Origin: Methylonatrum kenyense
GTDB taxonomy: Bacteria > Pseudomonadota > Gammaproteobacteria > Nitrococcales > Aquisalimonadaceae
NCBI RefSeq assembly: GCF_023195885.1
Contig: NZ_JALPKO010000002.1
Coordinates: 186,001-250,000 of the forward strand
Direction: 5' to 3'
Length of the DNA stretch: 64,000 bases
Below, in pieces: positions 1 to 64,000 of the stretch. A program made the position numbers and the translations under genes. Every line of letters starts with the position of its first letter. The stretch's first letter is position 1. A model generated the notes under the pieces. That model was not told the DNA's origin. It saw only the letters and a list, made by a program, of their open reading frames with translations, and searched no databases.

Positions 1-1
1 A

Positions 2-541
2 ACGCGGATCACGCTGTTCGTGCAATCGGTGAAGGCCATCAACAGCGCGGTGCTGGCCCACGCCGAGCTGCAGGGCACCGATGCACCGTCACATCAGGCA
101 CTGCACCAGCAGTATTTCAAGGAAGTCGAACTGGCAACGCTGCTGGGCAAGGCGACTGCGTGGTCGTCCAATCCGCTGCTTTACATGGAAGCCACGAATC
201 TCAACCTGGAGTTGTGGAACCGGACAGGCGCAGCGCTGTACCTGCAGGGCTTGCTGGCGGACCAGGAACTGTTCTATCGGTACCTCGCGCTAAGCCATGC
301 ACTGCTGGATGTGGTCCGGTTTGCACCGTTCATACCCGAGGAGCAGCGCCCGGACACACCGTTTCTTCAGGCCTTGTTGCAGGTCGAAGCCGACAGCGCG
401 CGAGAATGCGCGGTGCAGGCTGGGCTGCTTGAGACATTGTCCGAAAAGATCGGACAAGAGCAGGCCAAGGCCATCCGGCAGCGCGAGCGGACCCAGGTGG
501 AGGCCTGTTTCAAGGCCCTGCTGGATCGCCTCGGCGCCTGA
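2..541 (+). CDS. Unrecognised protein, 5' end outside the window
   Basis: The reading frame is open from the left edge, so the true start lies upstream. A GTG at 20 is a possible internal start, but the residues before it (TRITLF) read as normal protein sequence. The visible 179 residues are mostly alpha-helical, rich in Leu, Ala, Glu and Gln, with no signal peptide or membrane span. I do not recognise a family or catalytic motif. The gene ends 21 bases before the convergent ketoacyl-synthase-like gene. Codon use resembles the neighbours, so it is probably a real chromosomal gene, but no function should be assigned from this fragment. Confidence 0.6.
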   Translation, partial: TRITLFVQSVKAINSAVLAHAELQGTDAPSHQALHQQYFKEVELATLLGKATAWSSNPLLYMEATNLNLELWNRTGAALYLQGLLADQELFYRYLALSHALLDVVRFAPFIPEEQRPDTPFLQALLQVEADSARECAVQAGLLETLSEKIGQEQAKAIRQRERTQVEACFKALLDRLGA

Positions 542-562
542 GTCGCCAATCCATCGCGGTGA

Positions 563-1552
563 TCAGAGTCGCAGGGCCACGGCCGCCTGATTGAATCCCA
601 CGCCCGAGCCGATCATCACCACCAGGTCGCCGGCCCGCATGCGGCCGCTGTTCTGGCCTTCGGACAGGGCCATCGGAATGCAGGCCGAGCCGGTGTATCC
701 GCAGCGGTCCATGATCAAGGGGGCCTTTTCCAGCGGCAGCCCGATGCGTTCCGCCACCAGCTCGATGGTGTTACGGCGGACCTGGGTGAAGATCAGGTGG
801 TCGACATCGCCCACGCTGATGCCGGTATTGATACAGAGTTGCTCGAACAGCCTGGGCCAGCCGTCGTCATTGATCTCCGGCGGATAGCGTTCGATCAGCC
901 GAACCTGCGTGCGGCCAGCGGCCAACGCCTCGGTGTTGACCGGCTCGGCAGTGCCGCCGGCATAGATCCCCCAGCTTCCCGAGTAGGCACCGTCGGCGCG
1001 GAACGCGGCACCGAGGTAGCCCGGCGCGTCATCCAGTTCCATGACCGCCGCACCGGCGCCGTCGCCATAAAAGAAGATCATCGGGTCATTCGGGTCGGCC
1101 AGCTTGCGCATCATGTAGGCGCCGACGACCAGGACGGTTCTGATACCTGTCCGCCCCTGCAGCAGACCCGCCGCGGTGGCGATACCGGTCGGAAACGAGG
1201 CACAGGCGCAGCCGACGTCGAATGTACCGGCGTTGACCGCGCCAAGCTTGTGCTGGAGGACGGTGGAGGTTGCCGGGGTAATGTAGTCGGGGGAGTCGGT
1301 GCCGACGATCAGCAGATCGACATCCTCGGCCTTCCGTCCGGCCCGTTGCAGTGCCTCGCGTGCCGCCGGCAGGGCAAGATCGGACGTCGCCCAGTCGTCG
1401 GGCGCGTACCAGCGCTGCAGGATTCCGCTGCTGGCTTCGAACTTGCCGATCACCTCGGGTTTGCCGAGCGCTGCGAACCGCGCATTCAGCTCGGCATTGC
1501 TGACCAGGCGCTCGGGCACATAGTGGGCGGCAGCGATGATTCGCGGATGCAT
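563..1552 (-). CDS. Ketoacyl-ACP synthase III-like thiolase-fold protein with altered catalytic triad
   Basis: The 329-residue length and fold signatures match the FabH/OleA branch of thiolase-fold condensing enzymes. The nucleophile region FDVGCACASF puts the active Cys at residue 117, and GDGAGAAV follows near residue 163-170. In FabH the His-Asn pair sits in PHQAN and GNTSAAS motifs; here the equivalent stretches read IFTQVRRN (Thr256 for His) and CGYTGSACIP (Tyr286 for Asn). The Cys is kept, so acyl transfer is possible, but classical decarboxylating condensation with malonyl-ACP is doubtful. It lies 112 bases downstream of lpd on the same strand and convergent to the unknown gene at the left edge. 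Substrate and pathway are unknown. Confidence 0.8.
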   Translation of the reverse strand: MHPRIIAAAHYVPERLVSNAELNARFAALGKPEVIGKFEASSGILQRWYAPDDWATSDLALPAAREALQRAGRKAEDVDLLIVGTDSPDYITPATSTVLQHKLGAVNAGTFDVGCACASFPTGIATAAGLLQGRTGIRTVLVVGAYMMRKLADPNDPMIFFYGDGAGAAVMELDDAPGYLGAAFRADGAYSGSWGIYAGGTAEPVNTEALAAGRTQVRLIERYPPEINDDGWPRLFEQLCINTGISVGDVDHLIFTQVRRNTIELVAERIGLPLEKAPLIMDRCGYTGSACIPMALSEGQNSGRMRAGDLVVMIGSGVGFNQAAVALRL

Positions 1553-1638
1553 TCAGCTCATCAAGGTCCGGCGTTCATGGTCATGCCAGAAAAGCATTCC
1601 AGGTGCCGCAAGCAACGCCACGGTTCTCCGGGATCCCG

Positions 1639-1669
1639 GTTGACGGGCGCGAACTGAATGTCCGTCAAC
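1639..1669 (-). terminator. Weak stem-loop at the 3' end of lpd
   Basis: GTTGACGG (1639-1646) and CCGTCAAC (1662-1669) form a perfect 8-bp stem that includes the lpd stop codon. A second palindrome, CCGGGATCCCGG, lies just beyond at 1629-1640. No T-tract follows on the minus strand, so a canonical intrinsic terminator is not supported; it may only protect the 3' end of the pyruvate dehydrogenase transcript. Confidence 0.25.
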
Positions 1670-3428
1670 GCTTTTTCGGCATGTACAGGTCGGTAATCGT
1701 ACCCTCTGCGGCTTCCGCCGCCATCCCCACGGTTTCGATCAGGGTCGGGTGCGGATGGACCGTGAGCCCGATGTCGGCGGCCTCGGCCCCCATCTCGATG
1801 GCCAGGCAGATCTCGCCGATCACGTCGCCGGCATTGGGACCAAGCACCGCACCGCCGATAAGGCGTCCGGTGTCCTTGCTGAACAGCAGCTTGGTCAGGC
1901 CCTCGTCGCGGCCCATGGCAAGCGCCCGACCGCTGGCAGCCCAGGGGAAGACGCCCTTTTCCACCTCGACGCCCTGTTCCTTTGCCTGTTCCTCGGTCAG
2001 TCCGACCCAGGCGACTTCCGGATCGGTGTAGGCCACCGACGGGATGACCCGCGCATCGAAGGCGCTCTTCTCGCCGGCGATGACCTCGGCCGCCACCTTG
2101 CCTTCATGGGTGGCCTTGTGCGCCAGCATCGGCTGTCCGACGATGTCGCCGATGGCGAAGATGTGCGGCACCGCGCTGCGCATCTGCTCATCGACGCTGA
2201 TGAAGCCGCCATCGTGCTGCAGGCCGGCGGCCTCGAGGTCCAGTTGATCGCCGTTTGGCCGGCGGCCGACCGAGACCAGCACCCGGTCGAAGGTGTCGGT
2301 GTCCGGCACGCCCTCGCCCTCGAAGGACACCTTGATACCCTTCTTCTGGGCCTCCATGCCAGTGACCTTGGCCTTGAGGAAGACGTTTTCGTAGCGGCCG
2401 CGGATGCGTTTCTCGTAGGGTCGGATCAGATCCTTGTCGGCGCCGACCATGATGCGGTCCAGCATCTCGACCACGGTGATCTTCGAGCCCAAGGCCTCGT
2501 AGACGGTGGCCATTTCCAGCCCGATGATGCCACCACCGATGACCAGCAACCGTTTCGGGATTTCCTCGAGTTTCAGGGCGCCGGTGGAATCCATGACCCG
2601 CGGATCGTCCAGGTCCATGCCCGGCGGCATCACCGGCCGCGAGCCGGCGGCGACGATCGCGTGCCTGAAGCGGATCGTGCGTTCGCCATCCTCGCCCTTC
2701 ACGTTCAGGGCGTGGCTGCCAGTGAAGCGGGCGATCCCGGTGACGCTCTCCACCTTGCGCTTCTTGGCCATGCCGGCGAGGCCGCCGGTGAGCTTGCCGA
2801 TCACCGAGTCCTTCCAGGAACGCAGCTTGTCCAGTTCGATCTTCGGCTTGTTGAAGACAATGCCGTGATCCTTGAACGCGGCTGCGGTGTCCATGATGTG
2901 TCCGACATGCAGCAGGGCCTTGGAGGGGATGCAGCCGACATTGAGGCAGACGCCGCCCAGGGTCGGGTAGCGCTCCACCAGGATCACCTTCAGGCCGAGA
3001 TCGGCGGCGCGGAACGCGGCGGTGTAGCCACCCGGCCCGGCGCCGACCACGACCACATCACAATCCGCATCCGAGGGCGCTTCGCTCGTGGCCGCTGTCG
3101 GCGCGGGTTCGTCGGCGGGCTTTTCCGACTCTGCCGGCCTGGCCGCTGGTGCCGTTTCCTCAGCTGGTTCGGATGAGGCGGCCGCGTCGGATGCGGCGTC
3201 CAGCTCCAGAATCGGCGTGCCTTCGGCGACCTTGTCACCGACCTTGACCAGCAGTTTGCTGACCTTGCCGGCCCGGTCGGCGGGCACTTCCATCGTGGCC
3301 TTGTCGGATTCGAGGGTGATCAGCGACTGCTCCGCGGCTACCTCGTCGCCCTCGGCGACCAGCACTTCAATGACATCGACCGCATCGAAATCGCCGATGT
3401 CCGGCACCTTGATCGTTTCGTTCGCCAT
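1665..3428 (-). CDS. lpd: Dihydrolipoyl dehydrogenase (E3) with N-terminal lipoyl domain, pyruvate dehydrogenase-associated
   Basis: The enzyme reoxidises dihydrolipoamide on E2 with FAD and NAD+. Residues 1-77 form a lipoyl domain whose modifiable Lys lies in ESDKATMEV; an Ala/Pro/Glu-rich linker (about 78-120) joins it to the flavoprotein part. The redox-active disulfide is in [13 protein letters not shown], with GAGPGGY (FAD) and GGGIIGLEM (NAD) Rossmann motifs, and a C-terminal HPHPTLIE dimerisation signature. It is 587 residues, about 110 longer than plain E3, because of the lipoyl domain. It is third in aceE-aceF-lpd, 286 bases after aceF. A second, plain E3 at 38206 serves the 2-oxoglutarate complex. 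Confidence 0.95.
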   Translation of the reverse strand: MANETIKVPDIGDFDAVDVIEVLVAEGDEVAAEQSLITLESDKATMEVPADRAGKVSKLLVKVGDKVAEGTPILELDAASDAAASSEPAEETAPAARPAESEKPADEPAPTAATSEAPSDADCDVVVVGAGPGGYTAAFRAADLGLKVILVERYPTLGGVCLNVGCIPSKALLHVGHIMDTAAAFKDHGIVFNKPKIELDKLRSWKDSVIGKLTGGLAGMAKKRKVESVTGIARFTGSHALNVKGEDGERTIRFRHAIVAAGSRPVMPPGMDLDDPRVMDSTGALKLEEIPKRLLVIGGGIIGLEMATVYEALGSKITVVEMLDRIMVGADKDLIRPYEKRIRGRYENVFLKAKVTGMEAQKKGIKVSFEGEGVPDTDTFDRVLVSVGRRPNGDQLDLEAAGLQHDGGFISVDEQMRSAVPHIFAIGDIVGQPMLAHKATHEGKVAAEVIAGEKSAFDARVIPSVAYTDPEVAWVGLTEEQAKEQGVEVEKGVFPWAASGRALAMGRDEGLTKLLFSKDTGRLIGGAVLGPNAGDVIGEICLAIEMGAEAADIGLTVHPHPTLIETVGMAAEAAEGTITDLYMPKKR

Positions 3429-3592
3429 GTCCGATTCCTTAATCAGCCGGTTCTCCGTTTACGAACCAGCGCTTTTGGTGCGTTCTGTGTCTGCGGCTTC
3501 GATGTGGTGGTTCATCCAGCCAGGCGACTTCGGTAATGCCTGGTTCGAAGCCGTTCCGTCTGTTTCGCGGCAGCTTCCTCCGAAACGTTCAG

Positions 3593-3699
3593 CAGGTGGG
3601 GAGGAGGCTGCCGGCGCGGGCGTCGGCGGCAGGGAAGCCGCCGTCGAGCGTACAGGACGTATTCACAGCGTCCCGCGACGGTAGCCTCCTCCCTGCCTG
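3593..3699 (-). repeat. Large imperfect inverted repeat in the aceF-lpd gap
   Basis: The 286-base gap between aceF and lpd is unusually long for an operon. Arms at 3593-3613 and 3679-3699 are complementary over 21 positions with three mismatches (core AGCCTCCTCCC). A second, nested stem CGGCGGC (3624-3630) / GCCGCCG (3637-3643) encloses a 6-base loop. The rest of the gap (3429-3592) shows no gene or clear promoter. The structure could stabilise or partly terminate the aceEF message or be a REP-like element; it has no T-tract. Confidence 0.6.
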
Positions 3700-3714
3700 C
3701 CCGGCACCCAACAA

Positions 3715-5379
3715 CTACAGCACCAGCCGCCGCAGATCCCCCAGCAGGCCGCTCAGATGGCTCGTGAAGCGGGCGGCGGCGGCGCCGTCGATCACCCGGT
3801 GGTCGTAGGACAGCGACAGCGGCAGCATCAGCCGGGGCTCGAACTCCTTGCCGTTCCATTTCGGTTTCAGGTCCGAGCGCGAGACACCGAGGATTGCGAC
3901 TTCTGGCGCGTTGACGATCGGCGTGAATGCCGTGCCGCCGATGCCGCCGAGACTCGAGATGCTGAAGGTGCCGCCCTGCATGTCGCCCGGGCCGAGCTTG
4001 CCGTCGCGGGCCTTGGCGCTGATCTCGCCGAGGTCGCGGGCGATGTCGAAGATGCCCTTCGTGTCGGCGTCCTTGATCACCGGCACCACCAGCCCGTTCG
4101 GCGTATCCACCGCGACGCCGATATTGACGTAGTGCTTGACGATCAGTGCCGTGCCGTCCGGCTTCAGGCTGCTGTTGAAGTCCGGGAAGGCGCGCAGCGC
4201 CGACGCCGAGGCCTTGACCAGGAAGGCCAGTGGCGTGAGCTTGACGCCGGCCTTCTCGGCGGCCGCCTTCTCCGCCTTGCGGAAGGCCTCCAGGTCGGTG
4301 ATGTCCGCCTCGTCGAACTGCGTGACGTGGGGCACGTTCAGCCAGGACCGGTGCAGGTGCGGCCCGGATTTCTGCTTGATCCGGGACAGCGGCTGCTCCT
4401 CGACCTCGCCGAACTTGCTGAAATCCACCTCGGGGATCGGCGGGATGCCCATGCCGCCCGCCGCCGGCGCCGCCCCTGCGCCACTACCAGCCTGTTTCAC
4501 TGCCTGCTTGACGAATTGCTGCACGTCCTCGCGAAGGATGCGGCCCTTGCGCCCGGTGCCTGACAGGCCGGACAGGTCCACGCCCAGTTCGCGGGCATAG
4601 CGCCGGACTGCCGGTGAAGCATGCGCCAGGCGGTGGCCATCGCTGTCGATGGTCTGGACCGGCACCGGCGCGGCGTCCGCCTCCAGCTGGTAGAGCTGGT
4701 GATCGGTGGGTTTCGCCGCTGTTGATTCGGAGGTCTTTCCGTTTGCCGCCGCCGGCTGCTCGGCCGGCTTGTCCGTGGCCGGCGCCGGCGAAGAAGCCGC
4801 CTTACCAGTATCACCGCCGCTCAATTCCAGGATCGGCGTGCCTTCGGCGACCTTGTCGCCGACCTTGATCAGCAACGCCTTGACCGTGCCGGCCGCCGGC
4901 GCGGGAACCTCCATGGTGGCCTTGTCGGACTCCAGCGTGATCAGGCTCTGTTCGGTCTCGACCTGGTCCCCCTCGGCCACAAGGACTTCGATCACGTCGA
5001 CTTCGTCGAAGTCGCCGATGTCCGGTACGTTGACGGTCTGACTGCCGCCGTCGTCGCTGGTAGCGGACGCCGTTTCCTGTTTTCCCGCGTCCTCGGCTGC
5101 TGCCTCGGCCGGCGTCTCACCGCCCGACTGATCACCGTCGCCGGCCACCTCGACCTCGACAATGGCTGTTCCTTCGGAGACCTTGTCGCCGACCTTGACC
5201 AGCAGTTTCGCCACCTTGCCGCCCGCACTGGCCGGCACTTCCATCGTGGCCTTGTCGGATTCCAGTGTGATGAGGCTCTGTTCCGCCTCTACCGTGTCAC
5301 CCTCGGCCACCAGGACTTCGATCACATCGACTTCGTCGAAATCACCGATGTCGGGCACCTTGATTGTTGTCGTCGCCAT
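3715..5379 (-). CDS. aceF: Pyruvate dehydrogenase E2, dihydrolipoyllysine acetyltransferase with two lipoyl domains
   Basis: This is the core of the pyruvate dehydrogenase complex; it transfers acetyl groups from lipoamide to CoA. Two lipoyl domains (about residues 3-77 and 117-191) each carry the lipoylation motif [12 protein letters not shown], separated by Ala/Pro/Glu-rich linkers. A peripheral subunit-binding domain ([17 protein letters not shown] to about residue 290) follows, then the catalytic domain ending in [11 protein letters not shown] with the active His and Asp. At 554 residues it matches E2 proteins with two lipoyl domains. It lies 72 bases downstream of aceE. With the lipoyl domain on the partner E3, the complex has three lipoyl domains per E2-E3 set. 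Confidence 0.96.
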
Positions 5380-5451
5380 GACGCCTGTTCCTTGCAGTTG
5401 CGGCGGGGCGGCCTGGTGGCCGGCCCCGCGCGAAAACGGGAATCGCGCGCT

Positions 5452-8112
<2,661 letters not shown>

Positions 8113-8151
8113 CGCATCACCTCTTGGGTTGTCTGCGACACCGGGAAATCA

Positions 8152-8179
8152 TGGCTCACCCAGGTGTCTGGATGAGCCA
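8152..8179 (-). promoter_or_regulatory. Leader hairpin upstream of aceE
   Basis: TGGCTCA (8152-8158) and TGAGCCA (8173-8179) pair, with a further CCAG/CTGG stem inside after one G-U position, giving a 12-step stem closed by four bases. It lies about 40 bases before the aceE start, in a 298-base gap (8113-8410) that holds no gene. It could be an operator or an RNA element; it does not match the PdhR operator. No convincing -35/-10 pair was found. Confidence 0.45.
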
Positions 8180-8410
8180 GGGCAGGCAGCCTTGTGGGCC
8201 GGATCCTGGATTGTCGGGGTGCCGCAGTGGCTTTAGGGGCGGTCCGGGGTCAGTGCCGCGCGACCGCCTTCTGGTTTGTTATTTGCCAAGTGCTGCCGGG
8301 CACGGGCAGCGACCATTGCGTCGATTGTCCGCTGAACCCGGTTCACCGTCTTTTTCATGGTAGGTGCGGGGCCGCGGCATTACCAGACAGGGATCATCCC
8401 CGTGCGAGAA

Positions 8411-9052
8411 TTAGCCTTGTTCCGTGGCGGAATTAATCGAACCGCGGCCGGCCGGTGTCACCGACATTCCCGCTGTCACCGCATAACGCATGGCCTCGTC
8501 GATGCTCATGTCCACCGGCGTGACCTTGTCCCGCGGCAGAACCACCGTGTAGCCACCGATCTGGTAACTCATCGGCAGGTAGACGGCGATGTGGTCCGGC
8601 AGGCCCAGCCCGTCCGGCAGGCCCTCGAAGTCCTCCCGCGTGACCACGCCGATCAGGCGGGCCGGAACGCCGGCGATCTCGACATGGACCATCACGACCT
8701 GGCTGGCCTGGTGATCAGCAGTGCGCGAGAAAAACCCCATCAGGTCCTGCACCGCACCGTAGACGGTTTTGACCAGCGGAATCCGGTGCATGATCCGCTC
8801 GCCGAGCTCGAACACCGCACGCACCAGCCAGGCGTTGAGCAGGATACCGACCACGAAGATGCCGCCGATGGCCACCAGTAATCCGAGGCCCGGGAAATAG
8901 GCGGGGAGCAGCCAGGACACCATGCCGCCGATCACCGACTCCAGCAGCGTGGCCAACCAGATGATCAGGTAGATCGTGACGATGATTGGCAGTACGGCAG
9001 CCAGCCCCTTCAGGAACGTGGTGCCGACGAAACGCATCGCGGTCTTGTCCAT
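8411..9052 (-). CDS. DUF502 family membrane protein
   Basis: The 213-residue protein has two hydrophobic spans near the N-terminus (about residues 12-34 and 52-78) followed by a soluble domain with the DUF502 signatures RIMHRIPLVKTVYGAVQDL and YLPMSYQIGGYTVVLPRDKV. Members are inner-membrane proteins of uncertain biochemical role in many Proteobacteria and plants. It begins 104 bases after hemF on the same strand, in a short stretch with no clear terminator. Nothing in the sequence predicts a substrate. Confidence 0.88.
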   Translation of the reverse strand: MDKTAMRFVGTTFLKGLAAVLPIIVTIYLIIWLATLLESVIGGMVSWLLPAYFPGLGLLVAIGGIFVVGILLNAWLVRAVFELGERIMHRIPLVKTVYGAVQDLMGFFSRTADHQASQVVMVHVEIAGVPARLIGVVTREDFEGLPDGLGLPDHIAVYLPMSYQIGGYTVVLPRDKVTPVDMSIDEAMRYAVTAGMSVTPAGRGSINSATEQG

Positions 9053-9156
9053 CGAGAGTCTCTCCGGCGGTGACAGGATCGGCCTTGAGTCTACAGCAGC
9101 CGTTGGGTCCCGAGGTACGGCATGCCGCGTCGAGATCCCCGGTCAGGCCAACACCT

Positions 9157-10251
<1,095 letters not shown>

Positions 10252-10346
10252 TCACTGACGAACGTTGGCCAGCATGATACCAGTGCAGGTCTTTTACGGA
10301 CCTTTGTAGCCGCAATGGTGATTGAGTCCTTCAGGAAGCACTGAAA

Positions 10347-10383
10347 CCGGTTTCGGGCGCAGACGTGGAAATAAGTCAGTGTT
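10347..10383 (-). repeat. Short dispersed repeat, copy C
   Basis: On the minus strand this reads AACACTGACTTATTTCC followed by ACGTCTGCGCCCGAAACCGG, closely matching 16226-16266. A second end-like block, AGGAAGCACTGA, lies in the opposite orientation at 10333-10344, so this copy has CACTGA inverted ends about 50 bases apart. It lies just after the tsaC stop. Confidence 0.55.
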
Positions 10384-10386
10384 GCG

Positions 10387-10950
10387 TTAACCCGCGCGCA
10401 AAATCTCGCCGCTGAGGCCGTCGCGAATTTCGGTGGGGTTCGGGCTGTCGCCGACTGCGCCGGCAACCACGACGTCGACGTCCGTGCCGAGCCGCAAGCG
10501 GGCCTGCAGCGCGGTGCGTGCCGGCCTTCCGGCGCTGCGATTGGCACTAGTGGAGACCAGCGGGCCGCAGATGTCGCAAAGCGCTGCTGCCAGCGGATGG
10601 GCGGTCACGCGAACGGCAAGCGTATTGCGTCCGCCGGTGAGCAGCAGCGGCGTTTTCGCATGCACCGGCAGTACCCAGGTCACGGGGCCGGGCCAGCTTG
10701 CCAGGATGGTGCCTTCGGTCTCCGCCGGAAGTGGTGCCAGCAGCGGTTCCAGCTGTTCGAAGCGGCTGGCCAGCACGATCAGGCCCTTGGCCACGGGGCG
10801 CCGTTTGACCTGGAGCAGCCGGGCGACTGCCGCGGCGTTGTAGGGATCACAACCGAGGCCGAACACCGACTCGGTCGGATAGGCGATCAGGCCGCCATGA
10901 TGAACCGCGCGGCAGGCCCGAATCAGGCGATGCGGGGAGGTGGCCGCCAT
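10387..10950 (-). CDS. tsaC: Threonylcarbamoyl-AMP synthase, short TsaC type
   Basis: TsaC makes L-threonylcarbamoyladenylate from Thr, bicarbonate and ATP, the first step of the t6A37 modification of ANN-decoding tRNAs. The 187-residue product has the YrdC-domain signatures YPTESVFGLGCDP, a KRRP element near residue 50 and STSANRSAGRPA. It lacks the extra C-terminal domain of Sua5. It begins two bases after topA ends, so the two are probably co-transcribed, an arrangement with topA and smg common in this group. Confidence 0.93.
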   Translation of the reverse strand: MAATSPHRLIRACRAVHHGGLIAYPTESVFGLGCDPYNAAAVARLLQVKRRPVAKGLIVLASRFEQLEPLLAPLPAETEGTILASWPGPVTWVLPVHAKTPLLLTGGRNTLAVRVTAHPLAAALCDICGPLVSTSANRSAGRPARTALQARLRLGTDVDVVVAGAVGDSPNPTEIRDGLSGEILRAG

Positions 10951-10952
10951 GC

Positions 10953-13283
10953 TCAGCTTTTCGCGGTCTTGCGCTTCGCCGGGGCCTTGCGGCCGCCGCG
11001 ACCCTTGCGTTCCGGCGCCTTGGCAAGCAGATCCTCGCAGGTTGCCAGGTCCAGCTTCTCCGGCTCCTGATCCTTCGGGATCTTGGCGTTCTTCTTGCCA
11101 TTGGTGATGTAGGGGCCGTAGCGGCCCTTCAGCACCTGGATGTCGGTCCCCTCGAACACCTTGATCGTGCGCTCGGCGTCCGCCTTCTTCTTCTCGGCGA
11201 TCAGTTCCAGCGCCCGTTCGCGACTGATCGTGTACGGATCATCGTCGCCCTTGATGGAGACGAATTTCTTGCCGTAGCGGACATAGGGACCAAAGCGGCC
11301 GATATTCACCTGGATCTCTTCGCCATCATCGGTCTCGCCGAGGTTGCGGGGCAGATCGAACAGCGCCAGGGCCTCATCCAGGGTGATGTGGTCCATGCTC
11401 TGGCCGGCACGCAGGCCCGCAAATTTCGGTTTTTCCTCGTCGTCTTTGGTGCCGATCTGCACGAACGGGCCATAGCGGCCGACGCGGACCTGCACCGGCT
11501 TGCCACTCTTCGGATCGATGCCGAGCTCCCGGGCCTGGACCACCTCTTCACGAGAGATGTCCTTCTTTTCCTCTACCTGGGCCTTGAAGGGGTCCCAGAA
11601 CTCCTTGAGCAGCGGTATCCAGTCCTTCTCGCCAAGCGACACCTGATCCAGCTCGTCTTCCAGCCGCGCGGTGAAGTCGTAATCCACGTAGCGTGTGAAG
11701 TGATCGGTGAGGAACTTGTTCACCACCCGGCCAATGGAGGTGGGAATGAAGCGGCGACTGTCCAGCTCCACGTATTCCCGGTTGAGCAGGGTCGAGATGA
11801 TGCTGGCATAGGTCGACGGCCGACCGATGCCGTAGTCCTCCAGCGTCCGCACAAGACTGGCTTCGCTGTAGCGGGGTGGCGGCTCGGTGAAATGCTGTTC
11901 CGGGCGAATCCGGAGCAATTTGACCGTCTCGCCTTCCTCCAGCGGCGGCAGGATCCGGTCGTTGTTGTCGGCCTTGGCGTCGTCCACGCCCTCCTGGTAG
12001 ACGGCCATGAAACCCGGGTCGGCGATGGTGGAGCCGGTGGCGCGCAGCACATTGCCCTCGCCGCAGCCGAGGTCCACGCCCACGGTATTGATGGTGGCGT
12101 GCACCATCTGGCTGGCCACGGCACGCTTCCAGATCAGCTCGTACAGGCGCCGCTGGTCATCCGACAGACGCTTGCCGATATCTTCCGGATGGCGGCCTGC
12201 CTCGGTCGGACGGATGGCCTCGTGCGCTTCCTGGGCATTCTTGGCCTTGGTCCGGTAGACGTTCGGGCTGTCCGGCAGTTTATCCTTGCCAAAGCGCTGG
12301 CCGATTACCTGGCGCAATTCATCCACCGCCTCGCGGGCCAGATTGACCGAGTCGGTGCGCATGTAGCTGATCAGGCCGACGGTTTCGCCGCCGATGTCGA
12401 TGCCCTCGTAAAGCTGCTGCGCGACGCGCATCGTGCGTTGGGCGCCGAAGCCGAGCTTGCGCGAGGCTTCCTGCTGCAGGGTCGAGGTGGTGAACGGTGC
12501 CGCCGGGTTGCGCCGTCGCTGCTTGCGCTCGACCTTAAGCACCGTCAACCCGTCCTGGCCGGCACTGCTGAGGGTCTGCTCGATCTCCCGCGCACGGTCC
12601 TCGTTGGTGACCGTGAACTGCTCGACCTTCTCGTCGGCAAAGCGGGTGAGCTTGGCCTGGAACGGCTGCTCCCGCTTCTCAAGGTCCGACTCGATGGTCC
12701 AGTATTCCTGGGGCTCGAAGGCCTCGATCTCGGCTTCGCGTTCGCAGATCATGCGCAGCGCCGGCGACTGCACGCGGCCAGCGGAAAGACCACTGTGAAT
12801 CTTGCGCCAGAGCAGCGGTGACAGGTTGAAACCGACCAGGTAATCCAGCGCCCGTCGCGCCTGCTGCGCGTTCACCAGATCCATCGACAGGTCGCGGGCG
12901 TTGTCGATGGCATCGCGGATTGCGCGCTCGGTAATCTCGTGGAACACGACCCGCTTGACCTGTTTGTCCTTGAGCTTGCCTTTCTCGGCCAGCAGCTCGT
13001 ACAGGTGCCAGGAGATCGCCTCGCCTTCGCGGTCGGGGTCAGTGGCCAGCATCAGCGTGTCGGCATCCTTCAGCGCCTTGCTGATGGTGTCGACGTGCTT
13101 CTTGTTGCGGTCAATGATCGAGTACCGCATCGAGAAGCCGTGCTCGGGATCGACCGCACCTTCCTTTGGCACCAGGTCACGCACATGGCCGTACGAGGCC
13201 AGCACCTTGAAGTCCTTGCCCAGGTACTTGTTGATGGTCTTGGCCTTGGCCGGCGACTCGACGATGACGAGGTTTTTGCTCAT
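10953..13283 (-). CDS. topA: DNA topoisomerase I (type IA)
   Basis: The enzyme relaxes negative supercoils through a transient 5'-phosphotyrosine link. An N-terminal Toprim domain starts MSKNLVIVESPAKAKTINKY, with the acidic DPDREGE motif; the active Tyr lies in LISYMRTDSVNL. The C-terminus carries three GRxGPxxxxG repeats (GRYGPFVQIG, GRFGPYVRYG, GRYGPYITNG) and a Lys/Arg-rich tail, but no four-Cys zinc ribbons. The frame opens upstream to 13505, but MSKNLV at 13283 is the family start, giving 776 residues. It is followed by tsaC and preceded by smg. Confidence 0.96.
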   Translation of the reverse strand: MSKNLVIVESPAKAKTINKYLGKDFKVLASYGHVRDLVPKEGAVDPEHGFSMRYSIIDRNKKHVDTISKALKDADTLMLATDPDREGEAISWHLYELLAEKGKLKDKQVKRVVFHEITERAIRDAIDNARDLSMDLVNAQQARRALDYLVGFNLSPLLWRKIHSGLSAGRVQSPALRMICEREAEIEAFEPQEYWTIESDLEKREQPFQAKLTRFADEKVEQFTVTNEDRAREIEQTLSSAGQDGLTVLKVERKQRRRNPAAPFTTSTLQQEASRKLGFGAQRTMRVAQQLYEGIDIGGETVGLISYMRTDSVNLAREAVDELRQVIGQRFGKDKLPDSPNVYRTKAKNAQEAHEAIRPTEAGRHPEDIGKRLSDDQRRLYELIWKRAVASQMVHATINTVGVDLGCGEGNVLRATGSTIADPGFMAVYQEGVDDAKADNNDRILPPLEEGETVKLLRIRPEQHFTEPPPRYSEASLVRTLEDYGIGRPSTYASIISTLLNREYVELDSRRFIPTSIGRVVNKFLTDHFTRYVDYDFTARLEDELDQVSLGEKDWIPLLKEFWDPFKAQVEEKKDISREEVVQARELGIDPKSGKPVQVRVGRYGPFVQIGTKDDEEKPKFAGLRAGQSMDHITLDEALALFDLPRNLGETDDGEEIQVNIGRFGPYVRYGKKFVSIKGDDDPYTISRERALELIAEKKKADAERTIKVFEGTDIQVLKGRYGPYITNGKKNAKIPKDQEPEKLDLATCEDLLAKAPERKGRGGRKAPAKRKTAKS

Positions 13284-13452
13284 AACTCCATCGGCTCTGG
13301 GAACAGGTCGGCGGAATGATTCGCCGCGGATACGGGGTCCGTCGGCGCAAGCGTCTGGCCCGTCGGGGCGGTGCGGCGGGTGAAGGTCACCAGGCTGGCC
13401 GCGAACCGCATGCCGGCGGTCGCGACATGGACAGCGATGGTCCGAACTGGGT

Positions 13453-13926
13453 TCAGTGGACCAGGTGGACGGGGTTCTCGAACAGCAGACTCTCCATCCA
13501 GGCAAAGGCCTCTTCCTGGCCGGGCTGGTTGTAGAGCACCATCAGCGTGACCCATTTCACCAAATCGATATCGGTCTCCTCGTCCTCGAGTGCCATCAAG
13601 CGATCAATGATGACCTCGCGACTGGTCACCGTGAGCACGCCGATCTGCTCCAGGAACATCAGGAAGCCGCGGCTTTCGGTGTCCAGCCGGGCGGTTTCCG
13701 CATCGGTATACAGGCGGATTGCACGGCATTCGTCAACGGTACCGGCCGGCAGATCGCGGCACGCAGCCAATCCGTCCAGCCAGTCGAAGGCCTTGCGAAC
13801 CTCCATCTGCTGAAAGCCGGCCTCGAACAGTTCGGATTCCAGTGATTCCCGGTCGGGCTGCGGTTCGTCGTCGTAGAGGTAGTTCTCGAACAGGTACATC
13901 AGGACGTCGAACACGTTTTCTTTCAT
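13453..13926 (-). CDS. smg: Smg/DUF494 family protein
   Basis: This small acidic protein (157 residues) has the family hallmarks: MKENVFDVLMYLFENY at the start, ESELFEAGF, then RGFLMFLEQIGVL and WVTLMVLYNQPG near the end. Its role is unknown; it is regularly found beside dprA and topA in Gammaproteobacteria. Its ATG overlaps the dprA stop by four bases, indicating translational coupling. 169 bases separate it from topA, with no gene or clear signal in that gap. Confidence 0.92.
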   Translation of the reverse strand: MKENVFDVLMYLFENYLYDDEPQPDRESLESELFEAGFQQMEVRKAFDWLDGLAACRDLPAGTVDECRAIRLYTDAETARLDTESRGFLMFLEQIGVLTVTSREVIIDRLMALEDEETDIDLVKWVTLMVLYNQPGQEEAFAWMESLLFENPVHLVH

Positions 13927-15053
13927 TTCAGGCCCTCGTGCCAGACCCGTGCATAGCGCCCACCCGGCATGGAAGTCACACGGCCCTGCAATTCAAGTAT
14001 CAGCAGGATGGAGGAAAGCTCCGCGGCCGTCAATCCGGTGCGCTGCAACAAAATGTCCATCGGAACAGGGTCATGGCCGAGTGCCTCAAGCACCATCGCA
14101 TGCTCCGGATCGAGGCCGGCGGCGCTCGAATCCTGAGCCCGCGTATCGCTGTCGTCGATATCCTCGGCAAGGGCCAAGCCCAGCAACGCCGGCAACTCGT
14201 CCATGATGTCGCCGGCGGTCTCCACCAGTTTCGCCGCACCGTCCCTGATCAGGGCATGGCAGCCTCGGGCCAGTGGATTGTGGATCGAGCCGGGGATCGC
14301 GAACACTTCACGGCCCTGTTCCAGTGCCAGTCTCGCGGTAATCAGTGAGCCGCTGCGAATTCCGGCCTCCACCACCAGTGTTCCCGCCGACAGGCCGCTG
14401 ATCAGGCGGTTGCGGCGAGGGAAATGGCCGGGTCGGGCGGGTGTCCCCGGCGGAAACTCGGTGACGATGGCACCGCCTTCCTCAAGGATTTTGGCAGCCA
14501 GTTGCCGGTTGCTGGCCGGGTAGATCCGGTCGGGCCCGGTGCCGGTAACCGCCAGCGTGCGCCCGCGCACCGCCAGCGCGCCGGCATGTGCCGCGCTGTC
14601 CACGCCGAGGGCCAGGCCGCTGGTCACGGTCAGGCCGCCGGCTGCCAGGTGGCGGGCGAATTGCTCGGCGTTGTCCAGTCCGCCGCTGGTCGGGTTGCGA
14701 CTGCCAATGATGGCGATCTGCGGTGTCCGCAGGACCAGCGGGTCACCCCTCAGGTAGAGCAGGAAAGGCGCATCGGGAAGATCATGCAACAGCGCCGGGT
14801 AGTCGTCGTCGGCCGGCGTCAGCAGGTGGCGATCATCGCCATCCCCCCAGCGCAGGACGGCATCGATCGCCCTGTCATCCACGGTCTTCAGGCTGTCGAC
14901 CAGGGTGGCCGACAGCCCTGCCGCGCGCAGGGTCGAGCGGTCTGCCTCGACGATGGCCCTGGCCGAACCCAGCGCGGGTAGTAGCTCGGCGTAGCCTCGC
15001 GGGCCGAAGCCGTCGCAAAGGCTCAGTGCGATATGGGCCTGCTGTTCATTCAT
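13923..15053 (-). CDS. dprA: DNA-processing protein DprA/Smf
   Basis: DprA loads RecA onto single-stranded DNA taken up in natural transformation. The 376-residue protein has an N-terminal SAM-like helical part, a Rossmann-type core with IIGSRNPT, VTSGLALGVDSAAHAGAL and FPRRNRLISGLS motifs, and a C-terminal winged-helix domain (about residues 310-376). The length and motif set are complete, so it should be functional. It lies 43 bases downstream of the LysM gene and overlaps smg by four bases. No other competence genes are in the window. Confidence 0.95.
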   Translation of the reverse strand: MNEQQAHIALSLCDGFGPRGYAELLPALGSARAIVEADRSTLRAAGLSATLVDSLKTVDDRAIDAVLRWGDGDDRHLLTPADDDYPALLHDLPDAPFLLYLRGDPLVLRTPQIAIIGSRNPTSGGLDNAEQFARHLAAGGLTVTSGLALGVDSAAHAGALAVRGRTLAVTGTGPDRIYPASNRQLAAKILEEGGAIVTEFPPGTPARPGHFPRRNRLISGLSAGTLVVEAGIRSGSLITARLALEQGREVFAIPGSIHNPLARGCHALIRDGAAKLVETAGDIMDELPALLGLALAEDIDDSDTRAQDSSAAGLDPEHAMVLEALGHDPVPMDILLQRTGLTAAELSSILLILELQGRVTSMPGGRYARVWHEGLK

Positions 15054-15096
15054 GGATCACCGTCCGTGGTGGACCATGGGTCGGGACGCGAGTCGT

Positions 15097-16134
15097 TCAG
15101 GGGTTGCGGACCACGTCCATGACTTCCGTGTGCCGTGAGGCCCGCATTACAAGACCGAAGCTGAGCTTGTCGAAGGTGCGGAAGATGATCAGCTCGCCGG
15201 CCCGCTCCTCCGGCAGCCGGACGCGCTCGCGATTCACCGGATCCGAGATCTCGCGGCCGGCCCGGAACATGGCCAGCACGTCACCGTCCTGCATGCCCTG
15301 CTCCTTGCCCAGGTTCAGCACCACGACATCGAACTGACCGATCTGGCTGACGCCGTCCATGACATCGATGATGCGCCCCTCGACCTCCTGCTCCGGCGCA
15401 CGCGGGAAGAACTGCATGCGCGCGGCTTCCGGCGGCGTTTCCAGCAGCATGTCGCCCGGCAGCACCTCGCGGTTGCTGGAGCGGACCACGCCGGTGGCCG
15501 GATCGCCGTCGCGCCGCAGTCGCGCGTCACCGACATAGGTGGCGGCAATCCCCAGCAGTTCGCCGGTGTCCGGGTCGATGTACGGATTACCCTTGCGCAC
15601 CACCGCGAAGTCCACCGGTGCATCTTCCGCCAGGCGGCGTATGTAGATGCGGTCGCCGGCGCTGGCCATGACCCGTTCATCTTCGCCGGCGATGATGTAG
15701 GGTGCGTTGTCGAAGAAATCCTCGCCCACCACATGACTGCGATTGAGGAACGGGCGGATCGCGCTCAGGGGGATGGCGCTGATGGCTTCGTCCAGTTGTT
15801 CCTCGCGTATGCCCGGCGACAGCCGCACCTCCCGCTCACCCCGATCAAGCCGCAGCCGTGGCTCGCCGTCGACGTAAACCAGGCTGATCACATCACCCGG
15901 ATAGATAAGGTGGGGATTCCGAATCTCCGGATTGACCTGCCAGATTTCTGGCCAGAGCCAGGGTCGGGTCAGGAATCGACCGGCAATGTCCCAGAGGGTG
16001 TCACCCCGCTGCACGGTGTACTGTTGCGGGTGGTCACTACGCACCCCGTCGGTGGCGCCAAGCTGTGCCCCGCTGAATACGAACAAGGCAAGCAGCAGAC
16101 TGATTATCCAAACACGGGTTTTACTGGCTGACAT
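15097..16134 (-). CDS. Secreted LysM-domain protein
   Basis: The product has a signal peptide (residues 1 to about 27, hydrophobic core WIISLLLALFVFSGA) and then one LysM domain, YTVQRGDTLWDIAGRFLTRP to about residue 85, which binds peptidoglycan. The remaining 250 residues contain no catalytic motif that I recognise. This LysM protein next to dprA and divergent from def is a conserved arrangement in Gammaproteobacteria. It is likely periplasmic and involved in envelope maintenance. It is divergent from def; the 250-base gap holds the def promoter candidate and a dispersed repeat copy. Confidence 0.88.
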   Translation of the reverse strand: MSASKTRVWIISLLLALFVFSGAQLGATDGVRSDHPQQYTVQRGDTLWDIAGRFLTRPWLWPEIWQVNPEIRNPHLIYPGDVISLVYVDGEPRLRLDRGEREVRLSPGIREEQLDEAISAIPLSAIRPFLNRSHVVGEDFFDNAPYIIAGEDERVMASAGDRIYIRRLAEDAPVDFAVVRKGNPYIDPDTGELLGIAATYVGDARLRRDGDPATGVVRSSNREVLPGDMLLETPPEAARMQFFPRAPEQEVEGRIIDVMDGVSQIGQFDVVVLNLGKEQGMQDGDVLAMFRAGREISDPVNRERVRLPEERAGELIIFRTFDKLSFGLVMRASRHTEVMDVVRNP

Positions 16135-16225
16135 GAGATGCGTCCTGTTTTTCGCCCTGACCCCTGCAGACGCCTGTCAGGCCAGGCGTGACCGGGAATC
16201 CACTGATTGTCGTTTGTTCTGCCCA

Positions 16226-16266
16226 AGGGAAACACTGATTTATTCTCGCGTCTGCGCCCGAGACCG
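16226..16266 (+). repeat. Short dispersed repeat, copy A
   Basis: AGGGAAACACTGATTTATTC opens the copy, followed by TCGCGTCTGCGCCCGAGACCG. Near-identical sequence occurs at 33681-33720 and, inverted, at 10347-10383. It sits between the divergent LysM and def genes and encodes nothing. Confidence 0.6.
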
Positions 16267-16320
16267 CATTTTCCGACGCCGGCGCGGGAATCGATCCCAA
16301 TGTAGACGGACCGGGCAGGT

Positions 16321-16326
16321 TATACT
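16321..16326 (+). promoter_or_regulatory. Candidate -10 element for def
   Basis: TATACT matches the sigma-70 -10 consensus at five of six positions and lies 59 bases before the def ATG. The expected -35 region is poor, the best being TGTAGA at 16301 with short spacing, so a conventional promoter is plausible but not proven. Confidence 0.4.
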
Positions 16327-16384
16327 GTGAACCGCGCCCTGATTGCCCAGTCCGATCAGACACGTCAGACAACTGAAAGATACC

Positions 16385-16894
16385 ATGGCGATACGAGAGA
16401 TCCTGCACTATCCCGATGCGCGCCTGCGCAAGGTGGCCGAGCCGGTCGATACCGTGGATGACACGATCCGCGAGTTGGTCGGTGACATGTTCGAGACCAT
16501 GTACGATGCACCGGGTATTGGCCTGGCGGCGACGCAGATTGATGTCCACCAGCGGGTGGTGGTGATGGACCTGAGCGAAGATCGCTCGGAGCCTCAGGTG
16601 TTCATCAATCCGGAAATCCTGGACAGCGGAGGCAGCTGCAAGGGCCAGGAGGGCTGCCTTTCCATTCCCGGTTACTATGATGACGTGCCACGCGCTGAAT
16701 GGGTGCATGTGCGTGCCCTTGACGAGCATGGCGAGACCTTCGAGCTGGAAACCGATGGCCTGCTGGCCATCTGTATCCAGCACGAAATCGATCACCTCAA
16801 TGGCAAGCTGTTCATCGATTACCTCTCCGAATTGAAGCGCAAGCGTGTGCGCAAGAAGATGGAGAAGCAGGCGCGGCACGCGGCCGAGGCCTGA
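16385..16894 (+). CDS. def: Peptide deformylase
   Basis: Def removes the N-formyl group from nascent proteins with a divalent metal, usually Fe2+. All three family motifs are present: [13 protein letters not shown] (metal Cys) and QHEIDHLNG (two metal His and the catalytic Glu). The ATG at 16385 ([10 protein letters not shown]) is the family start, giving 169 residues; an in-frame upstream start at 16343 would add non-conserved residues. It leads the def-fmt-rsmB cluster. Its upstream neighbour is divergent. Confidence 0.97.
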
Positions 16895-16962
16895 GCCGGT
16901 CCGGCTTCGGCGGCGCGGCCCCGCCTGCAACACCGAAACCCTCGTTAAACCCCGGGACAGCC

Positions 16963-17907
16963 ATGTCACATTCGCCGCGCATTGTTTTCGCGGGCACGCC
17001 CGATTTTGCGGTACCGCCGCTGCAGGCCCTGATCGATGCCGGCCATGCACCCTGCGCGGTCTACACCCAGCCGGATCGCCCCGCCGGACGCGGCCGCCGA
17101 TTGCGGCCGTCGCCGGTGAAACGGCGCGCGCTGGACCACGAACTGCCGGTGTGTCAGCCGCAAAGCCTGCGTGATCCGGAAGCCCGGGAGGCATTGGCGG
17201 CGCTGCAGCCGGAGCTGATGATCGTGGTCGCCTACGGGCTGATTCTGCCGCAGGCCGTGCTCGATATGCCGCGGCTCGGCTGCATCAATATCCACGCCTC
17301 GTTATTGCCGCGCTGGCGCGGTGCGGCACCGATCCAGCGTGCCATGCTGGCCGGCGATGCCGAGACTGGAGTCTGCCTGATGCAGATGGAGCGCGGGCTG
17401 GATACCGGACCGGTGCTGGCCCGAGCCGCGACCCCGATTCACGCCGAGGACACCGGCGGGACCCTGCATGATCGGCTGTCGCTGATCGGCGCGTCGCTGT
17501 TGGCGGGCTCGCTGGAGGACCTGCTTGCCGGCAGGTTGTCCGCCGAGCCGCAGGATGAGGCGCTGGCCTGCTATGCCGACAAGCTGCAGAAATCGGAGGC
17601 GCGCATCGACTGGTCGGATGGCGCCGCAGCGATCCAGCGCCGGATCGCCGCCTTCAACCCCTGGCCGGTGGCCGAGACCCGCCATGGCGGGTCCCGCCTG
17701 CGCCTCTGGCGCGCCGAGGTGGCGGCCGGCGAATCCGCTGCCCGTCCGCCCGGTACCGTGCTCAAGGCCTCGGCCGATGGCGTGCTGGTGAGCTGCGGCG
17801 CGGGGCTGCTGCGGCTCCAGGAATTGCAGCCCGAAGGAGGTAGGGCCATGGCTGCCGGTGATTTCCTCAATGGCCATCCGCTGCGACCCGGCAACCGGTT
17901 TCACTGA
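16963..17907 (+). CDS. fmt: Methionyl-tRNA formyltransferase
   Basis: Fmt formylates initiator Met-tRNA using 10-formyltetrahydrofolate. The 314-residue protein has the N-terminal catalytic domain with [12 protein letters not shown], the [13 protein letters not shown] signature (a catalytic Asn and His lie in NIHASLLP, and the Asp in GLDTGPVL) and the C-terminal OB-type domain starting near residue 205. It follows def by 68 bases and precedes rsmB by three bases; this def-fmt-rsmB order is widespread in Proteobacteria. Confidence 0.97.
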
Positions 17908-17910
17908 GGG

Positions 17911-19227
17911 ATGGTGCGTCCGGTTCGCACAGCTCAGCCTGCCCGCGCCGTCGCCGCGCTGGCGCTGGACGATGTTCTTCGCCGCCAGAGATCCCTGTCC
18001 GATGTGCTGCCGCTGCGCCTGGCAAGCTTGCCGGCGGATGAGCGGCCGTTGGCGCAGGACTGCGTGTTCGGCAGTCTGCGCTGGTACCATCAGCTGGACG
18101 CCATCCTGCAGCAGTTGTTGAGCAAACCGCTGCGGCGCAAGGAAGGTGTGGTGCGGGCCCTGCTGTTGAGTGGCCTCTACCAGTGCCTGCATGCGCGCAC
18201 GCCGGCGCACGCGGCGGTTTCGGAAACGGTCGCCGCGGCCCGTTCGCTGGGCCGGCCCTGGGCGCCGGGGCTGGTCAATGCCGTGCTGCGCCGGGCCCTG
18301 CGCGAGGCGGAAACCCTGCTCGCCAAGCCGGGCGATGAAGCGGCGCGTTGGTCCCACCCTCGCTGGATGCTCGATCGCCTGCAGGCGGACTGGCCGGACC
18401 ACTGGCAGGCAATCGCCGCGGCCAACAACCAGCGTCCGCCGATGACGCTGCGGGTCAATCGGCGGCTTGGCACGCGTGCGGCCTATCTGGAGCGCCTGCA
18501 GGCGCTCGGCATCGACGCGACCCTTCATGCACACGCAGCGGACGCAGTGGTGCTCGGGCGGCCGCTGCCGGTGGAGAGCCTGCCCGGTTTTGCCGACGGG
18601 GTGGTTTCGGTCCAGGACGCCGCAGGCCAATTGGCAATCGACCTGCTGGCGCCGCGTGCAGGCGACCGTGTGCTGGATCTGTGCGCCGCACCGGGCAGCA
18701 AGACCTGTCACATCCTCGAACGCCGCCCCGGGATTGCAGGTCTGACCGCGGTCGATGTCGATGCGGGCCGGCTCGACCGCCTGCGCGAAAATTTGCAGCG
18801 CCTCGGCCTGGGAGCCGACCTTCGTGCCGGCGACGGCGCGCAACCGGACACCTGGTGGGACGGCGAGCCCTTCCAGCGCATCCTGCTTGACGCCCCCTGC
18901 TCGGCCAGCGGTGTGATCCGCCGCCACCCGGACATCAAGCTGTTGCGCCAGGCGAACGACATCGATGCCCTTGCCGCGCTGCAATATCGTTTGTTGGCGG
19001 CCGCCTGGTCGCTGCTGGCATCGGGCGGTATCCTGCTGTACGCCACCTGTTCCGCGTTCCGCGCGGAAAACGAGTTGGTTGTTGACCGGTTCATGCAGGA
19101 ACATGATGCGGTTATTCCGGTCCGCATCGAGGCCCGCTGGGGCCTCGAGCGACCCGTCGGGCGACAGATTCCGGCCGGCGAGGCGGACATGGACGGTTTC
19201 TACTACGCGTGCCTGCGCAAGGATTAA
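17911..19227 (+). CDS. rsmB: 16S rRNA m5C967 methyltransferase
   Basis: RsmB methylates C967 of 16S rRNA with S-adenosylmethionine. The 438-residue protein has an N-terminal NusB-like helical domain (about 1-140) and a Rossmann methyltransferase domain with the SAM motif VLDLCAAPGSKT, the motif IV Cys in DAPCSASGVIRRHPD and the catalytic Cys in YATCSAF. The ATG at 17911 lies three bases after the fmt stop. It is followed directly by the DUF4390 gene. Confidence 0.95.
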   Translation: MVRPVRTAQPARAVAALALDDVLRRQRSLSDVLPLRLASLPADERPLAQDCVFGSLRWYHQLDAILQQLLSKPLRRKEGVVRALLLSGLYQCLHARTPAHAAVSETVAAARSLGRPWAPGLVNAVLRRALREAETLLAKPGDEAARWSHPRWMLDRLQADWPDHWQAIAAANNQRPPMTLRVNRRLGTRAAYLERLQALGIDATLHAHAADAVVLGRPLPVESLPGFADGVVSVQDAAGQLAIDLLAPRAGDRVLDLCAAPGSKTCHILERRPGIAGLTAVDVDAGRLDRLRENLQRLGLGADLRAGDGAQPDTWWDGEPFQRILLDAPCSASGVIRRHPDIKLLRQANDIDALAALQYRLLAAAWSLLASGGILLYATCSAFRAENELVVDRFMQEHDAVIPVRIEARWGLERPVGRQIPAGEADMDGFYYACLRKD

Positions 19228-19232
19228 GGGCT

Positions 19233-19817
19233 GTGAGCTGGCAATACCCGGTGGCGCTCCGACGTTGGCTATTCCTGCCGCTGATCCTGGTGTTGGTCAG
19301 TCTCGGTGGCTCGGCCTGGGCCGATACGCCGGGCTTTAGTCTTGCCAATGGCAATATTCGCACCGGGACCGACCTGCTGTACCTGGACGCACGCTTTGAC
19401 GTCGAGCTGGGTGCCGACGCCCGTGATGCGCTGGAAAACGGCGTGCCGCTGACCATGGAGTTGCAGGTCCGTGTCCTTCGACCCCGCCGCTGGTGGTGGG
19501 ATGCCGAGGTTGCGGAGTTCAGTCAGCGTCAGGAACTGCGTTACCACGCACTGAGCCGCCGTTACGTGATTCACAACCGCGCCACCGGAGACCGCCGGAC
19601 CTTCTTCCGGAGGGACGTCGCACTGGCCGCCTGGACCACGCTGGATACCGTGCCGCTGGTCCGCCGCAGTCAACTGGAATCGGGCCAGACCTATTCGGTG
19701 GAGGCCCGGGTGCGGCTGGATCTGGATGCGTTGCCGCATCCGCTGCGAACCGTGGCGTACGTCAACCCGAACTGGCGGTTGGTCAGCGAGTGGTACACAT
19801 GGCAATTGGAAGGCTGA
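19233..19817 (+). CDS. DUF4390 exported protein
   Basis: After an N-terminal signal or anchor (WLFLPLILVLVSLGGSAWA) the protein continues for about 160 residues of mostly beta-type sequence with the LTMELQVRVLRPRRWWWD block typical of DUF4390. The GTG at 19233 was chosen because the alternative ATG at 19209 overlaps rsmB. It overlaps the start of the sensor kinase by 19 bases. Such genes regularly lie between rsmB and ntrY-like kinases in this group, suggesting a role tied to that sensor, but its function is unknown. Confidence 0.82.
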   Translation: MSWQYPVALRRWLFLPLILVLVSLGGSAWADTPGFSLANGNIRTGTDLLYLDARFDVELGADARDALENGVPLTMELQVRVLRPRRWWWDAEVAEFSQRQELRYHALSRRYVIHNRATGDRRTFFRRDVALAAWTTLDTVPLVRRSQLESGQTYSVEARVRLDLDALPHPLRTVAYVNPNWRLVSEWYTWQLEG

Positions 19818-22021
19818 TCCGTTTGCCCCGCGAGGGCGCCGTCCGGCTGGTCCTGTGTGTCCTGCTGCTGGTTTCGCTCTATCTGTTGAGTGCAGCGACC
19901 CAGGACACCGAGGTGTTCGGTCGGCTGCATCCCTGGTTGCTGTTCTTCAACAGCATCTGCCTGGCCGGGCTGCTCGGCCTGATTGCCTGGAACCTGACTC
20001 GGCTGGTGCTGCAGCGCCGCCGCGACCAGCCCGGCAGCCGGATCACCGTGCGGCTGGTGACGATGTTCGTGGTCCTGGCCCTGGTGCCGGTGAGTGTCGT
20101 GTATTACTTCTCGGTGCAGTTCCTGCATCAGGGTATCGACTCCTGGTTCGATACCCGTATGGAGCAGCGGGTGCTGGAAGATGCGCTGAACCTGTCCCAG
20201 GCCTCGTTCGACGTCCGCATGCGCGAGCTGCTGCGCCGCACCGAGCGCGCGGCGGTCAATGTGCACGGCATGAGCGATGCGGTGGCACCGATCCGGCTTG
20301 GCGAACTGCGGGAACAGCTCGGCGCCACCGAACTCACGCTGATGGCGTCCACGGGCCGGATCATTGCAACCAACGCCCAGGAACCCTCGGCGATGCTGCC
20401 GCACCGACCAGAGGAGGACATCCTGCTGCAATTGCGCCAGGGCCGTCCCTACGTGGGGCTGGATCCGGTGGGTGATGCCGGTCTGCAGATCAGGGTACTG
20501 GTGCTGGCACCGGGCAGTGACGGCATGCCGGATCAGCGTCTGTTGCAGGGGCTGTTCCCGGTGTCGCCGCGGGTCAATGCGCTGGCCGACGAGGTGCAGC
20601 AGGCCTACGCCCGTCACCAGGAGGTGGGATACCTGGCGCGGCCGCTGCAGGAAAGCTTCACGCTAACGCTGTCTCTGGTGTTGTTGCTGAGCGTGCTGTT
20701 CGCGGTCTGGTCCGCATTCTTCGCCGCCCGCAAGCTGGTCGAACCGATCCGCCGGCTGGCGGAGGGAACCCGCGCGGTGGCGGCCGGTGAATACGGCACC
20801 CAGTTGCCGCCGGCCGGCAAGGATGAGCTGGGCTTTCTGGTCCGCTCGTTCAACGATATGAGTCGCCGCGTCGCCCAGGCGCGGGATGCGGCCAGTCGCA
20901 GTCAGGCCCAGGTCGAGAACCAGCGCGCCTATCTGGAAACGGTACTCGGCCGGCTGTCCTCGGGGGTCGTGGCGCTGGATCGTGGCGGTCGCCTGCGCAC
21001 CTGGAATCACGCTGCGGACCAGATCCTGGGGCTGTCGCTGAACGAGTTTACCGGCGAGAGCCTGGGTGCCCTGGGCCGGCGCCATGCCGGCCTGCTGGCA
21101 TTCTCGGAGCTGGTGCAGCGGCGGCTCAACGAGGACGCCGGCGAGTGGCGGGAGCAGGTCACGGTCACGGTGCCGGGCGGACGGCTGGTGCTGATGTGCA
21201 GTGGTGCCAGCCTGCCGGGAGCAATTGGTACCGGCGGCTATGTGATCGTGTTTGATGAGGTGACTGCCCTGATCCAGGCCCAGCGCGATGCCGCCTGGGC
21301 CGAGGTGGCCCGACGCCTGGCGCACGAGATCAAGAACCCGCTGACCCCGATCCAGCTCTCCGCCGAGCGCATGCGGCACAAGTGCCTGGCAGTCCTCGAG
21401 GGGCGAGAGCGGGAGCTGCTGGATCGCGGTACGCACACCATCATCGAGCAGGTCGAGGCCATGAAGACCATGGTCAACGCCTTCAGTGAGTACGCGCAGC
21501 CACCCCATCTGCAACTGGTGCCGGTGGACCTGAATGCGCTGGTCCGGCAGGTGGCCGAGTTGTACCGCAGTGACGAAATGACGGTGACCCTGAAGCTGGC
21601 CGAGGGCCTGCCGGAGTTCCGCGGCGACCCGGGGCGCCTGCGGCAGTTGCTGCACAACCTCCTGAAGAATGCGCTGGAGGCAGCGGCCGGCGGTGACGGT
21701 CGACTCGAGCTGATTACCCGCAGCGTCGATGAGCCGCAGTTCCGCGGTGTCGAACTGCAGGTGCGTGACTACGGGCCGGGCTTCAGCGAGGACGTGCTGG
21801 CGCACCTGTTCGAGCCTTACGTCACGACCAAGTCACGCGGGACCGGCCTGGGCATGCCGATCGTCAAGAAGATCGTCGAGGAACACAGTGGCCAGATCGG
21901 TGCCGAGAACCTGGCCGATGGCGCGCTGGTTACACTGCGGTTCCCGTTGCCGCCGAATGGCATCTCAGGGTCTGCATCGAATTCTGCACAAGGCGCCCGT
22001 CTGGGCGGGGGTAGCTCATGA
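19799..22021 (+). CDS. ntrY: NtrY-type membrane sensor histidine kinase
   Basis: This 740-residue kinase begins at ATG 19799 inside the end of the DUF4390 gene; longer readings of the frame are not membrane-like. Two or three membrane spans occupy residues 10-100, then a periplasmic-type sensor region, another span near 290, a HAMP domain, a PAS domain (about 375-480), and HisKA with the phospho-His in RRLAHEIKNPLTPI. The ATPase domain has N, G1 (DYGPGF) and G2 (GTGLGM) boxes. It overlaps ntrX by four bases. The family senses nitrogen or redox/envelope cues; the signal here is unknown. Confidence 0.92.
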   Translation: MAIGRLIRLPREGAVRLVLCVLLLVSLYLLSAATQDTEVFGRLHPWLLFFNSICLAGLLGLIAWNLTRLVLQRRRDQPGSRITVRLVTMFVVLALVPVSVVYYFSVQFLHQGIDSWFDTRMEQRVLEDALNLSQASFDVRMRELLRRTERAAVNVHGMSDAVAPIRLGELREQLGATELTLMASTGRIIATNAQEPSAMLPHRPEEDILLQLRQGRPYVGLDPVGDAGLQIRVLVLAPGSDGMPDQRLLQGLFPVSPRVNALADEVQQAYARHQEVGYLARPLQESFTLTLSLVLLLSVLFAVWSAFFAARKLVEPIRRLAEGTRAVAAGEYGTQLPPAGKDELGFLVRSFNDMSRRVAQARDAASRSQAQVENQRAYLETVLGRLSSGVVALDRGGRLRTWNHAADQILGLSLNEFTGESLGALGRRHAGLLAFSELVQRRLNEDAGEWREQVTVTVPGGRLVLMCSGASLPGAIGTGGYVIVFDEVTALIQAQRDAAWAEVARRLAHEIKNPLTPIQLSAERMRHKCLAVLEGRERELLDRGTHTIIEQVEAMKTMVNAFSEYAQPPHLQLVPVDLNALVRQVAELYRSDEMTVTLKLAEGLPEFRGDPGRLRQLLHNLLKNALEAAAGGDGRLELITRSVDEPQFRGVELQVRDYGPGFSEDVLAHLFEPYVTTKSRGTGLGMPIVKKIVEEHSGQIGAENLADGALVTLRFPLPPNGISGSASNSAQGARLGGGSS

Positions 22022-23388
22022 CTGCATCACATATTCTGGTGGTCGATGATGAACCGGACATCCGTACCCTGGTCCAGGAAATCCTCGAGGATGAGGACTA
22101 CCACGTCCAGGTTGCGGAGAACGCGGCGGCGGCCCGAACCGCGCTGCGTCACCGGCGGCCGGACCTGATTCTGCTGGATATCTGGATGCCCGACCAGGAT
22201 GGGGTGTCACTGCTCAAGGAATGGGCCGAAGGTGCCGGGTTGCCCTGTCCGGTGGTCATGATGTCCGGCCACGGCACGGTGGAGACGGCGGTCGAGGCAA
22301 CCCGGCTGGGCGCCTACGACTTCATCGAAAAGCCATTGTCGATGGCCAAGCTGCTACTGGTGGTGGAGCGCGCGCTGGACGCCGACCGGTTGCGGCGCGA
22401 GAACGTCGGCCTGCGCCGCCAAGCCGGCACCATTGTCGAGCCGGTCGGGCGCAGCGCTGCCACCGAAACCCTGCGCAACCAGGTGCAGCGGATCGCCAGT
22501 CACGACACCTGGGTATTGATCATGGGCGAGGCCGGCAGCGGCAAGCGCACCTACGGACATTACCTGCACCAGTGCAGTAACCGCCGTGACGGTCCATTCA
22601 TCGAAGTGGCCGCGGGTTCCATCGCCGGCAGTGGCGCGGCCCAGGAACTGTTCGGCAGCGAGGAAGGCGGCCGCCTGGTCTACGGCCGGCTGGAGCAGGC
22701 CAATAACGGCAGCCTGTTTATCGACGAGGTGGCGGATCTTGACATGCCGGCGCAGGTGCGATTGCTCAGCGCCTTGAACAGCCGGGCCTTCCACCGTGTT
22801 GGCGGCGCCGAGCCGGTGGAAGTGGATGTTCGCGTGCTGGCCGCGACCCGCGTCGACCTGGAGCAGGAGGTGCATGAGGGCCGCTTTCGCGAGGATCTCT
22901 ACTACCACCTGAATGTGGTGCCGCTGCGGATCCCACCGTTGCGGGAACGACCGGAGGACGTGGACGCCCTGCTGGCGTTCTTTCTTGAGTCCTATCCCAG
23001 CCAGGAGGGGCTGCCCAAGCGGCGTCTGGGCACCGCCGCACGCAACCGGTTGTTGCAGTATTCCTGGCCGGGCAATGTGCGCGAGTTGAAGAACCTGGTA
23101 CAGCGGCTGCTTATTCTCGGCGAGGGACAGGAAATCGAGTTGTCCGAGGTGGAGGCGGCGCTCGGTGGTGCCGTTGCCCGTGCCGCCGGGGCCCAGGCAG
23201 GCGGCCTGGCGATGCCATTTGACCGGCCATTGCGTGACGCACGCGAGGAATTCGAGCGACTCTACCTGCAGCACCAGTTGCGCGAGGCTGGTGGCAGCGT
23301 CGGCGAACTGGCCAAGCTGGCGGGTATGGAGCGGACCCATCTGTATCGCAAACTCAAGGCCCTGGGCATCGATCCGAATGATTTCTGA
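22018..23388 (+). CDS. ntrX: NtrX-type response regulator lacking the GAFTGA loop
   Basis: The 456-residue regulator has a receiver domain with Asp10/Asp11 and the phospho-acceptor Asp54 in LILLDIWMPDQDG, an AAA+ domain with Walker A GEAGSGKR (about 168-175) and Walker B-type SLFIDEVADL, and a C-terminal Fis-type helix-turn-helix ending LYRKLKALGID. Where sigma-54 activators have GAFTGA, it reads LFGSEEGGRLVYGRLEQA, so the sigma-54 contact loop is missing. It probably acts as a sigma-54-independent DNA-binding regulator. The gene is translationally coupled to the kinase and 15 bases before trkA. Confidence 0.92.
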   Translation: MTASHILVVDDEPDIRTLVQEILEDEDYHVQVAENAAAARTALRHRRPDLILLDIWMPDQDGVSLLKEWAEGAGLPCPVVMMSGHGTVETAVEATRLGAYDFIEKPLSMAKLLLVVERALDADRLRRENVGLRRQAGTIVEPVGRSAATETLRNQVQRIASHDTWVLIMGEAGSGKRTYGHYLHQCSNRRDGPFIEVAAGSIAGSGAAQELFGSEEGGRLVYGRLEQANNGSLFIDEVADLDMPAQVRLLSALNSRAFHRVGGAEPVEVDVRVLAATRVDLEQEVHEGRFREDLYYHLNVVPLRIPPLRERPEDVDALLAFFLESYPSQEGLPKRRLGTAARNRLLQYSWPGNVRELKNLVQRLLILGEGQEIELSEVEAALGGAVARAAGAQAGGLAMPFDRPLRDAREEFERLYLQHQLREAGGSVGELAKLAGMERTHLYRKLKALGIDPNDF

Positions 23389-23403
23389 AGACAATCGCCG
23401 CGT

Positions 23404-24783
23404 ATGAAGATCATCATCCTTGGTGCCGGACAGGTGGGCAGTTCGCTGGCGCAGAACCTGGCGAGCGAGGCCAACGACGTGACCATCGTCGATCTCGATC
23501 GCCGCCTGCTTGGGGAAATGCAGGACAAGTTCGACCTGCGCACGGTGCACGGCAACGCCACCCATCCGCCGGTCCTGAATCAGGCGGGCGCCGACGATGC
23601 CGACATGATCATCGCGGTCACCAACAGCGACGAAGCCAATATGGTGGCCTGCCAGGTGGCCTACACGCTGTTCACGACGCCGACCAAGATCGCCCGCGTG
23701 CGCGCCGTCGAGTACCTGAACTACCCTCAGTTGTTCGCCGACCAGGCGCTGCCCATCGACGTGCTGATCAGTCCCGAGCAGCTGGTGACCCAGTACATCA
23801 AGCGACTGGTGGAACACCCCGGCGCGCTGCAGGTGCTGGACTTCGCCGGCGGCAAGGTGCGGCTGGTCGGTGTGCGGGCCTATTACGGCGGACTGCTGGT
23901 GGGCCATGAACTGAAGACCCTGCGCGAACACATCTCCGGCGATCATGCCCGGGTTGCCGCCATCTTCCGCCGCGGCAAGCCGTTGATTCCCGAGGGCGAC
24001 ACCATCATCGAGGCCGGCGACGAGGTGTTCTTCGTCGCCGCGCGCAAGAACATCCGCGCGGTGATGAGCGAATTGCGGCGACTTGACAAGCCGATCAAGC
24101 GCATCGTGCTGGCCGGCGGCGGCAACATCGGCACGCGCCTGGCCCAAGCGCTGGAGGCGCGTTACCAGGTCAAGTTGATCGAACGCTCCCAGGATCGCTC
24201 ACGGGCCATCGCCGAGGATCTGCGCAAGACCATCGTGTTGCGTGGCGATGCCGCCGACGAGGAGTTGTTGCTGGAGGAGAATATAGAAAACACCGATATG
24301 TTCTGTGCGCTGACCAACGACGATGAGGCCAACATCCTGTCCGGGATGCTGGCCAAGCGGCTCGGCGCGCGCATGGTGATGACGCTGATCAACCGGCCGG
24401 CCTATGTCGACCTGGTGCAGGGCAGTGAAGACATCGATGTCGCGATCTCGCCGCAGCAGGCGACCATCGGCACGCTGTTGGCACACGTCCGCAAGGGCGA
24501 TGTGGTGATGGTGCACAGCCTGCGCCGTGGTGCCGCCGAGGCGATCGAGGCGGTGGCCCACGGCAACCGGGAATCCTCCCGGGTGGTGGGGCGCCGCATC
24601 GAGGAAATCGCCCTGCCCCGTGGCGCTACCATTGGCTGCCTGGTGCGCGGTGACGAGGTGCTGATGGCGCATCGCGATACGGTGATCGAGGCGGAGGACC
24701 ACGTCATCATCTTCATGGTCGACAAGCGGTTGATCCCGGAAGTCGAGCGCCTGTTTCAGGTCGGCATCGGGTTTTTCGGTTAA
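23404..24783 (+). CDS. trkA: Trk potassium uptake NAD-binding regulatory subunit
   Basis: TrkA is the cytoplasmic RCK subunit that gates TrkH. Its 459 residues contain two tandem Rossmann/RCK units, the first starting [17 protein letters not shown] and the second [17 protein letters not shown] at about residue 233, each followed by a TrkA_C domain. The ATG at 23404 comes 15 bases after ntrX and the stop lies two bases before trkH. The ntrYX-trkAH layout suggests that the two-component pair and the potassium system are co-transcribed. Confidence 0.97.
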
Positions 24784-24785
24784 CC

Positions 24786-26237
24786 ATGCACTGGACGGCG
24801 GTGCAACGGGTGCTGGGGCTGCTGCTGATGGTATTCAGTATCAGCATGCTGCCACCGTTGCTGGTCGCGCTGCTGTATCGGGACGCGGGAGTCGTTCCGT
24901 TCCTGGCCTCGTTTGTGCTGATCGTGCTGGCCGGTTGCCTGCTCTGGTTGCCGGTGCACCGCGCTCGGCATGACTTGCGGATCCGCGACGGCTTTCTGAT
25001 CGTGGTGCTGTTCTGGACCGTACTCGGCATGGCCGGCGCGGTGCCCTTGTTCCTGTCCACGGCGCCGTCGATCTCCCTGACCGACGCTGCGTTCGAGAGC
25101 CTGTCCGGGCTGACCACCACCGGTGCCACGATCCTCACCGGCATCGACGACCTGCCCCACTCGATCCGCTTCTACCGGCAGCAACTGCAGTGGATGGGTG
25201 GCATGGGCATCATCGTGCTGGCGGTCGCCATCCTGCCGATGCTCGGCGTCGGCGGCATGCAGCTCTACCGGGCCGAGACGCCGGGTCCGGTCAAGGACAG
25301 CAAGCTCACGCCGCGTATTGCGGAAACGGCGAAGGCACTCTGGTACATCTACCTGACGCTGACCATTGCCTGCGCGACCGCCTACTGGCTGGCGGGCATG
25401 AGCCTGTTCGATGCCATCGGCCACAGTTTCTCGACCGTGGCCATCGGCGGCTTTTCCACCTACGACGCCAGCATCGGCCATTTCGACAGCGCCCTGATCG
25501 AGATGATCTGCGTCGTGTTCATGCTGATCGCCGGGATCAATTTCGCCCTGCACTTCGTGGCCTGGCGTCGCCGCAGCATTGGCCATTATCTGCGGGACAC
25601 CGAGGCGCGCTGGTTTTTCGGCATTCTGTTCACCGTGGCCTCGCTGTCGTTCGTGACGCTGGCGGTCAGCGGCCTCTACGGTGGCTGGAGCGAGACCTTC
25701 ACACGCGCCGTTTTCCAGGCGGTATCGATCGGGACGACGGCGGGTTTCACCACGGCGGGCTTCGATCAGTGGCCGGTTTTCTTGCCGGTGTTGCTGGTAT
25801 TCACGGCTTTCATCGGTGGCTGTGCCACCTCCACGGGCGGCGGCATCAAGGTGATCCGATTCGTGTTGCTGGTGAAACAGGGCTATCGCGAGATCATCCG
25901 CCTGGTGCATCCGCAGGCCCAGGTGCTGGTCAAGATTGGAAACCGTGCGGTGGATGCACGCGTGACGGATGCGGTCTGGGGCTTTTTTGCCGCCTATATC
26001 GCGCTGTTCGCGATCATGATGCTGGCGATAATGGCGACCGGCCTGGATCAGGTGACGGCATTCTCGGCGGTGGCCGCGAATATCACCAACCTTGGGCCGG
26101 GGCTGGGCGACGTGGCTGCCAACTACGGTGACATCGGTGGACCCGCCAAGTGGGTCCTGATGTTCGCAATGCTGCTCGGCCGCCTCGAGATCTTCACCCT
26201 CCTCGTGCTGTTCACACCGGCCTTCTGGCGCCGTTGA
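24786..26237 (+). CDS. trkH: Trk potassium channel subunit
   Basis: TrkH is the membrane pore for K+ uptake. The 483-residue protein has about ten to twelve hydrophobic spans with four pore-loop motifs, including SGLTTTGAT, STVAIGGFST, SIGTTAGFTTAGF and ITNLGPGLG near the C-terminus, matching the selectivity-filter regions of the family. It begins two bases after trkA. Downstream is a 282-base gap with an 18-bp inverted repeat, then the convergent acyltransferase gene. Confidence 0.97.
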   Translation: MHWTAVQRVLGLLLMVFSISMLPPLLVALLYRDAGVVPFLASFVLIVLAGCLLWLPVHRARHDLRIRDGFLIVVLFWTVLGMAGAVPLFLSTAPSISLTDAAFESLSGLTTTGATILTGIDDLPHSIRFYRQQLQWMGGMGIIVLAVAILPMLGVGGMQLYRAETPGPVKDSKLTPRIAETAKALWYIYLTLTIACATAYWLAGMSLFDAIGHSFSTVAIGGFSTYDASIGHFDSALIEMICVVFMLIAGINFALHFVAWRRRSIGHYLRDTEARWFFGILFTVASLSFVTLAVSGLYGGWSETFTRAVFQAVSIGTTAGFTTAGFDQWPVFLPVLLVFTAFIGGCATSTGGGIKVIRFVLLVKQGYREIIRLVHPQAQVLVKIGNRAVDARVTDAVWGFFAAYIALFAIMMLAIMATGLDQVTAFSAVAANITNLGPGLGDVAANYGDIGGPAKWVLMFAMLLGRLEIFTLLVLFTPAFWRR

Positions 26238-26279
26238 CGACGACCACATGGCAGATGCCACCACGCGCCTGCCTGGGGG

Positions 26280-26502
26280 CAGCACTATCCGAAACGTGGA
26301 TAAGTCCTCCCCCGGCACTCAGTACCAACCGGCGTCACGGTAGTCGTCTCGATAGGGGGCCGGGCTCCGTAGCCCGAGTCCGGACGAAGCAACGGTGTTC
26401 CCAGCCCGGTAGGGACAGTGGAAGTCTTTTCTTGGCCCTGTTGGGCCGAAAGGCACGTCAGGCCAAGAAAAGACTTCCTCTGGCCCCAGCACTATCGAAA
26501 CG
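26280..26502. repeat. Direct repeats flanking the inverted repeat in the trkH/acyltransferase gap
   Basis: CAGCACTATCCGAAACG (26280-26296) recurs as CAGCACTATCGAAACG (26487-26502), differing by one deleted base. The two copies bracket the 18-bp inverted repeat. The layout resembles a degenerate small insertion but carries no gene. Confidence 0.4.
26420..26478. repeat. Perfect 18-bp inverted repeat between convergent genes
   Basis: GGAAGTCTTTTCTTGGCC (26420-26437) is perfectly complementary to 26461-26478, with a 23-base loop that itself contains GCCGAAAGGC, a stem with a GNRA-type loop. It lies between trkH (plus) and the acyltransferase (minus), where a bidirectional terminator would be useful, but neither side has a T-tract after the stem. 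Confidence 0.7.
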
Positions 26503-26519
26503 GCGCATAGGGCGAGGAG

Positions 26520-27413
26520 CTATTGTCTACCGCGCCGATTCTTGTACGGATTGCCGTCCGGGTGTTGGCGGAACCGTTTGTAGGTCCACTGGTATTGTTC
26601 CGGCACAAGGCGGACGCACTGTTCCACGCCCTTGTTCAGTGCGGTGGCCGCGATCTCCGGGTCCGGATTGTCGATATCCGGTGGTGCCGGGACCAGGCGC
26701 AACCGGAATCCCCGGCCCCAGGGCAGCCGCTGCATGAAGCAGAACACCACCGGCGCGCCGGTTTTCGCGGCCATCTGGTTGAGCAGGGTCATGGTCCGCG
26801 CCGGCACACCGAAAAACGGTGCGAACACGCCGCTCCCCCTGGCCTCCTGGTCAGGCAGGATGGCGACCAGCCCGCCGCCGCGCAGGGCCTTGTAAAGCTG
26901 GCGGATACCGCTTGGTGTCGCCGGCAGCGAGCGGCCTCCGCCGCGCTCCCTGGCCTCGGTCAGCAAGGGTTCCAGTTCCGCCTGCCGCGGCGGACGGTAG
27001 AGATGGTGCAGCGTGAAGCGGCTGTTGACGTAGTAGCCGGTCAGGTCCCAGTTGCCCAGGTGCGGTCCGGCCAGCACCAGCCCGTGCCCTTGCGGCCAGC
27101 GGCCGGCCAGTTCGTCCAGCGACTCCGGATTGGTTACCAGGCGGCGCAGGCGTTCATGCCGGCCAAACCAGATGATGCCGGTCTCGAGCAACTGCTTGCC
27201 CAGTTCGCGGAAGCTGGCGCGGGCCAGACGGCGCCGCTCCTGTTCCGACACGTCCGGGAAACACAACGCCAGATTGGTCAGCGCGACATGCCGTGTGCTT
27301 CGGGCCAGGAGGTAGGCCAACTGACCGCTGATCGCCCCGATCCCATGCGCAACGGGCAGGGGCAGCATGCTCATCAAGCGTAGCAGGGTGCGTAGCAGGG
27401 CGACGCGTTTCAT
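26520..27413 (-). CDS. Lipid A biosynthesis acyltransferase (LpxL/HtrB family)
   Basis: The 297-residue inner-membrane protein belongs to the late acyltransferases that add secondary acyl chains to lipid A. It has the HxxxxD catalytic motif in GPHLGNWDLTG, the substrate-binding VAILPDQEARGSGVFAPFFG block and the C-terminal signature PEQYQWTYKRF. An N-terminal hydrophobic stretch anchors it. Whether it is the lauroyl or myristoyl enzyme cannot be decided from sequence reading. It is convergent to trkH and divergent from the phasin-like gene. Confidence 0.9.
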   Translation of the reverse strand: MKRVALLRTLLRLMSMLPLPVAHGIGAISGQLAYLLARSTRHVALTNLALCFPDVSEQERRRLARASFRELGKQLLETGIIWFGRHERLRRLVTNPESLDELAGRWPQGHGLVLAGPHLGNWDLTGYYVNSRFTLHHLYRPPRQAELEPLLTEARERGGGRSLPATPSGIRQLYKALRGGGLVAILPDQEARGSGVFAPFFGVPARTMTLLNQMAAKTGAPVVFCFMQRLPWGRGFRLRLVPAPPDIDNPDPEIAATALNKGVEQCVRLVPEQYQWTYKRFRQHPDGNPYKNRRGRQ

Positions 27414-27615
27414 GCCTGGGTTCCTTGACGCATCAATGATCAGCTACGCAGAGTTGGTGCCAGAGGAAGCGCCGGCTGATGCTCTGACCGGTGCGAGACC
27501 ATGTCGGCGACGGCATGAGTGTACTAGGCTTCGTTGGCCGGGTGCCAAATCGCCCTCCCGCGCCAGGGGCTTGCCGCTGGCGGGTTGTCGGAACGACGCA
27601 ACAAGGAGAAAGCAG

Positions 27616-28113
27616 ATGAGCGGAAAGAACCAGATGGAAGACATGCTGACGTCATGGACCAAGACGCAGCAGGAGATGTGGGACAAGTGGATGCAGTCCG
27701 TTCGTCAGTTCAGTAGTGGCGGGGGGCTGCCGGGGAATGAGGCGGTTCAGGCCCAGTACCAGGAGCAGCTGGCGGCTTGGGAACAGTCGGTTAAACAGGC
27801 CCTGGAGGCGCAGGCCCAGTGGGCGAGCAAACTGTCCGAGCAGAGTGGCGCCGAGCAGCAGATGCCCGCCGCGATGAAGGATCTCAATGCCCGCATGCAG
27901 GAGATGATGAAGAACTGGACCCAATCCCAGGAGAAGCTCTGGTCTGCCTGGTTCGAGAGCATGCGGACCATGGATCCGAAACCCGGCGTGGAGCAATGGG
28001 AGGAGCAGAGCAGGGAAGTCATGGAAGCCTGGCAGCAGGCCGCCGAGCGGGCCCAGGAGACACTCCAGCAATGGGCCAAGATGGCACAGGACCAGATGGG
28101 CGGGGGCCGCTGA
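27616..28113 (+). CDS. Trp/Gln-rich helical protein, phasin-like
   Basis: The ATG at 27616 follows AAGGAGA by six bases; longer readings upstream are not supported. The 165-residue product is almost entirely predicted amphipathic helix, rich in Gln, Glu, Met and Trp, with repeating units of the form W-x-x-x-Q-x-x-x-W (WTKTQQEMWDKW, WTQSQEKLWSAW). It has no signal peptide or membrane span. The composition resembles PhaE-type or phasin polyhydroxyalkanoate granule proteins, but no PHA gene is adjacent, so this is only a suggestion. It is 44 bases upstream of dtd. Confidence 0.6.
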   Translation: MSGKNQMEDMLTSWTKTQQEMWDKWMQSVRQFSSGGGLPGNEAVQAQYQEQLAAWEQSVKQALEAQAQWASKLSEQSGAEQQMPAAMKDLNARMQEMMKNWTQSQEKLWSAWFESMRTMDPKPGVEQWEEQSREVMEAWQQAAERAQETLQQWAKMAQDQMGGGR

Positions 28114-28157
28114 GTGACTGACCTGACCACCGCTTGCGAGGCTGGCGCCGCGGCCTC

Positions 28158-28595
28158 GTGATCGGCCTGATTCAACGGGTCAGTCGTGCCCGGGTCAGCG
28201 TTGACGGAGCCGTGATCGGCGAAATTCCGGCCGGTCTGTTGGCGCTGATCGGGGTGCGCCGTGATGATGATGTATCCCAGGCCGACCGGCTGCTCGAGCG
28301 GATGCTTGGCTACCGGGTTTTTGCCGATGCCGAGGGACGCATGAATCGCAGCCTGCGGGACTGCGGCGGCGGCCTGCTACTGGTGCCGCAGTTCACGTTA
28401 GCGGCAGAGACGCGCAAGGGCACGCGACCCGGCTTTTCCACCGCGGCGTCGCCGGATCAGGCCGAGGCGCTGTTCACTTATCTGGTGGCGCAGGCCGCCT
28501 CGATGCACCGGCCAGCGGCCAGTGGACGTTTTGGTGCCGACATGGCGGTGGAACTCGTTAATGACGGGCCGGTGACCTTCTGGTTGGAAAGCTGA
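28158..28595 (+). CDS. dtd: D-aminoacyl-tRNA deacylase
   Basis: Dtd hydrolyses D-aminoacyl-tRNAs and Gly-tRNA(Ala), a proofreading role. The GTG at 28158 (IGLIQRVSRARV) matches the family start; an ATG farther upstream at 28134 would add unlike residues. The 145-residue protein has the C-terminal NDGPVTFWL motif with the cis-Gly-Pro. The other active-site motif, usually SQFTL, reads PQFTL here, a single unusual substitution next to the catalytic Gln-Thr. It lies between the phasin-like gene and the his operon. Confidence 0.92.
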   Translation: MIGLIQRVSRARVSVDGAVIGEIPAGLLALIGVRRDDDVSQADRLLERMLGYRVFADAEGRMNRSLRDCGGGLLLVPQFTLAAETRKGTRPGFSTAASPDQAEALFTYLVAQAASMHRPAASGRFGADMAVELVNDGPVTFWLES

Positions 28596-28623
28596 GCGCG
28601 CCGGCATCCAGCATCCGGTGCTG

Positions 28624-28632
28624 TGCTATGAT
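28624..28632 (+). promoter_or_regulatory. Extended -10 promoter candidate for the his genes
   Basis: TGCTATGAT contains the TG extension and a -10 hexamer matching the consensus at five of six positions, 35 bases before the hisB ATG. No good -35 hexamer lies upstream, as is usual for extended -10 promoters. It begins 28 bases after dtd. Confidence 0.45.
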
Positions 28633-28667
28633 GCGCCCCGTTTTCTCTCTCACACGGGGTGTCAGTC

Positions 28668-29261
28668 ATGGCTGATCGGACCGCTTCGGTCGAGCGCAAC
28701 ACGCGGGAAACCCGGATCCGCGTCAGTCTCGATCTGGATGGCAGCGGTACTGCCGACCTCAATATCGGGGTTCCGTTTCTCGAGCACATGCTGGAGCAGG
28801 TTGCGCGCCATGGCCTGATAGACCTCAGCATCCAGGCCACCGGTGATACCCACATCGACGACCACCACACGGTGGAGGATGTGGGCATCACCATGGGGCA
28901 AGCCCTGTTGAAGGCGCTGGGCGACAAGACCGGTATTCGCCGCTTCGGCCATGCCTACTGCCCGCTGGACGAGGCCCTGTCTCGGGTGGTTGTGGATTTC
29001 TCCGGTCGGCCCGGCTTGCAGTTCCATGTGCCGTTCACCCGCGCCCGTGTGGGACAGTTCGATGTGGACCTGTTCCAGGAGTTCTTCCAGGGGCTGGTCA
29101 ATCATGCACAGTTGACGCTGCACGTGGACAATATCCGCGGCGATAACTCGCATCATCAGATCGAGACCGTGTTCAAGGCCCTGGGTCGGGCCTTGCGTAT
29201 GGCTGCCGAGCAGGATCCGCGCATGCAGGGCATTACCCCGTCCACCAAGGGAAGCCTCTGA
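28668..29261 (+). CDS. hisB: Imidazoleglycerol-phosphate dehydratase (monofunctional)
   Basis: HisB catalyses the Mn-dependent dehydration of imidazole glycerol phosphate in histidine synthesis. The 197-residue length is that of the single-domain enzyme, without the histidinol-phosphatase domain found in Escherichia coli. The metal-binding motifs [11 protein letters not shown] and [15 protein letters not shown] are intact, and [14 protein letters not shown] is present. ATG 28668 (MADRTAS) was preferred over 28659. It is first in hisB-H-A-F-I-E; hisG, hisD and hisC are not in the window. Confidence 0.97.
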
Positions 29262-29266
29262 AACCC

Positions 29267-29292
29267 CGGGCCCGTCCGTTCGGACGGGCCCG
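29267..29292 (+). repeat. Perfect 12-bp hairpin between hisB and hisH
   Basis: CGGGCCCGTCCG (29267-29278) and its exact complement (29281-29292) flank a TT loop, six bases after the hisB stop and 17 bases before the hisH ATG. There is no T-tract. It would form a very stable RNA hairpin inside the operon and could tune hisB versus hisH output. Confidence 0.75.
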
Positions 29293-29309
29293 CACCACCC
29301 GAGTCACGC

Positions 29310-29963
29310 ATGAGCACTATCGCAGTCATCGATTACGGCATGGGTAATCTGCGCTCCGTGGCCAAGGCGCTGGAGCATGTCGATGACCGTGCCCGCGTCA
29401 TCATCACGCATGAACCGGAGCAGGTGCGGCGAGCCGACCGGGTGGTGTTCCCGGGTCAGGGCGCCATCCGCGACTGCATGGCGGAACTCAAGCGGCTGGA
29501 GCTTGACGCCGTGATCCTCGAGGCTGCCGCCAGCAAGCCGTTGCTGGGAATCTGCATGGGTATGCAGGCACTGCTGGAACACAGCGAGGAAAATGCTGGC
29601 GTCGACGCGCTGGGACTGGTTGCCGGCCGCGTTCGGCATTTTCGCGATGGATTTTCCGCAGCCGGCATCGCTGCCCCCGGCAAGGTGCCGCATATGGGCT
29701 GGAACACCGTGCAACAGGCGGAGGCGCATCCCATCTGGCGCGATATTCCGGACAACAGCCACTTCTATTTCGTGCACAGCTATTTCGTCGAATTGCTGCC
29801 GGATGAACTGACCATTGGCCGCTGTCAGTACGGTGTGCCCTTTACCGCCGCCATCGCGCGCGAGAATATAGTCGCGACGCAATTTCATCCGGAAAAAAGC
29901 CAGCATGCCGGATTGACGTTGCTGGCCAATTTCGCGCGCTGGGACGGTGAGTCCGGCGGCTAA
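29310..29963 (+). CDS. hisH: Imidazole glycerol phosphate synthase, glutaminase subunit
   Basis: HisH hydrolyses glutamine and channels ammonia to HisF. The class I amidotransferase triad is visible: nucleophile Cys in [11 protein letters not shown], and His and Glu in [10 protein letters not shown] near the C-terminus. The 217-residue length is normal. The start is preceded only by a weak GAG ribosome site and by the strong hairpin in the gap, so translation may be modest. It forms an enzyme pair with hisF two genes downstream. Confidence 0.97.
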
Positions 29964-29992
29964 CACTGAATCGAGCCGAAGCGAGAGCCTTG

Positions 29993-30733
29993 ATGTTATT
30001 GATACCCGCCATCGACCTGAAGGACGGCCGCTGCGTGCGTTTGCGCCAGGGCAATATGGATCAGGAAACGGTGTTCTCCGATGATCCGGTGGCAATGGCG
30101 GAACGCTGGATTAACGCCGGCAGTCGGCGCATTCACATCGTCGACCTGGACGGGGCTGTGCAGGGTTTTCCGGTCAACGCGGATATCATCGGCAAGATTG
30201 CCGAAACCTTCCCGGATGTGGAAATCCAGGTCGGGGGCGGTATTCGCGAGTTCCAGGCCATCCAGACCTACATCGATGTCGGAGTTGACTACGTGATCAT
30301 CGGCACGCAGGCGGTGCGTTCGCCGCATTTCGTGGACGAGGCCTGTCTCGAGTTTCCGGGTCGCATCATCGTCGGGCTTGATGCCCGCGACGGCAAGGTG
30401 GCGGTCGAGGGCTGGGCAAAGATGTCGCGGCATGACGCCGTGGACATGGCGCGGCGCTTCGAGGAGGCCGGCGTCGAGGCCCTGGTGTTCACCGACATCG
30501 GCCGTGACGGCATGATGAAGGGCGTGAACACCGGTGCGACCCGCGAGCTGGCGAAAAGCGTCAGCATTCCGGTGATTGCCTCGGGCGGCGTCAGCAACAT
30601 GGATGATGTCCGTGACCTGTGTGATGCGGTTGCCGATGGCGTCTCCGGCGCGATCGTCGGTCGCGCGCTGTACGAAGGCAAGCTGGACTTGGTCGAGGCG
30701 CAGAAGCTGGCCAACGGGCTGATGGATTCGTGA
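29993..30733 (+). CDS. hisA: ProFAR isomerase
   Basis: HisA is the (beta/alpha)8-barrel isomerase converting ProFAR to PRFAR. Motifs include the catalytic Asp in [23 protein letters not shown] and the second Asp in [14 protein letters not shown], with [11 protein letters not shown] for phosphate binding. A TTG lies directly before the ATG at 29993; the ATG was chosen as it gives the family start MLLIPAID. The product has 246 residues. It lies 29 bases after hisH and seven bases before hisF. Confidence 0.97.
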
Positions 30734-30740
30734 GGCGTCG

Positions 30741-31553
30741 ATGAGTGTCTCGCCTTCCGGCCTCTGCCGTCGCATCATTCCCTGTCTCGACGTCGACCGC
30801 GGGCGCGTGGTCAAGGGCGTCAAGTTCGTTGATATCCGTGATGCCGGCGATCCGGTGGAGGTGGCCCGCCGCTACGATGCCGCCGGTGCCGACGAAATCA
30901 CCTTTCTCGATATCACGGCCAGCTCCGACGACCGCGACACCATGGTGCACGTGGTCGAGCAGGTGGCCAGCGAGGTGTTCATCCCGCTGACTGTCGGTGG
31001 CGGCATTCGCAAGCCGGCCGATGTGCGGCGCATGCTCAACGCCGGCGCCGACAAGGTGGGCATCAACACCGCCGCGATCCATAAGCCGGAACTGGTGCGG
31101 GAATGCGCCGAGCGTTTCGGCTCGCAGTGCCTGGTGGTGGCGATCGATGCCAAGCGTGTCAGCGCCGACAACGAGCCGCCGCGCTGGGAAGTGTTCACCC
31201 ACGGCGGACGTCGCGGAACCGGGCTGGATGCCGTCCAGTGGGCGGCACGAATGGCCGAGCTCGGTGCAGGCGAGATCCTTCTCACCAGCATGGATCGGGA
31301 TGGCACCCGGGAAGGGTTCGACCTCGCCCTGACCCGTGCCGTGGCCGACGCCGTGCCGATTCCGGTCATTGCTTCGGGCGGCGTCGGTACGCTGGACCAT
31401 CTGGTTGATGGTGTGCTGCAGGGTGGTGCCGATGCGGTGCTTGCGGCCAGTATCTTCCATTTCGGCACCTTCACGGTGGCCGAGGCCAAGCGGCACATGG
31501 CCTCCCGCGGTGTTCCGATCCGCCAGCTCGCCACCGGGAAGGCCGAGGCATGA
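30741..31553 (+). CDS. hisF: Imidazole glycerol phosphate synthase, cyclase subunit
   Basis: HisF uses ammonia from HisH to turn PRFAR into IGP and AICAR. The 270-residue barrel shows the catalytic Asp in [17 protein letters not shown], the phosphate loop [11 protein letters not shown], a second Asp in [14 protein letters not shown] and [11 protein letters not shown]. It is paralogous to hisA next door. Its stop overlaps the hisI ATG by four bases. Confidence 0.97.
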
Positions 31554-31939
31554 ATGCCGATTGGCTCGATCAGTTGCGCTGGGCAGACGATGGTCTGTTG
31601 CCGGCCATTGCCCAGGACGCCGATGACGGCCGCGTGCTGATGGTCGCCTGGATGAATCGCGAGGCGCTCGCGGCCACGGCTGCCGGCGGTGAAGCGGTTT
31701 ACTGGTCACGGTCGCGGGGCCGGTTGTGGCACAAGGGCGAGAGTTCCGGCCATACCCAGGCGGTGACGGAAATCAGGACCGACTGTGACAGTGACGTGAT
31801 TCTGCTGATCGTTCGTCAGCACGGAGATATCGCGTGTCACACCGGCCGCCGGAGTTGTTTCTTCCGCCGGCTTGACGAGAACGATGGCTGGATCACCGTG
31901 GATCCGGTCAGCAAGGACCCGGACGAGATTTATGGCTGA
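31550..31939 (+). CDS. hisI: Phosphoribosyl-AMP cyclohydrolase
   Basis: The enzyme opens the adenine ring of PR-AMP, using Zn and Mg. The 129-residue protein has [12 protein letters not shown], the [14 protein letters not shown] stretch and the Zn/Mg-binding DCDSD and [10 protein letters not shown] motifs. It is separate from hisE rather than fused as in enteric bacteria. It overlaps hisF by four bases and hisE by eight, indicating tight translational coupling. Confidence 0.96.
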
Positions 31940-32270
31940 ATACGACGACCGATCGCGTGCCGTGCTCGCGGCGCTGGACGAGATACTGCAGGCGCGGCGG
32001 GAGGCCGATCCGGACAGTTCCTATGTCGCGTCGCTCTACCACAAGGGTCTGGATGCAATCCTGAAGAAGGTGGGGGAGGAATCCGCCGAAACCATCATTG
32101 CGGCCAAGGGCGAGGACCGGTCTGCGCTTGTTTATGAGACCGCCGATCTGTGGTTCCATACACTGGTTATGTTGGCCGCGTGTGATCTGTCCTCGGCTGA
32201 CGTTCTGGCCGAACTGGAGCGCCGTTTCGGCCTGTCGGGACTGGATGAGAAAGCGTCCCGTGAATCCTAA
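31932..32270 (+). CDS. hisE: Phosphoribosyl-ATP diphosphatase
   Basis: HisE hydrolyses PR-ATP to PR-AMP. The 112-residue all-helical protein has the MazG-like signature [22 protein letters not shown] with metal-binding Glu residues, and [19 protein letters not shown]. The ATG at 31932 (MAEYDD) was chosen over an upstream start inside hisI. It ends the his block; tatA begins 31 bases later, an order common in Proteobacteria. Confidence 0.95.
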
Positions 32271-32301
32271 TCAAGGGGCACCGCCCCGGAGGACTTGACC
32301 C

Positions 32302-32562
32302 ATGGGTATTGGTGGAATCAGCGTCGGCTCGTTGTTGATCATTCTGGTCATCGTGCTGCTTTTGTTCGGCACCAAGAAGCTTCGAAACATCGGTGGCGAC
32401 CTTGGTGGCGCGATCAAGGGCTTCCGCTCGGCGATGAACGAGGGTGACAAGGACGCCGAGGGCAAGGATGAGCAGGATGCCGAATCGGCGCGTCTCGAGA
32501 GCCGGGCCGAGGACAAGCCGACCGAGACGAAGAGCAAGTCCGGAGACCGTTCCTCCTCCTAG
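32302..32562 (+). CDS. tatA: Twin-arginine translocase subunit TatA
   Basis: TatA forms the size-adaptable export channel for folded proteins. Its 86 residues comprise an N-terminal membrane helix ([18 protein letters not shown], with the FG hinge), an amphipathic helix [19 protein letters not shown], and a charged, disordered tail rich in Glu, Lys and Asp. Hydrophobic and amphipathic segments are of normal length. A good site, GGAGGA, precedes the ATG by about seven bases. Confidence 0.95.
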
Positions 32563-32576
32563 TGAGGTAGCGGCGC

Positions 32577-32948
32577 ATGTTCGACGCCAGTTTTCCGGAG
32601 ATTGTCCTGATTCTGCTTGTGGCCCTGATCGTTGTCGGGCCAGAGCGTCTGCCGCGGCTTGCCAGGACACTCGGGGCCTATGTCGGCAAGGCGCGGTCCG
32701 TGTTCAATTCGGTGCGTGACGAGGTCGAGCGCGAGGTGCAGCTGGACGAGTTGCGCAAGGCCGAGCGTGATCTGAAGCGGGATCTTGACCTGAACCAGGA
32801 TGTGATGAGCGGTGGTGGCAAGCGCGCCGCTGGTGACCCTGCCTCGGGGGCTCGCCGGTCAGACACGGACGCCGGATCGGCCAAGACCGAGACGGAGAAG
32901 GGTCCGGACAAGGACAATGGATCAGAATCAGAAACCCGATCTGGATGA
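32577..32948 (+). CDS. tatB: Twin-arginine translocase subunit TatB
   Basis: TatB partners TatC in recognising twin-arginine signal peptides. It begins MFDASFPEIVLILLVALIVV, followed by the conserved GPERLPRLARTLG hinge and a long amphipathic helix, then a variable hydrophilic tail, 123 residues in total. The conserved Glu near residue 8 is present. It overlaps tatC by 32 bases. Confidence 0.95.
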   Translation: MFDASFPEIVLILLVALIVVGPERLPRLARTLGAYVGKARSVFNSVRDEVEREVQLDELRKAERDLKRDLDLNQDVMSGGGKRAAGDPASGARRSDTDAGSAKTETEKGPDKDNGSESETRSG

Positions 32949-33693
32949 AGACAAGCCGTTCCTGAGCCATCTGCTTGAGCTGCGAAGCCGGCTCATGCGG
33001 GCGGTGATCGCCGTTCTGATCGCCTTTCTCTGCATCTATCCGTTCTACGACCGCCTTTTCTCCTTTGTCTCCGAGCCCTTGCGGGCGGTCCTGCCCGGCG
33101 GCGAGCTGATGGCGATCAAGGTGGCCAGTCCGTTTCTGATCCCGATGAAGTTGTCGCTGGTGGCAGCCATCTTCATTGTCATCCCCTATTTACTGTATCA
33201 ACTCTGGGCCTTCGTCGCCCCGGGTCTCTACCGGCATGAACGCAAACTGGTCTGGCCTCTGCTGATTTCAAGCACCCTGCTGTTCTATCTGGGAGCTGCC
33301 TTTGCCTACTTTCTGGTACTGCCCCTGGTGTATCAGTTCTTTGCCGGCGTCACGCCGCTGGGTGTGAGCTACCAGCCGGATATCAGCGAGTATCTGGATT
33401 TCGTGCTGACCATGCTGCTGGTGTTCGGCATCGCCTTCGAGGTTCCCATCGCCACCCTGCTGCTGATCCGTACCGGCGCCACTACTCGCCAGGCACTGGC
33501 GGCCAAACGGCCTTATGTGATCGTCGCGGCATTTGCGCTGGGGATGCTGCTGACTCCCCCCGACATCATTTCCCAGGTCATGCTGGCGATTCCGGTCTGG
33601 TTGCTGTTCGAGCTTGGTCTGGTGCTGTCCCGCTGGTACCGCAACGCGGCGGACGACCAGGCCGAATCCACTCCCCCCCTAGGGAAACGCTGA
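32917..33693 (+). CDS. tatC: Twin-arginine translocase subunit TatC
   Basis: TatC is the six-span membrane receptor for Tat substrates. The 258-residue protein begins MDQNQKPDLDEDKPFLSHLLELRSR-type sequence (the HLxELRxR family motif is present) and has six hydrophobic spans, with FxxAPGL-like FVAPGLYRHER and LTPPDIISQ motifs. ATG 32917 gives the family start; the frame opens farther upstream without support. Its last codons and stop lie inside a copy of the dispersed repeat, so the C-terminal LGKR is repeat-derived. Confidence 0.95.
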   Translation: MDQNQKPDLDEDKPFLSHLLELRSRLMRAVIAVLIAFLCIYPFYDRLFSFVSEPLRAVLPGGELMAIKVASPFLIPMKLSLVAAIFIVIPYLLYQLWAFVAPGLYRHERKLVWPLLISSTLLFYLGAAFAYFLVLPLVYQFFAGVTPLGVSYQPDISEYLDFVLTMLLVFGIAFEVPIATLLLIRTGATTRQALAAKRPYVIVAAFALGMLLTPPDIISQVMLAIPVWLLFELGLVLSRWYRNAADDQAESTPPLGKR

Positions 33694-33720
33694 TTTATTC
33701 GCACGCCTGCGCGTGGTCGC
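33681..33720 (+). repeat. Short dispersed repeat, copy B, overlapping the tatC stop
   Basis: AGGGAAACGCTGATTTATTC begins within the last tatC codons; the TGA in it is the tatC stop. GCACGCCTGCGCGTGGTCGC follows. Matches 16226-16266 closely over the first 20 bases and more loosely beyond. Confidence 0.6.
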
Positions 33721-33994
33721 CTCCTCTGCCCCTTTACAACGCAAAGTCCTTTCATGGCTTGCCTTTTCATGCTGCGCCGCGTTATTTTGAAACCGGTGCA
33801 CGGCAAACTGTTTCCAAAAACGGCCGTTAGAGACATGAAACTGACATGGAAGTAAGTTTTTCTGGAAATCGCCTCCAGTGGCGCCCCCGGCGAACCCGCG
33901 CGAACCGTGTCAATCCGTCGCGAATCGGGCCGGGAGCCATGTCTCTTGCCCTCCCCGACGTCATTTCTTCCGTGGCCCCCAGGTGTCGACTTCC
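33694..33994. other. 301-base gap between tatC and sucA
   Basis: The gap starts with the dispersed repeat and then an AT-richer stretch (about 33735-33870) likely to contain the sucA promoter. TTGAAA at about 33787 is a possible -35, but no matching -10 is convincing. I see no RNA gene, terminator or open frame with coding character here. Confidence 0.4.
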
Positions 33995-36826
33995 ATGAAA
34001 CAGTCCTTCGACAAGCTGCAGCGCACGTCCTACCTCGGCGGCGGTAACGCCACTTTCATCGAGGACCTTTACGAACGCTATCTGCAGGATGCGGCCTCGG
34101 TGCCCGAGAAGTGGCGCACCTACTTTCAGGGGCTGGAGGATGGGGCGCCGCGGCAGGCGCGGGAAATTCCGCACAGCCCGATTCGCGCCGAGTTCGCACG
34201 GAATGCGCGGAACAACGGTCGGGCACGTGTTGCGGGTAACGGAGGCGGCCTGTCACCAAGGGACGCGGAGAAGCAGGCGGCGGTGTTACGGCTGATCAAC
34301 GCCTGGCGGGTGCGGGGTCATCAGGCGGCGGATCTGGATCCGCTGGACTTGCGTGACATTCCGCCAGCGCCGGATCTGGAACCGGAATTTCACCGCCTGA
34401 CTGAAGAGGACATGGATCGGTCGTTCAATACCGGATCCCTGTTCGCCGCTGATCAGATGCCGCTGCGCGACATCATCAAGGTGCTGAAGAAGACCTACGG
34501 CAGCACCATTGGCTCCGAATACATGCATATCACCGATACGGTGGAGAAGCGCTGGATTCAGGAGCGGCTGGAGCGCTCCCGGGGCAAGCCCACCTTGCCG
34601 CCGGAGAAGCGCCGCGAAGTGCTGGAGCGGCTGACCGCCGCGGAAGGCATCGAGAAGTATCTGCACAGCAAGTATGTGGGCCAGAAACGCTTCTCCCTGG
34701 AAGGCGCGGAATCATTCATCCCCTTGATCGACGAGCTGATCCAGCGGGCTGGTACGCACAACGTCCGTGAAATGGTGCTGGGCATGGCGCACCGGGGCCG
34801 GCTGAACACCCTGATCAATGTGCTCGGCAAATCCCCGGCGGAGCTGTTCCAGGAGTTCGAGGGCAACTTCAATCTGGAGTACGCCGGCTCCGGCGACGTG
34901 AAGTACCACCTCGGCTACTCCTCCGACATACGCACAGAGTCCGGCACGCTCCACCTGGCCCTGGCCTTCAACCCCTCGCATCTCGAGATCGTCGATCCGG
35001 TGGTGATCGGTTCGGTGCGCGGCCGGATGCAACGGCGCCGCGACGAACTGGGCGAGGAAGTGCTGCCGGTGCTGGTCCACGGTGATGCCGCGTTCGCCGG
35101 CCAGGGCGTGGTCATGGAAACCTTCCAGCTGTCCCAGGCACGCGGCTTCTACACCGGCGGCACCGTGCACCTGATCATCAACAACCAGATTGGTTTCACC
35201 ACCTCGCATCCACTGGATACGCGCTCGACCATGTACTGCACCGAGGTGGCGAAGATGGTGCAGGCGCCGATTTTCCATGTAAACGGTGATGATCCGGATG
35301 CCGTGGTCGCGGTGGCGCAGCTCGCGATGGACTACCGCCAGCGCTTCCGCAAGGACGTGGTCATCGACCTGGTCTGCTACCGCCGGCACGGACACAACGA
35401 GGCCGACGAGCCAGCCGCGACCCAGCCGGTGATGTACAGCAAGATCAAGAAGCGCAAGACCACCCGCAAGCTGTACGCCGGTCGGCTGGTGCGTGCCGGT
35501 GTCCTGAGCGAAGACGATACCGACACCATGATCCAGGATTACCGTGATGCGCTGGATGCGCATCAGGTGGTGGCGCCTCGCCAGGTTGCCGGGGCGCGCA
35601 ACGATTTCGCGGTGGACTGGTCGCGCTATTTCCGTGGCCGCTGGGACGAGGCGGTGAATACCGCGGTGGCCAACACGACCGTGCGCGAGCTGGCGGAGAA
35701 CCTGATCACCCTGCCGGAGCGCTTCGAGCTCAACCCTCGGGTTGCCGCAATCATCGACAGCCGTGCCCGCATGGGTGCCGGCGCCCTGGCGCTGGACTGG
35801 GGCTTCGCCGAAACCATGGCCTACGCTACATTGCTGCGTGATGGCTACCGGATTCGACTCACCGGCCAGGACAGTGGCCGGGGTACGTTCTCCCACCGGC
35901 ACGCGGTGTTGCACAGTGCGGTCGATGGCAGTGTCCACGTACCCCTCAAGCACATCACCAACGAGCCCAGCGACTTCGTCATCATTGACTCGTTGCTGTC
36001 CGAGGAGGCCGTGCTCGGCTTCGAGTACGGCTACGCCACCAGTGACCCGGAAACCATGGTCATCTGGGAGGCCCAGTTCGGCGATTTCGCCAACGGCGCA
36101 CAGGTGGTCATCGACCAGTTCATCACCTCTGGCGAGACCAAGTGGGGGCGCCTTTGCGGGCTGACCATGTATCTGCCTCACGGCTACGAGGGCCAGGGGC
36201 CGGAGCATTCCTCGGCGAGGCTCGAGCGCTTCATGCAGCTGTGCGCCGATCACAATATCCAGGTCTGTGTGCCGACCACCCCGGCCCAGTTCTTCCACAT
36301 GATCCGCCGGCAGGTGGTGCGTCGGTTCCGCAAGCCGCTGATCGTCATGACACCGAAGAGCCTGCTGCGGCACAAGCTTTCCACGTCAAGCCTGGATGAC
36401 CTTACCGGCGGTGGCTGGCACAACGTCATCGACGAGATCGACGAGCTCAAGGTCAAGGACGTGAAGCGGGTGGTGCTCTGCACCGGCAAGGTCTATTACG
36501 ACCTGCTGACTGAACGTCGCAAGCGCGAACTGCAGGACACCGTGATCATTCGCCTGGAACAGTTGTATCCGTTTCCGGACGAGGAATTGTCCCAGTTGCT
36601 GCGGCGGCGCTACGGCAAGGCGTCGACCGTGGTCTGGTGTCAGGAGGAACCGAAGAACCAGGGTGCCTGGTATTCCATTCAGCATCCGATCATGAACTGC
36701 GTAAAGGACAGCCAGCGTCTGCTGTACGCCGGTCGCGAGGCCTCCGCCTCACCGGCCGTGGGTTCGCCGAAGGTGCATCACGAGCAGCAGCGCCGCCTGG
36801 TGGACGAGGCGCTGACCGCGGGCTGA
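33995..36826 (+). CDS. sucA: 2-oxoglutarate dehydrogenase E1
   Basis: SucA decarboxylates 2-oxoglutarate with thiamine diphosphate and succinylates the E2 lipoamide. The 943-residue protein begins MKQSFDKLQRTSYLGGGN (start at 33995, supported by homologous N-terminal shape). Motifs include MAHRGRLNTL, the ThDP region GDAAFAGQGVVMET through IINNQIGFTT, and RHGHNEADEPA. It is followed by sucB (39-base gap) and lpdA, together encoding the complete OGDH complex. sdh and gltA are not adjacent here. Confidence 0.96.
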   Translation: MKQSFDKLQRTSYLGGGNATFIEDLYERYLQDAASVPEKWRTYFQGLEDGAPRQAREIPHSPIRAEFARNARNNGRARVAGNGGGLSPRDAEKQAAVLRLINAWRVRGHQAADLDPLDLRDIPPAPDLEPEFHRLTEEDMDRSFNTGSLFAADQMPLRDIIKVLKKTYGSTIGSEYMHITDTVEKRWIQERLERSRGKPTLPPEKRREVLERLTAAEGIEKYLHSKYVGQKRFSLEGAESFIPLIDELIQRAGTHNVREMVLGMAHRGRLNTLINVLGKSPAELFQEFEGNFNLEYAGSGDVKYHLGYSSDIRTESGTLHLALAFNPSHLEIVDPVVIGSVRGRMQRRRDELGEEVLPVLVHGDAAFAGQGVVMETFQLSQARGFYTGGTVHLIINNQIGFTTSHPLDTRSTMYCTEVAKMVQAPIFHVNGDDPDAVVAVAQLAMDYRQRFRKDVVIDLVCYRRHGHNEADEPAATQPVMYSKIKKRKTTRKLYAGRLVRAGVLSEDDTDTMIQDYRDALDAHQVVAPRQVAGARNDFAVDWSRYFRGRWDEAVNTAVANTTVRELAENLITLPERFELNPRVAAIIDSRARMGAGALALDWGFAETMAYATLLRDGYRIRLTGQDSGRGTFSHRHAVLHSAVDGSVHVPLKHITNEPSDFVIIDSLLSEEAVLGFEYGYATSDPETMVIWEAQFGDFANGAQVVIDQFITSGETKWGRLCGLTMYLPHGYEGQGPEHSSARLERFMQLCADHNIQVCVPTTPAQFFHMIRRQVVRRFRKPLIVMTPKSLLRHKLSTSSLDDLTGGGWHNVIDEIDELKVKDVKRVVLCTGKVYYDLLTERRKRELQDTVIIRLEQLYPFPDEELSQLLRRRYGKASTVVWCQEEPKNQGAWYSIQHPIMNCVKDSQRLLYAGREASASPAVGSPKVHHEQQRRLVDEALTAG

Positions 36827-36865
36827 CGGGGCCCAAGACCGAGACAAGCGGAGAAACGACAGCCG

Positions 36866-38119
36866 ATGAGTATCGAGATCAAAGTGCCGGCCCTGCCGGA
36901 ATCCGTGTCCGAGGCAACCGTTGTGAGCTGGCACAAGCAGCCGGGCGATGCCGTCGCACGTGACGAGAACCTGGTTGATATCGAGACCGATAAGGTCGTA
37001 CTGGAGGTGCCGGCGCCGGCAGCGGGCACGCTCGGTGACATCAAGGCCCCGGAGGGCGAGACGGTCACCGCGGATCAGGTTCTGGGCCTGCTTGAAGAGG
37101 GCGCCGCGAAGTCCGACGGCGCAGGCAAGTCCGAGCCGAAACCGCAGCCCGAGGCGGTCGAGGAAACGTCGGAGGCTGCGGAAAAAGTTGACATGTCCCC
37201 GGCTGTCCGTCGGCTTGTCACCGAAAAGGGCCTGAACCCCATCGCCATAGAAGCCAGCGGACCAGGCGGGCGCCTGACCAAGGAAGACGTGCTGCGGCAC
37301 CTGGAGGGTGATGGTGCCGACGCCGGTAGCGCGCCGCAGCCCGCGACACCTGCCGGCGATTCCTCGCCACGTCCGGAGCCGCCGGCACCGGAGCCGGCGG
37401 TGCCGCCAAGCAGTGGCGAACGTGAGGAACGGCGCGTACCGATGACCCGTTTGCGGCAGCGGATTGCCGAGCGGCTGGTCGAGGCGCAGCACAATGCCGC
37501 CATGCTCACCACCTTCAACGAGGTGAACATGGGACCGATCATGGCGCTGCGCAGCCGCTACAAGGACCGCTTCGAAAAGGCCCACGACGTGCGCCTCGGG
37601 TTCATGAGCTTCTTCGTCAAGGCGGCGGTGGAGGCCTTGAAGCGGTTCCCGGCCGTAAACGCCTCGATCGATGGCACCGACATCATCTATCACGCCTACT
37701 ACGATATCGGTATCGCGGTCAGCTCCCCGCGTGGACTGGTGGTGCCGGTGCTGCGGGATGCCGATCACATGGGCTTTGCCGAGGTGGAATCGACCATCGC
37801 CGGACTCGGCGTCAAGGCGCGCGACGGCAAGCTCAGCATGGAGGAATTGACCGGCGGTACGTTCTCGATCACCAACGGCGGCATTTTCGGATCGCTGCTG
37901 TCGACGCCGATCCTGAATCCGCCACAGAGCGCGATTCTCGGCATGCACAAGATCCAGGAGCGGCCGATGGTGGAGAACGGTGAAGTGGTGGTGCGGCCGA
38001 TGATGTATCTGGCGCTGTCGTACGACCACCGGATCATCGACGGCAAGGAAGCGGTGAGCTTCCTGGTCACGATTAAGGACATGATCGAGGACCCGGCACG
38101 GCTGCTGCTCGAGGTCTGA
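36866..38119 (+). CDS. sucB: 2-oxoglutarate dehydrogenase E2, dihydrolipoyllysine succinyltransferase
   Basis: SucB transfers succinyl groups to CoA. The 417 residues comprise one lipoyl domain with the target Lys in [13 protein letters not shown], a Pro/Ala/Glu linker, a subunit-binding domain ([16 protein letters not shown]), a second linker and the catalytic domain ending [14 protein letters not shown] with active His and Asp. The ETDKV rather than ESDKA lipoyl motif is typical of the OGDH rather than PDH type. It lies between sucA and lpdA. Confidence 0.97.
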
Positions 38120-38196
38120 GGCACCGCGATATTCCCCCGTCGGGCCGGATCGACACGGCGCTTGATCTGGCCCCGATGCGACATCCAGGCGCATGA

Positions 38197-39630
<1,434 letters not shown>

Positions 39631-39772
39631 GGCCCACGGCCGGCCAGGACGCAGCCCGACCTGGTGATCCGAGGGTTTATTGTCCCTGTTAATAAAAAGG
39701 CGTCGTTAGCCTCGTGTCCGGATAACGCAAACCTGTTTCCTGAATCTCTTAACTAGCTAATTTGAGAGGAAT

Positions 39773-39802
39773 TTGGGAAACCGTTTTTGCGTGGGCTACA
39801 CT
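39773..39802 (+). promoter_or_regulatory. Candidate sigma-70 promoter for the acuI-prp genes
   Basis: TTGGGA (39773-39778) and TACACT (39797-39802) are separated by 18 bases, 31 bases before the ATG at 39833. The 202-base gap after lpdA is AT-richer than its surroundings, as expected of a promoter region. No operator for a PrpR-type regulator is recognisable. Confidence 0.45.
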
Positions 39803-39832
39803 TCTGTCAATTCCCAGCGGACGGAGTGAAAC

Positions 39833-40825
39833 ATGGATTCTTTCAAGGCTTTGCGCTGTCACGCGGCGGACAAGACTGTCGATGCCCGGATCGAGCAGAT
39901 GCCGGTCGATGAGCTCAGTGAGGGTAGCGTACTGATCCGTGCTGCCTGGTCAGGTATCAACTTCAAGGACGCACTGGCGGTGACGGGTGCCGGCAAGATC
40001 ATGCGTTCGATGCCGATGAATGCCGGCATCGATGTGGCCGGGACTGTCGAGACCTCCGAGGACCCGCGATTCCGACCGGGTGAGCCGGTTCTTGTCACCG
40101 GCTGCGGTCTCGGCGAGGCCCGTGACGGCGGTTTCGCTGAATTCACTCGCGTGCCGGCCGACAGCGTCGTACCCATTCCCGACGGCTGGGACGCCCGCCA
40201 GGTCATGGCCATCGGTACCGCCGGCTTCACCGCGGCAATGGCGCTGGTGCGTATGGAGCAGAACGGCCAGCATCCGGACCTGGGGCCAATCCTGGTCAAC
40301 GGGGCCAGCGGCGGTGTCGGCAGCTATGCAATCCGGTTGTTCCATCGCGCCGGCTACCAGGTGACCGCGCTGACCGGCAAGGCCAATGCGGCCGATTATC
40401 TCCGGGGGCTTGGTGCCAGCGACGTCCTGCTGACGGCGGATCAGGATCTCGGCAAGCGGCCGCTGGAAAGGGCCCTTTGGGGCGGTGCGGTGGACAGCCT
40501 GGGTGGCGAACAGCTCACCTGGCTGACCCGCACCGTGCAGCCCTGGGGCAATATCGGCGCCGTCGGCCTTGCCGCTGGCATCGAACTGAATACGACGGTG
40601 ATGCCGTTCATCCTGCGCGGCGTGAGCCTGCTGGGTATCAATTCGGTGGAATGCGCGCGCGACCTGCGGCTTGCAGTCTGGCGCCGGGTCGAGGAACTGT
40701 TGGAGCCGGCGGACGTGGAGAGCGTGGTCACCGACGAGGTCGGACTGGATGGCGTGCTGCCGGCTGCCCAGGAATTGCTGGAACGCAAGCGTCGGGGCCG
40801 CACCCTGGTGAGGATCGCATCATGA
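39833..40825 (+). CDS. acuI: YhdH/AcuI-family NADPH-dependent acrylyl-CoA reductase-like protein
   Basis: The 330-residue medium-chain reductase has the YhdH/AcuI signatures [40 protein letters not shown], and the NADP-binding [15 protein letters not shown]. Characterised AcuI enzymes reduce acrylyl-CoA to propionyl-CoA. Its stop overlaps the prpB ATG by four bases, so the product is made together with methylcitrate cycle enzymes, consistent with supplying them with propionyl-CoA. Substrate use is inferred from family and context. Confidence 0.85.
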
Positions 40826-41721
40826 CGTCAGGCAACCCGCCCAGTGCCGGACGTCGCTTCCGGGACGCCCTGGCCGAGGAAAAGCCGCTGCAGATTGCGG
40901 GCACGATAAACGCCTTTTCCGCCTTGCTCGCCGAGCGCGCGGGCTTCCGCGCCATTTACCTGTCCGGCGCCGGTGTCGCGAATGCCTCCTACGGTCTGCC
41001 GGACCTCGGGATCACGCAACTGGCGGATGTGGTGGAGGATGCCAGCCGCATCACCGGCGTCACCGACCTGCCCCTGCTGGTCGATGTGGACACCGGCTGG
41101 GGCGGCGCCTTTAACATTGCGCGCACGGTCCGGGAAATGGAGCGGGCCGGCGTGGCCGCCGTGCATCTGGAGGACCAGGTGGCCGCCAAACGCTGTGGCC
41201 ATCGACCCAACAAGGCGCTGGTTTCCTCGGATGAAATGATGGACAGGATCAAGGCTGCCGTGGATGCACGCCAGGATGAGGGTTTCGTGATCATGGCGCG
41301 GACCGATTCGCATGCCTCCGAGGGTATGCAGGCGGCCCTTGCCCGCGCCCACGCCTATGTCGAGGCCGGCGCCGACACAATCTTCGCCGAGGCGCTGCAC
41401 ACGCTGGACGAGTTCCGCAGTTTTACCGATCAGGTCTCGGTGCCGGTGCTCGCCAACATCACCGAATTCGGCCAGACGCCGATGTTCACCGTGGACGAGC
41501 TGCGTGACGCCGGCGCGGCCATGGTCCTGTATCCCCTGTCCGCCTTCCGTGCCATGAGCCGGGCCGCCGAAAGCGTGTACGGCGAGATTCGCAGCCAGGG
41601 AACCCAGGCGGGTGTGCTCGACCGCATGCAGACCCGGGCGGAACTCTACGACGTGCTGGGCTACCACGCCTACGAAGACAAATTGGACGCCCTCTTCCGG
41701 GGTGATGACACCAAGGGCTGA
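40822..41721 (+). CDS. prpB: 2-methylisocitrate lyase
   Basis: PrpB splits 2-methylisocitrate into pyruvate and succinate. The 299-residue protein has [26 protein letters not shown] (metal-binding Asp) and the catalytic KRCGH loop characteristic of the PEP mutase/isocitrate lyase superfamily. ATG 40822 overlaps the reductase stop, deciding the start. It is followed by prpC after 53 bases. Confidence 0.96.
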
Positions 41722-41774
41722 ACGGCGATGCCAGGCGCAGGACGTCGGCATCCTGAGATGGAGCAGGAATGACC

Positions 41775-42905
41775 ATGAGCGACAAGAAACGCGCATCCAC
41801 TGCTGGCCTGCGCGGCCAGAGCGCCGGCGAGACGGCCCTATGCACCGTGGGCAAGGAAGGAACCGGCCTCACCTACTGCGGCTACGACGTCCGCGACCTG
41901 GCCGAGAACGTCAGTTTCGAGGAGTGCGCTTATCTGCTGTTCCACGGCGAACTGCCGACCCAGACGCAGCTCGACGCCTACCTCAAGCGCCTGCAGGGAA
42001 TGCGTGATCTGCCCGATCCGCTGAAGTCGGTACTGGAGCAGATTCCCGCTGATGCGCATCCGATGGACGTCATGCGCACCGGCTGCTCGATGCTGGGCAC
42101 ACTGGAAACCGAGCAGGATTTCTCCGAGCAACAGGACGTGGCCGACCGCCTGCTGGCCGTGTTCCCCAGCATCATCACCTACTGGTACCGGTATTCCCAC
42201 GACGGCGTGCGCATCGAACCGGTCACCGATGATGCCTCCATCGGCGGCCATTTTCTGCAGTTGCTGCACGGCAAGCCGGCCAGCCAGCTGCATGCCGATG
42301 TGATGAACACCTCGCTGATCCTGTATGCGGAGCACGAGTTCAATGCCTCGACCTTCACCGCCCGGGTCTGCGCCTCGACGCTGTCGGACATGCATTCCTG
42401 CATCACCGGCGCGATCGGCTCGCTGCGCGGGCCACTGCACGGCGGTGCCAACGAGGCGGCGATGGCGATGATCGAGCAGTGGTCGGACCCGGACCAGGCC
42501 GAGCGCGAGATCATGGGCATGCTGGAGCGCAAGGAGAAAATCATGGGCTTCGGTCACGCCATCTACCGCGAGTCCGATCCGCGCAATGCGGTGATCAAGG
42601 CCTGGTCGAAGAAGCTCGCCGAGGAGGTCGGTGACACCGTGTTGTATTCGGTGTCCGAGCGGGTGGAACAGGTCATGTGGCGGGAGAAGAAGCTGTTCTG
42701 CAATGCAGATTTCTTTCATGCCTCGGCCTATCACTTCATGGGCATCCCGACCAAACTGTTCACACCGATCTTTGTCATGTCGCGGCTGACCGGTTGGGCC
42801 GCGCATGTCATGGAACAGCGGGCCAAGAACCGCATCATCCGGCCGAGTGCCGACTACACCGGGCCTGAGCTGCGCAAGGTGGTACCGATCGCCGAGCGCG
42901 GCTGA
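41775..42905 (+). CDS. prpC: 2-methylcitrate synthase
   Basis: PrpC condenses propionyl-CoA and oxaloacetate. The 376-residue protein has the citrate synthase active-site elements: His in RGPLHGGANEA, His in GFGHAIYRESDPR and Asp in NADFFHASAYHFMGIP. The short form and prp context indicate methylcitrate rather than citrate synthase. ATG 41775 (MSDKK) lies six bases after AGGA; ATG 41769 touches it and is less likely. Confidence 0.95.
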   Translation: MSDKKRASTAGLRGQSAGETALCTVGKEGTGLTYCGYDVRDLAENVSFEECAYLLFHGELPTQTQLDAYLKRLQGMRDLPDPLKSVLEQIPADAHPMDVMRTGCSMLGTLETEQDFSEQQDVADRLLAVFPSIITYWYRYSHDGVRIEPVTDDASIGGHFLQLLHGKPASQLHADVMNTSLILYAEHEFNASTFTARVCASTLSDMHSCITGAIGSLRGPLHGGANEAAMAMIEQWSDPDQAEREIMGMLERKEKIMGFGHAIYRESDPRNAVIKAWSKKLAEEVGDTVLYSVSERVEQVMWREKKLFCNADFFHASAYHFMGIPTKLFTPIFVMSRLTGWAAHVMEQRAKNRIIRPSADYTGPELRKVVPIAERG

Positions 42906-42938
42906 AGTCCTCGCCGGAGCGTCGCAGGAGTTGCCGCC

Positions 42939-45563
42939 ATGGTTGATTCGATGAATCGCAAGTACCGCGAGCCGCTGCCGGGCACCGGGCTCGATTATTT
43001 CGATGTCCGCGAGGCGGTGGAGGCGATTCGCCCCGGTGCCTATGCGGGCCTGCCCTTCACTGCGCGCGTGCTTGCCGAAAACCTGGTCCGGCGCTGCTCG
43101 CCGGACCAACTGGAGGACTGCCTGCGGCAGATCGTCGAACGCCGCCGGGATCGGGACTTTCCCTGGTTCCCGGCACGCGTGGTCTGCCATGACATCCTCG
43201 GCCAGACCGCGTTTGTCGACCTGGCCGGGCTGCGCGATGCCATCGCCGCCCAGGGTGGTGACCCGGCCCAGGTGAACCCCGTGGTGCCGACCCAGCTCAT
43301 CGTCGACCATTCGCTGGCCGTCGAGCATGCCGGTTTCGAGAAGGACGCCTTCGAGAAGAACCGCGCCATCGAGGAGCGGCGGAACGCCGACCGCTTCCAT
43401 TTCATCAACTGGACCAAGCAGGCCTTCCGCAACGTCGATGTGATCCCGCCCGGCAACGGCATCATGCACCAGATCAATCTGGAGAAGATGTGCACGGTGG
43501 TGGAATCCCGCGACGGCGTGGCGTTCCCGGACACGCTGGTTGGCACCGACAGTCACACGCCGCATGTGGATGCCCTCGGCGTGCTGGCCATCGGCGTCGG
43601 CGGTCTCGAGGCCGAAAGTGTGATGCTCGGGCGGCCCAGCTACATGCGGCTGCCGGACATGGTGGGCGTGGAGCTCAGCGGTAAGCCCGCACCGGGCATT
43701 ACCTGCACCGACATCGTGCTGGCCCTGACCGAGTTCCTGCGCAAGGAGCGGGTGATCTCGGCTTATCTGGAGTTCTTCGGCGAGGGTGCTGCCGCGCTGT
43801 CGGTCGGCGACCGTGCCACGATTTCCAACATGACACCCGAGTTTGGTGCCACCGCGGCGATGTTCTCCATCGACCAGCAAACCCTGGACTACCTGAACCT
43901 GACCGGGCGTGAGCCGGAGCAGGTGCAGCTGGTGGAGACGTATGCGAAGACCGTCGGCCTCTGGTCCGATGACCTGGAGGCGGCGGAGTTCGAGCGGGTG
44001 CTGCGCTTCGACCTGTCCACCGTGGTGCGCAACATGGCCGGACCGAGCAATCCGCACAAGCGGGTGGCCACCAGCGACCTCGCCAGTGCCGGCATCGCCG
44101 GCCCGGTCGAGCAGCGCGACGACGGCCTGATGCCGGATGGTGCGGTGATCATCTCGGCGATCACCTCCTGCACCAATACCAGCAATCCGCGCAATGTCAT
44201 CGCCGCCGGACTGCTGGCACAGAAGGCCAATGCGCTCGGCATGCAGCGCAAGCCCTGGGTCAAGACGTCACTGGCGCCGGGCTCGAAGGCGGTGCAGCTC
44301 TACCTGGAGGAATCCGGTCTGCTGCCGGAACTGGAGCAGCTCGGTTTCGGCATCGTCGCTTTCGCCTGCACCACCTGCAACGGCATGAGCGGTGCGCTGG
44401 ATCCGGCCATCCAGCAGGAGATCGTCGATCGGGATCTGTATTCGGTGGCGGTGCTGTCCGGCAATCGCAATTTCGACGGCCGCATTCATCCCTACGCCAA
44501 GCAGGCCTTCCTCGCCTCGCCGGCGCTGTGCGTGGCCTATGCCATCGCCGGCACCATACGCTTCGATATCGAGAAGGATCCGCTCGGCGTCGATGCCGAC
44601 GGCAGGCCGGTGACCCTGAAGGACCTCTGGCCCAGCGATGCCGAGATCGACGCGGTGGTGGCCGAACACGTCAAGCCGGAGCATTTCCGCAGCGTCTACA
44701 CGCCGATGTTCCGTCTGCAGCCGGCGGCCGCGGCGGAGGTTTCGCCGCTCTACGAGTGGCGGCCCGAAAGCACCTATATCCGCCGCCCCCCGTACTGGGA
44801 GGGTGCGCTGGCACGGCAGCCGGCGCTGAGGGGGCTGCGTCCGCTGGCGGTGCTGGGTGACAACATCACCACCGACCATCTGTCGCCGAGCAACGCCATC
44901 CTGGCGGACAGCGCCGCCGGCGAATACCTGGCGAAGATGGGTCTGCCGGAAGAGGACTTCAATTCCTACGCCACCCATCGCGGTGATCACCTGACCGCTC
45001 AGCGGGCCACCCTGGCCAACCCGAAGCTGATCAACGAAATGGCGGTGGTCGATGGTGCCGTGAAGCAGGGTTCTCTGACCCGCCTGGAGCCGGACGGCCA
45101 GGTCATGCGCCTGTGGGACGCGATCGAAACCTACATGGAACGGAAGCAGCCGCTGATCATCATTGCCGGTGCCGACTACGGCCAGGGTTCGTCACGGGAC
45201 TGGGCTGCCAAGGGCGTTCGCCTGGCCGGGGTCGAGGCCATCGTGGCCGAGGGTTTCGAGCGCATTCACCGGACCAACCTGGTGGGCATGGGCGTGTTGC
45301 CCCTGCAGTTCGAGGGCGGCACCACGCGCAAGACACTGGCGATCGACGGCAGCGAAACCTTCGATGTGGACGGTGAGCTGGCGCCGGGCGCACGCCTGCG
45401 CCTGCGTATCCACCGCCGCGATGGCGACACCACCGAGGTCCCGGTGATCTGCCGGCTGGACACTGCCGAGGATGTCTCGATCTACGAGGCCGGCGGTGTG
45501 CTGCAGCGCTTCGCCAAGGACTTCCTGGCCGCCGAGGCCGGCGGCGAGAGTCGGAGGGCCTGA
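42939..45563 (+). CDS. acnD: Fe/S-dependent 2-methylcitrate dehydratase AcnD
   Basis: AcnD is the aconitase-like enzyme that dehydrates 2-methylcitrate in PrpD-independent pathways and needs PrpF. The 874-residue protein has aconitase motifs with cluster-ligand Cys in ITSCTNTSNPRN and FACTTCNGMSG, and the swivel-domain GADYGQGSSRDWAAKG. GCAGGAG precedes ATG 42939. Its stop overlaps the prpF ATG by one base, as expected for partners used together. Confidence 0.95.
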   Translation: MVDSMNRKYREPLPGTGLDYFDVREAVEAIRPGAYAGLPFTARVLAENLVRRCSPDQLEDCLRQIVERRRDRDFPWFPARVVCHDILGQTAFVDLAGLRDAIAAQGGDPAQVNPVVPTQLIVDHSLAVEHAGFEKDAFEKNRAIEERRNADRFHFINWTKQAFRNVDVIPPGNGIMHQINLEKMCTVVESRDGVAFPDTLVGTDSHTPHVDALGVLAIGVGGLEAESVMLGRPSYMRLPDMVGVELSGKPAPGITCTDIVLALTEFLRKERVISAYLEFFGEGAAALSVGDRATISNMTPEFGATAAMFSIDQQTLDYLNLTGREPEQVQLVETYAKTVGLWSDDLEAAEFERVLRFDLSTVVRNMAGPSNPHKRVATSDLASAGIAGPVEQRDDGLMPDGAVIISAITSCTNTSNPRNVIAAGLLAQKANALGMQRKPWVKTSLAPGSKAVQLYLEESGLLPELEQLGFGIVAFACTTCNGMSGALDPAIQQEIVDRDLYSVAVLSGNRNFDGRIHPYAKQAFLASPALCVAYAIAGTIRFDIEKDPLGVDADGRPVTLKDLWPSDAEIDAVVAEHVKPEHFRSVYTPMFRLQPAAAAEVSPLYEWRPESTYIRRPPYWEGALARQPALRGLRPLAVLGDNITTDHLSPSNAILADSAAGEYLAKMGLPEEDFNSYATHRGDHLTAQRATLANPKLINEMAVVDGAVKQGSLTRLEPDGQVMRLWDAIETYMERKQPLIIIAGADYGQGSSRDWAAKGVRLAGVEAIVAEGFERIHRTNLVGMGVLPLQFEGGTTRKTLAIDGSETFDVDGELAPGARLRLRIHRRDGDTTEVPVICRLDTAEDVSIYEAGGVLQRFAKDFLAAEAGGESRRA

Positions 45564-46753
45564 TGGCGGCGGCACCCCAGGTCCGCATTCCGGCCACCTA
45601 CATGCGTGGCGGCACCAGCAAGGGCGTATTCTTCCGTCTGCAGGATCTGCCCGAGGCGGCGCAGCAAGCCGGTCCGGCGCGGGACGCCCTGCTGCTGCGG
45701 GTGATTGGCAGCCCCGACCCCTACGCCAAGCACACCGATGGCATGGGTGGCGCCACCTCCAGCACCAGCAAGACCGTGATCCTGTCGAAGAGCGAGCGTC
45801 CCGACCACGACGTGGACTACCTGTTCGGCCAGGTGGCCATCGACCGGCCGGTGGTCGACTGGAGCGGCAATTGCGGCAATCTGTCGGCGGCAGTTGGTCC
45901 GTTCGCTATTGCCGGCGGGCTGGTCGATCCGGACCGGATCCCCGACAACGGCGTGGCCGAAATCCGTATCTGGCAGGCGAATATCGGCAAGACCCTGATC
46001 AACCGGGTGCCGATCAGCGACGGCCGGGTGCAGGAAACCGGCGACTTCGAACTGGATGGCGTGACCTTTCCCGCTGCCGAAATCCCAGTGGTGTTCATGG
46101 ATCCCGCCGATGGCGAGGGGGCCTTGTTCCCCACCGGGGCAACCGTCGACACGCTGGACGTGCCGGGCTTCGGCCGGCTCGAGGCGACGCTGATCAACGC
46201 CGGCATCCCGACAGCCTTCGTGCGGGCCGCCGACCTGGGTTTCAGCGGCACCGAACTGCAGGAGGCGATCAACGGCAACGCCCGCTCACTGGATCGCCTG
46301 GAAGGCATCCGCCAGACCGCTTCGATCCGCATGGGGCTGGCGGACAGCCCGGAGGCCGCCGCCAACCGACAGCACACGCCGAAAGTGGCCTTCATCGCGC
46401 CACCGGCCGACTACAGCGCATCGAGCGGCACGCTGATCCACGCCACCGACATTGATCTGCTGGTCCGGGCCGTGTCCATGGGCAAGCTGCACCACGCGAT
46501 GATGGGCACCGCCGCCGTGGCCATCGCCACCGCCGCCGCCGTTCCCGGCACGCTCGTCAATCAGGCCGCCGGTGGTGGCGAACGAAAGTCGGTCCATTTC
46601 GGCCACCCGTCCGGCACCCTGCGCGTCGGTGCCGAAGCGGCCGAAGCCGATGGCCAGTGGACCGTCAGGCAGGCCACGATGAGCCGCAGCGCCCGAATCC
46701 TGATGGAAGGCTGGGTACGGGTGCCCCCGGAAACCCTTGTTGGCCCATATTAA
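45563..46753 (+). CDS. prpF: AcnD-accessory isomerase PrpF
   Basis: PrpF is a diaminopimelate-epimerase-fold isomerase that acts on the AcnD product (2-methylaconitate cis-trans isomerisation). The 396-residue protein has PATYMRGGTSKGVFFR at its N-terminus, GGATSSTSKTVILS, WSGNCGNLSAAVGPFAI with an active-site Cys and the C-terminal GHPSGTLRVG. In Pseudomonas-type clusters prpD follows directly; here prpD is 9.5 kb downstream beyond the defence block. The gene itself looks complete. Confidence 0.95.
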   Translation: MAAAPQVRIPATYMRGGTSKGVFFRLQDLPEAAQQAGPARDALLLRVIGSPDPYAKHTDGMGGATSSTSKTVILSKSERPDHDVDYLFGQVAIDRPVVDWSGNCGNLSAAVGPFAIAGGLVDPDRIPDNGVAEIRIWQANIGKTLINRVPISDGRVQETGDFELDGVTFPAAEIPVVFMDPADGEGALFPTGATVDTLDVPGFGRLEATLINAGIPTAFVRAADLGFSGTELQEAINGNARSLDRLEGIRQTASIRMGLADSPEAAANRQHTPKVAFIAPPADYSASSGTLIHATDIDLLVRAVSMGKLHHAMMGTAAVAIATAAAVPGTLVNQAAGGGERKSVHFGHPSGTLRVGAEAAEADGQWTVRQATMSRSARILMEGWVRVPPETLVGPY

Positions 46754-46837
46754 AGGCTGGAACCCCTCCGCACGTATTTGCGATCCTTAGTAAAGCAATG
46801 CTTTACTAAGGATCGCTTTCTCGCCCATATAAAAGCC
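46743..46837 (+). repeat. Direct repeats flanking the palindrome between prpF and fic
   Basis: GCCCATATTAAAGGC at 46743-46757 (it contains the prpF stop) and GCCCATATAAAAGCC at 46823-46837 are near-identical and bracket the palindrome. They may mark a small insertion or duplicated regulator half-sites. Confidence 0.4.
46780..46816. promoter_or_regulatory. Perfect 18-bp-arm palindrome upstream of fic, probable operator
   Basis: GCGATCCTTAGTAAAGCA (46780-46797), a single A, and the exact complement (46799-46816) form a 37-base palindrome 31 bases before the fic ATG. The stem is AT-rich at its centre (TTAGTAAAG/CTTTACTAA), and no T-run follows, which fits a protein-binding site better than a terminator. 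The Fic protein has a C-terminal winged helix that could bind it. Confidence 0.6.
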
Positions 46838-46847
46838 AGGGTTTGCC

Positions 46848-48005
46848 ATGCAGGAGTCGGCTTCGGCGCAGCGCGCAGGACGGTACATTCGGCAGCCGAC
46901 CGGCTACCGGGCTTTTCATCCGGCCCCGCTTCCGCCTGATCCGCCCATCCGTCTGGATGGAGAGATCCAGTTTTGCCTGTCCCAGGCGGATCGTGCCTTG
47001 GGTCGCCTGGACGGCTCGATACTCACCTTGCCGCATCCCGACTTGTTCGTGGCGATGTATGTCCGCCAGGAAGCCGTGTTGTCGAGCCAGATCGAAGGCA
47101 CGCAGAGTTCATTGCAGGATCTGCTGGCGGCTGAAGCGAAAATTCTCTCCCGGGATGGCTCCTCCGACGTCAACGAAGTCGTCAATTACGTCCGGGCCAT
47201 GAATTATGGCCTTGAGCGGCTAAAGTCATTGCCGGTTTCGGTGCGTTTGATTCGGGAAATCCACGCCGAGTTGATGCACGGTGTGCGAGGCCATCATCTG
47301 ACTCCGGGGGAGCCGCGAATCACACAGAACTGGATCGGTTCTGCGGGATGCACGCTGTCCGAGGCCACGTATGTACCCCCACCGCCCCAGGAACTCCCCC
47401 GCCTGCTCGGCGAACTGGAGACGTTCCTGCACGCCGACTCAGCTCTGCCGCTGCTTGTGCGAATCGGGCTCGCCCATGCCCAGTTCGAAACCATTCACCC
47501 GTTTCTTGACGGCAATGGCAGAGTCGGCCGGCTGCTGATCACATTCCTGCTCTGCGAGAAACAAGCATTGATCAAGCCAGTGTTGTATCTGTCGCATTAT
47601 TTCAAACGGCACCGTCAGGAATACTACGATCGCTTGCAGGCTGTCAGGGACCGCGGCGATTGGGAGCAATGGCTGGCCTTCTTCCTCCGTGGAGTCACCG
47701 AAGTCAGTCAACAGGCCACGGAAACGGCGCGACAGATTCTGTTACTGCGCGAAGCGCACAGGGATCTGATTACCGCGCATTTCGGACGTGCCGCGGCCAA
47801 TGGGCACAAAGTGCTGGAATACCTGTTTGATCATCCCATTGTGTCGGTCAATGAGATACAGGCGTTAATCGGCACGACGTATCCCTCGGCGAATAATCTC
47901 GTCCAGGAGCTGGAAAAGCATCGGGTCCTTCGGGAAGTCACCGGTAGAAAGCGTCACCGGCGTTTTGCCTACCGGGATTACACGAACCTGTTCTCTGATT
48001 CCTGA
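46848..48005 (+). CDS. Fic-family AMP-transferase with C-terminal winged helix
   Basis: The 385-residue protein has the full Fic motif HPFLDGNGRVGR (about residues 216-227), where the His is catalytic and GNGR binds ATP phosphates. A class II inhibitory helix, SSQIEG at residues 79-84 with the Glu83 that blocks ATP gamma-phosphate, lies in the N-terminal Fic_N domain. Residues about 310-375 (VNEIQALIGTTYPSANNLVQ) form a winged helix. Such proteins AMPylate targets and may autoregulate. It is the first gene of the block inserted after prpF, 76 bases before mod. Confidence 0.9.
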   Translation: MQESASAQRAGRYIRQPTGYRAFHPAPLPPDPPIRLDGEIQFCLSQADRALGRLDGSILTLPHPDLFVAMYVRQEAVLSSQIEGTQSSLQDLLAAEAKILSRDGSSDVNEVVNYVRAMNYGLERLKSLPVSVRLIREIHAELMHGVRGHHLTPGEPRITQNWIGSAGCTLSEATYVPPPPQELPRLLGELETFLHADSALPLLVRIGLAHAQFETIHPFLDGNGRVGRLLITFLLCEKQALIKPVLYLSHYFKRHRQEYYDRLQAVRDRGDWEQWLAFFLRGVTEVSQQATETARQILLLREAHRDLITAHFGRAAANGHKVLEYLFDHPIVSVNEIQALIGTTYPSANNLVQELEKHRVLREVTGRKRHRRFAYRDYTNLFSDS

Positions 48006-48081
48006 CGTTTTATGGCGCACCGACGTGAGAATACTCTTGAAATGCCGCAAAGCAGTGCGATTTGAATAACAGGGTAGCAAC

Positions 48082-51000
48082 ATGACGATTTCCGAAGCGC
48101 AGTTGCGTGAGCTGATTTTAGCCCTGATGCCGAAAGACGGCAGCCCCATCGGCAATGTGCGCTTGATGGCGGAAATCAGTGCCCGTTCCGGTGAACAGGT
48201 CGATCAGGTCATCTATCAGCAGGTTCGCGACACGCTGATCGACGAAGGCCTGCTTGGCCGGGGACGCGGCCGTGGCGGTTCGGTCTTTCGACGGGATGAC
48301 ACCCTGCAGCCGTCTCCGGCCATGCCGGTCAATGATGGCAACCCACCGGTCGATCTGTCGCTACGCATGCAGGACGTCCCCCCTGAATTGCCCCTGGCCG
48401 AGAAGCCGCATGGGGCCAGAAAGGCGGCTCGCCGCCCGGCGACATCGAATATGGCCGACTCGCAGGTGCTTGCCTACCGCCATGACGAGAAACGCACCAA
48501 TAATCCCCACGTGGGCATGGTGGATACCGCCAGCGACGGCGTGGAGGAGAAGACCACCTGGGCCTACGATCCGCATCTCGATCCCGAGCTGCAGTTTGAT
48601 TCCTCCAGGACCCGCGCCCAAGTCGAGCGCCTGATTGACGATGCCCTGGCCTCCGGCGACCAGGAGCAGATGAAGGCCGCCCTCGAGGAGCTCAAGCGCC
48701 TGCAGTCCCCCTACCTGCAGTGGACCGGCAAGGCCGAGCGCACCAGCTTCGAGGTCGATACCGTTTCCCTGCACGTTCACGAGCGCATTGATCCCGCCAC
48801 TATCCTTGGCGAGGTGCAGAAGCCCATGAAGGCCGGCAAGAAAGGCGGCAGCGCCTTCCAGCCCGACATGTTCCATGCCCCCTTCGAGAATCTGCCGCTA
48901 CGCGAGGCCATAGACTTCTACAAGCATGAGCGTGACTGGGCCAACCGCCTGATCGCCGGCGACTCGCTGCTGGTGATGAACTCCATGCTGCAGAAGGAAG
49001 GCATGGCCGGGCAGGTGCAGATGATCTACATCGATCCGCCCTACGGCATCAAATACGGCTCCAACTTCCAGCCGTTTACCCACAGGCGCGACGTCAAGGA
49101 TCGCAAGGACGAGGACCTGACGCAGGAACCGGAGATGATCAAGGCCTTTCGGGATACCTGGGAGCTGGGCATTCACTCCTATCTCACCTATCTGCGCGAT
49201 CGGCTGCTGTTGGCCCGGGAGCTGCTCAGTGAGAGCGGATCGGTGTTTGTTCAGATTTCTGAAGAAAACATACATTTAGTAAAAAACCTACTTGACGAGA
49301 CATTTTCTAACGCAAATTTCTTGAGCTTGATCACGGTTGTGAAAACAAGCGCCCAAGAGTCAGAAAATCTACCAAATGTCTGTGATTACTTGCTTTGGTA
49401 TTGCAAGGAAAGGGAGTATGTAAAATACAACAAAGCCTGGATGGAGAAGGTCGAAGAAGACTTGATGTCTACAGAGTACCGGAAGCTGAAATTCCCTGAT
49501 CTCTCTACGCGACCGCTTAAAAAAAGTGAGCGGCTTTCAGAAACAAGAATCCCTACTGATGCCAGACGTTATCGTCAAGACAACATTGTTTCTCAGCGGC
49601 CTCCAGGAAGTTTCCCGGTCAATTACCAAGGGATTTCTGTCAGACCTATCACCGGCTATTGGAAAACTGGCGAGGCAGGCTTTCCTCGACTTCTTCGCTC
49701 CTCAAGGATCGAATGGCGAGGCAAGATGCTTAGCTACGTTAGATATCTTGAAGATTTCCCCGTAAAGCCAATCTCTAACTTTTGGCCAGATGTTCGCTTT
49801 TCCAGTAGAGCTGAAGATAAGCAGTATGTAGTGCAAACTTCCGGTAAAATTGTAGAGCGCTGCCTTCTCATGACCACCGACCCAGGCGATCTGGTGCTGG
49901 ACCCCACCTGCGGCTCCGGTACCACCGCCTACGTGGCCGAGAAGTGGGGGCGCCGCTGGGTCACCTGCGACACCTCCCGGGTGGCCGTCACCCTGGCCAA
50001 GCAGCGCCTGATGACCGCCAGCTACGACTACTACGAGTTGAAGTACCCCCAGGAGGGGCTGGGTGGCGGCTTTATCTACAAGACGGTACCGCATATCACC
50101 CTGAAATCGATCGCCAACAACCCGGAGATCGACGAGCTCTACGAGCAGCACCATCCGGCCATCGAGCAGGCCCTGGCCGAATTGAATGCCTCGCTCAAGG
50201 GCAAGTCCATCACCTTCACTGTCACTGAGGGCGGCCGCAAGGGCGACAAGGTCGACTTCGCCGCCCCCGACAGCAAGGCGGTTACGCTGCCCTCAGGCGA
50301 GACCGCCAAGGTCAACGAGCTGCTCGAGTGGGAGGTCCCCTTCGATTATCCCGACGAGTGGCCGGAGTCCGCCAAGCCGCTCTTCGAGGCCTTCCACGGC
50401 GCTCTTCAGACCATGCAGCGCCGCATGGACGAGAGCATCGCCAACCATGCCGGCCAGGAGGTGCTCTACGACCAGCCCGAGGTGAGCCGCGACAAGCTGC
50501 GCATCACCGGCCCCTTCACCGTCGAGGCCGTGCCCTTCGCCACCGTACTGGGCCTGGACGAGGCCCAGCAGCCCAAGGAGGCCGATGTGGCGGTGGCGCG
50601 CTCAGGGGCCACCTCCCGCCATGCCCAGTGGCGGGAAGAGCTGCTAAAGGCCGGTATCCGCGGCAAGGGGGGCCAGCACCTCAAGCTGATGGACCTGGAG
50701 ACCCTGCCCGGTGCCAAGTATTTGCATGCGGTCGGCACGGTGGCGGAGACCGGTGAGCGAGTCGCCGTCAGCTTCGGCCCCGAGTACGCCGCCCTGGAGC
50801 AACGCCAGGTGGAGATCGCCAAGAACGAAGCCGGCGACCTCTTCCCGCTGCCCAAGCTGCTGGTGTTCTGCGCCTTCACCTTCGACCCGGAGGCCGCCAA
50901 GGACATCGACAGCATCAAGGGCATCCAGGCCCTCAAAGTGCAGATGAACACCGACCTGCTTACCGAGGACCTCAAGAAGAACGCCCGCAGCAACGAATCC

Positions 51001-51387
51001 TTCTGGCTGATGGGCCAGCCAGATGTCGAGGTGCATGCGCTTAAGGACGGCAAGCTGCAGGTCGAGGTGCACGGCTTCGACTACTTCGACACCAAGAGCG
51101 GCGAACTCAAGTCCGGTGGCAAGCGTGACATCGCCGTGTGGGAGCTGGATACCGACTACGACGACCGTTCCCTCTACCCGCGCCAGGTGTTCTTCCCCAT
51201 GGCCGGCAAGAAGGATGGCTGGTACAAGCTCAAGAAGGATATCCGCGCCGAGCTCAACGAGGAGCTGCTGGGCAAGTACCACGGCACCAGATCGCTACCC
51301 TTCGAGCCCGGCGATAACCGCTGCATCGCGGTGAAAATCGTCGATAACCGCGGCATCGAATCGCTGAAAGTCGTTCGGCTGGATTGA
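48082..51387 (+). CDS. Beta-class adenine DNA methyltransferase, Type III-like Mod subunit
   Basis: The 1101-residue protein starts with a winged-helix-like segment (about 1-70), then a charged region, and a methyltransferase with DPPY (residues 318-321, 49033-49044) before DPTCGSGTTAYVAEKWG (from residue 607). The DPPY-TRD-SAM-motif order is the beta class used by Type III Mod subunits. Between them, residues about 390-595 (49256-49862) are encoded by much AT-richer DNA than either side. The C-terminal third is unrecognised but typical of large Mod proteins. It forms an operon with the broken ATP-binding gene and the restriction subunit. Confidence 0.9.
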   Translation: MTISEAQLRELILALMPKDGSPIGNVRLMAEISARSGEQVDQVIYQQVRDTLIDEGLLGRGRGRGGSVFRRDDTLQPSPAMPVNDGNPPVDLSLRMQDVPPELPLAEKPHGARKAARRPATSNMADSQVLAYRHDEKRTNNPHVGMVDTASDGVEEKTTWAYDPHLDPELQFDSSRTRAQVERLIDDALASGDQEQMKAALEELKRLQSPYLQWTGKAERTSFEVDTVSLHVHERIDPATILGEVQKPMKAGKKGGSAFQPDMFHAPFENLPLREAIDFYKHERDWANRLIAGDSLLVMNSMLQKEGMAGQVQMIYIDPPYGIKYGSNFQPFTHRRDVKDRKDEDLTQEPEMIKAFRDTWELGIHSYLTYLRDRLLLARELLSESGSVFVQISEENIHLVKNLLDETFSNANFLSLITVVKTSAQESENLPNVCDYLLWYCKEREYVKYNKAWMEKVEEDLMSTEYRKLKFPDLSTRPLKKSERLSETRIPTDARRYRQDNIVSQRPPGSFPVNYQGISVRPITGYWKTGEAGFPRLLRSSRIEWRGKMLSYVRYLEDFPVKPISNFWPDVRFSSRAEDKQYVVQTSGKIVERCLLMTTDPGDLVLDPTCGSGTTAYVAEKWGRRWVTCDTSRVAVTLAKQRLMTASYDYYELKYPQEGLGGGFIYKTVPHITLKSIANNPEIDELYEQHHPAIEQALAELNASLKGKSITFTVTEGGRKGDKVDFAAPDSKAVTLPSGETAKVNELLEWEVPFDYPDEWPESAKPLFEAFHGALQTMQRRMDESIANHAGQEVLYDQPEVSRDKLRITGPFTVEAVPFATVLGLDEAQQPKEADVAVARSGATSRHAQWREELLKAGIRGKGGQHLKLMDLETLPGAKYLHAVGTVAETGERVAVSFGPEYAALEQRQVEIAKNEAGDLFPLPKLLVFCAFTFDPEAAKDIDSIKGIQALKVQMNTDLLTEDLKKNARSNESFWLMGQPDVEVHALKDGKLQVEVHGFDYFDTKSGELKSGGKRDIAVWELDTDYDDRSLYPRQVFFPMAGKKDGWYKLKKDIRAELNEELLGKYHGTRSLPFEPGDNRCIAVKIVDNRGIESLKVVRLD
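49256..49862 (+). other. AT-rich target-recognition module inside the methyltransferase gene
   Basis: Counting three consecutive 60-base lines from 49261 by hand gives about 30, 43 and 38 % G+C, against about 60-65 % in the flanking parts of the same gene. The edges coincide with the end of the conserved SEENIHLVK segment and the start of DLVLDPTCGSG. The frame stays open throughout, as expected for a replaced specificity module. Confidence 0.75.
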
Positions 51388-51390
51388 TCC

Positions 51391-53277
51391 ATGACAGAGC
51401 AACTGAGCCTCTTCGAGGTACTGCTTCGCCATGAAGGCTTCGATACGGAATACAAGTCGGCGCGTGGCGGGATGCCGAAGGATCTGTGGGAAACCTACAG
51501 TGCTTTTGCCAATACCTCCGGGGGAGTGGTCTATCTGGGCGTTAAGGAGGGGGACGAGGGAGCTGTTACATCCGGCCTGAAGGCGTCGGATGTGGAGCAT
51601 CTGCGTCGTGCGTTCTGGACCACCGTTAACAATCGTCAAAAGGTTAGCGCGAATATCCTGCTGGAAAACCACGTCGCTGTAGAGGTCTTCCAAGGCGACT
51701 ATATCCTGGTGATTGAGGTGCCACGGGCCTCGCGCAGCGAGCGACCGGTTTATATCGGTGTTGATCCTTTCAGGGGCAGTTATCGCCGTAACCATGAGGG
51801 AGATTTCCGGTGTAACGAGGCCGAAGTACAGCAAATGTTTGCTGATCGCCTTGATCAGGAGCCGGCCGACAGTCGTATTCTCGAACTTTTCGAATTCGAC
51901 GATCTGGATGCATCGTCTCTCAAGCAGTTCCGCAACCGCGTGGCTTCCCGAGTGCCGGATCACCCCTGGCTCGTGGAAGATGAGATTGGCTTGCTGACCA
52001 AGCTAGGTGGATGGCGCAAGGACCGACAGACCGGCCGGGTTGGTCTGACGTTGGCGGGTCTGCTGATGTTCGGCAAGACAGAGGCGATCTAGGACAACGG
52101 TGCACTCCCTGGCTTTCAACTCGACTATCGGGAGCGCTTGGCAGATGACGATGCTACTCGCTGGAGCGATCGGCTCACCATCGACGGTGCCTGGGAAGCC
52201 AATCTGTTTCAGTTTTATCTGCGCGTGTCGCAAAAGCTGTCGCACGATGCAGCGTTGAAAGTGCCTTTCCAGCCTGATCGGCGCGGTCAGACTGACGCCC
52301 ATGAGGCACTGAAAGAAGCACTGGTAAACGCTCTTATTCATGCCAACCATTATGGCCAGGGTGGTATTTTGGTCGACCGCTTCAAGGACCGCTTCGAGTT
52401 TTCCAACCCCGGAACCTTGCTGCTCTCGCAGGAACAGTTGCTGGCTGGTGGCGTCAGTGAGTGCCGCAATAAGTCATTACAGAAAATGTTTCAGCTGCTC
52501 GGCGTAGGCGACAAGGCGGGTTCAGGCCTGGACAAGATTCGGCGCAGCTGGCACGCCCAGGTGTGGCAACCGCCCAGCCTGAAGGAAACCCTTCGTCCTG
52601 ACCGGGTCATCCTCACACTGCCGCTGATTAGCGTGATGCCCGAGGATGTGATGGCGAAGCTGAATGAGCGTTTCGGAGCTGCCTTCAAAGCGCTCACTCC
52701 AGACGAAGCCCAGACGCTTGTGATAACAGCGCTGGAGCAGCAGGTGACCAACGGTCGTTTGCAGGAGATGTTGACTCTGCATCGGGTCGATATCACCCAG
52801 ATGCTCAATGGCCTTGTGGAGAAGGGCATGCTGGTACCCCACGGCCGCCGCCGGGGGGCTTATTACACTTTGCCCCTGTTGGCGCCAACTAATTTGAAAG
52901 CGGAGGCCAGCTCCCCCCACAAGGACACTAGCTCCCCCCACAAGGGCACTAGCTCCCCCCACAGTGAGGAGCACTTACCGTATAGCGAAAGCGCCAACGA
53001 TGATCTGATATGGGAAGATTTGACGCGGATCGCCGCCCCAGTCGCTGAAGCCCGGCGTACCCCACCAGAGACCATGCAGGCGACATTGCTCCAACTCTGT
53101 CGAGACAGATTCCTCACGCTTGCTCAGCTGTCTGATCTGCTCCGGCGTTCGCCCAAAAATATTGGTGAGCGCCACATCGCCCCCCTGGTCAAGGCTGGAA
53201 AGCTGCAGCTCCGCTACCCCAATGTCCCGAACCACAGCCGGCAGGGCTATCGCACGGTAGAAGGAGTTACCGAATGA
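51391..53277 (+). pseudogene. Schlafen/AlbA_2-type ATP-binding protein gene interrupted by one in-frame TAG
   Basis: The frame from ATG 51391 runs to TAG at 52090-52092 and continues in the same frame (DNGALPGFQLDYRERL) to 53277, so one base change separates it from a 628-residue protein. The first half has the AlbA_2 signature DTEYKSARGGMPKDLW and FANTSGGVVYLGVKEGDEG. The second half has an HATPase_c_4-like part (NALIHANHYGQGGILVDR, GVGDKAGSGLDKIR), winged helices and a 7-residue repeat. It starts three bases after mod and overlaps the restriction gene by four. Mutation, suppression or a sequencing error are all possible; a downstream start could give a C-terminal fragment (52138-53277). Confidence 0.85.
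52909..52971 (+). repeat. Three tandem 21-base repeats in the Schlafen-like gene
   Basis: Units starting AGCTCCCCCCACAAGG occur at 52909, 52930 and 52951, encoding SSPHKDT, SSPHKGT and SSPHSEE. The third unit is diverged at its 3' end. The 21-base period keeps the frame, so unit number can vary without frameshift. It links the ATPase part and the C-terminal winged helix. Confidence 0.8.
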
Positions 53278-56126
53278 CGGCCAAGTCATTGATCATCAAC
53301 TCTCCCTACGATGCTCCCTGGGCCTACTGGGAGCGAGACGGCACGCAGCTGAGCCTCCAGCAGGGTCGTCGTCCCGCGGCCTACGAGATTTTCGATACCC
53401 GCAACAACACCCAGCGCACCGAGCCCCTGGAGCAGGTCAACAAGATTCGTCAGCGCGTCGATCAGTGGCGGGCAGACGGCTACCCCGGTGTCACCAGCGC
53501 CACCCGCCAGCTCCTCGAGCACTGGCATGCGAGGGGTGATTGGGATCCGGATGCCTGTCGCTGGGAGGGTGGGCCGCGGCAGTACCCATTCTATTTCTGC
53601 CAGCTCGAGGCCATCGAGACGCTGATCTGGTGGCTGGAGGCCCAGGAATCGTACCGCCAGGGCGTCTTCCTCAGCGGTGATGGCGGCCCCTGGGAACGCA
53701 TCTGCAACAAGATGGCCACCGGCTCCGGCAAGACCCAGGTGATGTCGCTGATCATCACCTGGCAGACGCTGAACGCCATCCACTATCCCAAGGATCGCCG
53801 CTACTCCAGGGCGGTGCTGATCGTGACTCCCGGCCTCACGGTGAAAAGCCGCCTGCAGGTCCTGAAGCCAGGCCACCCCCAGAACGTCTATGACGAGTTC
53901 AATCTCTGCCCCAGTGAGGCCATGCGGCAGCAGCTCAACCGTGTCGAGCTCGTCATCGAGAACTGGCACACCCTGATGCCGCTGAAGGAGCCGAACCGTT
54001 CCGTGGTCAGGAAGGGCAAGGAAAGTGACGAAGCCTTCACCCGCCGGGTGCTGGGGGCGCTTGCCAACGAACGCGATCTGATTGTAATCAACGACGAGGC
54101 CCACCACGCCTACCGCAAGCCGGCCGAGGCCAAGGTCAGCAAGAAGCAGGCCGAGGAACTGGGTATCGATTTGGACGAGGCCACCCGCTGGATCGAGGGG
54201 CTGGACCGCATCCACAAGACGCGCCGCATCCGCCGCTGCTTCGATCTCTCCGCCACGCCTTTTGCCCCCACCGGCAAGAGCAACACGGAGTCCGGCCTGT
54301 TCGATTGGATCGTGTCCGATTTCGGCCTCAACGACGCCATCGAGGCCGGGCTGGTCAAGACCCCGCGGGTGGTAGTGCGCGACGACGCCTTGGCCAACGC
54401 CAGGACCTATGCCAGTAAGCTCTATCACCTCTATCGCGAGGAGGAGGTGAAGGAAGACCTCAATCGTCGGGCCGAGGTCGCCGCCCCCCTGCCCGACCTG
54501 GTGCAGAAGGCCTATGCCCTGCTGGCCTACGACTGGAAGGAAACCCGGCAGCAGTGGCAGGAAGCCGGACACACGATTCCCCCGGTGATGCTCACCGTCT
54601 GCAACCGCACCGAGACTGCGGCGCGTATCGAGCACTTCTTCAACGGCGGTGATTGCCTGATCCAGGAGACCCAGGCCCCGGATGCCACCCTGCGAGTGGA
54701 CTCCAGGGTGCTCGAGAAGGCCGAGCAGGGGGAAACCAGCAGCAGCAAGGACAAGCAGTACGCCGCCCGGTTGGAGGCCCTGATCGAAGCGGCTGGGCTA
54801 CCGGCGGACAAGAAGGCCGACCTGCTGGCCATGAAACAGGAGGAGCAGCTGCGTGCCCTGGTCGATACTGTTGGCAAGCGCGGCCAGCCGGGCCAAAACC
54901 TGCAGAACGTCGTTTCGGTGGCCATGCTTTCCGAGGGCTGGGACGCCGCCAATGTCACCCACATCATGGGGCTGCGTGCCTTCACCAGTCAGCTGCTCTG
55001 CGAGCAGGTGATTGGGCGCGGCCTGCGTCGTGTCTCCCATGACATGGACGCCGACCGCAAGTTTCTTCCCGAGTACGTCAATGTCTTCGGCGTGCCGCTC
55101 TCGATCTTCCAGGATGCCAGCGAAGGCGGCGAGGCACCGCCGCCGCCGAAGCCAAGCGTGCGCGTTGAGGTGGAGCCTGGCCGGAATCACCTTGAAATTT
55201 GCTGGCCCAACGTTGATCGCATCGACAGCGTTCTCAAGCCGGAGCTGGTGATGGATTGGCAGGGCGTGCCGATTCTGACCCTGGACCCCGCCCAGACCCC
55301 GCTCAACGCCGATATTGCGCCCTCACTAACGGGATCTCCCAACCTGGCCATGGCCACCGAGATCGATCTGGAGCGGGCGGTTGACGATTTCCGGTTGCAG
55401 AATCTGATCTTCCGGGCGGCCCGCAAGCTCTATCTGCAAAACGAGGCCGCCTTCGGAGGGGACAAGCAGTACCTCGCGGTTCAACTGATCCGGTTGGTCG
55501 AACAGTTTTTGGAGAGCCGAAAGCTGGATATTCCAAGCTTGTGGCATCAAGACCCGTTCCGCCGTCGCCTGCTGTTCGCGTTGAACATGGATACCGTGGT
55601 CAACCACGTGAATCGTCATGTCAGCGAACAGAACGTGGAGCGTCAGGAGCTGGTCTTCGATGAACACCAGCCCATTGGTGCCACGTCTTACATGCGCCCC
55701 TGGCTCACCACCAAGCCCTGCGCGGCGACGGAGCGATCGCAGATCAGTCATGTTGTCTACGACAGCACCTGGGAAAAACTGGTGGCAGATATCTGCGAGG
55801 AGCACTCGAAGATTACCGCCTGGGTCAAGAACGACCACATCGATTTCAAGGTGCGCTACCTGTGGCGGGGCTCTTCCCGCAACTTCGTTCCCGACTATCT
55901 GATCCGCCTCGCCAATGGCAAGACGCTCGTGCTCGAGGTAAAGGGTCAGGACAGCCAGCAGAACGCCGAGAAGCGGACGGCCATGGCAACGTGGGTAACG
56001 GCCGTCAATGAGCAGGGCGGATTCGGTCAGTGGGTGTTCGATACCGTGTTCGAGCCGGCGAAGACGCGAGACGTTATCAACCGCCATATTGAATCTCGTA
56101 CTGCGGACGGAGTCGCCGTTAGCTAA
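53274..56126 (+). CDS. Restriction subunit: superfamily 2 helicase with C-terminal PD-(D/E)xK nuclease
   Basis: The 950-residue protein has Walker A in MATGSGKTQVM (about residues 146-153), DEAH box in INDEAHHAYR (about 272), motif VI-like IGRGLRRVSHD, and near the C-terminus FVPDYLIRLANGK followed by LVLEVKG, a PD-ExK nuclease core (about residues 871-889). It resembles the Res subunits of Type III-like systems, specifically the group often annotated as BPTD_3080-type. Start ATG 53274 overlaps the preceding stop. It should translocate or loop DNA and cut sites unprotected by the partner methyltransferase. It is the last defence gene, 93 bases before prpD. Confidence 0.9.
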   Translation: MTAKSLIINSPYDAPWAYWERDGTQLSLQQGRRPAAYEIFDTRNNTQRTEPLEQVNKIRQRVDQWRADGYPGVTSATRQLLEHWHARGDWDPDACRWEGGPRQYPFYFCQLEAIETLIWWLEAQESYRQGVFLSGDGGPWERICNKMATGSGKTQVMSLIITWQTLNAIHYPKDRRYSRAVLIVTPGLTVKSRLQVLKPGHPQNVYDEFNLCPSEAMRQQLNRVELVIENWHTLMPLKEPNRSVVRKGKESDEAFTRRVLGALANERDLIVINDEAHHAYRKPAEAKVSKKQAEELGIDLDEATRWIEGLDRIHKTRRIRRCFDLSATPFAPTGKSNTESGLFDWIVSDFGLNDAIEAGLVKTPRVVVRDDALANARTYASKLYHLYREEEVKEDLNRRAEVAAPLPDLVQKAYALLAYDWKETRQQWQEAGHTIPPVMLTVCNRTETAARIEHFFNGGDCLIQETQAPDATLRVDSRVLEKAEQGETSSSKDKQYAARLEALIEAAGLPADKKADLLAMKQEEQLRALVDTVGKRGQPGQNLQNVVSVAMLSEGWDAANVTHIMGLRAFTSQLLCEQVIGRGLRRVSHDMDADRKFLPEYVNVFGVPLSIFQDASEGGEAPPPPKPSVRVEVEPGRNHLEICWPNVDRIDSVLKPELVMDWQGVPILTLDPAQTPLNADIAPSLTGSPNLAMATEIDLERAVDDFRLQNLIFRAARKLYLQNEAAFGGDKQYLAVQLIRLVEQFLESRKLDIPSLWHQDPFRRRLLFALNMDTVVNHVNRHVSEQNVERQELVFDEHQPIGATSYMRPWLTTKPCAATERSQISHVVYDSTWEKLVADICEEHSKITAWVKNDHIDFKVRYLWRGSSRNFVPDYLIRLANGKTLVLEVKGQDSQQNAEKRTAMATWVTAVNEQGGFGQWVFDTVFEPAKTRDVINRHIESRTADGVAVS

Positions 56127-56219
56127 TGAATTGAATGGCTCGCGAAAGCGGCGACGAGAGTGCGCGCTCTGCCGTGCCTACACTATTGGGAGCCTATCCC
56201 GCGGTGGAGGAGACGGAAC

Positions 56220-57659
56220 ATGGCAGCCAAGTCCGGTCGGCGGCCGAAGCCCGACAGGGAACTGCTGGCGATCGCCGATTACGTCTGCGGATCGGCGGCC
56301 GGCGGCAAGCTTGCTTTCGAGACCGCCCGTTACATGCTGATGGACAGCCTGGCCTGCGCCATTCTGGCCTTGCGCTATCCGGCCTGTACCAAGCTGCTCG
56401 GGCCGGTGGTGCCGGGCGCGGAAATGTCGAACGGCGTGCCGGTGCCGGGCACCAGTTATCGGCTCGAGCCGGTGCAGGCGGCATTCAATATCGGCGCAAT
56501 GATTCGCTGGCTCGACTTCAACGACACCTGGCTGGCAGCCGAGTGGGGGCATCCATCGGACAATCTGGGTGGTGTGCTGGCGGCCGCAGATTACCTGAGT
56601 CGCCAACGCCTGGCGCGTAATGAATCACCGCTGGTCATGCGCGATGTGTTACAGGCTGCGATCCGCTGCCACGAGATCCAGGGTGTACTGGCGCTGGAGA
56701 ACAGCTTCAATCGGGTCGGGCTGGACCATGTGATGCTTTGCCGTATCGCTACCGCGGCGGTGACAACCCGGTTGCTTGGCGGCAGTCGCGAGGATGTGGT
56801 CAACGCCGTGTCCCACGCCTGGATCGACGGCTCCAGCCTGCGCACCTACCGTCACGCGCCGAATACCGGATCCCGCAAGAGCTGGGCGGCCGGCGATGCC
56901 TCGGCCCGCGGCCTGCGCCTGGCACTGATCTGTCTGACCGGCGAGATGGGCTATCCCACCGCCCTGTCCGCGAAGGGCTGGGGCTTCAACGATGTCCTGT
57001 TCGGTGGCCGCAGGCTCAGGGTGAAGCAGGCCTACGCCAGTTACGTCATGGAAAATGTCCTGTTCAAGATCGCCTATCCCGCCGAGTTCCATGCCCAGAC
57101 CGCGGTCGAGGCGGCCATGGCCCTGCATCCGCAGGTCAGGGGTCGCCTCGATGACATCGACCAGGTCCTGGTCGAGACCCAGGAAGCCGCCGTGCGCATC
57201 ATCGACAAGAGCGGACCGCTGCATAATCCGGCCGATCGCGATCACTGTCTGCAATACATGGTGGCGGTGCCGCTGATCTTCGGCCGCCTCACTGCCGAGG
57301 ACTACGAGGACGGCGTTGCCGCCGATCCGCGTATCGATGCCTTGCGCAAGCGCATGCAGGTTACCGAGAACACGGAGTTCTCGAAGGACTACCTCGACCC
57401 GAAGAAACGCGCCATCGGCAACGCGGTAACGGTGCTGTTCAAGGACGGCAGCAGCACCGACCGCGTCGCCGTGGACTATCCGGTCGGCCACCGCCGGCGG
57501 CGCAAGGAGGGTATCCCCCTGCTGCTGCAGAAGTTCGAGGATGCGCTGGCGAGCCGCTTCGCGCCGCGCCAGGCGGAGAGCATCCGCGAGGCCTGTTCCA
57601 CGCAGAAAGGTCTCGAGGCAATGTCGGTCCCTGCGTTCATGGACGTGTGGGCGGCGTAA
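56220..57659 (+). CDS. prpD: 2-methylcitrate dehydratase PrpD
   Basis: PrpD belongs to the MmgE/PrpD family and dehydrates 2-methylcitrate without an iron-sulfur cluster. The 479-residue protein has [18 protein letters not shown] and [15 protein letters not shown] signatures. ATG 56220 follows GGAGGAGACGGAAC, a strong ribosome site; the frame opens farther upstream without support. It is presumably the original neighbour of prpF, now separated by the defence genes. A TACACT at 56179-56184 could be a -10, but no -35 is clear, so its own promoter is unproven. Confidence 0.93.
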
Positions 57660-57693
57660 ATGCGTTTAATCGAAGCAGTTGCGGAGGCGAGCC

Positions 57694-58254
57694 ATGAATA
57701 GGCCTGAAGTATCACCCGAGTCCACGGGCTCCGGTCGGCTGCAGCGGCCGAAAGACGGGCAGACCCGGTTTACCATCTTCGCCTGCGCGCTGGGGAACAT
57801 TCTGCTGGCGGACCGGCCGGAGGGCGTCTGCGCGGTCCTGCTGGGCGATTCCGAAGCCGAGTTGCTGGCAGAATTGCGCCGGCGCTTTCCCGGGTGCCCA
57901 CTTGTCGCTGACGATGCCGGGCTGGCCGCCCGGCGGGAGCATCTGCTCAAGGGGCTGGACGGCGATGCCGTCGTCGATGAGCTGCCCCTTGCTCCCGAGG
58001 GCACCGCGTTTCAGCAGCGGGTCTGGCAGGCGCTCCGTCGGATTCCGGCCGGGTCCACCGCCAGCTATTCCGAGATTGCGCGCTGGATCGGTGCACCGAG
58101 GTCTGCGCGGGCGGTGGCGGCTGCCTGTGCCGCCAATCCCATCGCGGTGCTGATCCCCTGCCACCGGGTGCTGCGCCAGGATGGCAGCCTGTCCGGCTAT
58201 CGCTGGGGTGTGGAACGCAAGCGTACGCTGCTGGCTCGGGAGGCGGTGAGCTAG
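57694..58254 (+). CDS. ogt: Methylated-DNA--protein-cysteine methyltransferase
   Basis: The protein removes alkyl groups from O6-alkylguanine by suicide transfer to the Cys in IPCHRVLRQDGSLSGYRWG. The DNA-binding helix-turn-helix (IPAGSTASYSEIARWIGAP) precedes it. The N-terminal part (FAIFACALG-like TRFTIFACALGNILLADRPEG) resembles the C-terminal half of Ada, but the phosphotriester-repair domain of Ada is absent, so the 186-residue length fits Ogt. ATG 57694 with GGAGG upstream was chosen over a TTG at 57679. Confidence 0.92.
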   Translation: MNRPEVSPESTGSGRLQRPKDGQTRFTIFACALGNILLADRPEGVCAVLLGDSEAELLAELRRRFPGCPLVADDAGLAARREHLLKGLDGDAVVDELPLAPEGTAFQQRVWQALRRIPAGSTASYSEIARWIGAPRSARAVAAACAANPIAVLIPCHRVLRQDGSLSGYRWGVERKRTLLAREAVS

Positions 58255-58368
58255 CAGCGAAAAGCCGATTGCCGCGGCCGCTGCGCGCCATCACCACGCC
58301 AACACTTCCGCTGGCAGGGAACGTGGTACCTTTGAAACAAAACTGTCATGTTTCGGAGGGCCTCGACC

Positions 58369-59529
58369 TTGGTCAGCGAACAGGGTTTTTTCAGTGAACT
58401 GCTGGGTGCCCTGCGCCGCAGCCTGATCGACACCTTCGGCGTCTTCGAGACCGGCGAAACGGATCTTGCGACCCTGGCGGCGAGCTGGCTCAGCCAGCTC
58501 ATCGTCTCGGTCATCCTGATCTCGATCTTCCTGTTGGCCTACCTCGGCATTCGGCGCGCCATGCGCGCGATGCTGCTGCGTATCGGTCTTTCCGAGCAGG
58601 TTTTCAATCCGGTCTTCATCGGCCTGCGCTACGTCTTCTTCCTGCTCACCGCGCTGGCGATCATGGCCCAGCTTGGCGTGAGCCCCGATCTGCTGAAGGC
58701 CGTGGCGCGGGCGGCGATGATCGCGCTGATGTTCTACGTCGCCTGGGCCGTGGTGACCAAGATCCTGATCACGATGTTGCAGCGTTACCAGCTGGATCCG
58801 TCCATCGAGCAGTTGATGCGCAATGTGGTCTCGGTGCTGATCGTCGCCTTCGGCATTGTCACCGTGCTGGCCCAGTTCGGTTTCGACATCCTGTCGGTGG
58901 TGGCCGGCCTCGGTATCGTCGGCCTGGCGGTGGGCTTTGCTGCCCAGTCCACGCTGTCCAATTTCATCGCCGGCATCACGATTCTGCTGGAGCGCCCGTT
59001 CCGGATTGGTGATTGGGTGCGGATCCACGAGCAGGACGGCAAGGTGATGAAGATCGCGCTGCGGACCACCTGGCTGCGAACCCGTGACAACGTGTTCACG
59101 ATGATCCCGAACGAGAGCGTAGCCTCGTCGGACATCATCAACTACAGCACCGAGGGGCCGATCCGGGTACGCATGACCGTCGGCATTGCCTACAAGGAAT
59201 CCATTGCCGCCGCGCGGGCGGTCATCCTGCCGATTCTGGAAGCCCACGAGGACGTGCTCGCCCTGCCCGACATGATGCCTTCGGTGAATGCCGCCGAGCT
59301 GGCGGATTCCTCGGTGAATCTGCGGATGTCCTACTGGATCCAGCCCTACAACATCGACCGCCAGCCGCGGATCAATGCCCAGTTGCTGGAGAGCATCAAG
59401 GAGGGGTTGGATGCGGCAGGGATCGAAATTCCGTTCCCGCACCTGCAGCTCTTCATCGACGATGCCAAGGGCCTGGCGCCGGTGTTGGAGCCGTTCCAGC
59501 GTGTTGTCCGCCAGAAGTCGGCCGACTGA
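58369..59529 (+). CDS. MscS-family mechanosensitive channel
   Basis: The channel opens under membrane tension to release solutes. Five hydrophobic spans lie between about residues 28 and 195; the pore helix and junction VVAGLGIVGLAVGFAAQS and LERPFRIGDWV are characteristic of MscS. A soluble beta domain and C-terminal alpha/beta domain follow. The TTG at 58369 is preceded by GGAGGG at eight bases and was preferred to an in-frame ATG at 58348 that has no ribosome site; this gives 386 residues. Confidence 0.9.
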   Translation: MVSEQGFFSELLGALRRSLIDTFGVFETGETDLATLAASWLSQLIVSVILISIFLLAYLGIRRAMRAMLLRIGLSEQVFNPVFIGLRYVFFLLTALAIMAQLGVSPDLLKAVARAAMIALMFYVAWAVVTKILITMLQRYQLDPSIEQLMRNVVSVLIVAFGIVTVLAQFGFDILSVVAGLGIVGLAVGFAAQSTLSNFIAGITILLERPFRIGDWVRIHEQDGKVMKIALRTTWLRTRDNVFTMIPNESVASSDIINYSTEGPIRVRMTVGIAYKESIAAARAVILPILEAHEDVLALPDMMPSVNAAELADSSVNLRMSYWIQPYNIDRQPRINAQLLESIKEGLDAAGIEIPFPHLQLFIDDAKGLAPVLEPFQRVVRQKSAD

Positions 59530-59658
59530 ACGGTTGTCACCCCGCCCGGCCTGGTGATCCGGTGTGGCTCAGGTGGACGAACTGCACACAGCTATTCGGG
59601 GGCGAGGCCAGGGCCGTCTTCTGCTTCCCGGATTTCCAGCCAGCGAGGGGCACCTGGC

Positions 59659-60795
59659 TTAGGCCAGGACTTCGACGCGATTGCGGCCGCCCAGCTTGGC
59701 CTTGTAGGCCGCCTGATCGGCCTGATCGATCAGCGCCTCCAGGGTGTCGGCGGCTTCGCCGGTGGTGCTTGTCGCAAGACCGATGCTGACCGTGATGTCG
59801 ACGGGGTCCGTGTCGTCATTGCCGTCACCGGTAAACGGGCGCTCGGCGACCGCGCCACAGATCCGTTCGGCGATCACCTGCGCGCGGGCAGCATCCACGC
59901 CGGGAAGCAGCACGACGAATTCCTCGCCGCCGAACCGGGCCAGCACGTCCTCCATGCGGATGCATTGTTCGATGCGCGCGCTAAGCTCGCGAAGCACCCG
60001 GTCACCGCAGTGGTGACCAAATCGGTCATTGATCGCCTTGAAGTGGTCGGCGTCGATGAACAGCACGCCGAGCCTGCGTCCGCCAGCCGCCGCGCGTTGC
60101 AGAACGCTCTCACCGAGACGGCGCAGGCCCCGCCGATTGAGGGCACGGGTCAGCGGATCGGTTTCCGCATCCTGGCGGAGGTTAAGGCCCTCGCGGTAGG
60201 TCCGTAACACCAGATGTTCGATCAAGGTCAGGATCAGTGCCACCGGCCCGTAAGCCATCCAGACATAGGCATTGTAGATGCGCATATCCAGATGCGTGCC
60301 GTAGCCGGCCAGAACCAGCAGGTTCGGCAGTAGCGCCAGGAAACCGAGCAACAGGACATTGAAACGCAGGCTCTGGGCCTGACCGATGAATGGCACAAAA
60401 ATGAAGAAGTACAGGAAGGCACCGATGCCATAGCTCGCGCCGCCGTCCAGCTGGCGCAGGATCTCTATGAAACTGATCTGCACAAAGGCAGCCACCAGTA
60501 CCATACCAATGCGCGCCACTGGGCCCGTCGGACGGTGGCGGATGACCAGTGCGAGCAGCAGCACCGCCAAGGCCTGGACCAGGCGCATGCCGACCACATC
60601 GCCAGCATGCTCAGGATCGACCGCGTAGTCCCAGGCAAGGTTGCTGAAGACGAAAAGCGCCGCGATGAAGGTCGCGACCACCGAGAACGGACCCAGGAAT
60701 CGGCCCTTCGCAGCCAGGTAATCGGCGCCGTGGATTGTGCCTAGCCACTGTATCGCGGCCTGGAACCGGGAATGGCCGGCAAGCGCTGATGTCAT
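59659..60795 (-). CDS. Membrane-bound GGDEF diguanylate cyclase
   Basis: The 378-residue protein makes cyclic di-GMP. Six or so hydrophobic spans (about residues 35-195) form an unassigned membrane sensor, followed by a GGDEF domain with the intact active site RFGGEEFVVLLPG (near residue 288) and the inhibitory I-site RMED exactly five residues before it. The final TDPLTRALNRRG start of the domain is typical. ATG 60795 with GAGGCAGGGG upstream was chosen over 60840. It lies 16 bases after the amidohydrolase gene on the same strand. Confidence 0.92.
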   Translation of the reverse strand: MTSALAGHSRFQAAIQWLGTIHGADYLAAKGRFLGPFSVVATFIAALFVFSNLAWDYAVDPEHAGDVVGMRLVQALAVLLLALVIRHRPTGPVARIGMVLVAAFVQISFIEILRQLDGGASYGIGAFLYFFIFVPFIGQAQSLRFNVLLLGFLALLPNLLVLAGYGTHLDMRIYNAYVWMAYGPVALILTLIEHLVLRTYREGLNLRQDAETDPLTRALNRRGLRRLGESVLQRAAAGGRRLGVLFIDADHFKAINDRFGHHCGDRVLRELSARIEQCIRMEDVLARFGGEEFVVLLPGVDAARAQVIAERICGAVAERPFTGDGNDDTDPVDITVSIGLATSTTGEAADTLEALIDQADQAAYKAKLGGRNRVEVLA

Positions 60796-60811
60796 GCAGG
60801 TCACCCCTGCC

Positions 60812-62098
60812 TCACTGCGGGGCCGCATCGCGGCCGGCAAGCACCACGGTCTTCAGCGTCCGCAGCGCACGGATATTCTCGCTCGGATCCTCGGACAGGA
60901 GTATGAAATCCGCCCATTTGCCGGGCTCCAGCGTGCCCAGTTCCTTGCCCACACCCAGGCAGTCGGCGGCGTGGCGGGTGGCGGATTCCAGGATATCCGC
61001 CGGCGACATGCCGGCCTCCTGCATCATCGCCATCTCCATGTGTTCGAAATAGCCCTGGAAACGGGCCGGCGGACCACTGTCGGTGCCCATCGCGATACGT
61101 ACCCCGGCGGCATGGAGCGCGAGCATGTTGCTCATTGCCAGCGGCAGGGCCGCGCGGTAATAGTCGGCGGCATCGCCGGTGAAGCGGGCCTGAACCTCCG
61201 GCTCCTGCAACTGCTCAAGCACGTCGGGGTCGGCATGGCGCAGGAAGAACGGATCGTCAAAAAAGTCGGGGCGTTCGGCGTAGATAAAGGTCGAGACTTC
61301 GCGGGTCAGGGTGGGCGTGATGCAGACATCCCGTTCCAGCATCAGCCGGATCAGTTCGTCGTCGACCGGCGCATCGCGCACGCTGTGGGCGATCAGGTCC
61401 GCTCCTTCCTCCAGCAGTCCCTTGGCGTGCTCCAGCGTGACCATGTGGGTGGCCACCGCGTCGCCATGCCCATGAGCCTCGTCGATGAAGGCGCTGTAGG
61501 CCTCGCGGGGCATGGCTTCTGCCTGTCCCAGCTGATCATCGACACGAATCTTCAGCCAGTCCGGATCAGTGGCACGCAGTTCGCGAACCGCCTCGCGGGC
61601 AGCCTCGGCATCCACCGGATTCGGCACCGTGCCGGCAACGAAAAGCCGCGCCATGCTGGAATCCGCCGGATCCATCCCGTCGCGCACGGCAAACGCCTCC
61701 GGCGGCTCGTCACCGAGGCTGACGACGGTGGTGATGCCGTAGGCGGCGTAGAGTTGTAACTGCTCAATCACGTTGTCGCGGCTGTGGATTTCCGGTCCGG
61801 TCTCGAGGCCGCGGGCCATGCCGACATGCCCATGGGCGTTGATCAGGCCGGGCACAATGTACTGACCGGAGACGTCGTGCACCGTGGCGTCCTCCGGCAG
61901 CGGCCGTTCGCCACGGGAGAACACGTCGACCACTCGGCCATCGCCGACCAGCAGCACTGCGTCTTCCAGATACCCTTGTTCCTTGCCAAGCCAGACGGCG
62001 CCGCCCACCCAGGCAGTGGGCGCCGAGGCCATGGCTCCGTGGCCGGCAAGCAGCAGACCCAGCAGGGTGCCGGGAAGGAACAGGCGAAAGCAGGCCAT
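60812..62098 (-). CDS. Secreted amidohydrolase (imidazolonepropionase-like)
   Basis: A signal peptide (MACFRLFLPGTLLGLLLAGHG, cut after ASA) precedes an amidohydrolase-superfamily domain. The metal HxH motif is in GLINAHGHVGM, further metal His lie in ATHMVTLEHAKG and DLIAHSVRDAP, and the terminal Asp in RIAMGTDSGPPA. The C-terminus has the GTLEPGKWADFILL motif common to the family. ATG 62098 follows CAGGAAT. Substrate cannot be told from sequence. The gene is divergent from the lactate permease, sharing a 176-base intergenic region with an FNR box. Confidence 0.88.
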   Translation of the reverse strand: MACFRLFLPGTLLGLLLAGHGAMASAPTAWVGGAVWLGKEQGYLEDAVLLVGDGRVVDVFSRGERPLPEDATVHDVSGQYIVPGLINAHGHVGMARGLETGPEIHSRDNVIEQLQLYAAYGITTVVSLGDEPPEAFAVRDGMDPADSSMARLFVAGTVPNPVDAEAAREAVRELRATDPDWLKIRVDDQLGQAEAMPREAYSAFIDEAHGHGDAVATHMVTLEHAKGLLEEGADLIAHSVRDAPVDDELIRLMLERDVCITPTLTREVSTFIYAERPDFFDDPFFLRHADPDVLEQLQEPEVQARFTGDAADYYRAALPLAMSNMLALHAAGVRIAMGTDSGPPARFQGYFEHMEMAMMQEAGMSPADILESATRHAADCLGVGKELGTLEPGKWADFILLSEDPSENIRALRTLKTVVLAGRDAAPQ

Positions 62099-62163
62099 GG
62101 CATATTCCTGAGGTGACGAAGCTGCGGAAACCATAATACCGAGGTTGAAGGCAGCATCACGCC

Positions 62164-62177
62164 TTGATCTGTATCAA
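62164..62177 (+). promoter_or_regulatory. Perfect FNR/Anr box upstream of the lactate permease
   Basis: TTGATCTGTATCAA matches the FNR/Anr consensus TTGAT-N4-ATCAA at all ten specified positions. Its centre (62170.5) is about 41 bases before a possible start of transcription implied by TAGCAT at 62199-62204, the usual class II activator position. It lies in the divergent region, so it could also affect the amidohydrolase gene. Confidence 0.75.
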
Positions 62178-62274
62178 TCCACCGATGCGGTTCATGGTTA
62201 GCATGGTACGGGTATACACGGAACATCGGACGGGGTCGCGGCATGGCGGCCCCTTATCGATGCAGGGGATAATC

Positions 62275-63906
62275 ATGGACGTGAATGTTCCGACGGATCT
62301 CGGGCACTGGATTGCGGCGCTGGCATCCATTGCCCTCCTGCTATTTCTGCTGGTCGGTCTGCGCTGGAAATCCACCGAGGCAGGCCCGCTGGGCATGTTC
62401 GCCGCGGTGCTGATTTCCCTCCTGTTGTTCCAGACTCCACTGGAGACCATCTCGGTGGCCGTGGGCAAGGGGATCTGGGATTCGATCTTCATCCTGTATG
62501 TGATCTGGCCGGCCTTGCTGCTGTACGTGGTGGCCGATCGTGCCGGGGCCTTTAATTCCCTGCGCGTCGGCATCGCGCGCTTCAGCAAGAACGATCTGTT
62601 TCTGGTGCTGGCCTTCGGCTGGGTGTTTGCCTCGTTCCTGCAGGGGATTGCTGGGTTCGGCGTGCCCATCGCCGTCGTGGCGCCCCTGTTGCTGGCCATC
62701 GGGGTCAAGCCGATCTTTGCCGTGGCGATTCCCCTGCTGGGCCATGCCTGGGCCAATATGTTCGGCACCATTGCGGTAAGCTGGCTGGCCACCAATCAGG
62801 TGATCGACATCGCCGACCCTCTTGGCACGGCCTGGCAAACGGCGATCCTGCTGTGGATCGTTAACATCGCCGGTGGTCTAGCTATTGCCTGGATGTATGG
62901 CCGAGGCCCTGCCATCCGCCATGCTCTGCCGATGATCCTGATCATCTCGCTGATCCATGGCGGCGGCCAACTGGCGCTCGTGTTCTGGAATCCGGTGGTG
63001 TCCAACTTCATCGCCGGCACCATCGCCCTGCTGATGCTCTATCCGTTGTCCACGTGGCGGCGGTACGACCAGCCCCATGCGGAGATGCCGGTCCAGGCCA
63101 TGGCCGAGGGCAGCGAGCGGGTGGCTGCTCAGCGCGAGCAGCGCGGTCACGACCCGGTGATGGGGCTGGGAATGGCCACGTTCCCGTATGTGGTGCTGAC
63201 CGTGGTGACTCTCGGGGCCCTGCTGACGCCCCAGATCGAATCCTTCCTTGGTGCGTTCCGTGCCGGGCTGCCCTTCGCCGAGGTTGGTACCGGCTATCAT
63301 GTGGTGCGGGATGCCACGGATGCCTATGCGCCATTCGCTGTCTTCACCCATCCCGGGACCTTCATCCTGGTGGCGGCAATCATCTCCTGGGTGGTGTACC
63401 GGGCACGAGGCTATTACGGTGCCTGGGCGCGCATCAAGCAGCAGGAGTCCATCTGGAAGGGCGTTACTGATGGCGCATTGCCGGCATCCGTGGCGGTACT
63501 GTCGTTCCTGGCCATGGCCACGGTATTCGACCATTCCGGCCAGACGCAGACCCTGGCACTAGGAATCGCCGGCGCTACGCCAGCGCTGGGCTATGCCTTC
63601 GCCGCCAATTTCATCGGGGTGCTGGGTGCCTTCATGACCTCCAGCAATACTGCGTCCAACGTGCTGTTCTCCGGGCTGCAACAGAATGTGGCACAGCTGC
63701 AGAATATCTCTTCCTCGTCGGTGATCGCGGCACAAAGTGCCGGTGGCGCGCTGGGGAACGCCATCGCTCCGGCCAACGTGGTGCTGGGCACCGGCACCAC
63801 CGGCATCAGCGGCAAGGAGGGGGCAGTGCTGCGCCAGACCTTGCCCTGGTCGATTGCCATCGCCCTGGTGATCGGTCTGGTCACCGTGATCCTGACCACA
63901 TTCTGA
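62275..63906 (+). CDS. lctP: L-lactate permease family transporter
   Basis: The 543-residue protein is a polytopic membrane transporter with roughly 13 hydrophobic spans and the LctP-family signatures WPALLLYVVADRAGAF, FLQGIAGFGVPIAVVAPLL, HAWANMFGTIAVSW and TSSNTASNVLFSGLQ. Family members import L-lactate, D-lactate or glycolate with protons. ATG 62275 is preceded by AGGGG at about six bases; upstream in-frame starts are weaker. The FNR box upstream suggests oxygen-dependent expression. The next gene begins seven bases later. Confidence 0.92.
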   Translation: MDVNVPTDLGHWIAALASIALLLFLLVGLRWKSTEAGPLGMFAAVLISLLLFQTPLETISVAVGKGIWDSIFILYVIWPALLLYVVADRAGAFNSLRVGIARFSKNDLFLVLAFGWVFASFLQGIAGFGVPIAVVAPLLLAIGVKPIFAVAIPLLGHAWANMFGTIAVSWLATNQVIDIADPLGTAWQTAILLWIVNIAGGLAIAWMYGRGPAIRHALPMILIISLIHGGGQLALVFWNPVVSNFIAGTIALLMLYPLSTWRRYDQPHAEMPVQAMAEGSERVAAQREQRGHDPVMGLGMATFPYVVLTVVTLGALLTPQIESFLGAFRAGLPFAEVGTGYHVVRDATDAYAPFAVFTHPGTFILVAAIISWVVYRARGYYGAWARIKQQESIWKGVTDGALPASVAVLSFLAMATVFDHSGQTQTLALGIAGATPALGYAFAANFIGVLGAFMTSSNTASNVLFSGLQQNVAQLQNISSSSVIAAQSAGGALGNAIAPANVVLGTGTTGISGKEGAVLRQTLPWSIAIALVIGLVTVILTTF

Positions 63907-63913
63907 GGAGCCG

Positions 63914-64000
63914 ATGATGAAACCGAAAACCGCCCTTGGTATTGCGTTTGTTCTGTTTCTGATGGGGTTGCCGCTGATAAGCGGCGGTTCCACCGCCGAT
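63914..64000 (+). CDS. Exported or membrane protein, 3' end outside the window
   Basis: An open frame begins at ATG 63914 (GAGGAG seven bases upstream) and runs off the window. The 29 visible residues, MMKPKTALGIAFVLFLMGLP and onward, form a basic then hydrophobic stretch, either a signal peptide or a membrane span. It starts seven bases after lctP and is probably co-transcribed. No family can be named from this fragment. Confidence 0.55.
   Translation, partial: MMKPKTALGIAFVLFLMGLPLISGGSTAD

Follow-up and report, generated by a model that had tools for sequence, protein, structure and literature searches.

A Schlafen-like gene in the exchangeable slot of a type III-like mod-res operon: a candidate PrrC-like back-up RNase, probably broken in Methylonatrum kenyense

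In the 64,000-nucleotide stretch of Methylonatrum kenyense DNA analyzed here (the window), a type III-like mod-res operon carries, in a cargo slot between its two genes, a Schlafen-like gene that is best read as a PrrC-like back-up RNase embedded in the operon, one that this strain probably has in a broken form; I put the probability of this reading at a little under 0.6. All four genes concerned lie on the forward strand: mod (48082..51387, 1101 aa, a type III-like DNA methyltransferase of the N6_N4 type); the interrupted middle gene (51391..53277), with the order AlbA_2, GHKL ATPase, wHTH, repeat linker, wHTH; res (53274..56126, 950 aa, an SF2 helicase-nuclease of the BPTD_3080 family); and, upstream, a SoFic-like Fic-HTH gene (46848..48005; Pfam Fic_N/Fic/HTH_13). 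The first-pass annotation had described three packed frames with a 3-base gap between mod and the middle gene and a 4-base overlap between the middle gene and res, and the open reading frame coordinates agree with this spacing and, through the packing, with its claim that the middle gene belongs to one operon with mod and res; what did not stand is the single open middle frame, which is cut by an in-frame TAG.

On its homology, the mod-res pair is a predicted type III-like, two-gene restriction-modification (R-M) operon. Mod matches Pfam N6_N4_Mtase (118.3 bits) and PADLOC MTase_III (597 bits), and Res matches NCBIfam NF046055, the BPTD_3080 family restriction endonuclease (1158 bits, cut-off 800), and Pfam ResIII (29.9 bits, cut-off 22.5); Pfam RE_endonuc is found in the Res of a classical type III locus (L075) and, at E 0.001, not in that of the window, where a PD...EVK-like motif can be seen by eye. 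An identity with Hma was considered and rejected, because the middle gene carries AlbA_2 and HATPase_c_4 and not the DUF499-type ATPase that PMC12839542 names for HmaC; Hma models (HmaA helicase, HmaC ATPase) are absent among the PADLOC matches of the middle gene and Res at E 0.001, and also among the best 25 of the 42 PADLOC matches of Mod.

The junction between mod and res is an exchangeable cargo slot. When the window is compared with a related locus (L165), the two share 89% identity over the final 1572 bases of mod, stop codon included (its last base is 51387), and identity is back, at 84%, from 53261, 13 bases before res, through to the end of res; between these aligned parts lie the Schlafen gene in the window and HEC-01A/HEC-01B (513 and 180 bits) in L165, and nothing aligns, so that an entire cassette distinguishes two otherwise similar operons. 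Part of the middle of mod (window ~49257-49815), probably the target-recognition part, is also unaligned between the two. The comparison with L183, whose cargo is an AAA_21 ATPase with PDC-M56B, gives the same pattern less sharply, identity resuming ~90 bases inside res. Other loci hold an ATPase that scores 383 bits against PD-T4-4_A beside a protein that matches PD-T4-4_B weakly, at 36 bits (L168), an AAA_15 ATPase and a neighbor of 192 aa (L169), a 562-aa AAA_21 protein next to a 467-aa ATPase recognized by eye (L171), an ATPase recognized by eye and a protein whose DUF4276 match stays below the cut-off (L172), a BrnT toxin with a PIN protein (L166), a nucleotidyltransferase with a HepT-like protein (MNT-HepT; L173, and by eye also L181), an ATPase and a PIN-like protein (both by eye) together with Multi_ubiq, Prok-E2_E, ThiF-JAB and DUF6527 (L170), or a broken ATPase region (by eye; L174). 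On plasmids, mod and res follow one another with nothing between them in Rhizobium etli and Sphingobium, and a Planktothrix plasmid holds an AAA_15 ATPase and a 232-aa protein; these plasmid cases do not include six other plasmid records with a Res at 60-80% identity.

The middle gene itself matches Pfam SLFN_AlbA_2 (43.6 bits, cut-off 25.3), with one AlbA_2 domain per protein, and HATPase_c_4 (48.4 bits, cut-off 26), and the AlphaFold model of an intact relative (L054; mean pLDDT 81.5) has two winged-helix regions, all of which agrees with the earlier domain reading of AlbA_2, ATPase and winged helices. Searches with NCBIfam gave no match for the middle gene, and those with PADLOC v2 gave none beyond a weak Csa3 match (18 bits) in its second part. 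In an alignment of 40 homologues, with the L054 protein as the reference, E15 and E20 are present in 40/40 and E53 in 39/40, and K22 is invariant, as are the GHKL residues E309, N313, H317, N339, G341, G377 and G379. A profile search of PDB sequences returned 2kyy (RecG-related, 3e-10) and 3lmm (3e-6) and, weakly, chains of SLFN14, SLFN13-type proteins, SLFN11 and SLFN5 (E 1e-4 to 0.04); in the profile alignment E15, E20 and E53 fall on SLFN14 E206, E211 and D249 (positions by my own count), the counterparts of SLFN13 E205, E210 and D248; mutating these SLFN13 residues weakens cleavage or eliminates it (PMC5862951). The middle gene has in this way the SLFN_AlbA_2 domain and the three catalytic carboxylates of a Schlafen RNase.

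The structural models point in the same direction. Over its full length the L054 model matches DIP2311 (3lmm) with Z 21.2 and rmsd 14.4, a match that holds domain by domain because of this high rmsd, and it also matches the tRNase domain of SAMD9 (Z 10.0), CA domains of histidine kinases and winged helices. When the 233-aa product of the window's own first open part (pLDDT 88.5) is compared, SAMD9, Schlafens 5, 11, 12, 13 and 14 and two other AlbA_2 proteins fill the 20 best rows (one per entry) at Z 6.9-10.3, and the next row has 5.0. The AlbA_2 part is therefore a predicted RNase, on a shared fold and conserved residues that fall short of proof. Between the winged helices lies a heptad linker with a 21-bp tandem repeat of 2.6 copies (52909..52963, forward strand). 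Such repeats beat all of 100 shuffles in 63 of the 74 C-terminal parts of homologues, mostly with a period of 7 (35) or 4 (14) residues, and their sequence varies between lineages; the close relatives L052-L055 and L058 fail the same shuffle test. The linker is possibly a sensor and possibly a simple spacer. A four-residue linker motif was discarded, its pattern having been chosen post hoc and being present in at least three copies in only 13 of 40 linkers.

How would such a protein act? I infer three steps, silencing, trigger and RNA cutting. An intact Schlafen would be held silent by its ATPase/wHTH half, by the Mod-Res complex or by both; once restriction fails or is knocked out by a phage, its AlbA_2 domain would be free to cut tRNA or other RNA and stop translation, as PrrC does beside EcoprrI. 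That this back-up RNase is the best reading follows, by analogy, from two precedents, PrrC for the mechanism and the Schlafens linked to BREX for the architecture, and of the roles that the first-pass annotation had suggested for the middle gene, back-up RNA cleavage is the best supported. Several points weigh on the other side: each protein has a single AlbA_2 lobe where the mammalian core has two, so that a dimer has to be assumed; the winged helices would also fit a transcription regulator; most of the surveyed Schlafen loci have no detected R-M or BREX neighbor; and the gene is rare when approached from the Res side.

These last two points come from surveys made from both ends. From the Schlafen side, named genomes were scanned with the second half of the protein, and of the best 80 of 104 relatives, eight lie in complete triads with a window-type Mod and Res (L052-L056, L058, L060, L063) and five carry parts of the window-type operon (L057, L061, L062, L064, L131). 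With L182, which is outside the 80, this makes nine complete mod-Schlafen-res triads, all in the same order, and the 4-base overlap of Schlafen and res recurs in L052-L056, L058, L060 and L182 (start of the Res match against the Schlafen stop) and, by ORF calling, in L063. Eight further loci among the 80 adjoin classical type III genes, both mod and res being present in six of them (L068, L071, L072, L075, L080, L112), four adjoin type I genes (L078, L121, L123, L141) and three adjoin BREX genes (L081, L114 and, with a 29% BrxC match, L085), and in these type I, classical type III and BREX loci the Schlafen usually stands directly before the restriction or effector gene. L141 has the order hsdM-hsdS-Schlafen-hsdR, its Schlafen presumably occupying the prrC position. 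At the remaining 52 of the 80 loci no R-M or BREX neighbor was detected with queries at E 1e-8, several of the contigs being short; this group takes in a few weak or distant matches that were not counted (L079, L091, L095, L096, L100), and R-M genes of greater divergence may have escaped these queries.

From the Res side the picture is sparser. Of 398 genomes in the phylum, 27 contain a protein that scores above the NF046055 cut-off, that of the window being one of them, and a tblastn search with the window protein at E 1e-5 found a Schlafen in 0/20 of the loci around other BPTD_3080-family Res genes, the 20 being drawn from the 26 other genomes above the cut-off; 19 of these loci belong to a different branch, with a Res 30-32% identical to that of the window, and where a Mod was matched on that branch res precedes mod in 16 of 17, L049 being the exception. 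Closer to home, 16 genomes have a Res at least 44% identical, a set that leaves out Res matches at 33-38% identity and one partial 43% match and was gathered in part at E 1e-180, where short Res fragments would be missed. Two of the 16 hold the Schlafen (G000, G1164), three have nothing between mod and res (G701, G811, G253) and eleven have other genes there, these eleven including two in which no mod was matched and the fetched stretch ends with the contig (G488, G492), one with an incomplete mod (G654) and one with a partial Res (G578); G253 and the R. etli plasmid are probably one case, since their identities are equal.

The link between mod-res and Schlafen is thus optional and, because nine complete triads occur in relatives, not accidental. 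As to how often the mod-AlbA_2-res order is kept, a question already raised in the first-pass annotation as its refuting test, the answer is split: the order is rare as seen from Res and recurrent and position-specific as seen from Schlafen. The idea of an obligate three-component system, with the middle gene as its third part, was rejected, since mod-res pairs lacking the middle gene exist (it is present in 2 of the 16 close-Res genomes and none of the 20 other loci), and mod-res with nothing between them in relatives is in keeping with the earlier statement that Mod and Res alone suffice.

The same surveys bear on what I regard as the strongest of the rivals, a distinctly less probable one, in which the Schlafen is an autonomous abortive-infection gene that shares the transcript and does not sense Mod or Res. 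Such independence would fit the copies that lack R-M neighbors, which occur in Bacteroidota, on plasmids and in phage satellites of streptococci (the AlbA_2 relatives that these satellites carry, 31-37% identical among the matches listed, also count in favor of the back-up RNase), and it would fit a slot that also holds genes matching systems that PADLOC lists alone (PD-T4-4, HEC-01). The recurrent placement by the restriction or effector gene suggests coupling, although selection for co-expression alone could suffice to produce it. The Schlafen may thus be a guard that senses its R-M host or may act alone, and regulation is the main other rival.

What, then, has happened to the gene in the window? 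Its first open part (51391..52092, 233 aa), predicted to have the fold of the Schlafen catalytic lobe, ends at a TAG (52090..52092) that falls between the Schlafen/AlbA_2 part and the GHKL-ATPase/winged-helix part, and the second part continues in the same frame (52093..53277) with HATPase_c_4 and the winged helices, its first listed start being a TTG at 52138. Of 80 relatives, 78 have a sense codon where the window has its TAG, and their frame is open; in the two exceptions the frame is broken at about the same place (L110) or the region is deleted (L131). The gene is therefore interrupted, by a real mutation or by an assembly error. Compared with seven relatives (L052-L056, L058, L182), the window has dN/dS values of 0.06-0.13 for the first part of the middle gene, 0.10-0.17 for the second, 0.06-0.10 for Res and 0.12-0.24 for Mod, values that are rough, since many or most pairs have a dS close to 1 or higher, and that leave out L131 (0.37 for the second part, over 171 codons) and L057, whose genes are partly deleted. 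These ratios indicate that the middle gene has been under purifying selection for most of its history, and the frame after the TAG, similar to that of relatives, has no other visible decay, which together imply that the stop is recent or an error. With Mod and Res most likely still working, the Schlafen back-up would be lost in this strain or reduced to the 233-aa catalytic domain; it is probably broken, and the stop codon makes its function here doubtful.

A further possibility, compatible with any of the others and concerning the stop alone, is that the TAG is an assembly error or separates two working polypeptides, AlbA_2 by itself and an ATPase-wHTH protein from an internal start. A break at the domain border, an intact remaining frame that resembles those of relatives and the broken frame at about the same place in L110 all sit well with it; I nevertheless hold it to be a minority option, as the frame is open through this position in the 78 relatives and no ATG start closely follows the TAG.

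Lesions in relatives speak to a second role, that of a control factor in which the winged-helix/ATPase protein regulates expression of mod and res and holds Res back as long as the host DNA still lacks methylation. Halomonas ventosae (L131) has lost AlbA_2 and the ATPase through an in-frame deletion and has kept the wHTH-repeat-wHTH part in place, with a mod of 1092 aa before it and a res of 938 aa after it, which, like the two winged-helix regions and the position between mod and res, is what such a regulator would predict. Relatives with mod-res pairs that lack the Schlafen or have unrelated cargo, the absence of a detected R-M or BREX partner for 52 of the 80 copies and the invariant or near-invariant RNase-type carboxylates, which a pure regulator would not need, make this role unlikely, and the back-up RNase stays the preferred reading. 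I also considered whether lesions preferentially strike the Schlafen (the window's stop, L131, L057, L110) and dropped the idea: L057 has lost most of mod together with the AlbA_2 part, and in L061, L062 and L064 Mod or Res is lost or broken, so lesions do not single out the Schlafen as toxic. Finally, an accidental insertion with no function in the operon could account for the rarity from the Res side (2/16; 0/20) and for the stop in the window copy, and is very improbable against nine complete triads, purifying selection and precise junctions.

The operon is part of a larger segment. Its left flank is prpF (45563..46753; NCBIfam prpF 705 bits), of the 2-methylcitrate cluster, and its right flank is prpD (56160..57659; NCBIfam PRK09425 821 bits, prpD 789 bits), both on the forward strand; in 3/3 congeners prpD follows prpF directly, with fic, mod, the middle gene and res absent between them, and the G+C content of these four genes is 0.57-0.62 against 0.64-0.68 in the flanks. 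For these two reasons a segment of ~9.4 kb probably entered the 2-methylcitrate cluster. The fic gene, which the first-pass annotation had counted toward the system, sits within this island and outside the conserved unit: no Fic match is present in the fetched flanks of any of the nine complete triads, a tblastn search with the window Fic gave two matches in 100 loci, both weak (L064, L121), and it gave none at the L182 locus. As fic does not travel with the mod-Schlafen-res triads, it was ruled out as a component. On the 5' side of fic lies a perfect 17-bp inverted repeat with a 3-nt loop (46780..46816; fold z -7.3), whose 19-bp core, allowing at most one mismatch, occurs at one site in the genome and which is possibly an operator. 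A scan of 46600-48200 gave one promoter-like signal against 0.7 expected and two terminator-like signals against 1.1 expected, nothing above chance.

Looking beyond this one operon, one can tentatively imagine these Schlafens as a general plug-in guard that docks, as a rule immediately before the effector gene, into type I, classical type III, BPTD_3080-type and BREX operons, would be silenced by its GHKL ATPase and by the assembled restriction machine and would be released once a phage puts that machine out of action, with the linker as sensor or bait and the mod|res junction as a site where cassettes of weapons are traded; I consider this broader picture doubtful as a whole. What is new, as far as the searches show and within the literature searched, is the type III-like host with its nucleotide-precise cassette slot and the finding that a single Schlafen family occupies hosts of several kinds. 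A search of titles, abstract beginnings and term counts, with subscription papers and preprints mostly outside its scope, turned up nothing about Schlafens placed in operons of the type III-like kind, and within a similar scope nothing on the BPTD_3080 family; the Payne 2024 preprint may already list a type III-like host. The finding matters because it joins the antiviral Schlafen RNases of animals with the defenses embedded in bacterial R-M operons, and because the mod|res slot offers natural comparison sets, related Mod and Res with a Schlafen, with HEC-01, with PD-T4-4-like genes or with nothing between them, that would permit a direct measure of the value added by a back-up effector and of whether restriction is guarded.

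Among known proteins, SLFN13, SLFN11, SLFN14 and the tRNase domain of SAMD9 have the fold and the three-carboxylate site in common with the middle gene. Mammalian Schlafen cores contain two AlbA_2 lobes per chain, and bacterial Schlafens are expected to differ from this two-lobe form, as does the middle gene, which has one AlbA_2 and a GHKL ATPase; the core of SLFN13 is named a pseudo-dimer in the abstract of the SLFN13 paper. Embedded defense is an established idea in the accessible texts of PMC12629846, PMC12255303 and PMC11411939, the first two of which cite the 'guilt by embedding' of the Payne 2024 preprint, where defense genes lie inside another system. The PADLOC HEC-01 and PDC models match cargo of the present slot in the same manner, and the Schlafen cargo, with its empty NCBIfam result and its one weak PADLOC match, is unlike that cargo. 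TgvAB (GmrSD) in the type I R-M system of V. cholerae VPI-2 (PMC11411939) and DarTG2 in an E. coli type I system (PMC12255303) are reported as protective, embedded accessory defenses; they share with the middle gene the embedding in an R-M operon and differ from it in protein and in type of host. PrrC is the closest precedent in mechanism, an NTPase-controlled RNase whose gene is embedded in an R-M operon, silenced by its type I host EcoprrI and released by a phage anti-restriction peptide (PMC3710099, PMC3874165); PrrC combines an ABC-ATPase with a HEPN anticodon nuclease, whereas the middle gene joins AlbA_2 to a GHKL ATPase and has a type III-like operon as its host. Closest in architecture are the proteins reported in PMC12839542 beside BREX or BREX-related (BR) loci in at least 1017 taxa, which consist of a Schlafen RNase, a minimal histidine kinase and a wHTH; they have the same domain order, lie beside core genes and are proposed as back-up RNases, the middle gene is a Schlafen-histidine kinase-wHTH fusion as defined there, and L081 and L114 place the same family in BREX. 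The hosts named in that text are BREX and BR, whereas the host in the window is a BPTD_3080-family mod-res operon in which the difference in cargo can be followed at nucleotide resolution.

The island lies within the 2-methylcitrate (prp) cluster, with prpF on one side and prpD on the other (window 45563-57659), and in three congeners prpF is followed directly by prpD. Upstream of fic there is a perfect 17-bp inverted repeat (46780-46816), whose core occurs at one place only in the Methylonatrum kenyense genome, and which is possibly the operator of the Fic-HTH protein.

Within mod, the sequence is 83-89% identical at the DNA level to that of the intact triad L054 and of L165, a locus carrying HEC-01 cargo between mod and res, except for a centre that has no DNA-level alignment to either (window about 49257-49815 against L165 and 49276-49854 against L054); this centre is probably a swapped target-recognition domain.

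The two winged helices of the Schlafen gene are separated by tandem heptad (or tetrad) repeats, both in the window (52909-52963) and in 63 of the 74 C-terminal regions compared among homologues. These linker repeats are widespread, and their sequence is lineage-specific. Deletions are also found in Halomonas. In H. ventosae (L131, 7983-8633), a natural in-frame deletion has reduced the gene that separates mod from res to its wHTH-repeat-wHTH portion. In H. socia (L057, 7651-9242), another places the beginning of mod beside the latter half of the Schlafen gene, and res is matched there over its full length. Relatives of the first domain occur in 14 phage-collection records, nine of them from Streptococcus (all eight listed of these nine being satellite phages), and in the phage record L192 the relative (5980-7494), annotated as a RecG-like helicase, adjoins the integrase.

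Other cargo directly 5' of a res of the window's clade comprises a group of ubiquitin-like type, made up of Multi_ubiq, Prok-E2_E, ThiF-JAB and DUF6527, plus an ATPase (L170, 5754-10122), with no mod match within the fetched stretch. The BPTD_3080 family has a larger branch (L032-L047, L050) in which 17 loci gave a Mod match; in 16 of these res lies 5' of mod (the exception being L049), and the window's branch differs from it in not having this res-to-mod order.
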